Shown here piece after piece: positions 1-38,282 of a DNA stretch of 38,282 nucleotides. The DNA is from Bacteroidales bacterium. Its GTDB lineage: Bacteria > Bacteroidota > Bacteroidia > Bacteroidales > UBA932. The first letter of the stretch is position 1; each line of letters starts with the position of its first letter. The stretch spans positions 1-38,282 of the forward strand of contig JAFPGC010000008.1 in NCBI GenBank assembly GCA_017423025.1, read 5' to 3'. The notes under the pieces are model-generated. The model made no database searches and was not told the DNA's origin. It saw nothing but the letters and a program-made list of their open reading frames with translations. Both the position numbers and the translations under genes were made by a program.

Positions 1-64
1 CTTCGTCCCATGCCGTCCGGACCTTCTTGTTCTCGAACAATTGTATTTTCTCCAAATCAGACAT
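1..64 (-). CDS. Bro-N domain protein, N-terminal fragment (cut by window edge)
   Basis: The reverse strand from an ATG at 64 reads MSDLEKIQLFENKKVRTAWD and then leaves the window. The IQLFENKKVRTAWDEE pattern resembles the opening of Bro-N/phage-antirepressor-like proteins common in Bacteroidetes, in which this segment starts the DNA-binding Bro-N domain. A Bacteroidetes -7 box lies 18 nt upstream and supports the start. Only 21 codons are visible, so domain architecture and function cannot be judged. Family assignment rests on recall of that N-terminal pattern. Confidence 0.6.
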   Translation of the reverse strand, partial: MSDLEKIQLFENKKVRTAWDE

Positions 65-81
65 AGCTTCGTCGTTTTCCA

Positions 82-89
82 CAAAGATA
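82..89 (-). promoter_or_regulatory. -7 box for the Bro-N gene
   Basis: The reverse strand reads TATCTTTG, a perfect match to the Bacteroidetes -7 consensus TAnnTTTG, 17 nt upstream of the ATG at 64. I see no clear -33 TTTG partner. Confidence 0.6.
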
Positions 90-115
90 ATCCAAAAGAG
101 GGGCGAATGCAAGTT

Positions 116-132
116 TTGGCAAGCCTTGCCAA
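116..132. repeat. 17-nt perfect palindrome upstream of the Bro-N gene
   Basis: TTGGCAAG-C-CTTGCCAA is a perfect inverted repeat with a one-base centre. It lies behind the leftward promoter, between two divergent genes. There is no T-run, so it is not an intrinsic terminator. An operator for a dimeric regulator is possible but not shown. Confidence 0.45.
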
Positions 133-157
133 ATTTTGGATTTTTCGTATTTGAGAG

Positions 158-179
158 ATTCCCGGTCGGGGCCGGGAAT
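158..179. repeat. REP-like hairpin
   Basis: ATTCCCGG, a 6-nt loop, then CCGGGAAT form an 8-bp stem. The shape (ATTCCCGG...CCGGGAATGACG) is like repetitive extragenic palindromes in many bacterial genomes. I see only one copy in this window, so the repeat status is an inference. Confidence 0.35.
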
Positions 180-295
180 GACGGGCCCGTAAGCAAAAAC
201 GGTCACTGGAGCTCATCGACCATGAAAAAGGTTGCGTCCGTGAGCAAATAAGCCTTGTTTTGCACACGGAACGCGTAAGGGAACAAAAAAAGTTG

Positions 296-303
296 TATCT
301 TTG
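296..303 (+). promoter_or_regulatory. -7 box for the small gene at 326
   Basis: TATCTTTG matches TAnnTTTG exactly. The ATG at 326 follows 22 nt later, which decides that start over the upstream in-frame codon at 260, which would lie ahead of the promoter. Confidence 0.65.
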
Positions 304-325
304 CAGCGAATTAATTCAGAAGGAT

Positions 326-610
326 ATGAATTTAAGAGACATTAAAAAAGACATCGAGTATGTGGTTGGCGCATTCATTGACGATTGCACCCTTTTCCTG
401 AACACGCATCCCGGCAAGCAGGCCGATGAGATTACCGACCTCATTGACAAGGCGGTAGATCTGTACAACGACCTGCGCGAGAAGGTGGTGAAGAGCGCCG
501 GGGCAGAGAAACCCAAGGTCTGCTTCAACGCCATCCGCAAGGAACTGCTGGAGAAGATCGACGCCCTCTATGACGAGCTGGCCGCCGCTGTCAAGAAAGT
601 GCTTGGCTAA
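326..610 (+). CDS. Small conserved cytoplasmic protein, function unknown
   Basis: This encodes 94 residues starting MNLRDIKKDIEYVVGAFIDD. It has no signal peptide or membrane segment. The pattern is charged and mostly helical: acidic and hydrophobic residues alternate throughout, with a Lys-rich end (AAAVKKVLG). I believe similar approximately 95-residue proteins are widespread in Bacteroidales as hypothetical proteins, but I know no function. It has its own promoter (296-303) and terminator (635-670), so it is probably a single-gene transcript. The start at 326 is chosen because upstream in-frame starts precede the promoter. Confidence 0.8.
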   Translation: MNLRDIKKDIEYVVGAFIDDCTLFLNTHPGKQADEITDLIDKAVDLYNDLREKVVKSAGAEKPKVCFNAIRKELLEKIDALYDELAAAVKKVLG

Positions 611-634
611 TAAGCCGTAACATATCAAACCCTT

Positions 635-670
635 ACCCCCGGACATTTTTTGCCCGGGGGTCATTTTTTT
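635..670 (+). terminator. Intrinsic terminator of the small gene
   Basis: ACCCCCGG (635-642) pairs with CCGGGGGT (654-661) across an 11-nt loop, followed by a run of seven Ts at 664-670. The -33 element of the next gene lies in the loop, so terminator and promoter overlap. Confidence 0.85.
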
Positions 671-680
671 GGTATCTTTG
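649..680 (+). promoter_or_regulatory. Promoter of the GH3 gene
   Basis: TTTG at 649-652 (-33) is separated by 20 nt from TATCTTTG at 673-680 (-7), a good fit to the Bacteroidetes housekeeping promoter. The ATG is at 702, giving a leader of about 15-18 nt. Confidence 0.75.
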
Positions 681-701
681 CATTAGATACTATTAAACCA
701 A

Positions 702-2993
702 ATGAGAGCTAAAGCTTTATTCCTGGGCTGCATCTTCCTTGCAGCAAGCCTGTCGGCCCAACCTAAACTGAGCAAAGACAACATTCCCGCCGTCGTGAAG
801 GCGATGAGCGCAGAGGAAAAGGCCCTCCTGGTGGTGGGCTTCAACGGCGCCTGCGAAGGATACGATCCCGGTCTTCCCGGAACCGGAGGCCTCACGCACC
901 CCTTCCCCAAATACGGCATCCCTTCCGTCGTCATGATGGACGGCCCGGTGGGCGTAAGGCTGGAGGCCGATTGGCACGACGGCCGGGGCGAGGCCCATTT
1001 CACCACCTGCTTCCCTACCGGCCTTCTGACGGCTGCCTCCTGGGACCGGGGAATCGCATACCAGATTGGCCACGGCATAGGGGAAGAGACGTTGGATATG
1101 GGGGCCGATGTCATCCTGGGGCCCGGAATGAACCTTCTGCGCAACCCTTTGAACGGAAGAAACTTCGAATACTTCTCTGAGGATCCCGTCCTGAGCGGCT
1201 CCATCGCCGCCGCCTATATCAACAGCGTCCAGGAAACCGGCGCCGGTACATCGGCCAAACATTTTGCCGCCAATAGCCAGGAGACCAACCGGCTGGACGG
1301 AGACTCCCGCATGGACACCCGGACTCTGAGGGAACTTTACACCCGGGGCTTTGAGATTTGCCTGCGGGAATCGGCCCCCTGGACCATCATGGCCTCCTAT
1401 AACCTTCTCAACGGCATCTATACCCAGGAAAGCCACGACTTCCTGACCAAAATCCTGCGCAAGGACTTTGGATACGAGGGGCTGGTGGTCACCGACTGGA
1501 CGGGCAAGAGGAACACTCCTTTGCAGGTTCACGCCGGTAGCGACCTCTTTATGGGCGGCGTCTACAGCCAGACGGAACATATCCTGGCCAGCCTGGAAGA
1601 CGGCAGCCTGCGGATGAAAGACCTGGACCGGGCCGCCACGAAGGTCCTGGAACTGGTGGTGAAGTCGGTTTCCTTCCAGAGGCCGGACTTCGAGCCCCCG
1701 CTCCAACCGGACCTGGAAGCCCACGCTGCCCTTGTCCGCAGCACGGCGGCCGAAGGAATGGTGCTGCTGAAGAACAACGGGGCCCTGCCGCTGAAACCGG
1801 CCAGAACCGCCCTGTTCGGCGTTCATTCCTACGACCTTATCCCCGGCGGTAACGGGGCGGCTTTTGTTTCCTGCCCTTATGTAATCCAGGTAAACGAGGC
1901 TTTGAAGGAAGCAGGCTTTTCCCTTGATTCCGGGCTCGAGCGCCTGTATAAGGGCTATGCATCCTTCGCCGATGCCGACCTCACCCTGAACCACAAAATC
2001 AACGTCCACGTGGGCAAACCCCAGAAAGGGGAGCTGGAAATCACCCGCCATCTCATAGAGAAGGCGGAAAAGGAGGCCGATGTGGCCATCATTACCTTGG
2101 GCCGCACCTCCGGAGAGGCCCGCGACCGCATTCTGGGGAAAGAGTTTCTGCTCCAGGAAGACGAAGTGAATCTATTGGAGAACGTCTGTGAGGTGTTCCA
2201 GGCTGCCGGCAAGAAAGTGGTGGTGGTCCTGAACATTTGCGGAGTGGTGGAAACCGCCTCCTGGAACTATCTGCCCGACGCCATCCTCTGCGCCTGGCTG
2301 CCCGGCGAGGAAGGTGGCCATTCCATCGTGGACGTGCTGACGGGCAAGGTGAACCCTTCCGGAAGGCTGCCCATGACCTTCCCCCTGGACTACTTTGACA
2401 TTGCCGGGGCCGAGGATTTCCCGTACAACTTTGTGAGCGACAAGGCCAATGAGAGCGTCGTACATCCCGAAAGGCGTGGCCTGGACCCCAAGAACCTCAA
2501 CTATACGGACTACACGGAAGGAATCTATGTAGGTTACCGCCATTTCCTTACCCGCGGCCTGGACGTGGCCTATCCTTTCGGTTACGGCCTCAGTTATACC
2601 TCCTTTGCCTATTCTGAGCCCGTCGTCCGGCAGAAAGGAGACCGGATAATGGCGTCCGTAAAGGTGACCAATACGGGTTCCGTGGCGGGCAAGGAAGCCG
2701 TCGGCCTCTATGTGCACGCGCCCCTTGGCAGCTTTGCCGACAAGCCGGAGCGGGAACTGAGGGCTTTTGGTAAGACCCGCCTGCTGCAGCCCGGCGAAAG
2801 CCAGGTGGTGGACCTGTCCTTCCCGGTGAGGGATCTGGCCTCTTTCAATTCGGCCCTTTCCCGCTGGGAGACCGCCAAGGGCACCTACACCGTTTACTTC
2901 GGGGCCGATTGCCGCCAGCCGGCAGCCTCGTTGCCGCTCAAATTAGCCAAAGGCAAAAACTACCCGGCCACCCGGGCCTGCGAACCCAGATAA
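702..2993 (+). CDS. Glycoside hydrolase family 3 beta-glucosidase-like, exported
   Basis: This encodes 763 residues with a signal peptide ending near LSAQ (residue 20). The GH3 N-terminal TIM barrel is clear: GRNFEYFSEDP (about 152-162), the K-H pair in AKHFAANSQE (K186, H187), and VVTDW, whose Asp265 fits the catalytic nucleophile. The C-terminal alpha/beta sandwich (LPGEEGGHSIVDVLTGK, then PSGRLPMTFP) and a fibronectin-III-like end (FGYGLSYTSFAYS onward) complete the usual architecture. It probably removes terminal beta-linked sugars in the periplasm; the substrate cannot be read from sequence. The next gene starts 24 nt downstream, so the two are likely co-transcribed. No SusC/SusD pair is nearby, so this is not a standard polysaccharide utilization locus. 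Confidence 0.92.
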   Translation: MRAKALFLGCIFLAASLSAQPKLSKDNIPAVVKAMSAEEKALLVVGFNGACEGYDPGLPGTGGLTHPFPKYGIPSVVMMDGPVGVRLEADWHDGRGEAHFTTCFPTGLLTAASWDRGIAYQIGHGIGEETLDMGADVILGPGMNLLRNPLNGRNFEYFSEDPVLSGSIAAAYINSVQETGAGTSAKHFAANSQETNRLDGDSRMDTRTLRELYTRGFEICLRESAPWTIMASYNLLNGIYTQESHDFLTKILRKDFGYEGLVVTDWTGKRNTPLQVHAGSDLFMGGVYSQTEHILASLEDGSLRMKDLDRAATKVLELVVKSVSFQRPDFEPPLQPDLEAHAALVRSTAAEGMVLLKNNGALPLKPARTALFGVHSYDLIPGGNGAAFVSCPYVIQVNEALKEAGFSLDSGLERLYKGYASFADADLTLNHKINVHVGKPQKGELEITRHLIEKAEKEADVAIITLGRTSGEARDRILGKEFLLQEDEVNLLENVCEVFQAAGKKVVVVLNICGVVETASWNYLPDAILCAWLPGEEGGHSIVDVLTGKVNPSGRLPMTFPLDYFDIAGAEDFPYNFVSDKANESVVHPERRGLDPKNLNYTDYTEGIYVGYRHFLTRGLDVAYPFGYGLSYTSFAYSEPVVRQKGDRIMASVKVTNTGSVAGKEAVGLYVHAPLGSFADKPERELRAFGKTRLLQPGESQVVDLSFPVRDLASFNSALSRWETAKGTYTVYFGADCRQPAASLPLKLAKGKNYPATRACEPR

Positions 2994-3017
2994 CACGAAA
3001 CCAACTGTATTAACCAT

Positions 3018-4475
3018 ATGAAGAAGATCCTGTTTGTTGCCCTTGCCGCCCTTCTGGCATCTTGTGCAAAAGCCCCCGAGGTTAGCTACAAAATCTGGTA
3101 TGACTGGCCGGAGAGATACCTCCCCGACTTCTCCACCCTGGGAGAACCGGATTTGCAGGGAACCAAAATCAACCTGGACCTGGAGGAAATCGACGACCAA
3201 AAGAACCATTTCTGCGTCCTGTTCGAGGCTCCCTTGAAGGTGAACAAGGAGGAAGAGTACGCTTTTACCCTTACCACCGATGACGGAAGCAAGTTTTACA
3301 TTGACGACGAGCTCCTCATAGAAAACGACGGAGCCCATGGCCCCATCGAAAAGAAAATCTCCAAGGTCCTGGCCAAGGGAGAGCATCGGCTCAAAATCGA
3401 ATTCTTCGACTTTGACAAAGGCCAGACCCTTACCTTCAAGTATTCCACCCCTACCATCCAGGAAAGGGAATACAACAACGAGGTCTTCAAGAAAGAAGAC
3501 AAACTCACCAGCAAACACAAGTATGTCAAGCCTCAGGTGAAAGAGGCCCTGAAGCGTTATCAGGCGTGGAAAGGGGAGGACGAGACCCTGGTGTTCCCCA
3601 TCATTACCGACGTGCATACCGGGCAAAGGTTCTCCTACAAGCACGTGGGCTATGCCGCCACGGCCGGCAAGTTGTTTAAGGCCGATTTTATGGCCAACCT
3701 GGGTGACATCGGCCTCAATTCCTATCCCGCTACGGTGGATTCCGTCTATGCGCGCTATATCCTGGATAAGACCAGGGCGGGCATGTTCATGTACAACGGA
3801 ATGTGGCTCTATTCCCCCGGCAATCACGACTGGGACGGCGGTGGCGGAAAATGGCTTACGGAGGATTTCCTGTCCGACTTTTTCCAGAAGCCCTGGGAAG
3901 CCAAGGCAGGCGGAAACCTGCACCTTACTCCCGGAAGAACGTACGGCTATTATGATATTCCGGCCAAGAAATTCCGGATTATTTTCCTGAACAGCGAATC
4001 CAGCCGCACCAAAGGGGAGTTCTACTATTCCTACGGCGACGAGCAGCTGGAATGGCTGGCGGGTATTCTGGACCAGACCCCGGCCGATGTGCAGGTGGTC
4101 CTCCTTTCCCACTGGATGCCCCATTCCCTGGGCGTCTGGAATGCGGTTTCCATGAACCCCATCAAGAAGGAAGATCCCTCCAAAATCATGAACCTCCTGA
4201 CCTCCTACCAGGGCAAAGGGAATCTGGTGGGCCTGTTCACGGGTGATACCCACGTGAACTTCCACCGGGTAGTGGATGGTGTAAACTACTTTGTATCACA
4301 GGGATACGGATGGGTAAGCCCGGACGTGATGGTTCCCGGACAGAAACACGCGTTCTTCGACTACAGGGAAACCCTCTGTATAGATGTAGTAGCGGTGAAA
4401 CCGGCCAAGCGCGAGGTCCATACCTTCCGCATAGGCGCCGGCGGGGCCGATTTTGACACCTGCTTCCCCTATTGA
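3018..4475 (+). CDS. Lipoprotein with PA14 domain fused to a calcineurin-like metallophosphatase
   Basis: This encodes 485 residues. A lipoprotein signal ends in LLASC (Cys about 16). Residues 22-150 read like a PA14 domain (YAFTLTTDDGSKFYIDDELL, then GEHRLKIEFFDF). The second half is a metallophosphoesterase with the full metal set: D198-x-H200 (TDVHTG), GD at 229-230, GNHD at 268-271, SHW near 370 and GDTH at 409-412. PA14 modules often bind sugars, so the enzyme may be held on a glycan-bearing substrate. Substrate is unknown. It lies 24 nt behind the GH3 gene. Its stop is 4 nt from the convergent ispF stop, with no terminator between them. Confidence 0.85.
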   Translation: MKKILFVALAALLASCAKAPEVSYKIWYDWPERYLPDFSTLGEPDLQGTKINLDLEEIDDQKNHFCVLFEAPLKVNKEEEYAFTLTTDDGSKFYIDDELLIENDGAHGPIEKKISKVLAKGEHRLKIEFFDFDKGQTLTFKYSTPTIQEREYNNEVFKKEDKLTSKHKYVKPQVKEALKRYQAWKGEDETLVFPIITDVHTGQRFSYKHVGYAATAGKLFKADFMANLGDIGLNSYPATVDSVYARYILDKTRAGMFMYNGMWLYSPGNHDWDGGGGKWLTEDFLSDFFQKPWEAKAGGNLHLTPGRTYGYYDIPAKKFRIIFLNSESSRTKGEFYYSYGDEQLEWLAGILDQTPADVQVVLLSHWMPHSLGVWNAVSMNPIKKEDPSKIMNLLTSYQGKGNLVGLFTGDTHVNFHRVVDGVNYFVSQGYGWVSPDVMVPGQKHAFFDYRETLCIDVVAVKPAKREVHTFRIGAGGADFDTCFPY

Positions 4476-4479
4476 CGCG

Positions 4480-4959
4480 CTACTCGCTTAGGATCAGGGC
4501 CGATGCCCATACCTCGCACCCTTCGCATCGGCCAACAAAGCCCAGTTTTTCGGTGGTGGTGGCCTTTACGGACACGCGGTCTTCGGTGACCCCCAGGATG
4601 GGGGCCACCGTGGCACGCATGGTAGCGATGTGCGGTGCCAGTTTAGGTTTTTGAAGGGCGATGGTAATGTCTACATTGCCCACGCGGTAACCTTTCTCGT
4701 TCACGATAGCCACTACTTTGGCCAGTAGAAGCTTGGAGTCAACGCCTTTCCACTCGTCGGAAGTGTCCGGGAAAAGATGGCCGATATCCCCCAGCGCCAG
4801 GCAGCCCAGCAGGGCGTCGCACAGGGCGTGGATGGCCACGTCTCCGTCGGAGTGGGCCACAAAACCCGTGGCGGAAGGAATCTGCACCCCGCCCAACCAC
4901 ATCGGAAGTCCGTCGGCCAGGGCGTGCACGTCGTAACCGTTGCCAATTCTGATATCCAT
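4480..4959 (-). CDS. ispF: 2-C-methyl-D-erythritol 2,4-cyclodiphosphate synthase IspF
   Basis: This is 159 residues, the normal family length. Zinc ligands D10 and H12 lie in GYDVHA and H44 lies in DGDVAIHALCDALLG; the AHSDGD loop and the C-terminal KATTTEKLGFVGR segment are typical. The enzyme forms the cyclic diphosphate of the MEP isoprenoid pathway in the cytoplasm. It starts 2 nt after the DUF2490 stop and so is the last gene of the leftward operon. It seems to be a housekeeping passenger there; I see no functional link to the upstream genes. Confidence 0.97.
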   Translation of the reverse strand: MDIRIGNGYDVHALADGLPMWLGGVQIPSATGFVAHSDGDVAIHALCDALLGCLALGDIGHLFPDTSDEWKGVDSKLLLAKVVAIVNEKGYRVGNVDITIALQKPKLAPHIATMRATVAPILGVTEDRVSVKATTTEKLGFVGRCEGCEVWASALILSE

Positions 4960-4961
4960 AC

Positions 4962-5756
4962 TTAGAACTTAAAGGTGTAGTTGATGCCCACGTTCACTCT
5001 GAACTGATCTACGTAGGCGGCCTTGAACAGCCGGGTTCCTTCGGCGTTGGTGTCAATCACGTAGGGAGAGTAGAAGTCTATCAATGCGTACGGCTTCAGG
5101 ACATGATGCTGGCTTAGCTTGATATCGGTCCGGAAGATGAAGCGGTAGCGGTCGTTGTACACGTGTGTGTAGCCCGTGGGCGTATAAACGTAGTACGTGG
5201 TGCCGTCATCCTTGGTCTGCATGCCACCGTTGGTCTCGCCCCAAGGGGCGTTCAGCTGGGTGCGCAACTCAAAGAACACACCGGGCTCAAAGTAAGTCCA
5301 TCCCTTGTATTCCACTCCTATGCGACTCTTGAGGGCAAAGGCGTCAGGGGTATTCTGGTACGCGTTGAAGGTGCCCGTGCGATGGGTGTACTGGCCCCGC
5401 TCCCTGAGGGAGAAACTGAAATGATTCCAGGTGAAATGGCCCGTAGCATCCACGAAAACGCGGTGGCGGGGTGCCTTGAAGGAGCGATCAACATAAGAGT
5501 AGGAGTTGATGAGGGAATAACCCACTCCAATTTTCAGGAACTTGAGGGGCTTGTAATCCACACCTACCGTGGTCTGGAGCCGGTTCAGGGACTGGAACGC
5601 ACCGCTGATGCGCACCTCTTCCTCCACATTTACGTGCAGGCCTTTCCTGATTTTGTAATCGGCCGCAACGGAAAAGCGGGCGCCTCCGCTGATTTCGGTT
5701 TGGGCGGCGGCGGCCAGCGGCAGCAGAAGGGCCAGGGTTAAAACGAACTTTTTCAT
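4962..5756 (-). CDS. DUF2490-family predicted outer-membrane beta-barrel protein
   Basis: This is 264 residues with a signal peptide (MKKFVLTLALLLPLAAAAQ). The mature part alternates aromatic and polar residues in short strands (YKIRKGLHVNVEEEVRISG, LRERGQYTHRTG) and ends in NVGINYTFKF, with the terminal Phe typical of barrels inserted by the BAM machinery. The pattern fits DUF2490. The start overlaps the DUF4956 stop by one base. As the predicted outer-membrane member of this operon, it may export or display whatever the VTC/DUF4956 pair makes; that is inference. Confidence 0.8.
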   Translation of the reverse strand: MKKFVLTLALLLPLAAAAQTEISGGARFSVAADYKIRKGLHVNVEEEVRISGAFQSLNRLQTTVGVDYKPLKFLKIGVGYSLINSYSYVDRSFKAPRHRVFVDATGHFTWNHFSFSLRERGQYTHRTGTFNAYQNTPDAFALKSRIGVEYKGWTYFEPGVFFELRTQLNAPWGETNGGMQTKDDGTTYYVYTPTGYTHVYNDRYRFIFRTDIKLSQHHVLKPYALIDFYSPYVIDTNAEGTRLFKAAYVDQFRVNVGINYTFKF

Positions 5757-6547
5757 TATTCTACGTAGTCTTTTGCTCGGGTTATCATATTCACGGAGTT
5801 GTGTTCCCCTTTGGCCAGAGGATAGGAAACCTTGATGAATGCGGCATCCTTCAGGAAATCCACATGGCCGATTTCCACGTTCTCCACCTTCACGCCCAGA
5901 CGTTTCTCCAGATCGGCCAGCAGTTCTTTCCGCTTTTCGGGAACGATGAGGTCGATCTTGTCGTACAGCACCAGCTTGGTGGTGGTGTGCCGGACCAGGC
6001 TTTCGCTTTCCAGGATGGCCACCAGGCCCACGACGAGGGCATTTACCAGCGCCATCACCCCCACATTACCCCAGCTCAGGGCATAGTGCGGGGCCGATGT
6101 CTGCAAATCCTCCACATGATAGACGGGGGCCAGGCCATTGGCTGCGGCCAGGGCAATGATTACGAACAGATAGGTCATTTCCCGGATGGGCACCGTCTCC
6201 GTACGGTAACGGATGACCCCGAAGATGGCGAACAGACCCAAGGTTAGTCCCACGCCCACCTCTACGTTGCCCATAATGTAGAGCAGCATAAGCATGGCCG
6301 ATGAAAACACCATGAAGGTGAAATAGTAGTCGCGGCGCTTGCTCTTGCGATAGTAGAAACAGTGCACCAGAATCCAGCATACCAGAAGGTTCAGGCCGAA
6401 GCGGATGCCCAGTTCGGCCACCTTCTGGGGGATGGTCATCATGGCGTCTGTGAGGGTTTGCACGTCCAGGAGCATGTCGTCTGCAGCGTCCAGGTCCCCG
6501 AAGGAGGCCAGGTCTTCCTGAACGAAACGGAATAACTTATCTATCAT
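5756..6547 (-). CDS. DUF4956 inner-membrane protein, partner of the VTC-domain enzyme
   Basis: This is 263 residues with four or five predicted membrane segments in the first 190: around FGLNLLVCWILVHCFYY, TFMVFSSAMLMLLYIMG, VGVGLTLGLFAIFGVI, YLFVIIALAAANGLA and GVMALVNALVVGLVAILES. The motif RYRTETVPIREMTYLF between segments is highly patterned and may be a cytoplasmic or re-entrant loop. A soluble C-terminal domain (about 195-263) reads like a small alpha/beta fold. DUF4956 proteins commonly neighbour VTC-domain proteins, and here the start overlaps the VTC stop by 4 nt (ATGA). Function is unproven. Confidence 0.85.
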   Translation of the reverse strand: MIDKLFRFVQEDLASFGDLDAADDMLLDVQTLTDAMMTIPQKVAELGIRFGLNLLVCWILVHCFYYRKSKRRDYYFTFMVFSSAMLMLLYIMGNVEVGVGLTLGLFAIFGVIRYRTETVPIREMTYLFVIIALAAANGLAPVYHVEDLQTSAPHYALSWGNVGVMALVNALVVGLVAILESESLVRHTTTKLVLYDKIDLIVPEKRKELLADLEKRLGVKVENVEIGHVDFLKDAAFIKVSYPLAKGEHNSVNMITRAKDYVE

Positions 6548-7341
6548 AGAGTTTCCAGTTTTTTACCAATGGTTTTTTCAATGGCCCTCACCTTTACCTT
6601 GAACCGGCCGCTCTTGGCCTGGGGGTCCGTCAGGGTGATGCCTATGCAATATTTACTTACGCGGACGGGCTTGATCCGGTGCTCCAGGAAGATGCCTCGC
6701 ATGGCGCTCCGGGCCCGGCCGTCCTGTTTGAGTTCAATAATCACCGCGTCCTGCAGCGTGGTTTCCCGGCCGGTCCGGAAGTTCTTGAACCGCAGCCGCG
6801 TGTCTATGGTCAGGCGCTCCGTGAGGCTGGGGTTAACCAGGGTGATGCGAGTGAACGCCGTTTCCAGCGACCGGGCCAGTTCCGGTTCCGTGAACCACGA
6901 ATGCCTGGCCAGGTAGGCGCAGGCCTCCGGATTGCCGGAAAAGCCGTTCATCTGCTCCAGCGGAAGGCCGATGCGCTTTTTGCTGGTGCGCCCGTGGTTG
7001 TTCTTCCGCTTGATCTCCAGATAAGCCTCGCCGGAGCGCACATAGCAGCGGGTCCGTACCTTCTGGCGTACCAGGCGCCGGTTGTGATGGTCGTAAAACA
7101 TCCGCAGCCCGGGCGTGTCAAAATACATCGAGTCGTAAGGACTCTCCCGTTCTCCTTCCGTCACCAACACCCGGTAGCCGGCTGCGGCGGCATCGGCCAG
7201 GACACCGCGCAGCGTAGCTTCGTTGGTGAGGAACTTGGCGTCGATGCGGTTCATCAGCTTTACGGATTTCATTTCCTCCAGCGTAATGGGTTGCATCTGG
7301 TCCAAATCCCGGGTGAAGGAGATATGATCCATCTCTGGCAT
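6544..7341 (-). CDS. VTC-domain polyphosphate polymerase-like protein
   Basis: This is 265 residues from the ATG at 7341. The VTC fold, a triphosphate-tunnel relative, is supported by the opening ITLEEMKSVKLMNRIDAKFL, then SMYFDTPGLRMFYDHHN, and the tunnel motif EIKRKNNHGRTSKKR with alternating acidic and basic residues, followed by TRLRFKNF and VIIELKQDGRA. In yeast VTC the tunnel makes polyphosphate from ATP. Bacterial versions without SPX domains are little characterised. The start is ambiguous: a TTG at 7350 overlaps a -7 box, so ATG 7341 or 7332 is more likely. The start lies 38 nt after the DUF4353 stop, so co-transcription is likely. Confidence 0.85.
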   Translation of the reverse strand: MPEMDHISFTRDLDQMQPITLEEMKSVKLMNRIDAKFLTNEATLRGVLADAAAAGYRVLVTEGERESPYDSMYFDTPGLRMFYDHHNRRLVRQKVRTRCYVRSGEAYLEIKRKNNHGRTSKKRIGLPLEQMNGFSGNPEACAYLARHSWFTEPELARSLETAFTRITLVNPSLTERLTIDTRLRFKNFRTGRETTLQDAVIIELKQDGRARSAMRGIFLEHRIKPVRVSKYCIGITLTDPQAKSGRFKVKVRAIEKTIGKKLETL

Positions 7342-7347
7342 ATCTTG

Positions 7348-7355
7348 CAAAGATA
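7348..7355 (-). promoter_or_regulatory. -7 box directly upstream of the VTC gene
   Basis: The reverse strand reads TATCTTTG, ending 6 nt before the ATG at 7341. If used, it would give an internal promoter and an almost leaderless VTC mRNA. No good -33 partner is seen, so it could be chance. Confidence 0.4.
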
Positions 7356-7379
7356 ATGATTTTCTTGGGATTATTAAGG

Positions 7380-9122
7380 TTACCAGCCGGGGCCGCCCAT
7401 TCCCGGACCGCTGTTGCTGCCGGAGTAAGAGCTCAGAGAAACACTGCTGCCTCCGCTCATCGTGCCGTCCACGACTCCCATTCCCTTAAAGATTTCGGTT
7501 CCGCCGGCCACGCTCACATTGGACTTGACTGCGGGCTGGGAACTGCCGGACACCACCAGGCCGTTGCCGCCGCTGGTGGGGGTGAAGAAGGCGTAAGTAT
7601 TATCACCCACTGTCATGGAATACCATTTCTTAGTGGTCCAGGAGCCGCTGTAGCACTTCTGGCTTATGACAGCCCCGCTCTCCAGGCCGCCCAGGGCAAA
7701 GAGGGTTCCGCCATTCACGTAGAGCTTATAACGCTCCTCGGTGTTGGCGTCTATGGCCACTTCGGGGGATCCGCTGCCAATGGCGTAGACCACGCCGCCG
7801 TCCAGGTAAAGGTTTTTGTTGGCATCCATGCCGTCGTTGCCGGTAGAGTAGGCGCATATAAAGCCGCCGGTAACGGCCATCACTCCGGCCGAATTGATGG
7901 CGTCGTCCTTGGATTGGGCGAAGACAGCGCCGCCGGTGATTTGAAGCTGACCCTTGGACTCGATGCCCTCGTGGTTGGAGGCCTTGGCGCTCACGCTGCC
8001 GCCGGAAATGTAGATGTCGCCGTCGAACTTGATGCCCTTGGCGCTCTTGGAATTGTCGCTGGAAGAGGAACTGCCGCCGCCCCAGGGGCCGAAGCCGCCA
8101 GAGGATTTGCCGTAATTGCTGCCGGTTACGGTGATGTCCACCGTGCCCCCTTGGAAGTAGGCCACGCCATCTCCGCTGATGCCCTTTCCGCCCTGTCCGG
8201 AATTGGTAATGGTGAGGGTGCCGTCGTTCATCACGAAGCACTGATCGGCCTTGACGCCCGCGGATGCCTTGTATTCCTGGTCCTCGTCGTCATAGTCCGT
8301 ACCGCCGGTGACGGCCACCGTGGTAACGCCGCCGTTGAACACCACCAGGCTGTCGGACACAATGCCCTTTTTCATATGGGCCGATGTCTGTACGCTCAAA
8401 TTGCCGCCGTTCACATAGACGGCATCCTTGCCGCGAAGGCCGTGCCCTGCGGTAGAGGAGATCTTGAGGGTGGGGCCGTCCAGGAAGTTGAGGTAGTCGT
8501 CAGAGGTGATGCCGGCTTTGCCCACCGCCGTCACCTCCAGCGAGCCTTCTCCGCTGAAGATGAGCTGGCCCTCGGAGAAGAAGGCCGCCTTTTCGTCTTC
8601 GTCATCCGGCGTAGCGGTGTAGGTGGAGCCATCGGCCAGATAATTCTTACCGTTCACCACCACGAAACTGCGCTTTTTGCCTTGGTTGTTGATGGCGGCG
8701 CCGTTGGGATTGGTGATGGAAACATTGTTCAGCACCAGGGCCTGCTTGTTTTTGGAATAAATCTTAAAGAAACCGTTGGAAGTGGTTCCGGACAGCTCGT
8801 AGCGTACTTTTTCACTGGTGGCGGTGTTGTCCACCGTCACTTGGTTGCCTTTCACGGTCACAATGCCGTTCTCGTCGCCGGTAACCTTGGCGTCGCCGGT
8901 GTTGGAAAAAGAGATGGAGATGGTCCGGGAGAAAGTGGTTCCCGCAATGAGGTCTTCCTCATCCAGATTAACCGGGATAGTAGTGGAACCCGTAATTCCG
9001 GAGGTGCTTCCGCCCTCTTCGGTGTTTTCGTTCCAGGGGTCGTCGGAGATGATGTCATCTTTGTTGCAGCCTGCCAGGGCCAAGCCCGTCAGCAGGATAG
9101 AAATACTAACTGTCCTTCTCAT
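7380..9122 (-). CDS. DUF4353 (Cthe_2159-like) beta-helix lipoprotein, predicted polysaccharide-binding
   Basis: This is 580 residues. The lipoprotein signal ends in LALAGC (Cys19), followed by an acidic, Ser/Thr/Gly-rich linker. Most of the protein is built of repeated short strands with turns of the type GKAGITSDDYLNFLDG, GHGLRGKDAVYVNGG and KGIVSDSLVVFNGG, the hallmark of a right-handed beta-helix with Asp-rich, probably calcium-binding turns. This fits the carbohydrate-binding DUF4353/Cthe_2159 family. A Gly/Ser loop (GGFGPWGGGSSSSS) interrupts the helix, and the tail ends GPGMGGPGW. It is the first gene of the leftward operon, with 130 bp separating it from the divergent Na/Pi transporter gene. 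I find no clear TAnnTTTG box for it. Confidence 0.85.
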   Translation of the reverse strand: MRRTVSISILLTGLALAGCNKDDIISDDPWNENTEEGGSTSGITGSTTIPVNLDEEDLIAGTTFSRTISISFSNTGDAKVTGDENGIVTVKGNQVTVDNTATSEKVRYELSGTTSNGFFKIYSKNKQALVLNNVSITNPNGAAINNQGKKRSFVVVNGKNYLADGSTYTATPDDEDEKAAFFSEGQLIFSGEGSLEVTAVGKAGITSDDYLNFLDGPTLKISSTAGHGLRGKDAVYVNGGNLSVQTSAHMKKGIVSDSLVVFNGGVTTVAVTGGTDYDDEDQEYKASAGVKADQCFVMNDGTLTITNSGQGGKGISGDGVAYFQGGTVDITVTGSNYGKSSGGFGPWGGGSSSSSDNSKSAKGIKFDGDIYISGGSVSAKASNHEGIESKGQLQITGGAVFAQSKDDAINSAGVMAVTGGFICAYSTGNDGMDANKNLYLDGGVVYAIGSGSPEVAIDANTEERYKLYVNGGTLFALGGLESGAVISQKCYSGSWTTKKWYSMTVGDNTYAFFTPTSGGNGLVVSGSSQPAVKSNVSVAGGTEIFKGMGVVDGTMSGGSSVSLSSYSGSNSGPGMGGPGW

Positions 9123-9188
9123 AGTTTTAAAGGTTTTAAATACACGTCAGGTTCCCCATAAATCAAAAATGCGGCCAAAACAGAAAAG

Positions 9189-9233
9189 GGCCGAAAAAAA
9201 TTTTTTCCGATTGGCCGATTTGTTCTATCTTTG
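9189..9233 (+). promoter_or_regulatory. Promoter and candidate operator between transporter and lipoprotein genes
   Basis: TATCTTTG at 9226-9233 is a -7 box 19 nt before the ATG at 9253. Upstream lies a near-palindrome, GAAAAAA-A-TTTTTTC (9193-9207), bracketed by two direct GGCCGA copies (9189-9194 and 9213-9218) spaced 24 bp. OmpR/PhoB-type domains usually bind direct repeats about 10-11 bp apart or multiples, so this is a possible site for the transporter's own winged helix. That role is inference; GGCCGAT is frequent throughout the window. Confidence 0.45.
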
Positions 9234-9252
9234 TATTGGTAAAAAATGGCTT

Positions 9253-11211
9253 ATGCTAATCGTTCTTAAACTTCTAGGCTCCATCGCCCTCCTTATATAT
9301 GGTATGAAGGTGATGAGTGAAGCCCTCCAGAAGATGGCCGGTCCTCAACTCCGACACCTGCTGGGCGCTATGACCACCAACCGTTTTACCGGTGTCGCCA
9401 CCGGTGCTTTGGTTACCGTCGCGGTCCAGTCTTCTGCCGCCACCACGGTTATGACGGTTTCTTTCGTCAACGCCGCCCTCCTAACACTGGCACAGGCCAT
9501 ATCCATCATTATGGGTGCTAACATCGGCACTACCATGAGTGCCTGGATCATGTCGGCTGGCTTCTCTTTCAACGTGACCAATCTGGTATGGCCCGCCTTC
9601 CTGGTGGCCATCATCATGATTCAGACGGGAAAACACCGCTATATCGGTGACTTCCTCTTCGGCCTTTCCTTCCTGCTCTTCGCCCTGGGCATGCTCAAGC
9701 AGACGGGTACGGAAATGGATCTGGCCAGCAAGCCCGCCGTCGTGGCGTTCTTCGCCAGCTTCAAGACCAATTACGTCACCATCCTGCTGTTCCTGCTCAT
9801 AGGCTCCGTCCTTACGGCTTTGGTTCAGTCATCGGCCGCCCTTATGGCCATTACCATGGTGCTTTGCTCTACCGGTGCCATTACCATCTATCAGGGTATC
9901 GCCCTGGTGATGGGTGAAAACATCGGCACCACCCTTACGGCCAACCTCGCCGCCATGAGCGCCAACGTACAGGCACGCCGTACAGCCTTGGCCCACCTGG
10001 TATTCAACGTGTTCGGCGTCATCTGGGTCCTCATTTTCTTCTTCCCCTTCGTGAGGATGGTCTGCGGTATCGTGGGTCTGGATCCCACGGCCGAAAGCCA
10101 GTCGCCCATCCAGCTTTCCTTTGCGCTGGCGGCTTTCCATACGGCCTTCAACCTTATCAATACGGCCATTCTCATCTGGTTCATTCCGCAGATTGAGAAG
10201 TTGGTATGCCTGCTCATCGTTCCCCGCAAGGAAGAGAAGGAGGACGAGTTCCGTCTGCAGTTTATCAAGTCCGGTATTATGAAGACGCCGGAAATCTCCA
10301 TCCTGCAGGCCCAGAAGGAAATCGATGTGTTTGGAGAGCAGATGCAGCTTACCTTCGGCCTGGTGAAGGATCTCTCGCAGGCGAAGGAGGATGACGAGTT
10401 CAAGAAGATCTTCGACCGCATCGAGAAGAACGAAGACCTGAGTGACCGCATGGAGAAAGAAATCGGCCTGTATCTGGGACAGGTGGGAGATGCCCACCTC
10501 TCGGACGAGTCCAAGGAAAAGCTCCGCGCCATGCTCCGCCAGATTGGAGAACTGGAGTCTGTGGGCGACAGCTGCTACAACCTGGCCCGCATCCTTTCCC
10601 GCAAGCGCGACCACAAGGTGGTGTTCACGGAGCAGCAGGAGAGCAACATCATCAATATGTATGCGCTGGTTGACGCTGCCCTCACCCAGATGAATGTGGT
10701 CCTGAAGGGTCCCCGCGAGGAGAACAACATCACCAAATCCGAAGAAATTGAGCTCCAGATCAACGGTTTGCGCAACCAGCTCAAACGCGAGAATATCGTG
10801 GATCTGGACAACCACACCTACGATTACGAGAACGGAACGGTATACATGGATCTCATTTCCGAGTTCGAAAAGACGGGCGACTATGTCATCAATGTGGTGG
10901 AAGCTCGCCTGGGTGTGGTTCGCAACAGCCTGCGCTTCAAGGGCGTCCAGCTGGACACCGACGGCAAGCGCGTGATGGTGGACGGCGAGACGGTTCCTTT
11001 CCCCAAGACGGATTTCGAGATGCTGCGCCTGTTCATGGAGAATCCCAACAAGGAATGGGCCCGCAAAGACTTCCTGGAGGCCTTCTGGCCCGACGATCCC
11101 CTGGCCACCTCCCGCACGGTTGACGCCGCCGTCACCCGCATCCGCCGCAAGCTGGGTCCCTACGGCGAGGCCCTGGTTGCCCGCGGCGCCGGATATGTGT
11201 TCCAGGAATAA
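9253..11211 (+). CDS. Na/Pi cotransporter (NptA-like) with PhoU-like domain and C-terminal OmpR/PhoB-type winged helix
   Basis: This is 652 residues. Two PF02690-type repeats carry the signature QSSA motifs (Q59-A62 and Q192-A195), each followed by a Gly-rich segment (GANIGTT, GENIGTT) within about eight membrane helices. Residues about 335-555 are a helical PhoU-like cytoplasmic domain. Residues 560-652 match Trans_reg_C: a strand-rich start (LRFKGVQLDTDGKRVMVDG), PKTDFEMLRLFMENPN, ARKDFLEAFWP, recognition helix SRTVDAAVTRIRRKLG (620-635) and the wing ARGAGYVF. NptA-like proteins usually stop after PhoU (about 560 residues). The start at 9253 is chosen because it follows the -7 box and opens the first membrane helix. 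The frame is unbroken from start to stop. Confidence 0.9.
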   Translation: MLIVLKLLGSIALLIYGMKVMSEALQKMAGPQLRHLLGAMTTNRFTGVATGALVTVAVQSSAATTVMTVSFVNAALLTLAQAISIIMGANIGTTMSAWIMSAGFSFNVTNLVWPAFLVAIIMIQTGKHRYIGDFLFGLSFLLFALGMLKQTGTEMDLASKPAVVAFFASFKTNYVTILLFLLIGSVLTALVQSSAALMAITMVLCSTGAITIYQGIALVMGENIGTTLTANLAAMSANVQARRTALAHLVFNVFGVIWVLIFFFPFVRMVCGIVGLDPTAESQSPIQLSFALAAFHTAFNLINTAILIWFIPQIEKLVCLLIVPRKEEKEDEFRLQFIKSGIMKTPEISILQAQKEIDVFGEQMQLTFGLVKDLSQAKEDDEFKKIFDRIEKNEDLSDRMEKEIGLYLGQVGDAHLSDESKEKLRAMLRQIGELESVGDSCYNLARILSRKRDHKVVFTEQQESNIINMYALVDAALTQMNVVLKGPREENNITKSEEIELQINGLRNQLKRENIVDLDNHTYDYENGTVYMDLISEFEKTGDYVINVVEARLGVVRNSLRFKGVQLDTDGKRVMVDGETVPFPKTDFEMLRLFMENPNKEWARKDFLEAFWPDDPLATSRTVDAAVTRIRRKLGPYGEALVARGAGYVFQE

Positions 11212-11236
11212 ATTTGCAAGTTTTTTAGTTTAATAC

Positions 11237-11285
11237 TTGCGGATTCAGAAAAAAGTCGTACATTTGCAGTCCCGTTTTCGGGACT
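11237..11285 (+). promoter_or_regulatory. tRNA-Gln promoter and 5' hairpin
   Basis: TTG (11237-11239) and TACATTTG (11259-11266) are spaced 19 nt, a good Bacteroidetes promoter. The first transcribed bases form AGTCCCG-TTTT-CGGGACT (11268-11285), ending 3 nt before the tRNA. The 14 nt TTTGCAGTCCCGTT recur exactly at the rRNA promoter near 37516. Confidence 0.7.
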
Positions 11286-11288
11286 CAT

Positions 11289-11362
11289 TGAGATATGGTG
11301 TAATGGTAGCACTACAGATTCTGGCTCTGTCAGTGAGGGTTCGAGTCCTTCTATCTCAACCA
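11289..11362 (+). tRNA. tRNA-Gln (CTG anticodon)
   Basis: A full cloverleaf folds by eye: acceptor TGAGATA/TATCTCA, D stem GTGT/GCAC, anticodon stem ACAGA/TCTGT with loop TTCTGGC (anticodon CTG), and T arm GAGGG-TTCGAGT-CCTTC. Discriminator A is at 11359 and CCA is encoded (11360-11362). Confidence 0.95.
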
Positions 11363-11395
11363 AAAATCAGCCTCTATCAAGCTGATTTTTATTTT
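11363..11395 (+). terminator. Terminator after tRNA-Gln
   Basis: AAAATCAGC (11363-11371) pairs perfectly with GCTGATTTT (11381-11389), followed by a T-rich tract. It separates the two tRNA genes, so tRNA-Met may rely on readthrough or its own promoter. Confidence 0.75.
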
Positions 11396-11406
11396 GACTG
11401 AATGAT

Positions 11407-11480
11407 GGCGGGGTAGCTCAGCTGGTTAGAGCGTCGGATTCATAATCCGGAGGTCGTGGGATCGTGACCCACTCCCGCTA
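11407..11480 (+). tRNA. tRNA-Met (CAT anticodon), probably elongator
   Basis: Acceptor GGCGGGG/TCCCGCT, D arm GCTC...GAGC, anticodon stem TCGGA/TCCGG with loop TTCATAA (anticodon CAT), T stem GTGGG/CCCAC. CCA is not encoded (ACGA follows). The T loop reads ATCGTGA, with A54 and T58 instead of the usual T54 and A58. A tRNA-Ile with modified CAT is not excluded, but the body looks like Bacteroidetes tRNA-Met. Confidence 0.9.
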
Positions 11481-11657
11481 CGATTAAAAAATTAGGGGAG
11501 CAGCCCCCTAAAACCCCCGCGGCCTATTTGCCTTTCCGTTTTTGCGGAGCAAAAACCCGGCCCGGCCGCCCGCCTGCAGGCGGGTTCGCTTCGCGAAGAA
11601 GTATACAACATATGCGTGCAGATTAGTACGTACCCTGCAAGCAACCTCGAGATACAC
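11481..11657. other. Gene-free, hairpin-rich stretch behind tRNA-Met
   Basis: No credible gene lies here. It has four inverted repeats in close order: TTAGGGG/CCCCTAA (about 11491-11510), GTTTTTGC-GGA-GCAAAAAC (about 11538-11556), the palindrome CCCGCCTGCAGGCGGG (about 11569-11584) and TTCGCTTCGCGAA just behind. It looks like intergenic debris or a small structured transcript. I found no duplicate of the tRNA 3' end that would mark an integration site. Confidence 0.5.
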
Positions 11658-11688
11658 CCGACGCATTTCTGCGGCGGTTTTTTGTTTT
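11658..11688 (+). terminator. Intrinsic terminator
   Basis: CCG-A-CGCA-TTTC-TGCG-G-CGG folds into an interrupted GC-rich stem (11658-11677), followed by TTTTTTGTTTT. It probably ends the tRNA-Met transcript. Confidence 0.7.
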
Positions 11689-11705
11689 ATAGGGTTGGTG
11701 CTTCA

Positions 11706-11731
11706 GATCTTCGCCACAATAGGGCCGATAA
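11706..11731 (+). repeat. Short dispersed repeat, copy 1
   Basis: The core TCTTCGCCACAATAGGGCCG recurs with one or two changes at 13091-13115 and 13141-13166. This copy lies upstream of the lipoprotein gene at 11912; the other two lie directly behind it. Confidence 0.55.
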
Positions 11732-11801
11732 TGGCTCAATGCAAAATTATAGTCTTGATTGACTACGATCAATCTCACAGACAAAACTCTCTATATACCC
11801 G

Positions 11802-11826
11802 TCACAACCCTTGTGATGGTTTTTTT
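11802..11826 (+). terminator. Intrinsic terminator upstream of the GH-like gene
   Basis: TCACAA-CCC-TTGTGA (11802-11816) is followed by TGGTTTTTTT. With the terminator at 11688, it brackets about 110 bp (11689-11801) that contains repeat copy 1 and no gene; a small RNA there is possible but unsupported. Confidence 0.65.
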
Positions 11827-11884
11827 ATAATGAGTTAGGTGGTGCAGGTCTGCTTCCACTACACCAAGGTTCAAGGAAACATGC

Positions 11885-11892
11885 TATCTTTG
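11885..11892 (+). promoter_or_regulatory. -7 box for the GH-like lipoprotein gene
   Basis: TATCTTTG matches the consensus. An in-frame ATG at 11894 falls only 2 nt later and would lie upstream of the transcript start, so the real start must be 11906 or 11912. Confidence 0.6.
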
Positions 11893-11911
11893 TATGGGAA
11901 TCTCAATGGAA

Positions 11912-13078
11912 ATGAAAAAAGTCGCAATTATCCTGATGGGGCTGCTGGCATTGGCCGCGTGCCGGAACAAAACGGTTAAAGAACCTGCGTATATTGTCCA
12001 GGTTTCCCTGGGCGGCTGGCATACGCCGGATTATACCGCCGAACAGATTATTGGCCGGCTGGATACCGTTAGCCGGCTCATTCCGGTGAAAAAGGTCATC
12101 ATAGGCTGGAGTTTGGAAAAAGAGATTTATCGACAGGTGGGAGCATACCTGCACGGGAAAGACATCAAGATGCTTCTGTGGCTGCCGGTTTTTGCCGAAA
12201 CAGAGGAAATGTGCGAGAATTCGCCCGCCGTGGACCTTTGGGGCAACATTCCCGCCAACTATGACTTGGCAGCAGGCGAAGGCTTCCGCTTCAATTGCCC
12301 TTCGGATTCCCGGAATGCCGCCAACGTGGTAGCCATCTATGACAACCATTTCAGCGATTGCGGCTTTGACGGTGTATTCCTGGACCGGATCCGCACCCAG
12401 TCCTTCGTGAGTGGCGTGGGCGGCGTGCTCAACTGCGGCTGTCCGCTGTGCGCGCAAAAGTTCCAGGCCGAGGGATTTGACCTGAATTATATAAAAACCG
12501 GCTGGGAACAGCTGGGAGACGATTTTCTGTCTGTCAACGGCTACTCGCCCTCCAAGGGCTTGACGTTTGTGGACGACGGCGTAAATACCTACTTCAAGGT
12601 CAAGGGGCACATTGTGAGCAGTGCCGTTGCTTCCATTGCAGACAGTTTCCATAGCCGTGGACTGGAAGTAGGAATGGATCTTTATGCGCCCTTTATGGCT
12701 CCCTTCGTTGGGCAGGATTATGAGATTCTGGCCCGGCATGCCGATTTCATCAAACCTATGCTCTACCGTCAGACCTTCGCTCCAGCCGGAATGGGTTTCG
12801 AGTATGATTTGTTACGGAAGGCCGTTCCCGGAGCCACCGGCTATCCGGACTTTAAGATGGACCTGGACTTCCTGCACTCCCAGCTGGAGGCGATGGAGCC
12901 TTATTCCTGCGCCAAATACCCCGGCATCGAAATCAATTACCGGGAGGGCGTGGTCCCCACCTCTCCGGAATATGTTACAGAATCCCTGAAGGCCGTTATC
13001 AGTCACGGCTTTGACGGAGCAGTCCTCTCCTGGAACATCATGGAAGCCCCTAACGCCCATATCGACTGTTTGCGCTAA
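11912..13078 (+). CDS. Glycoside-hydrolase-like TIM-barrel lipoprotein, substrate unknown
   Basis: This is 388 residues from ATG 11912, with a lipoprotein signal ending in LLALAAC. The body reads as an alpha/beta barrel: VQVSLGGWHTPDYTAEQI, KVIIGWSLEKEIY, IKMLLWLPVF, CGFDGVFLDRIRTQ (likely active-site strand), a CxCxxC cluster in NCGCPLCAQKF, LEVGMDLYAPFM, ADFIKPMLYRQTF and GFDGAVLSWNIMEA. The GVFLDR and CxCPxC elements occur in poorly characterised hydrolase-like proteins. The catalytic residues cannot be named with certainty. It stands alone between a terminator (11802-11826) and another (13191-13219), flanked by short repeats, so it may be a recently gained single-gene cassette. The start could also be 11906. 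Confidence 0.75.
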   Translation: MKKVAIILMGLLALAACRNKTVKEPAYIVQVSLGGWHTPDYTAEQIIGRLDTVSRLIPVKKVIIGWSLEKEIYRQVGAYLHGKDIKMLLWLPVFAETEEMCENSPAVDLWGNIPANYDLAAGEGFRFNCPSDSRNAANVVAIYDNHFSDCGFDGVFLDRIRTQSFVSGVGGVLNCGCPLCAQKFQAEGFDLNYIKTGWEQLGDDFLSVNGYSPSKGLTFVDDGVNTYFKVKGHIVSSAVASIADSFHSRGLEVGMDLYAPFMAPFVGQDYEILARHADFIKPMLYRQTFAPAGMGFEYDLLRKAVPGATGYPDFKMDLDFLHSQLEAMEPYSCAKYPGIEINYREGVVPTSPEYVTESLKAVISHGFDGAVLSWNIMEAPNAHIDCLR

Positions 13079-13083
13079 TTCTC

Positions 13084-13131
13084 CTTCAGGCTCTTCGCCA
13101 CGATATGGCCGAAAACCGGTTTAAGATCCCG
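13084..13131 (+). repeat. Short dispersed repeat, copy 2
   Basis: CTTCAGGCTCTTCGCCACGA, then TATGGCCGAAAA and TTTAAGATCCCGGC. It aligns with copy 3 over about 48 nt and forms a tandem pair with it. The GCCACRATATGGC centre is a weak inverted repeat. Confidence 0.55.
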
Positions 13132-13133
13132 GC

Positions 13134-13180
13134 ATAGCAGGATCTTCGCCACAATATGGCCGGAAATTGAGTTAAGAGCC
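13134..13180 (+). repeat. Short dispersed repeat, copy 3
   Basis: GCAGGATCTTCGCCACAATA, then TGGCCGGAAA and GTTAAGAGCCGGC. It is the second unit of the tandem pair behind the lipoprotein gene and shares its core with copy 1 at 11706. Confidence 0.55.
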
Positions 13181-13190
13181 GGCGCGGGGC

Positions 13191-13219
13191 GCTCACCCTA
13201 AATCCGGTGGGCGGTTTTT
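13191..13219 (+). terminator. Intrinsic terminator of the GH-like gene
   Basis: GCTCACC (13191-13197) pairs with GGTGGGC (13206-13212, one G-T pair), followed by GGTTTTT. It lies just ahead of the stop of the convergent gene at 13222 and has a T-run only in the rightward direction. Confidence 0.7.
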
Positions 13220-13221
13220 GT

Positions 13222-15609
13222 TTAATATTCCCAATAGTACCGCAAGGCTATTTCCCGCTGGATCATCTTCTCGGCCGTCTGGTCGTTCCGGTGAAGGAAT
13301 TTCGCGTAAGGAACCTTTCCCAACCGGTCAACAGCGCCCCGAAGCAAATTATTGTACTCGTCGAAGGATTCTACATACTGGAACCGGACCGGATAGGTTC
13401 TGGTATAGGTGCACCGGGTTCCATCCTTCAACTGAATATAGAGGTTAATGATGACAGACAATTCCGGAAGGTACATTTCCTTGTCGGTCGGCCAGGAATA
13501 ATCTACCCAGAAGGGCCAGGACAGGAACCGTTTCGAGACACCCAGGCCGTTTAAATTCATATCCGGATTGAAGGGGTCTTCCTCTTCCGTTTTCGTGTAG
13601 AACATCAGCGTATTGTTGACATAGCCAAGTTGGCTGATTATCGGAATCTGGTAAGCCGGTAGGGGCATTCCGGGATAGCCGTCTTCCTCGAGCCGGTTGA
13701 TGGTCCTCGTCCTTGCTTTCCAATCTACCCTGGGAGCCTTGACGGGAATGCCCATCGCCTCCCTGGAAGGCCAGGAGGCTTTGACTTCCTTCACAGGAAT
13801 CTCGGGCGTCATCCTGATGGACATAGACTGGATCTGGCTGGCAGGGAAAAGATTCTCATTCAGCTTGACACGTACCGAAGAAGGGTCGAAGAAGTAGTCC
13901 ACAGCCCCGGTAGAAGTGTCGTTGCGACCCAGATAGTGTTGCCGGTCTTCCTCATTTGCAAAAGTAAGGCTGGCAGCAGTATAATAGGCAACAGGAGCGG
14001 TTTCCAGATTCCACAGGCCTTCACCTATGCCGGCATCCTTCGCCAGTTTGTCAACGGTAAAGCTCGGGAATTTGAGACCGGACTGACGGTCTCCCCTTAT
14101 GAAGCCTTCCGTGTCGATGGTCCCTTTGAGGTCCAGTTTGATGGTCCCTTCCATCTGTCCGGTCTTCGAGATGTCGGGCTCCTCCTCCTCGTCCAATCCC
14201 GTAATTACGCCGGAGATTGCTTTAAAGCCGATGCTGGCTACAGCCAGGCCCAGGGCATAGGGATTGGCCGAATTGAGATCTTTCGCCGCATCCAGGAAAT
14301 AGTTGCTGAAATTATCGTCGGCCGCCAGGTCGGACACCAGGCCGGTGGCGGTGGAAAGTATGGTCCCCAGACTGCTGACGGAACGGGGTTTCTTCCAAAG
14401 GGCATCCAGATTCAGATTCCCCTTGAAAGAGCCATCGATATCGGCCTTGACAAGGGATTGGAGCGATACGTGGTCCTTGTTGAAGGCGAGCATCCTGAGG
14501 CTGATCTCTTTTTTGCCGATGGCCGTCCGGTCAAACTGGGCCATAGCGGGCATATCTATGTCAATGGCCCACCAGCCGCTCTCAGGAATGATGTTGCCGG
14601 TGGTGCCAAAGCGTCCGTCGTCCGTATAGGGCGTTGTCAGGTACGTGAAGCGGCTGTTGCGGTAATTGCTGAGTTTGCCGTGGTCGGTGAAGTCGTAGGC
14701 CAGGGCATAGGGGCGTTCCAAAGCGGCCGCCCACTCGCTGGGAATGGTGATGGCCCACAGGTGGTCGTTGATATCCTTCATATTGGCATCTCCTGTCAGG
14801 TAATAGAAGAAACGGAGCTTGCCGACATAAGGATTATACATTGCGAAGTAGTTGAAATTGGGGAGAGAGCGGTTACCCGTGTAATTGAGCACCAGTTTCC
14901 ACTGGCCGTCCTTCAGCATTTTCTTGGCCTCCCCGTCCGGAAGATGGGATTCGTTGATATCGGCCCAGGGAAGCGGGACGATGGTATATCCCTTGACGTC
15001 GTTCACCTGCTCAGGGCCTTTCCCGTCGAACAGGTAGATCGCCTCTTCCTGGGTCCAGTCGGCTTCAAAGTCCGTATTGACAGACTTGATATCGCTCAAC
15101 CTGGGACCGCCCATACCGCCTCCGGTGTTCAGCACCAGGAAGACGCCCTGTCCGGTGGGCACGAAGCAGTAGTTGGGTTTTTCTTCGTCAGACTCCAGGC
15201 TCCGGTCGCCCTGGGTTACGTGAAGTATCAGTGTGTTGCCGGATTCGGTCGTGATTATCACATCCGTATCCCTCTCGTCATACTCATCCAGATAATCATA
15301 GGTTGTATAGGAGAGTTCGAACTGGGGGTATTCCCCTCCGCTGAGCCAGTAGAAGCCCGTATCAGGGTCTTTGAACTCATCCAGTTTGATGGTTCCGGAA
15401 TAACGGACTTGAAGCCAGTCGGCATTGGAAACCACCTGCCTGATATGGGGGTTGAAGCCCCCTTCGATGACCATCTTTACAGACTCGGTTGTGTTGTCTA
15501 TAACGACATCAAACTCTTCATTGACGGTGACATAAACAGGATTCTCGTGTTTGCAGGCGGCCAGCGCAAGCAATATTCCTGCAACGATGATATTTCTGCC
15601 GAGTCTCAT
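13222..15609 (-). CDS. Large lipoprotein of unknown function
   Basis: This is 795 residues with a lipoprotein signal ending in LLALAAC. After an N-terminal stretch resembling a BACON-like beta domain (VVSNADWLQVRYSGTIKL, then TLILHVTQG), the rest does not match a family I recognise. It has Tyr/Trp-rich beta segments, a central Gly/Ala-rich segment that is unusually hydrophobic for a secreted protein (TILSTATGLVSDLAADDN, ALGLAVASIGFKAISGVITG), and then more beta-rich sequence to the end (REIALRYYWEY). No membrane anchor other than the lipid is predicted. It could be a cell-surface or fimbrial-type structural protein; the evidence is weak. No TAnnTTTG box is clear upstream. Confidence 0.75.
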   Translation of the reverse strand: MRLGRNIIVAGILLALAACKHENPVYVTVNEEFDVVIDNTTESVKMVIEGGFNPHIRQVVSNADWLQVRYSGTIKLDEFKDPDTGFYWLSGGEYPQFELSYTTYDYLDEYDERDTDVIITTESGNTLILHVTQGDRSLESDEEKPNYCFVPTGQGVFLVLNTGGGMGGPRLSDIKSVNTDFEADWTQEEAIYLFDGKGPEQVNDVKGYTIVPLPWADINESHLPDGEAKKMLKDGQWKLVLNYTGNRSLPNFNYFAMYNPYVGKLRFFYYLTGDANMKDINDHLWAITIPSEWAAALERPYALAYDFTDHGKLSNYRNSRFTYLTTPYTDDGRFGTTGNIIPESGWWAIDIDMPAMAQFDRTAIGKKEISLRMLAFNKDHVSLQSLVKADIDGSFKGNLNLDALWKKPRSVSSLGTILSTATGLVSDLAADDNFSNYFLDAAKDLNSANPYALGLAVASIGFKAISGVITGLDEEEEPDISKTGQMEGTIKLDLKGTIDTEGFIRGDRQSGLKFPSFTVDKLAKDAGIGEGLWNLETAPVAYYTAASLTFANEEDRQHYLGRNDTSTGAVDYFFDPSSVRVKLNENLFPASQIQSMSIRMTPEIPVKEVKASWPSREAMGIPVKAPRVDWKARTRTINRLEEDGYPGMPLPAYQIPIISQLGYVNNTLMFYTKTEEEDPFNPDMNLNGLGVSKRFLSWPFWVDYSWPTDKEMYLPELSVIINLYIQLKDGTRCTYTRTYPVRFQYVESFDEYNNLLRGAVDRLGKVPYAKFLHRNDQTAEKMIQREIALRYYWEY

Positions 15610-15633
15610 AGTTAGTATTATATTTTTGATTTA

Positions 15634-15780
15634 TCAATTGTTGCGCATCAGCCTGAGCGGAAGGGAGCCATCGGGCTGCCGGGCCAGGATGCTGCTGTCA
15701 TGGTCCTCCTCGGTAATAAGGTTCGATACTATACGCTCTTCAAGCGAAGGATATGCAGCGCAGTAGATAAAGGTTTCGTG
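15634..15780 (-). pseudogene. Coding-like remnant without a start codon
   Basis: The gap between the CapA stop and the lipoprotein start reads open on the reverse strand for 48 codons with protein-like content: HETFIYCAAYPSLEERIV, then ITEEDHDSSILARQPDGS and LPLRLMRNN before TGA. No good start codon opens it. It is in the same frame as the CapA gene, directly after its TAATAA double stop. It may be the tail of a lost gene or a chance open frame. Confidence 0.3.
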
Positions 15781-15783
15781 TTA

Positions 15784-16851
15784 TTAGTCCGTAGCAAATA
15801 TAGCAATAATATCGTTACTTTTCAGGGTGGACTGCATAGTCTGGTAATCGGCCGGGTCCCTCCAGTAGGAGGAAGGAAGGGTGATGGGTACGGCGGCGTA
15901 AGAATTCTCGATCATTCCGGGTTTGGTGCACCAGAGGAGGTCCATCTGGGGCGGAAGCATCGTCGGCTCTTCGCCAAAGCGGAGTACGTACCGGAGCGTG
16001 AGGGCGGCTTCCAGACGGGCGATGTAGTCGTTCTGGTTGGACAGGGCGTTGCCCAGGGAGTAGTATACGGGAACGCCGTCTATCCACTGCATGTCCTGCA
16101 CTACGTGCGGGTGCGAGCCGATGATGGCATCGGCCCCTTCCGAGACCAGCCAGCGGGCCAGGCTTTCCTGCTGGTCACTGTGCCGGGTTTCATACTCGAC
16201 GCCCCAGTGCGGGAAGACCAGGATGATATCGGCCTTGGCGCGGGCGCGGGCCATCACGGGGGCCAGGGCCTCGCGGCTCATGCGGTGCACCTTGGGCCAA
16301 TGGACGGCCGATCCGGAGTTGGTGCCGTAGGTGAAGTTCACCAGGGCCACGCGTATGCCCTTGACAGACAGGATGAGGGGGTTCAGCAGCGTATCTGCCC
16401 GGGCCGATGCCGCCGTCCCCGTGTACAGGATGCCCATGTCTTCCAGTTGGCCGATGGTCCGGGAGAGCCCCTGGTGGCCCTTGTCCAGGACGTGGTTGTT
16501 GGCGGTCAGGAGCACGTCGAAACCTACGTCGGAAAGGTATTGGGCATAGGATTCGGGGCCGGAAAAGACGGGATAGCCGGTGTAGGGCTTTCCGGCCAGC
16601 GGGAATTCCATGTTGCAGACGGCTACATCGGCCTTCCGGATGTTTCCTTCCACGTGTTTGAAGAAATCTGAATACCCGTAGACGGAGGCACTTTGGACCA
16701 CCCGGCCGTGCGCCAGGATGTCTCCCATCAGATAGAAGGTGAGGGTATCGGCCTTGGGCGTTACCGTCCAGTACTCTTTAGGAAAACGAATCCACTGCGA
16801 GAAACCCTGCAGCGGAATCAGAAGAAGCAAAATGACTAGCAGACGCCTCAT
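15784..16851 (-). CDS. CapA-family metallophosphatase-like protein, exported
   Basis: This is 355 residues with a signal peptide (MRRLLVILLLLIPLQGFSQ). The CapA/PgsA signature is complete: GDILAHG (43-49, metal-binding), VAVCNMEFPLAG, VLLTANNHVLDKG, VFPHWGVEYE and IIGSHPHVVQ. CapA relatives belong to the calcineurin-like phosphoesterases and have been linked to poly-gamma-glutamate capsule synthesis, but this protein has no CapB/CapC neighbours, so that role is not supported here. Its start overlaps the stop of the YkvA-like gene by one base, so the two share a transcript. Confidence 0.9.
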   Translation of the reverse strand: MRRLLVILLLLIPLQGFSQWIRFPKEYWTVTPKADTLTFYLMGDILAHGRVVQSASVYGYSDFFKHVEGNIRKADVAVCNMEFPLAGKPYTGYPVFSGPESYAQYLSDVGFDVLLTANNHVLDKGHQGLSRTIGQLEDMGILYTGTAASARADTLLNPLILSVKGIRVALVNFTYGTNSGSAVHWPKVHRMSREALAPVMARARAKADIILVFPHWGVEYETRHSDQQESLARWLVSEGADAIIGSHPHVVQDMQWIDGVPVYYSLGNALSNQNDYIARLEAALTLRYVLRFGEEPTMLPPQMDLLWCTKPGMIENSYAAVPITLPSSYWRDPADYQTMQSTLKSNDIIAIFATD

Positions 16852-17243
16852 CAGAGGTCGTTAAGCTGGGAATCCACGAGAGGGCCGAACCATTCTTCCG
16901 TCTTCTCGCGGGCGCGGGCCTTGATGGCCGGGGTGATGGCGCTGGCCACATAAGTGACGGCGGCAATGAGCGCAGCCCAGTCGTCGGCCAGGCCGGCGAA
17001 GGGAAGAAAGTCCGGGACCAGGTCCAGAGGGAGAATCATATACCCCAGGGCACCGGCAATCACCGCCTTGTATTTGGTAGGGGTGGCGGGATCTGTAAGG
17101 GTATAGTAAAGCGTTAAGGCATAATAAGTTACCTTAACACCGGCCTTTTTGGCCAACATGCCCAACTTGAACCAGAATTCACTCTCGGAGTAGTGCTTCT
17201 GGTACTTGGGTAATTCTTCCGGGGTTAAATTCCTGTTCTCCAT
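16851..17243 (-). CDS. YkvA-like DUF1232 membrane protein
   Basis: This is 130 residues from the ATG at 17243 (MENRNLTPEELPKYQ). The DUF1232 core LGYMILPLDLVPDFLPFAGL, followed by ADDWAALIAA, is clear, with two hydrophobic helices around it. Function in the family is unknown. An in-frame start at 17270 is rejected because it precedes the -7 box at 17249-17256. That box ends 5 nt before this ATG, so the mRNA may be leaderless. Confidence 0.88.
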   Translation of the reverse strand: MENRNLTPEELPKYQKHYSESEFWFKLGMLAKKAGVKVTYYALTLYYTLTDPATPTKYKAVIAGALGYMILPLDLVPDFLPFAGLADDWAALIAAVTYVASAITPAIKARAREKTEEWFGPLVDSQLNDL

Positions 17244-17248
17244 AGCTA

Positions 17249-17256
17249 CAAAGTTA
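17249..17256 (-). promoter_or_regulatory. -7 box of the YkvA-like/CapA operon
   Basis: The reverse strand reads TAACTTTG, matching TAnnTTTG, 5 nt from the ATG at 17243. It is divergent from the dacB box, with 42 bp between the two. Confidence 0.6.
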
Positions 17257-17298
17257 ATGAAATTCCCCATTATGGCACTATTTATGCGGAAAAAGCGT

Positions 17299-17306
17299 TA
17301 CTTTTG
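17299..17306 (+). promoter_or_regulatory. -7 box of dacB
   Basis: TACTTTTG fits TAnnTTTG and ends 5 nt before the ATG at 17312, so the transcript would start at or very near the start codon. There is no clear -33 TTTG. Confidence 0.5.
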
Positions 17307-17311
17307 TTACT

Positions 17312-18781
17312 ATGAATCGTTTCGCAAGTATACTTCTGGGCCTTGTTTTTTCTTCATCGGCCCTTTTGGCCCAGACTTCGGTCCAGCATTTCGTCATTAC
17401 CCAGGCTACCCAGGAACCCCTTAAAGGCTCCACCTGGGGCATTTACGCAAAGGATGCCTCCGGAAGAGTGCTGGCCAGCCATAATTCCGGCACCCGCCTC
17501 ATGCCGGCGTCCAACCGCAAGTTAATCACCACCGGCGTGGCCCTCCACGCCCTGGGCCCGGACTTCCGCTTCCGCACCGGCCTGGGTTATACCGGAGTCC
17601 TTCAGGCCGACGGCACCCTGGACGGAGACCTCTATATCATCGGCGGCGGAGACCCCACCATCGGCACGCAGGATACAACCATAGCCCTCAAGGCCGATGC
17701 CCTCTTCTGGAAATGGAAGACCCTCCTGAGGGAAAAGGGCATCAAGCGCATCCACGGCCGCATCATAGGCGACGGAACGGCCATGGAAGGCCTTCTGGAG
17801 CATCCCTCCTGGGAGTTTGACGATATGGGAACCTACTATGGAACCGGCGGCAACGCCCTCTGCTTCTACGAGAACACCATAGATATGCAGGTGTCCGCCA
17901 CCCGGGAAGGCCAGCTCATCAACCTTACCCAGATTTACCCCGAAACGCCCTGGCTCCACGTGACCAATTATGGCATCACCGGCCCGGTGGGCAGCGGAAA
18001 CACCCTCTACCTGTACACTACGGAACTGGCTCCCTATGCCCAGATGCACGGAGTCTTCGGCGTAGACCGCAAACCCAAGATTGAAAGTACGTCCAACAAG
18101 TATGGCGCCCTCACCTGCGCCTATTACTTCTGGCAAAACCTGCGCGCCACGGGCTGGGAAGTGACCGGCGGCTATGCCCACGTGGCCCGCTCCGGTTACA
18201 TCCAGGGCCCAGACTTCGTAGAAACCGACCTGGCGGCAACGCCCAAGGTAATAGGTTATACGGAAAGCCCCCGTCTGGCCGATATCGCTCGCATCACCAA
18301 CGAGAGAAGCGACAATTTCTACGCGGAGAGTATGCTCCGCTATATGGGCGAGAAGGCTACCGGAAAGGCCGTCTATGACAGCTGCCTGGTGGCCGAGAGC
18401 ATAGTGCTCAAGGATTTGGGTCTGAATATGGACCAGATTTATCTGGCCGATGGCAGCGGCCTGTCAACCCGCAACTGGGTTACCCCTGAATGGATGGTGA
18501 GTTACCTGGAGGCCATCCAGAAAAGCCCGTCCTTCGACGCCTTCCTGGCTTCGCTTCCCAAACCCGGTGAAGGCACGCTGGCCAGCATCCGTTTCCCGGG
18601 CTGCGAAAGGGTGAGGATGAAGAGCGGTTCGCTTTCCGGCACCCTCTGCTATTCGGGTTATATCCTGGACGAAAAAGGCAAACCCGCCATTACTTTCTCT
18701 ATCCTTACCAACAGCTCACTGGCAGGTACTTCCGAGGTGCGTCCCGTGCTTATGCAGATGGTGCGCAGACTTATGGAATAG
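17312..18781 (+). CDS. dacB: D-alanyl-D-alanine carboxypeptidase/endopeptidase (PBP4, S13)
   Basis: This is 489 residues, the normal size, with a signal peptide ending near LLAQ (residue 21). The three active-site motifs are present: S67-x-x-K70 (PASNRK), S333-D-N335 (ERSDNFYAE) and K437-S-G439 (MKSGSLSG). The long insert between the first two motifs is typical of S13. The enzyme trims or cuts peptidoglycan cross-links in the periplasm. Its -7 box is almost against the start codon. The next gene has its own promoter. Confidence 0.95.
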   Translation: MNRFASILLGLVFSSSALLAQTSVQHFVITQATQEPLKGSTWGIYAKDASGRVLASHNSGTRLMPASNRKLITTGVALHALGPDFRFRTGLGYTGVLQADGTLDGDLYIIGGGDPTIGTQDTTIALKADALFWKWKTLLREKGIKRIHGRIIGDGTAMEGLLEHPSWEFDDMGTYYGTGGNALCFYENTIDMQVSATREGQLINLTQIYPETPWLHVTNYGITGPVGSGNTLYLYTTELAPYAQMHGVFGVDRKPKIESTSNKYGALTCAYYFWQNLRATGWEVTGGYAHVARSGYIQGPDFVETDLAATPKVIGYTESPRLADIARITNERSDNFYAESMLRYMGEKATGKAVYDSCLVAESIVLKDLGLNMDQIYLADGSGLSTRNWVTPEWMVSYLEAIQKSPSFDAFLASLPKPGEGTLASIRFPGCERVRMKSGSLSGTLCYSGYILDEKGKPAITFSILTNSSLAGTSEVRPVLMQMVRRLME

Positions 18782-18792
18782 AGAAAAATTAG

Positions 18793-18800
18793 TATCTTTG
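18793..18800 (+). promoter_or_regulatory. -7 box four bases from a start codon
   Basis: TATCTTTG is a perfect consensus match; TAAG follows and then the ATG at 18805. This is the tightest box-to-start spacing in the window and predicts a leaderless transcript for the PPIase operon. Confidence 0.65.
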
Positions 18801-18804
18801 TAAG

Positions 18805-19707
18805 ATGATTAAAACCAGACATATTATATATATCCTGGCCCTGGTGGGCGCTGTTTCCTGCAAGACGGTCACGCATCTTCAGGAGACCGCCACGGAACTC
18901 TTCCGGGGAGAGGTGGTGGCCAAGGTGGGAGACTACCGGCTGCACCGTTCGCAGCTGGAGAGTTACATCCCCGCCGGCGTATCGGCCGAAGACAGTGCCG
19001 CCCTGGCCCGCCAGTATATTCTCACCTGGGCCGAAGACCTCCTGCTCATGGATATGGCCGAAGCCCAGTTGTCCAAGCAGGAAAAAGACGTAAGCGCCGA
19101 GCTCGAGGAATACCGCAAGAGCCTTATCAAATACCGCTACGAGCAGCTTTACATCCAGCAGCGCCTGGATACCCTGGTCACCGACGAGGAAGTGGCCCGC
19201 TATTATGAGGAAAATACGGACAAGTTCCGTCTGGAGCGCCCCATCGTCAAGTCCCGCTATATGATCATTCCGGCCGATGCCCGCAGCCTCAAGCTCCTCA
19301 AGACCAAGATGTCTTCTGAGGACGATATGGAAGTGATGGAAACCGACAGCCTGGCCGCCTCCGTGGCCATCAAGTACGTGGATTCTTCCGATACTTGGAT
19401 GGACGCCCTGGTACTGGCCCGCGAATCGGGCGTGGACTACCGCAGTATGCTGGCCGGCTTCAAGGTGCCCTTCTTCAGCAAGGATCCCTTTGTGGAAATC
19501 CCCGATGAGTCGGGCAATCTGCACGTGATCTATGTTGTAGAGCAAGTGAACGAGGGGAAAACCGCCCCGCTGGAGTACTGTGACGCGCGCATCCGGGACC
19601 TCATCCTGAGTTCCCGCAAGCATGCCCTGGAAGAAGGTCTCACGGAAAGCCTTCTGGAGGATGCCCGCAAGAACAACAAGTTTGTAATCTATGAAAATGA
19701 ACAATAA
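18805..19707 (+). CDS. SurA/PpiD-like periplasmic chaperone lipoprotein
   Basis: This is 300 residues. The lipoprotein signal ends in VGAVSC. The helical region RSQLESYIPAGVSAEDSAAL to about residue 125 resembles the SurA/PpiD chaperone lobe (long charged helices, DEEVARYYEENTDKFRLERP). The parvulin domain seems degenerate or absent, so isomerase activity is doubtful. It overlaps the next gene (surA-like) by 17 nt. In Bacteroidetes similar genes precede surA and an OstA-like gene, suggesting joint work in outer-membrane protein or LPS biogenesis. Confidence 0.8.
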   Translation: MIKTRHIIYILALVGAVSCKTVTHLQETATELFRGEVVAKVGDYRLHRSQLESYIPAGVSAEDSAALARQYILTWAEDLLLMDMAEAQLSKQEKDVSAELEEYRKSLIKYRYEQLYIQQRLDTLVTDEEVARYYEENTDKFRLERPIVKSRYMIIPADARSLKLLKTKMSSEDDMEVMETDSLAASVAIKYVDSSDTWMDALVLARESGVDYRSMLAGFKVPFFSKDPFVEIPDESGNLHVIYVVEQVNEGKTAPLEYCDARIRDLILSSRKHALEEGLTESLLEDARKNNKFVIYENEQ

Positions 19708-21070
19708 GATCATCGTATTGGCCGCACTCATGGCGGCCTGCCTTCCCCTGAGTGCCCAGAAATACAAGGGCGTGGTGGATAAATCCGTGGCTGTTGTGGG
19801 CGGAGAAACCATTCTTCTGTCTGACATAGAATCCGAGGTTCAGCAGATTCGCGCCGGGGGCAGTTCCAGTGACCGTGATCTCCGCTGCGAGGTTCTGGAA
19901 GCCATGATGGAGGGCAAACTGTTCCTTATGCAGGCCCGTATCGACTCCATCACCGTGGGAATGGACATGGTAGAGAGCAATCTCTCCCAGCGCATCGACT
20001 ATATGCGCACCTCCCTGGGTGGAGACGAAGAAGTGGAGAAATACTTCGGCAAGCCCTTGTACAAGCTCCGTCAGGAATGGAGAAAGGCCCTGGAAGAGCA
20101 GAGTCTCACCGAACAGGAGCGTTACCAAGTAGCCAGCAAGATTGCGGAAGTTACCCCTTACGATGTCCAGCAGTTCATCGAAACCACGGATTCCCTGGAT
20201 CTTCCCGTGGTGCCCATGAAATATCAGCTGAGCCAGATCTGTCTGTATCCGGACCGTGAAGCTGCCGCCGTAGCCGTGCGTGAGAAGCTTCTAAGCCTTC
20301 GCGAGCGCATCATGAACGGTGAGAAATTCTCCACCCTGGCCCGCATCTATTCCGAAGACCCCGGCAGCGCCCGTCGCGGCGGTGAACTGGGTATGGCCTC
20401 CAAGTCCATTTTCTGGCCGGCCTTCTCCGATGCCGCCATGGCTTTGAGACCTGGCACCATCTCCCAGATTGTGGAAACCCCCGACGGCTTCCACATCATC
20501 GAGGTCATCGAGAAGAAAGGCGATATGTTCAATGCCCGCCACATCCTCATCAAACCGCAGTATACGGTCGAGGACCAGGAAAAGGCCTTCGCCCGTCTGG
20601 ACAGCCTGAAGACCGTGATCGAGAGCGGCGAAATGGCTTTTGATCTCGCAGCCCGCTTCTATTCTGAAGATTTGCCCACCCGTACCAACGGAGGCCAGAT
20701 GGCAGACCCTTCCACCGGCTCCTCCTATTTTGAGATCGATCAGCTGAAGCCGGCCGATTATGCCGCCATCAAGGACCTGGAACCCGGCCAGATTTCCCAG
20801 CCCGTTGAGTCCCAGGACAACGAAGGCTATCTCCAAGGCCGTCAGGGAAACCTGATTTACAAGATCATCCGCGTGGACAAGATTATCCCTGCCCACACCG
20901 CCACTTTCGAGAACGACTACAACCAGCTTCTGGAGTCGGTGGAGCAAAAGAAACAGGTAGCCGCCGTGAACGCGTTCCTGGATGAAAAGATCAAGACCAC
21001 TTATATTGTAATTGACCCCCTGTTCGCCGAATGCGAGTTTTCGCGTGAGGCGTGGAATGCCCGCAAATAG
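19691..21070 (+). CDS. surA: SurA-like peptidyl-prolyl isomerase with two parvulin domains
   Basis: This is 459 residues with a signal peptide (IIVLAALMAACLPLSAQ). The N-terminal chaperone helix region runs to about 170. Parvulin domain 1 (about 175-280) includes KFSTLARIYSEDPGSARRGG and ELGM; domain 2 (about 283-410) includes FNARHILIKPQY and FDLAARFYSEDLPTRTNGGQ. This is the SurA layout: a periplasmic chaperone for outer-membrane barrels. The first Met may be 19691 or 19697. It ends in TAGTG, where the TAG stop overlaps a GTG start of the OstA-like gene. Confidence 0.92.
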   Translation: MKMNNKIIVLAALMAACLPLSAQKYKGVVDKSVAVVGGETILLSDIESEVQQIRAGGSSSDRDLRCEVLEAMMEGKLFLMQARIDSITVGMDMVESNLSQRIDYMRTSLGGDEEVEKYFGKPLYKLRQEWRKALEEQSLTEQERYQVASKIAEVTPYDVQQFIETTDSLDLPVVPMKYQLSQICLYPDREAAAVAVREKLLSLRERIMNGEKFSTLARIYSEDPGSARRGGELGMASKSIFWPAFSDAAMALRPGTISQIVETPDGFHIIEVIEKKGDMFNARHILIKPQYTVEDQEKAFARLDSLKTVIESGEMAFDLAARFYSEDLPTRTNGGQMADPSTGSSYFEIDQLKPADYAAIKDLEPGQISQPVESQDNEGYLQGRQGNLIYKIIRVDKIIPAHTATFENDYNQLLESVEQKKQVAAVNAFLDEKIKTTYIVIDPLFAECEFSREAWNARK

Positions 21071-23808
21071 TGAACCCGTCGCGGTCTCATAAATGGCTGA
21101 TGCTGTTGCTGCTGCTGCCTTTTGCGGCGGCGGCTTTGGCTTCCGGCCCCCAGCAGCAGCCCCAGGAAGAAGACAAGGTTCACCTGATCAGCGCTCAAAG
21201 CGCCCAGCTCATCGAACAAGGCGGAAAAAGCTACCGCAAAGTGGTGGGCCCCGCCAAATTCCTGCACAACGATACCTACCTCCTGTGTGATACGGCCCTT
21301 TGGAATGTGAGCACCAACGTCATTGACGCCGTGGGCCACGTGCGCATCATCCAGGACCGCACCCAGCTCTCCAGCGAAACCCTCCAGTACGTTGTGGACG
21401 ATAACATGGCCAAGTTCCGCGGTTCCCTGGTGCAGCTGGAAGACAAGGACAAGAATGTCCTCCGTACCCGCTACCTGGACTATAACACCAAGGACTCGGT
21501 GGCCATTTTCCAGAATGGCGCAGCCATGCGGGACAAGGACGGCCAAATCATAGAGAGTCTCTACGGAACCTACGATTCCAAGGCTCATCTGTTCGTTTTT
21601 AACGACCAGGTGAACATGTACATGGACACCACGTTTGTCAAAACCTCCCGCCTGGAGTACCGGAGCGACCTTTCCACGGCCTACTTCGGTTTCGGGACGG
21701 ACATGTGGCAGAAAGACCAGATGCTCAGCGCCAACGACGGCTGGTATGACCGTAACCGGGAACTCTTCTTTTTCCGCCGCAAGGTGCATCTGCTCACCAA
21801 GGATCAGGAGATATGGAGCGATACGCTCTACTATCATCGCAAGGTGAACGATGTGGAGATGCTGGGCAACGTGGAAATCATGGATACCACGCGCAACGTC
21901 TTCGGCCTGGCCGGACGTTTTGAGTACACGGACAGCCTGTCGCAGATCCGCATGACGCGTGAGCCCGCCATCATCTCCATCTCGGAAGAGAAGAACCGCG
22001 TGGACACCTTGTATGTAGGGGCCGATATGCTCCTCTCCCGGGCTATTCGCCGCTGTGATGTTCCCGAACCGTGGGTCAAGGATGCGGAAAAGCATATTAA
22101 GGACATCTCCGGAGACCCGGTGATGGAGTACCGCAAGAAAGCCGCCGAGGAAGCGGCCAAGAAGGCGGAAGAAGCCGCAAAGAACGACCCCGCCAGGCTG
22201 GCCGAGGAAAACGCCCGCAAGATGCGGGAAAAGAATAATGGATCGGGTCCTCCCGCCCAGTTGGAGAAGCCCCGGGAAGAAGAGGCTCCCAAACCCGAGG
22301 AGGTGCCGGTCGAGGCTGTGAAGGCCCCCGTAGACACCACGCCTCCCCCTCCCGATACCAGCAAGGTGAATTTCCTATGGGGCTCCAAACGCGTGCGCCT
22401 TTTCCGCCGGGACATGCAGATGTCCGGCGACTCCCTCATCTACACCGACCTGGATTCCCTGGTGCGTCTGTACCAGGACCCTATTTTCTTCAACGAGGGC
22501 AACCGCCAGTATACTTCCGACAGTATCTACATGGTCATCCGGGACCGCAAAATGCAGCGGGCCCATCTGCTTTCCAATGCCTTCATCACCATTGAGGAGG
22601 CCCCCAAGGCCTACGACCAGATCCGGGGTACCGAGGTGGTGGCGTACTTCGATTCCACATCGGCCCTTACGCGTTTTGATGCCCTGGGCGGAGCCGCCAC
22701 GCTCTTCTATCTGGAAGAAAACGACGCCCTGGCTACGGTGAACAAGGTAGAGACCAAAATGATCTACGCCACGTTCAAGGACAGCAACATCGAGCGTATC
22801 TATTATTACGACAATCCCAAAAACGACGGCTATCCCACGGTCCAGATGTCGGAGGATGACAAGACCTTGAAGGGATTCCGCTGGGAACCGGAAAAGAGGC
22901 CCAAGTCTCCCGAGGACATAACCACCCTGAAGCCCCGCTCCAGCGAGCGCCTGTCTTATTTGGCCAGGCCTCATGCCGCGTTCGTGCAAACGGAAGACTA
23001 CTTCCCGGGCTACATCAACAAGGTATACCGGGACATCGCCATTCGTGACTCTTTGGAGGTGGTGCGCCAGAAGCAGCGGAAAGAGCAGGAGGCCTTGCGC
23101 AAGGAACTGGCCCTTTCCGAACCTCCGGAAGCGCCTGCAGGCCAGGCCGATACCCTGCTGACGTCGAATGAGAAACTGACCAAGCCGGAGACCGAAGTTC
23201 CTCCGCTTCCGGCTGATACGTTAAAAGCTCCGGCCGATACTCTTCTGAAAGCCCCGGTCGAAACGCTGAAAGCTCCGGAGGACACGTTGAAGGCCCCTGC
23301 CGATACGCTTTTGCAAGCCCTGCCGGATACCCTTAAGCATGTTCCCGACAGCCTTCAGCTGGCGGCGAAACCGATTGAGCCGGAGGTTCACGAACCCACC
23401 CCCGAAGAAATAAGGGCGGCCGAGAAAGCCGCAGCCCAGGCTGCCAAGGATGCGGAAAAAGCGCGCCTGAAAGCAGAGAAGGACCGCATAAAGGCCGAAA
23501 AAGCGGCCGAGAAGGCAGCCAAGGATGCCGAGAAAGCGGCCATTCAGGCTGCGAAGGACGCCGAAAGGCAGGCCCGTTGGGAAGAACTGAACCGCATAGA
23601 TGCCGAGAAGCGGGCCGCCAAGGAGCAGAAGCGCCTGGAAAAAGAGAGGGCCCGCAAGCTCAAGGCTCTCCAGAAGCTGGAGAAGAAGGCCCAGAAAGAA
23701 AGGGAGCGCTTTGAAAAGTATCTGCAGCGCGAGCAGGAGAAAGCTGCCAAGAAGGCCCAGAAAGCCGCGCTGAAACAAGCCCCGAAGAAACAAAACACAC
23801 AAGACTAA
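21070..23808 (+). CDS. OstA/LptA-like protein with a long Ala/Lys/Glu-rich C-terminal helix
   Basis: This is 912 residues from the GTG at 21070, which overlaps the surA stop by one base and gives a signal peptide (MNPSRSHKWLMLLLLLPFAA). An in-frame GTG at 21052 and an ATG at 21100 are the alternatives. Residues about 40-320 hold OstA-like repeats (YLLCDTALWNVSTNVIDAVG, then HVRIIQDRTQLSSETLQY). A proline/Glu-rich linker follows, and a second OstA-like part lies at about 435-640. At 23207-23358 there is an 8-residue repeat of the type ADTLKAP, then about 130 residues of Ala/Lys/Glu helix to the end. LptA/OstA proteins carry LPS through the periplasm. The tail is unusual. Confidence 0.88.
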   Translation: MNPSRSHKWLMLLLLLPFAAAALASGPQQQPQEEDKVHLISAQSAQLIEQGGKSYRKVVGPAKFLHNDTYLLCDTALWNVSTNVIDAVGHVRIIQDRTQLSSETLQYVVDDNMAKFRGSLVQLEDKDKNVLRTRYLDYNTKDSVAIFQNGAAMRDKDGQIIESLYGTYDSKAHLFVFNDQVNMYMDTTFVKTSRLEYRSDLSTAYFGFGTDMWQKDQMLSANDGWYDRNRELFFFRRKVHLLTKDQEIWSDTLYYHRKVNDVEMLGNVEIMDTTRNVFGLAGRFEYTDSLSQIRMTREPAIISISEEKNRVDTLYVGADMLLSRAIRRCDVPEPWVKDAEKHIKDISGDPVMEYRKKAAEEAAKKAEEAAKNDPARLAEENARKMREKNNGSGPPAQLEKPREEEAPKPEEVPVEAVKAPVDTTPPPPDTSKVNFLWGSKRVRLFRRDMQMSGDSLIYTDLDSLVRLYQDPIFFNEGNRQYTSDSIYMVIRDRKMQRAHLLSNAFITIEEAPKAYDQIRGTEVVAYFDSTSALTRFDALGGAATLFYLEENDALATVNKVETKMIYATFKDSNIERIYYYDNPKNDGYPTVQMSEDDKTLKGFRWEPEKRPKSPEDITTLKPRSSERLSYLARPHAAFVQTEDYFPGYINKVYRDIAIRDSLEVVRQKQRKEQEALRKELALSEPPEAPAGQADTLLTSNEKLTKPETEVPPLPADTLKAPADTLLKAPVETLKAPEDTLKAPADTLLQALPDTLKHVPDSLQLAAKPIEPEVHEPTPEEIRAAEKAAAQAAKDAEKARLKAEKDRIKAEKAAEKAAKDAEKAAIQAAKDAERQARWEELNRIDAEKRAAKEQKRLEKERARKLKALQKLEKKAQKERERFEKYLQREQEKAAKKAQKAALKQAPKKQNTQD

Positions 23809-23809
23809 T

Positions 23810-24838
23810 ATGAAAAAGACTGTACTAGTATCCGGTGGTGCCGGTTTTATTGGCAGCCACGTAACCGTAGAGCTCATCGCCGCGGGCTATGACGTGGTGG
23901 TGGCCGACAATTTCTCCAACTGCGACCGCACCTGCTTCGAAGGCGTCAAGAAGATCACGGGCCGCGAAGACCTCCCGCTGGAGGTGGTGGATTTCTGTGA
24001 CCTGGCCGCTACGGAAGCCCTTTTTGCCAAATATCCCATCGACGCCGTCATCCATTTTGCCGCTTTCAAGGCCGTGGGTGAGTCGGTGGAGCAGCCGGTG
24101 AAATACTACAAGAACAACCTGACCAGCTTCCTCAATGTGCTGGAAGCTGCGCAGAACAAGGGTGGATGCAATGTGCTCTTCTCCTCCTCGGCCACCGTTT
24201 ACGGAGAACCCGAGGCGGTGCCCGTGACCGAGCAGACGCCCCGCCAGCCCGCCACATCTCCTTATGGCAATACCAAAACCATGTGCGAGGACATCCTTCG
24301 GGACACGGTGAAAGCCAGTGGCGGCAAAATCAAGGGCATCCTGCTGCGTTACTTCAACCCCATCGGCGCCCATCCCAGCGCCCTCATCGGCGAACTGCCC
24401 CGCGGCGTTCCCAACAATCTGGTTCCGTTCATCACCCAGACGGCCATCGGCAAGCGGGAATGCCTGAACATCTTCGGCAACGATTATCCTACCCCGGACG
24501 GCACCTGCCAGAGGGACTTCATCGACATTGTGGACCTGGCCAAAGCCCATGTGTATGCCGTTACCCGTATGATGGAAGGCAAGATGAAGCAGGACTGCGA
24601 GGTGTTCAATGTGGGCACCGGCCGTCCCCTGAGCGTGATGGAGCTGGTGAACGCCTTCGAGAAAGTGAACGGCGTCAAGCTCAACTACAAGTTTGCCCCC
24701 CGCCGCGCCGGTGACATCACCGCCATCTGGGCCGATCCCACCCTGGCCGAAACCGAAATGGGTTGGAAGGCTACCCGTACCATAGAAGAGACCCTCAAGG
24801 CCGCCTGGGCCTGGGAGTGCCATCTGGCCGGAAAATAG
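23810..24838 (+). CDS. galE: UDP-glucose 4-epimerase GalE
   Basis: This is 342 residues, normal length. The extended SDR fold is clear: NAD-binding GGAGFIG (9-15), SSSATVYG, catalytic Y152-x-x-x-K156 (PYGNTK), LLRYFNPIGAHPS and GTCQRDFIDIVDLAKAH. It interconverts UDP-glucose and UDP-galactose for glycan synthesis. It starts 1 nt after the OstA-like stop, fitting a cell-envelope transcript. Confidence 0.97.
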   Translation: MKKTVLVSGGAGFIGSHVTVELIAAGYDVVVADNFSNCDRTCFEGVKKITGREDLPLEVVDFCDLAATEALFAKYPIDAVIHFAAFKAVGESVEQPVKYYKNNLTSFLNVLEAAQNKGGCNVLFSSSATVYGEPEAVPVTEQTPRQPATSPYGNTKTMCEDILRDTVKASGGKIKGILLRYFNPIGAHPSALIGELPRGVPNNLVPFITQTAIGKRECLNIFGNDYPTPDGTCQRDFIDIVDLAKAHVYAVTRMMEGKMKQDCEVFNVGTGRPLSVMELVNAFEKVNGVKLNYKFAPRRAGDITAIWADPTLAETEMGWKATRTIEETLKAAWAWECHLAGK

Positions 24839-24851
24839 AACTTAGCACGAT

Positions 24852-26828
24852 ATGGAAGAGAAAACGCAAATCCAGCTGCCGGAGAACGCCCAACGGGAGC
24901 TGAAGCCGGGAGAGGAGTATACTCCCATCCTGGATCCTGGGAAGAAGTATGCCGAAGCAACCCCTTATTCGGTTACCATCGGCCTGCTCATGGTTATCCT
25001 CTTTAGTGCCGCAGCGGCTTATCTGGGCCTCAAGGTGGGTCAGGTGTTCGAAGCGGCCATTCCCATTGCCATCATCGCCGTGGGTCTCACCGGTGCCCGG
25101 GGCCTCAAGCAGGGCCTGAGCCAGAATGTGATTATCCAGTCCATCGGCGGCTGCTCCGGCGCCGTGGTGGCCGGTGCCATCTTCACCTTGCCCGCCATTT
25201 ACATCCTGGGTGTTGATGTGCAGTTCTGGCAGATGATTCTGAGCTCGCTGCTGGGCGGAGTGCTGGGCATCCTGTTCCTCATCCCCTTCCGCAAATACTT
25301 TGTCAAGGAAATGCACGGGAAGTATCCCTTCCCGGAGGCTACCGCCACTACGCAGGTGCTTATCAGCGGCGAGGGCGGCGGTTCCAGCGCCAAGACGCTT
25401 ATCTCGGCCGGTCTCATCGGCGGTCTGTACGACTTTGCCGTAGCCACCTTCGGCACCTGGGCAGAGACCATCTCCACCACCGTCATGGGTTGGGGCGCCT
25501 TCGTGGCCGATAAGGCCAAGGTGGTGCTCAAGATGAACACCGGCGCTGCTGTGCTGGGTCTGGGCTATATCATCGGCCTCAAATACTCCTTCATCATCTG
25601 CTGCGGCTCCCTGCTGGTGTGGCTGGTCATCATCCCCCTCATGAATCTCATCTGGGGGGCCGATGTCATCGACCTCATGGGAACCGGCATCTCCACCACC
25701 ATCGGGGAGATGGCTCCGGAGGAGATTTTCAAGACTTATGCCCGTCATATCGGCATCGGCGGCATTGCCACTGCCGGCATCATCGGCATCGTGAAGAGCT
25801 TCGGCGTTATCAAGAGCGCTGCCGGCCTGGCCGTGAACGAATTCAAGCGCAAGCCCGGCACCGTTACGGAGAAAGCCATCCGCACGGAAGAAGACCTTCC
25901 CATGAAGACCATCGTCTTCGGGGTGGTCATCGCCCTGCTGTGCATCTTCGCCTTCTTTGCCTTCGGCGGCGTGGTCAATAACGTATGGCAGGCCCTGGTG
26001 GGTCTGGTGATTGTGGCCGTCGTGGCCTTCCTCTTCACCACCGTGGCCGCCAACGCCATTGCCATCGTGGGTTCCAACCCGGTGAGCGGCATGACGCTCA
26101 TGACCCTCATCATCGCCTCCCTCATCCTGGTGGCCGTGGGCCTCAAGGGCAATACGGGCATGGTGGCGGCGCTGGTCATCGGCGGCGTGGTCTGCACCGC
26201 GCTTTCCGTGGCAGGCTCCTTCATCACGGACCTCAAGATCGGTTACTGGCTGGGTTCTACCCCCAAGGTGCAAGAAGGCTGGAAGTTCCTGGGCGTGGCG
26301 GTATCGGCCGTCACCGTCTGCGGTGTGATGCTTATCCTCAACAAGACTTACGGCTTCACCGGTGACAACGCCCTGGTGGCCCCGCAGGCCAATGCCATGG
26401 CGGCGGTTATCCAGCCCATGTTCTCCGGTGGCGGCGCTCCCTGGCTGCTGTATGGGATTGGTGCCGTGATTGCCCTGGTCCTGAACTTCTGCAAGGTGCC
26501 GGCCCTGCCGTTTGCCCTGGGTATGTTCATCCCCATCGACCTTAACCTGCCCCTGCTGGTGGGTGGCGCCATTTCCTGGTATGTGAGCACCCGCTCCAAG
26601 GATGCCGCCGTCAATGCCGCCCGCATGGAGAAGGGTACCCTCATCGCTTCCGGTTTCATCGCCGGCGGCGCCCTCATGGGTGTGGTGAGCGCCATCCTCA
26701 AGTTCGCCAACGTAGACCTCTACTTGAGCGACTGGGACGCCAACTACGGCGAGGCCGTGGCCATCATTCCCTTCCTGGCCATCATAGCCTACATGATTTA
26801 CGCTTCAATGAAAACCGAAAAGAAATAA
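24852..26828 (+). CDS. OPT-family oligopeptide transporter
   Basis: This is 658 residues with about 14-16 hydrophobic segments. The opening [54 protein letters not shown], the long [15 protein letters not shown] loop and [20 protein letters not shown] are characteristic of prokaryotic OPT transporters, which take up di- and oligopeptides. The stop overlaps the pepT start by one base (TAATGG), so import and cytoplasmic cleavage of tripeptides are probably linked. Confidence 0.93.
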
Positions 26829-28048
26829 TGGAAAAGATATTAGACCGTTTTTTACGCTATGTCAGCGTAGACACGCAGAGTAACGAGGAATCTGAAACCC
26901 AGCCTTCGGCCGCCAAGGAGTGGAACCTGCTCAAGATGCTCAGGGATGAACTCCAGGCCATGGGCGTTGAGGTGAACCTGGATGAATACGGATATGTGAT
27001 GGGAACCCTCCCGTCCAATCTGGGCAAGGAAGTCCCGGCCGTGGGTTTCATCGCTCACGTAGATACCGCGCCGGACGCCAGCGGGGCGGATGTCAAACCG
27101 CAGATCATTGAGAAGTACGACGGTGGCGCCATTGACCTCAAGGGCGTTCCCGGCCTTCAGCTTAAGCCGGAAGAGTTCCCCGAAATGCTGCACTATGTGG
27201 GCCAGACGCTCATCACCACCGACGGCACCACCCTCCTTGGGGCAGACGACAAGGCCGGCGTGGCAGAAATCATGACCGCGGTGCAGTACCTGGTGGAGCA
27301 TCCCGAGGTCAGGCATGGCAAGATCTGCATCGGCTTCACTCCGGACGAGGAAATCGGCCGCGGCGTGGTCAAGTTCGATGTTCCGCGCTTCGGGGCCGAT
27401 TTCGCCTACACCATGGACGGTGGCGAAGTGGGAGAACTGGAGTTCGAGAACTTCAACGCCGCATCGGCCAAAATCCATATCCAGGGCCGCAATGTGCACC
27501 CCGGTTACGCCAAGGGCAAGATGAAGAACGCCATCCTCATCGGCCAGGAGCTCAACGCCCTGCTGCCGGCACTGGCCCGTCCCGAGCATACCGAGGGCTA
27601 CGAGGGCTTCTTCCACCTTATTTCCTTCAAGGGAACCGTAGAGGAGGCCGATTTCGCCTACATCATCCGCGACCACGACCGCGCCAAGTTCGAGGCCCGC
27701 AAGGAAATGATGCAAAAGGCAACGGACTACATCAATTCCCAGTACGGAGAAGGCACGGCCACGGCGGTCATCAAGGACCAGTATTACAATATGCGCGAGC
27801 AGGTGGAGCCTCACTACCACATCATTGACAAGGCGGTGAAGGCCATGGAGATGGCCGGCGTCAAGGCCAAGATCCAGCCCATCCGCGGCGGTACCGACGG
27901 CGCCAACCTTTCCTTCAAGGGCCTGCCCTGCCCCAACATCTTCGCCGGTGGCCTCAACTTCCACGGCAAGATGGAATTCGTGCCCCTGGAGAGCATGGAG
28001 AAGGCTACCCAGGTTGTCCTGAACATCATTTCTCTCTTTGCAGAGTAA
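26828..28048 (+). CDS. pepT: Peptidase T (tripeptidase)
   Basis: This is 406 residues, normal length. Metal ligands are visible: H77-x-D79 in [56 protein letters not shown] and the C-terminal [15 protein letters not shown]. It is a zinc-dependent M20B aminopeptidase for tripeptides in the cytoplasm. It is one base from the OPT transporter gene. Confidence 0.97.
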
Positions 28049-28051
28049 TCT

Positions 28052-29059
28052 ATGATAGAGGTAGATGTCCTGGTTGCCGGCGCCGGTCCGGCCGGCAGTA
28101 CCTGCGCATATCTTCTGCAGCAGGCCGGACATTCCTGCCTTTTGACAGACCCCGCTGAGTTCCCCCGCGACAAGATTTGTGGCGGGGGACTTACGCCTCG
28201 GGGCTGGGCCATTCTGGACCGCCTGTATCCCCAGTTAGACTACGATTTTGTGCCGGTACACCATGCCCATCTGTACATCAATGGAAAGTACAGGGGCAAA
28301 TACCACATGGAAAAGGAAATCCGGGTGGTGCGTCGCAAAGTCTTTGACAGGCTGCTGCTGGATGAGTATCTCAAGATAGGAGGCAAACTCCTGAAAGACC
28401 GCGTATGGGAAGTCCGGGAACGGGAAGATGGCACCATCGAGGTAAGTCTTATGTCCGGAGAGACCGTCCACTGCCGTTACCTGGTAGGGGCCGACGGTGC
28501 CAACAGTCGCGTCAGGCAATACCTGAACCCAGCCAGCAAGCCCCGGGTGCTCATCTTCGAGCAGTATAACCAGCGCTCGGGAACGGACGAGATAACCTTT
28601 GAACTGGCCAACAAGTACAAAAACGGTTATTACTATCTCTTCCCCAACAGGGACTATGACATCAGCGGCTACTGTGAGATAGGTTCCAGCCGTGAAAAGT
28701 TTGCCGGGGTGCTGGATTCTTTTGGCATAGAAAAGACCCGGCCGCTGGGCGCTTTCATTACTACGGATATCGACTACCCGTATCATCCGCACATCCTGCT
28801 GGTAGGGGATGCCGGCTGCTGGTGCGATTGCCTGTCTTACGAGGGCATCTACTTTGCCCTGGCCACCGGAGAAAACGCCGCCCGGGCCATTCTGGAAAAC
28901 AGGCCCTTCGAAGAGGTCAACGCCCCCATTCTAAAAAAGAAACTTCACCGCAACAAGGCGGCGAAGCTTCTGTACAATCCCATAGGCCTGGCTATGGTGA
29001 AACTGATTTCACGCCATCCGGACCGGACGGAAAGGATTCTCAACCGATATCTGCAATAA
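28052..29059 (+). CDS. FAD-dependent reductase, geranylgeranyl-reductase family
   Basis: This is 335 residues. The FAD-binding motif GAGPAGS is at 10-16, CGGGLTPRGWAIL fits the family's substrate-gate region, VGADGANSRVR is the GD-like motif and LLVGDAGCWCDCLSYEGIYF fits the second FAD motif. The family reduces isoprenoid chains (for example in lipids or quinones), but individual substrates vary. The start lies 3 nt behind pepT. The 3' end overlaps the convergent argH gene by 20 nt, so the two transcripts are antisense there. Confidence 0.88.
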   Translation: MIEVDVLVAGAGPAGSTCAYLLQQAGHSCLLTDPAEFPRDKICGGGLTPRGWAILDRLYPQLDYDFVPVHHAHLYINGKYRGKYHMEKEIRVVRRKVFDRLLLDEYLKIGGKLLKDRVWEVREREDGTIEVSLMSGETVHCRYLVGADGANSRVRQYLNPASKPRVLIFEQYNQRSGTDEITFELANKYKNGYYYLFPNRDYDISGYCEIGSSREKFAGVLDSFGIEKTRPLGAFITTDIDYPYHPHILLVGDAGCWCDCLSYEGIYFALATGENAARAILENRPFEEVNAPILKKKLHRNKAAKLLYNPIGLAMVKLISRHPDRTERILNRYLQ

Positions 29060-30314
29060 GTTTTTGGAACCGGGCCTGAATCTCGTCCAGGCAGAGGTTG
29101 CTCACAGAGCCCTCGTGCGTGTGGTGGAGTTCTCCGGAGAAGTGGAAGGTCCCGTTCTGGACGGCCTGTCCCACCTGCTTGTAGGCATCGCGGAAAGGAA
29201 CGCCGGAAGCTACCAGGCGGTTCACTTCCTCTACGCAGAATGCCGTTTCGTACAGCGGGCGGCTCATCAGGTCCTTGGTAACGGTAATTCCCGGGAGGGC
29301 AAAGATGAGAATGTCCAGGCAGCTGTCCATCTCGTCAAAGAGGGGCAGGTACAGTTCCTTGAGCAGCTGCATGTCTCGGGCATAGCCGGAAGGCAGGTTG
29401 CCGGTTACCAGACGGATATCATTGGGAATGCCCTGCAGGCGGTTGCAGTGGGCTCTCATAAGCTCAAACACGTCCGGATTCTTCTTCTGCGGCATAATGC
29501 TGGAGCCGGTAGTATAGGCGTCCGGCAGGTGCACAAAGCCAAAGTTCTGGCTGGTGAACAGGCAGCAGTCGGTCGCGAACTTGCCCACGGTCTCGGCCAG
29601 GCTGGCATAGGCAAAAGCCACGTGGCGTTCTACCCGTCCCCTGCCCATCTGGGCATAGATGGCATTGTAGGCCAGGTCCTGGAAGCCCAGCAGTTCGGTG
29701 GTGCGTTTGCGCTTGAGGGGGGCCGATGAACCATACCCCGCAGCAGAGCCCAAGGGGTTGCGGTTGTTGATGTCCCACGCGGCCTTCAGGAGGGTGAGGT
29801 CGTCGCAGAGGCATTCGGCATAAGCCCCGAACCACAGGCCGAAGGAAGAAGGCATGGCCACCTGCATGTGCGTATAGCCCGGCATGAGGACGTCCTTCAG
29901 TTCATCGGCCCTCTGGAGGAAGAGGTTGAACAGGCGTTCCACCTTCCCTACGGTCTGACGGATTCGCGCGCGCGTGAATAATTTAATGTCCAGCGCTACC
30001 TGGTCGTTACGGGAACGGCCGGTGTGTACCTTCTTTCCCAGCGGTCCCAGGCGGGCTTCCACCTCGGAATGTACGTCTTCGCCGCTAATAGTGAACCGGC
30101 CTTCCAGGGCCTCCTGACGGAGCTTTTCCAGTTGAGGCAGCAGCTGTGCCAGCTCATCGGCCTCCAGCAGGCCCACTTCCGAGAGCATGGTAATATGGGC
30201 CATGGTGCCCTCAATGTCGTAGGGGGCCAGGAGCAGGTCCAGTTCCCGGTCCTTTCCTACGGTAAATGCGTCTATGCGCGGGTCGTTGTCAAATCCTTTA
30301 TCCCAAATCTTCAT
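29040..30314 (-). CDS. argH: Argininosuccinate lyase
   Basis: This is 424 residues, a little short of the usual 450-460. It has the fumarase-family motifs KKVHTGRSRNDQVALD (94-109), PGYTHMQVAMPSSFG and signature GSSIMPQKKNPD (270-281) with the catalytic Ser loop. It makes arginine and fumarate. Start overlaps the argE stop by ATGA, and the gene ends the leftward arg operon. Confidence 0.97.
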   Translation of the reverse strand: MKIWDKGFDNDPRIDAFTVGKDRELDLLLAPYDIEGTMAHITMLSEVGLLEADELAQLLPQLEKLRQEALEGRFTISGEDVHSEVEARLGPLGKKVHTGRSRNDQVALDIKLFTRARIRQTVGKVERLFNLFLQRADELKDVLMPGYTHMQVAMPSSFGLWFGAYAECLCDDLTLLKAAWDINNRNPLGSAAGYGSSAPLKRKRTTELLGFQDLAYNAIYAQMGRGRVERHVAFAYASLAETVGKFATDCCLFTSQNFGFVHLPDAYTTGSSIMPQKKNPDVFELMRAHCNRLQGIPNDIRLVTGNLPSGYARDMQLLKELYLPLFDEMDSCLDILIFALPGITVTKDLMSRPLYETAFCVEEVNRLVASGVPFRDAYKQVGQAVQNGTFHFSGELHHTHEGSVSNLCLDEIQARFQKLIADIG

Positions 30315-31345
30315 ACCTTGAGTCCATCCAATAATTGTACATAAATCTCTGTGGCTTTGCCAATGTCGGCAATGTCCACATATTCATCGGCCGTATGGGA
30401 ACGGGCCGAATTGCCGGGGCCGATCTTGACCGAGGGGAAGCGGCAGAGGGCCTGGTTGGAAAGCGTAGGCGACCCCACGGTGGGGATGCCCAGTTCGTGC
30501 GCACGCAGCACCAGGGGATGGTCTTCGGCGATGGAAGAACCGCAGAGCCGGGTAGAACGGGCCACGGCCTGGCAGGGGGCCTCCGCCTGGATGAGCTCCA
30601 GCAATTCCTCGTTGGTGTACAGCCCGTTGGAGCGGGTGTCCACCACAAAAGTGCATACGTCGGGAATCACATTGTGCTGCGTTCCCGCCTGGATCTGCGT
30701 GACGGTCATCTTCACCGGTCCCAGCAGGGGGGAAACCTTTTCAAACTGCTTGTTGCGGAACCATTCGATGGCCGGCAGCGCCTTGTAAATGGCGTTGATG
30801 CCGGTATCCCGCGCCGCGTGGCCTGCTTTGCCTGTAACCGTGCAGTCCAGTACCATGAGGCCTTTCTCCGCCACGGCCATCTCCAGGGAGGTGGGCTCGC
30901 CGAATACACCGAATGCAATGGGTCCGCAGGCCGCTTCCATCTCCGGCAGGGAAATCTCCAGTCCTTCCCGTCCACTGGTTTCTTCCTGGGCCGATAGGGA
31001 AAGGATGAGCGTATAGGGCTGCGGCTTGGCGATGAGGCGCCGGTAGGCGGCAATGAGCGCCACTACCGAGGCACCGTCGTCATTGCTGCCCAGGCCGTAC
31101 AGGCGTCCGTCCTCTATGGTGGGCGTAAACGGGTCCCGCGTCCATCCGGCCACCGGGCGCACCGTGTCGATGTGGGCGTCCAGGAGGACGGCCGGTCCGG
31201 TGCCGTGGCAGCACCAGAGGTTGTTGCCGCGGCGGTGGGGCGCCAGGCCTTGCTCCGTGAGCCAGGATTCCAGGAAATCGGCCACGGCCGACTCGTCCCG
31301 GCTCAGCGAGGGGATGGCAATGAGTTGTTGCAGGAGGGAGGTCAT
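30311..31345 (-). CDS. argE: M20-family deacylase of the arginine pathway (argE-type)
   Basis: This is 344 residues. Metal ligands: H58-x-D60 (DAHIDTV), D89/D90 in GSNDDGASVV, E121/E122 in SAQEETSG. In organisms with an argF' transcarbamylase, this enzyme is expected to remove the acyl group from N-acylcitrulline rather than from N-acylornithine. Both its start (with argG) and stop (with argH) overlap neighbours by ATGA, so it is a core operon gene. Substrate (acetyl or succinyl) is not visible here. Confidence 0.9.
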   Translation of the reverse strand: MTSLLQQLIAIPSLSRDESAVADFLESWLTEQGLAPHRRGNNLWCCHGTGPAVLLDAHIDTVRPVAGWTRDPFTPTIEDGRLYGLGSNDDGASVVALIAAYRRLIAKPQPYTLILSLSAQEETSGREGLEISLPEMEAACGPIAFGVFGEPTSLEMAVAEKGLMVLDCTVTGKAGHAARDTGINAIYKALPAIEWFRNKQFEKVSPLLGPVKMTVTQIQAGTQHNVIPDVCTFVVDTRSNGLYTNEELLELIQAEAPCQAVARSTRLCGSSIAEDHPLVLRAHELGIPTVGSPTLSNQALCRFPSVKIGPGNSARSHTADEYVDIADIGKATEIYVQLLDGLKV

Positions 31346-32532
31346 AGAATTTCGTCCTCGTGCCGGTTGTAGTATACCCGGAGAGGGGTGGAAAGGACCT
31401 TGATGAAGCCCTTGGCATCCTCTGCGGTCCAGCCTTTCTGCATTTCTCCGTACTCGCCGAACTTGGTTTTCACCAGGTCGTTGGCGCTTTCCACGCCCAC
31501 GGTCTCAAACTGCTTGGGGCCGTAATTCACAATGACGGTTCCGGTTACGTTGCGCTGACTGGATTCCAGCATGGCCTCGATGTCTCGCATCACGGGCTCC
31601 AGATACTGGCTCTCGTGCAGGAACATGCCGTACCAGGTTCCCACCTGGTCTTTCCAGTATTGCTGCCATTTGGACAGGGTGTATTTCTCCAGATACTTGT
31701 GAGCGGCAATGATGAGCATGGGGGCGGCGGCCTCGAAGCCCACGCGGCCCTTGATGCCGATGATGGTATCGCCCACATGGATGTCGCGGCCCAGGCCGTA
31801 CCCTTCCACCGATGCCTCCAGGGCCTGGATGGCCTCTACCGGAGAACCGAAGGTCTTCCCGTCCACAGATACGATCTGGCCCTTCTCGAAGCCAATCTTC
31901 ACGGTCTTGTTGCCAGACTTGGTGACGGGCTTCAGATAGGCCGATTCGGGCAGTCCCTGCGCGGAATCCAGGAGCTCGCCGCCACAGATGGAGGTGCCCC
32001 AGAGGCCCACGTTGTAGGAATATTTAAGCTTGGCGAAATCGGCCGGGAAGCCGTGCTGGTTCAGGTAGTCCACCTCTTCCTGACGGGTGAGGGCCTTGTC
32101 ACGGGTGAGGGTGATGATTTCCATCTCCGGACACATCACCTGGAAGGTCATGTCAAAACGGACCTGGTCGTTGCCGGCGCCGGTAGAGCCGTGCGCGATG
32201 GCATCGGCCCCTATCTCCTTGGCGTAGCGGGCGATGGCGATGGCCTGGAAGATGCGCTCCGAAGACACGGAGATGGGATAGGTTCCGCCGCGGAGGACGT
32301 TGCCATATACCATATATTTAAGGCTCTTGGCATAATATTCATCTTTCACGTCAATGGCTACGAAGCCCTTGGCGCCCAGTTTATAGGCGTTTTCTTCGTT
32401 TTTGGCCAGCTGGGCCGGGGAGAAACCGCCGGTGTCTGCGCAGGCGGCGTAGACTTCATGACCCTGGTTGGCCAGGTACATAACGGTATAGGAGGTATCC
32501 AGACCTCCGCTGTAGGCAACGACAATTTTCAT
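31342..32532 (-). CDS. argG: Argininosuccinate synthase
   Basis: This is 396 residues, normal length. ATP-binding SGGLDTS lies at 8-14. AHGSTGAGNDQVRFD is the citrulline/aspartate-binding signature. It joins citrulline and aspartate using ATP. Start overlaps the argR stop by 4 nt, so argR controls its own operon. Confidence 0.96.
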   Translation of the reverse strand: MKIVVAYSGGLDTSYTVMYLANQGHEVYAACADTGGFSPAQLAKNEENAYKLGAKGFVAIDVKDEYYAKSLKYMVYGNVLRGGTYPISVSSERIFQAIAIARYAKEIGADAIAHGSTGAGNDQVRFDMTFQVMCPEMEIITLTRDKALTRQEEVDYLNQHGFPADFAKLKYSYNVGLWGTSICGGELLDSAQGLPESAYLKPVTKSGNKTVKIGFEKGQIVSVDGKTFGSPVEAIQALEASVEGYGLGRDIHVGDTIIGIKGRVGFEAAAPMLIIAAHKYLEKYTLSKWQQYWKDQVGTWYGMFLHESQYLEPVMRDIEAMLESSQRNVTGTVIVNYGPKQFETVGVESANDLVKTKFGEYGEMQKGWTAEDAKGFIKVLSTPLRVYYNRHEDEIL

Positions 32533-32984
32533 ATTATTACACGGGTTTTAATTTCGGGAAAAAGGGGAGTCAGGGCATCCAGGACATCTGCCTGGGTGGC
32601 ATCTACGCGGCCGATAAGGAGAATGGTGTCATCTCCGGCAATGGTCCCTATGATGGAGCGGAAGGTCTGCGCATCGATGAGGGCGGCGACCCCGCTGGCC
32701 AGACCGGGGCGGGTCTTCAGCACGGCCAGCTGGCCGGAAAACTGGATGCGGAGGATGCCGGAAGACAGGTCGGTGGTAGGCGGATGGTTCTTGACCGGAA
32801 TCACGTACCCCTCTCCGGGAATCTTGGAGATCTTGAGGGCGTTGAGGTCCCGGGACAAGGTGGCCTGCGTGGAAGGAATGCCCGCCTCCTTGAGCCTGGA
32901 AGCGAGTTCTTCCTGGTTGTAAACCGGTCCGGCATGGATGATTTCCAGGATGGCCTGATGTCTTCTTTTAGTTGAATTTTGCAT
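32529..32984 (-). CDS. argR: Arginine repressor ArgR
   Basis: This is 151 residues from ATG 32984 (MQNSTKRRHQAILEIIHAGP). The N-terminal winged helix has QATLSRDLNALKI (residues 40-52); the C-terminal domain holds the arginine-binding GDD at 117-119 in GTIAGDDTILLIGR. This is the hexameric arginine-sensing repressor. A longer start at 33017 is rejected because it would overlap the -7 box at 33015-33022. It heads the operon and faces the acyltransferase gene across 113 bp. Confidence 0.95.
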   Translation of the reverse strand: MQNSTKRRHQAILEIIHAGPVYNQEELASRLKEAGIPSTQATLSRDLNALKISKIPGEGYVIPVKNHPPTTDLSSGILRIQFSGQLAVLKTRPGLASGVAALIDAQTFRSIIGTIAGDDTILLIGRVDATQADVLDALTPLFPEIKTRVII

Positions 32985-33014
32985 GAAATATGGTATAATT
33001 ATCCATTTCGGCCA

Positions 33015-33034
33015 CAAATATATGAATATTTATC
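33015..33034 (-). promoter_or_regulatory. argR promoter with candidate ARG box
   Basis: The reverse strand reads TATATTTG (33015-33022), a -7 box. The overlapping bases TATGAATATTTATC (33021-33034) resemble half of the AT-rich ARG box (TGAAT...ATTCA type). Repressor binding here would block argR and its operon. The match is partial. Confidence 0.5.
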
Positions 33035-33042
33035 TAAAAAAC

Positions 33043-33074
33043 TTGCATATCATAATAAAATATTTGTATTTTTG
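33043..33074 (+). promoter_or_regulatory. Promoter of the rightward arg operon with candidate ARG box
   Basis: TTG at 33043-33045 and TATTTTTG at 33067-33074 are spaced 21 nt. CATAATAAAATATTTG (33051-33066) between them resembles the ARG box consensus of Bacillus (CATGAATAAAAAT...). A site there would block the promoter. ATG follows at 33098. Confidence 0.55.
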
Positions 33075-33097
33075 TGCCCGAAAATTGTTTGAACCCT

Positions 33098-33661
33098 ATG
33101 GAAATCCTAGTGATGGTGGCGCAAGAGTGCCACACGGCCTATGCCGAGGCTATCTGTGAAGAGATTTACATTTCCTCCCTGGAGAGGAAGACCGGTATCG
33201 CCAACAGAACGCCCGAATATATTAATGAGAAGATTCTGGCGGGCAAGGCGGTCATCGCCCTTACCGACGAAGGCGAATTCGCCGGCTTCTCCTATATTGA
33301 ATCGTGGGGCGGCAAGAGCTTCGTGGCCAATTCCGGTCTTATCGTGGCTCACAAGTTCCGCGGAATGGGGATAGCCAAGCGCATCAAGGAGCAGACCTTC
33401 ATCCTTTCCCGGAAACTCTTCCCGGATGCCAAGATCTTCTCCATCACCACCGGCTCGGCGGTGATGAAGATGAACTACGAGTTCGGCTTCCGTCCGGTTC
33501 CCTTTGCCGAACTGACAGACGATCCCGAGTTCTGGAAGGGCTGTGAAGGCTGCCGCCACTTCTCCATCCTCAAGGACCGTGACTACAAGATGTGCCTGTG
33601 CACAGGCCTCCTGTACGACCCCAAGGAGCATCTGACCATCCATCATCCCGGCGAAGCATGA
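33098..33661 (+). CDS. GNAT acyltransferase, probable N-acylglutamate synthase (argA-like)
   Basis: This is 187 residues from ATG 33098. The GNAT core is clear: VIALTDEGEFAGFSYIESWG, then NSGLIVAHKFRGMGIAKRIK with the acetyl-CoA loop (HKFRGMGIAKR). A Cys-rich tail follows (CEGCRHFSILKDRDYKMCLC). Position as first gene of the argCDF'B operon and opposite argR marks it as the missing first step, glutamate acylation. In Bacteroides thetaiotaomicron a GNAT in the same place has been proposed as N-succinylglutamate synthase; whether this one uses succinyl- or acetyl-CoA is not visible. The stop overlaps argC by ATGA. Confidence 0.85.
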   Translation: MEILVMVAQECHTAYAEAICEEIYISSLERKTGIANRTPEYINEKILAGKAVIALTDEGEFAGFSYIESWGGKSFVANSGLIVAHKFRGMGIAKRIKEQTFILSRKLFPDAKIFSITTGSAVMKMNYEFGFRPVPFAELTDDPEFWKGCEGCRHFSILKDRDYKMCLCTGLLYDPKEHLTIHHPGEA

Positions 33662-34605
33662 TTCGCGCGGGTATCATAGGCGGCGCCGGCTATACGGCCG
33701 GCGAGCTGGTACGGCTTCTGGTGAACCATCCGAAGGCCGGCATTGCCTGGATCCATTCCGAGAGCCAGGCCGGAAAGGCCGTGGCCGAACATCATCCCGG
33801 TCTTGTGGGAGACACGGACCTGGTGTTTACGGATGTGGTGGATTTGGAAGGCATCGACGTGTTATTCCTCTGCTCGGCTCACGGAAAGAGCCGTTCTTTC
33901 TGGGAAGAGCATCCCTGTCCCCAGGGGCTCAAGGTCATTGACCTGGCCCAGGATTTCCGGGACGAGTCGGACGGCTATGTGTATGGCCTTCCGGAATTGA
34001 ACCGGGCCCGCATTTCGGGTGCGCAGAAAGTGGCAAACCCCGGCTGCTTCGCCACCGCCCTCCAGCTGGCCCTGCTGCCGCTGGCCAAGGCCGGCCTTCT
34101 GAATGGTGACATCCATGTCCAGGCCGTGACCGGTTCCACCGGCGCCGGCGTCAAGCCGTCGGCCACCACCCACTTCAGCTGGCGCAGCAACAATTTATCG
34201 GCCTATAAAGTGCTCACTCACCAGCATCTGGCCGAGATTCGCCGCAACCTGGGCGTGGGAGAGAACCTCCATTTCATCCCGGTACGCGGGGACTTCACGC
34301 GCGGCATCTTTGCGGTGGCCCAGACGGCCTGCTCCCTCTCCCTGGAAGAGGTGAGGGCCCTTTACGAGGCTTTTTATGCCGATGCCCCCTTCACCTGGGT
34401 GCTCCCCGGCGAGGCCGATCTCAAGCAAGTGGTAAATACCAATAAATGTCTGATATCCCTGGAAGTGGTCCAGGGGCAGTTAGTAGTGACCAGTGTCATA
34501 GACAATCTCCTGAAAGGCGCCTCCGGCCAGGCGGTTCAGAACATGAACCTCATGTTCGCCCTCCCCGAAACCGCCGGCCTCCGCCTCAAGGCTTCAGCGT
34601 TTTAG
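33658..34605 (+). CDS. argC: N-acyl-gamma-glutamyl-phosphate reductase
   Basis: This is 315 residues from ATG 33658. NADP-binding GGAGYTAGELVRLL opens the chain, catalytic Cys130 lies in NPGCFATALQLALLP, and TGSTGAGVKPSATTHF is the usual substrate loop. Start overlaps the acyltransferase stop by ATGA. An upstream in-frame start at 33592 would give a basic, Pro-rich extension with no homology and is rejected. Confidence 0.96.
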   Translation: MIRAGIIGGAGYTAGELVRLLVNHPKAGIAWIHSESQAGKAVAEHHPGLVGDTDLVFTDVVDLEGIDVLFLCSAHGKSRSFWEEHPCPQGLKVIDLAQDFRDESDGYVYGLPELNRARISGAQKVANPGCFATALQLALLPLAKAGLLNGDIHVQAVTGSTGAGVKPSATTHFSWRSNNLSAYKVLTHQHLAEIRRNLGVGENLHFIPVRGDFTRGIFAVAQTACSLSLEEVRALYEAFYADAPFTWVLPGEADLKQVVNTNKCLISLEVVQGQLVVTSVIDNLLKGASGQAVQNMNLMFALPETAGLRLKASAF

Positions 34606-34607
34606 CT

Positions 34608-35732
34608 ATGGATTTATTCAATGTATATAAAAGGTGGAACATCGAACCCGTCCGGGGGTGCGGTTCCACGCTGTGGGATGCCCAGGGCCAGGAGTATCTG
34701 GACCTCTATGGCGGGCATGCCGTCATCAGTATCGGCCATTGCCATCCTCATTATGTAGAGGCCATCTCCAAGCAGATTGCCAAGCTGGGCTTCTATTCCA
34801 ATGCCGTGCAGAACAGCCTGCAGGACACCCTGGCCCAAAAACTGGGACGCATCAGCGAATACCCGGACTATCACTTGTTCCTGTGTAACAGCGGGGCCGA
34901 GGCCAACGAGAACGCCCTCAAGCTGGCGTCCTTCCATACGGGCCGATCCAAGGTCCTGGCCTTCGGCGGAGCCTTCCACGGGCGCACCGGCGGTGCGGTG
35001 AGCGTGACCGACAACCCCAAGATCCGTGCTCCGTTCAACGCAACGGAGAAAGTGACCTTCGTTCCCCTGGGAGACCTCGAGGCGGTGGAGAAGGAGCTCT
35101 GCACCAAGGACTACGCCGCCGTCATCATCGAAGGCATCCAGGGCGTGGCGGGCATTGTGCTCCCCTCCGACGCTTTCCTGAAAGACCTCCGGGCCCTCTG
35201 CAACAAGACGGGCACCCTCCTCATTGCCGATGAAATCCAGTCCGGCTGCGGCCGTACGGGCCGCTTCTTCGCCCATCAGCACGCGGGCGTAAAGGCCGAT
35301 CTGGTCACCATGGCCAAGGGTCTGGCAGGAGGCATTCCCATCGGTGCCGTCCTCATCGGCCCGGCTATCCAGGCCTCTTACGGACTGCTGGGCACCACCT
35401 TCGGCGGCAACCACATTGCCTGCGCAGCGGCCATCGCCGTGCTGGAAGTGATTGAGCAGGAGAAGCTGGTGGACCATGCCGCCAAGCTGGGCGCCTGGTT
35501 CCAGGAGCAGCTCCAAGGCGACCCCGCCCTGGTGGAATACCGGGGAAGGGGCCTGATGATCGGCCTGGAAATCAAACCCGAATACGTGGGCCTGCGGGAT
35601 AGGCTCCTGCAGGAAAAGCATATCTTCACCGGCGCCTCCGGAGAGCGGGTCATCCGCCTGCTCCCTGCCTTGAACCTTCCCGAGGAAGGCGCGCAGAAAT
35701 TTGTGGAAGCCTGGAAAGACCTTACGAAATGA
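34608..35732 (+). CDS. argD: N-acylornithine aminotransferase
   Basis: This is 374 residues from ATG 34608. It is a class III aminotransferase: LCNSGAEANENALKLAS, LAFGGAFHGRTGGAVSVT, VIIEGIQGVAG, IADEIQSGCGRTG and the PLP lysine K237 in TMAKGLAGG. It converts N-acylglutamate semialdehyde to N-acylornithine. A longer in-frame start at 34446 lies within argC and is rejected. It starts 2 nt after argC, and its stop overlaps argF' by ATGA. Confidence 0.96.
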   Translation: MDLFNVYKRWNIEPVRGCGSTLWDAQGQEYLDLYGGHAVISIGHCHPHYVEAISKQIAKLGFYSNAVQNSLQDTLAQKLGRISEYPDYHLFLCNSGAEANENALKLASFHTGRSKVLAFGGAFHGRTGGAVSVTDNPKIRAPFNATEKVTFVPLGDLEAVEKELCTKDYAAVIIEGIQGVAGIVLPSDAFLKDLRALCNKTGTLLIADEIQSGCGRTGRFFAHQHAGVKADLVTMAKGLAGGIPIGAVLIGPAIQASYGLLGTTFGGNHIACAAAIAVLEVIEQEKLVDHAAKLGAWFQEQLQGDPALVEYRGRGLMIGLEIKPEYVGLRDRLLQEKHIFTGASGERVIRLLPALNLPEEGAQKFVEAWKDLTK

Positions 35733-36682
35733 AGCATTTTACCAGTATAAAGCAACTGGGCGACCTCAAGGACGCCCTGGCCGCCGCGGCTGCCGTGAAA
35801 GCCAACCGTTTTGCCGACCAGGAACTGGGTAAGAACAAGACTGCCCTGCTGGTTTTCTTCAACAACAGCCTTCGTACCCGCCTGAGCACCCAGAAGGCGG
35901 CGCAGAACCTGGGCATGAACGTGATTGTGCTGGATGTGAACCAGGGCGCCTGGAAACTGGAAACCGGCCACGGCGTGGTAATGGACGGAGACAAGAGCGA
36001 GCATCTGCTGGAAGCCATTCCGGTGATGGGCTGCTACTGCGATGTCATCGGCATCCGTTCCTTTGCCCGTTTCGAGTCCCGTGACGACGATTACAACGAG
36101 GTAATCCTTAATCAGTTCATCCAGTACTCCGGCCGGCCGGTCTTCAGCATGGAAGCGGCTACGCGCCATCCCCTGCAGACTTTCGCCGACATCATTACCA
36201 TAGAGGAGCACAAGACCAAGGCGCGCCCCAAGGTGGTGATGACCTGGGCCCCGCATCCGCGTGCCCTGCCGCAGGCCGTCCCCAATTCCTTCGCCGAGGG
36301 TATGTCTATGACGGATTACGACTTTGTGATTGCCAACCCCGAGGGTTATGACCTGGCTCCCGAGTTCGTGGGTAACGCCAAGGTGTGCCACAATCAGGAC
36401 GAGGCGCTCGCCGGTGCCGATTTTATCTACGCCAAGAACTGGGCCCCTTACCAGGCCGATATTTACGGCAAGGTGGTCAACTACGACATGGGCTGGACCG
36501 TGACCAAGGAGAAGATGGCCCTCACCAACGACGCCTTCTTCATGCATTGTCTGCCGGTTCGCCGCAATATGATTGTGACGGACGATGTCATCGAGAGCCC
36601 CCGTTCCCTGGTGATTCCCGAGGCGGCCAACCGTGAGATATCGGCCCAGACCGTTCTCAAGATGTTGCTCCAGTCGCTATGA
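35729..36682 (+). CDS. argF': N-acylornithine transcarbamylase (argF'), probably succinyl-type
   Basis: This is 317 residues. The carbamoyl-phosphate loop SLRTR (47-51, within FFNNSLRTRLSTQKAA), the HPLQ motif and FMHCLPVRRNMIVTDDV are the marks of the argF' class, not of ordinary ornithine transcarbamylase. Residue 90, in GDKS-EHLLEAIPVM, is Ser; the equivalent is Pro90 in Bacteroides fragilis succinylornithine transcarbamylase and Glu92 in the Xanthomonas acetylornithine enzyme. Small residues there are compatible with succinylornithine. It carbamoylates N-acylornithine to N-acylcitrulline. Confidence 0.94.
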   Translation: MKHFTSIKQLGDLKDALAAAAAVKANRFADQELGKNKTALLVFFNNSLRTRLSTQKAAQNLGMNVIVLDVNQGAWKLETGHGVVMDGDKSEHLLEAIPVMGCYCDVIGIRSFARFESRDDDYNEVILNQFIQYSGRPVFSMEAATRHPLQTFADIITIEEHKTKARPKVVMTWAPHPRALPQAVPNSFAEGMSMTDYDFVIANPEGYDLAPEFVGNAKVCHNQDEALAGADFIYAKNWAPYQADIYGKVVNYDMGWTVTKEKMALTNDAFFMHCLPVRRNMIVTDDVIESPRSLVIPEAANREISAQTVLKMLLQSL

Positions 36683-37452
36683 TCCAAGTAGTGAAATGCG
36701 GTGGGCAGGTCCTGGACGACGACCTTCTGCTGGAGGCGTTCTGCCGGGATTTTGCCGCCTTGGAAGGCCCCAAGGTGCTGGTGCATGGCGGCGGCGCCCT
36801 GGCCGGCCGTTTCCAGAAAGCCCTGGGCATAGAGCCCGTGAAATATGAGGGCCGAAGGGTGACGGACGACGCTACGTTGCAAGTAGTGACCATGGTGTAT
36901 GCCGGCTGGTGCAACAAGCGGGTGGTTTCCCTCCTGCAGGCCGATGGCTGCAACGCCGTGGGCCTTTCCGGCTGCGACGGGTCGGTGATTACCGCTTCCC
37001 GTCGGCCCCCGTTCACCCTTTCCGACGGCCGCACCATAGATTTTGGCTGGGTGGGAGACGTGACGCCCGCCAGTGTCAATGCCTCTTTCCTGAAGTTACT
37101 GCTGGACCAGGGCATGACCCCGGTGCTCTGCGCCATCAACCACGACGGCGAGGGCCATCTGCTCAACACCAATGCCGATACGGTGGCCGCTTCTGTGGCT
37201 GCCGCGCTGGGTGCCGCACTCATAACCTGCTTCGAGCAGCCCGGTGTTCTCCGGGACCGGGAAGATCCCGCCAGCGTTATACCTATTATAAATAAGGAGA
37301 CATACGCCAGCCTCAAGGCCCGGGGAATAGTGGCCGATGGGATGATCCCCAAACTGGACCAGGCCTTCGACGCGCTGGCGCAGGGTGCCACGGAGGTTCG
37401 GATCTGTCACAGTTCGGCGCTCCTGAAGGGAGGCGGGACCCTAATTAAGTAA
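36679..37452 (+). CDS. argB: N-acetylglutamate kinase (N-acylglutamate kinase)
   Basis: This is 257 residues. Amino-acid kinase fold: VVKCGGQVL, VHGGGALAGRFQKALG, KYEGRRVTDDATLQVV, LSGCDGSVI and NTNADTVAASVAAALGA. It phosphorylates N-acylglutamate. It follows argF' with an ATGA overlap and closes the rightward arg operon. No terminator is clear before the rRNA promoter 37 nt later, so readthrough into rRNA could occur. Confidence 0.95.
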   Translation: MIQVVKCGGQVLDDDLLLEAFCRDFAALEGPKVLVHGGGALAGRFQKALGIEPVKYEGRRVTDDATLQVVTMVYAGWCNKRVVSLLQADGCNAVGLSGCDGSVITASRRPPFTLSDGRTIDFGWVGDVTPASVNASFLKLLLDQGMTPVLCAINHDGEGHLLNTNADTVAASVAAALGAALITCFEQPGVLRDREDPASVIPIINKETYASLKARGIVADGMIPKLDQAFDALAQGATEVRICHSSALLKGGGTLIK

Positions 37453-37488
37453 GAAAAGACAGGTTGATGCGAAAAAAGTCAAAAAAAA

Positions 37489-37519
37489 TTTGTGATAAAG
37501 AAAAAAATGTCTACCTTTG
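37489..37519 (+). promoter_or_regulatory. Strong rRNA promoter
   Basis: TTTG (37489-37492) and TACCTTTG (37512-37519) are spaced exactly 19 nt, a near-ideal Bacteroidetes promoter with an A-rich upstream stretch. The downstream bases CAGTCCCGTTT match those at the tRNA-Gln promoter. Confidence 0.85.
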
Positions 37520-37522
37520 CAG

Positions 37523-37549
37523 TCCCGTTTGAGAAGAACGGGATTTTTT
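37523..37549 (+). terminator. Terminator-like hairpin at the very 5' end of the rRNA transcript
   Basis: TCCCGTT (37523-37529) pairs perfectly with AACGGGA (37537-37543) and is followed by six Ts. It starts 4 nt after the -7 box. As a transcript begins around 37522-37526, the full stem may or may not form. It could be an attenuator or a 5' stabiliser. Confidence 0.6.
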
Positions 37550-37749
37550 ACGGCCTTTTGGCCAAGAAAAAAGTTCATTGACAATACTGAGAGAATAGAT
37601 TAGAGGTAAAGCAAAAGATAGAGTTAGTCTGATAAAGAAGTTATCAAAAACGGAATTTTCGGACTACAATTTCAATAGGCAAGAGCAAACGAGTAGAAAT
37701 ACTTGTGATTCACAGTGCGGAAGCGGCGGAAGCTGCGGAAGCACGATCA
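37550..37749 (+). other. rRNA leader
   Basis: This contains GGCC-TTTT-GGCC (37552-37563) and GTTCATTG (37573-37580), which resembles the boxA-like GTTCATTGACA element found in Bacteroides rRNA leaders and spacers. No tRNA gene and no 16S sequence are present. GCGGAAGC occurs three times at 9-nt spacing (37717, 37726, 37735) just before the 23S gene. Confidence 0.7.

Positions 37750-38282
<533 letters not shown>

Follow-up and report, generated by a model that had tools for sequence, protein, structure and literature searches.

How transport becomes a signal for transcription in the Pho system, along the path from the transporter to PhoU, PhoR, and PhoB, is a long-standing question. In E. coli, the pho boxes are direct repeats with an 11-bp phase. 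ToxR and CadC have an N-terminal winged helix, a single membrane span, and a periplasmic sensor, and CbrA-type proteins are transporters that are joined to a histidine kinase. NptA proteins are known with or without a C-terminal PhoU domain (PMC13170248). In Staphylococcus aureus, loss of the PhoU domain of NptA raised the expression of nptA at intermediate but not at excess phosphate, and the PhoU domain of NptA is listed among the regulators of PhoPR activation, with PitR as the dominant one (PMC13170248). Membrane transcription regulators are widespread, and one of them, Rsp from Neisseria gonorrhoeae, joins the receptor part of PilS to the DNA-binding domain of PilR (PMC10269533).

We analyzed a 38,282-nucleotide stretch of DNA from a Bacteroidales bacterium (the window). 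It makes up contig C81 in the draft genome G000 (2.39 Mb in 88 contigs, 87% complete). It contains a gene for an NptA-type transporter that continues, behind its PhoU domain, into a PhoB-type DNA-binding domain (Table 1). We propose that this phosphate transporter is its own transcription factor: it would have arisen by fusion from nptA-phoB-phoR, it would read phosphate through its PhoU domain, and it would bind at its own promoter. We give this proposal a probability of roughly two in three. The fusion, its spread, its conservation, the selection on its winged helix, the kinship of this domain with PhoB, the separate-gene operon that still exists, and the promoter repeat in many relatives were all computed directly.

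Table 1. The fusion gene and the features around it in the window.
Feature	Position	Strand	Basis
Divergent neighbors: Cthe_2159-like, VTC domain, DUF4956	5756..9122	-	Family search; the proposal of VTC as a target is unsupported
Intergenic region between the Cthe_2159-like gene and nptA; TTAMRAW direct repeat absent	9123..9252	.	Upstream reading, genome-wide pattern scan
TATCTTTG	9226..9233	+	Kept in three aligned relatives (alignment)
nptA-wHTH fusion gene, 652 amino acids: transporter, PhoU, and PhoB-type DNA-binding domain	9253..11211	+	ORF, Pfam, relatives
Membrane part of the Na/Pi cotransporter (residues 1-325), in two halves that carry QSSA and GxNIGTT motifs	9253..10227	+	Pfam, hydropathy
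PhoU-like domain region, residues 326-555	10228..10917	+	Pfam PhoU 4.2e-07
PF00486 (Trans_reg_C) winged helix at residues 578-650; no other was found in the genome assembly	10984..11202	+	Pfam
Recognition helix region RTVDAAVTRIRRKLG, residues 621-635; diverged from RTVDVNITRIRKKIG of box-bearing relatives	11113..11157	+	Helix comparison

In Pfam, the 652-residue protein matches Na_Pi_cotrans in two stretches (1.5e-53), PhoU in two stretches (4.2e-07), and Trans_reg_C (PF00486) at residues 578-650, where all 77 positions of the model (1-77) are covered and the match is above the cut-off (3.6e-13). It thus has both features of an NptA-type protein, two Na_Pi_cotrans repeats with QSSA and a C-terminal PhoU domain, as well as the full-length winged helix of OmpR/PhoB regulators. 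The receiver domain of those regulators is absent: there was no Pfam match to Response_reg anywhere in the protein. A sequence-only reading had described a single unbroken frame with QSSA at residues 59 and 192, a PhoU-like domain, and a complete OmpR/PhoB-type winged helix, and it had made the last of these depend on a search of the tail against PF00486. All of this held up, with an open frame, both motifs at those residues, and a significant PF00486 match in a domain that is also conserved and under purifying selection (see below). The relatives support the ATG at 9253 as the start; the frame itself is open upstream to a GTG at 8818. Among solved chains, those nearest to the C-terminal tail are the DNA-binding domains of E. 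coli PhoB (1gxp, 7.6e-12). The tail's nearest NCBIfam profile is that of the Bacteroidetes PhoB (NF053854), of which it matches positions 130-225 of 225, with the receiver half absent, at 82 versus 270 bits, which is well under the family cut-off. No segment beyond residue 330 exceeded the hydropathy threshold, so the PhoU domain and the winged helix are probably cytoplasmic.

In the literature (open-licence full texts), we found no description of a PhoB-type domain on a phosphate transporter. CbrA-type proteins are similar in that they combine a transporter with a signalling domain, but theirs is a kinase and not a DNA-binding domain. Having a DNA-binding domain and membrane spans in one protein, the fusion protein has the makeup of a transmembrane transcription regulator in the broad sense, and it may regulate transcription from the membrane. 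It has in common with ToxR/CadC-type and other such proteins (PMC10269533) the placement of the DNA-binding domain on a membrane protein and the one-component logic. It is not of the ToxR/CadC type, as its winged helix is C-terminal (578-650), its membrane part is a multi-span transporter, and a PhoU domain lies between the two. Rsp is alike in that a two-component pathway was shortened by joining a membrane input to the regulator's DNA-binding domain, but its input is the receptor region of a kinase instead of a transporter with PhoU (PMC10269533). The NptA of S. aureus has the same transporter and PhoU parts but ends after PhoU and has a separate kinase and regulator, whereas the fusion protein carries the regulator's DNA-binding domain itself (PMC13170248). 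Finally, PhoB, including the Bacteroidetes PhoB (NF053854; B. fragilis PhoRB, PMC3547664), is like the fusion protein in its winged-helix family and its phosphate context, and a direct repeat with an 11-bp phase, the geometry of a PhoB site, is present at 18 of 53 fused genes but not in the window's genome; where PhoB has its receiver domain, the fusion protein has the transporter.

The fused protein is present in at least 57 of 400 genomes from the same genus (including G312, whose match stops at residue 609 at the end of a contig, and G109, whose match begins at residue 84). Six genomes have two fused copies (G003, G080, G101, G164, G410, and G073). Among 80 named loci, 36 are fused and 44 are unfused; these are the loci that came closest to the fused query out of 580 relatives (from genome_contigs, mostly drafts of Bacteroidales from the ruminant gut), so fused genes are enriched in this set. 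A search for the architecture across the Bacteroidales, which the sequence-only reading had suggested, gave only two cases outside the genus among the matches listed. One is G784, from another Bacteroidales family, which was the single fusion from outside the genus at the level of the order (393 genomes, E up to 1e-60), and the other is L183, from a record titled Prevotellaceae, which branches outside the main group of the transporter tree (80 named loci). At the level of the phylum (395 genomes, E up to 1e-100), the window's genome alone was fused. Since the assembly behind the window is a draft in 88 contigs, an error of assembly or a frameshift might be suspected, and a frame break near 10,925 had been named as something that would undo the fusion. 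But the same unbroken junction in the 57 or more genomes of the genus and in the 36 named loci rules this out, and we consider the chance of an artefact to be negligible. We also note two unfused NptA matches that lie within open frames of 652 and 715 amino acids (G424 C159 and G1077 C120, respectively).

The probable source of the fusion is a set of adjacent genes. In five genomes (G016, G076, G081, G266, and G181), nptA, phoB, and a gene for a phoR-like kinase are separate and lie next to each other in this order, and a family search of the phoB/phoR pair from G016 found that its PhoB has a Response_reg receiver domain. In a tree of 49 fused and 42 regulator rows, the fused winged helices form three groups, which lie among PhoB domains from this genus. 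A single common origin was not rejected (p-AU of 0.7 with 24 fused rows held together versus 25 regulators, in a 49-row set), so there may have been one fusion event; a few events are also compatible. (The window's own row is absent from both winged-helix trees and is represented by L082 from G309, whose winged helix is 91% identical; the copy from G784 is in neither tree.) The transporter tree (119 rows) requires 17 changes of the fused label, and at least 10 of these are forced by well-supported branches. Read alongside the winged-helix tree, these changes look like mostly repeated losses of the domain, which would hence be dispensable in many species. Examples of unfused loci that seem to have lost it are L068, L069, L070, and L072. 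We looked behind seven unfused genes for a remnant of the winged helix: none was recognizable in six of them, and the seventh (G016) has an intact phoB. In G012 (C66) and G022 (C42), a phoB-phoR pair is divergent to a more distant paralogue of nptA (L073 and L074), so the linkage of phoB and nptA recurs in another form.

Where the winged helix is kept in the window's clade, it is under purifying selection. In all three pairs of this clade (G000, G309, and G230), dN/dS is 0.08 for the winged helix, as compared to 0.08-0.16 for PhoU and 0.06-0.11 for the membrane part. Between clades, the evolution of the winged helix outpaces that of the membrane part, and dN/dS reaches about 0.95 in distant pairs (among the 60 least diverged).

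Upstream of fused genes, we noticed a direct repeat with an 11-bp phase, for example TTAAAAT-TCTG-TTACAAT. An exact match to the pattern TTAMRAW-N4-TTAMRAW, which we set after these sites had been seen, precedes 18 of 53 non-redundant fused genes and 1 of 55 unfused genes (within 160 bp upstream; at the fused genes, it lies at about 80 bp). (These genes derive from 166 places, of which 13 were dropped as truncated, and near-copies were removed from the other 153.) The one unfused gene with an exact box heads the nptA-phoB-phoR operon of G016, where three half-sites are in tandem. As for the 35 fused genes without an exact box, some of them lie directly behind another gene, as judged by eye. 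In G003 and G410, one of the two fused copies has a PhoB-like recognition helix and the box, and the other copy, which starts immediately behind another gene, has a diverged helix and no box. If we accept a box with at least 13 of the 14 positions, then it is present at 19 of 23 fused genes with a PhoB-like recognition helix (RTVDVNITRIRKK type), at 0 of 30 fused genes with a diverged helix, and at 2 of 55 unfused genes, versus 0.4 of 53 for letter-shuffled upstream regions of fused genes. On the tree, the helix type changes 4 times and the box changes 5 times, with two well-supported independent pairs, which is too few for a test of significance, so few independent events underlie the association of helix and box.

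This small number of events could also mean that the repeat is the site of another regulator and that its association with the fusion is historical, and 4 of the 12 box-bearing fused genomes (G054, G073, G164, and G410) do have further PF00486 matches. However, the other eight (G003, G271, G280, G323, G206, G043, G236, and G044) have no PF00486 match besides their fused copies, and the same repeat heads two of the four nptA-phoB-phoR operons with a readable upstream region (G016 and G076), so we consider another regulator to be quite unlikely. No box was found at the other two operons (G081 and G266; best 10 of 14 positions). The position of the box would suit an activator site upstream of a promoter: in 16 of 17 fused sites, the end of the box is 33-36 bp from a TAnnTTT promoter element, which was not found in the other one. 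In G016, this distance is 46 bp. Generic direct repeats with a period of 8-13 bp did not separate fused from unfused promoters (this comparison and the distances are based on 54 fused upstream regions, including those of the gene fragments L055 and L057, whose upstream regions are wrong).

In 15 genomes (12 that were picked for a boxed fused gene, along with G016, G076, and G000), there are 18 occurrences of the exact box with a G ahead of its second half-site. Fourteen of these occurrences are in front of nptA (12 fused genes and those of G016 and G076), and a reversed control pattern had 3 matches in the same genomes. With up to two mismatches to the commonest form of the box, there were 10 sites in 8 genomes, of which 8 front a fused gene. 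The gene of the transporter itself is thus the visible target, and in many relatives the fused protein probably binds its own promoter. We had considered a larger regulon in the box-bearing species and rejected it, as most sites with zero or up to two mismatches are in front of nptA. At the extra sites in G044 (two), G073, G016 (C1), and G003 (C28), we saw no phosphate gene by eye. G044 has a second perfect box (C55:25620) where a permease-like reading frame ends, about 2.8 kb upstream from the box that belongs to the fused gene.

The box evidence fits a tethered and a released domain alike. The winged helix might act as a soluble factor that is released by a protease or translated from an internal start, in which case the membrane part would regulate its release only. 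But the frame is continuous in the fused copies, with no internal stop, and only a short linker separates the winged helix from PhoU, so a soluble factor seems rather unlikely to us.

Of the 57 fused genomes, 42 have exactly as many PF00486 matches as fused copies (in G000, which is 87% complete, the fusion's winged helix is the only match); the other 15 have more, and these extra proteins could bind the box there. A PF00486 match is present in 153 of the 343 other genomes (Fisher p = 0.009 with kinship ignored; some of the 343 may be fused themselves, as the fused set consists of the matches listed). Kinases as such are not missing, as 20 of the 21 genomes tested, including fused ones, have HisKA-type kinases. 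PstA was above the cut-off in just 1 of the 20 genomes of the genus that were tested (G266), as compared to 13 of 14 control genomes. The other 19 have matches below the cut-off, with best scores of 25 to 57 bits; given matches in all 20, a diverged Pst system is possible. NptA may be the main phosphate importer in these genomes.

As to how the protein might work and how it came about, we infer DNA binding, its dependence on phosphate, the direction of control, binding while anchored in the membrane, and the order of the evolutionary steps, as follows. An ancestor with adjacent nptA, phoB, and phoR would have gained a transporter whose PhoU domain continues straight into the DNA-binding half of PhoB. 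PhoB's receiver domain would have been lost, and this circuit would no longer have needed the kinase PhoR. The PhoU domain would read the occupancy of NptA by phosphate, or the flux through it, and would expose or align the winged helices of transporter oligomers. These would then bind the direct repeats with an 11-bp phase that lie upstream of the protein's own promoter, and binding would raise (or, less probably, lower) the expression of nptA when phosphate is short. By analogy, it is most likely that PhoU passes the state of the transporter straight to the winged helix and bypasses both PhoR and the receiver of PhoB; the effect of the PhoU domain of NptA in S. aureus is in line with NptA-PhoU acting on the two-component system.

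A more detailed version, to which we would give slightly worse than even odds, is that importer, PhoU flux sensor, and PhoB domain form a phosphate pathway in one polypeptide; that the boxed relatives bind their own promoter from the membrane, at nearly the only exact match to the site; and that the window's branch has moved to a new site via a changed helix. The hosts of such a pathway seem to mostly lack PstSCAB and often to lack any other PhoB-type regulator as well. If so, then one protein in bacteria of the gut and rumen may do the work of a transporter, a sensor kinase, and a regulator. A two-component system may have shrunk to a one-protein circuit within a single genus, in which separate-gene, fused, and apparently trimmed states coexist. 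With PhoU fused to the DNA-binding domain of PhoB, the kinase would be skipped, and the step from PhoU to output could be reduced to one gene and one promoter.

For the species of the window itself, the canonical box had to be rejected as the site, as a scan of the G000 genome for the exact pattern did not find any copy. When we compared the promoters from G000, G230, G309, and G019 by eye, they had only the promoter region itself in common, including TATCTTTG, which is probably the -7 promoter element of nptA (going by the Bacteroidota consensus). Either the domain has a new site in this species or it binds no DNA, and the selection on it favors a new site. The alternative is that the winged helix is kept as an allosteric or oligomerization part of the transporter, and the diverged recognition helix, the absence of the box from G000, and the repeated loss of the domain elsewhere would all fit this. 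We nevertheless doubt it and give it a small chance, as all three species of the clade (G000, G309, and G230) have the same helix (RTVDAAVTRIRRKLG), the dN/dS of the domain is low, and the helix has arginines 629 and 631 in common with the PhoB-like one.

The sequence-only reading had proposed that the protein would be best suited to controlling nearby DNA, such as the region that faces the VTC operon. The first part of this fits the pho-box-like repeat in front of the protein's own gene in many relatives; the VTC operon as its target found no support. Cthe_2159, VTC, and DUF4956 genes do adjoin the fused nptA in G000 and G230, and in G309 the VTC gene is about 3 kb away (Cthe_2159 was not found in the stretch that we examined). 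However, they also adjoin nptA in G019, where it has no winged helix; neither VTC nor DUF4956 had a match in 29 other loci that we examined, some of them short; and there is no recognizable site. We therefore think it very unlikely that the fusion protein regulates these divergent genes, and they are not likely to be the reason for the fusion. One locus (L111) has a partial Cthe_2159-like match about 7.6 kb from nptA. On its other side, the fusion gene is followed by genes for tRNA-Gln (ctg) and tRNA-Met (cat), at 11289-11481 of the window. Farther away, the window also encodes a protein with PA14 and calcineurin-like phosphoesterase domains (3018-4475) and a PGA_cap capsule-synthesis-like protein (15784-16851).
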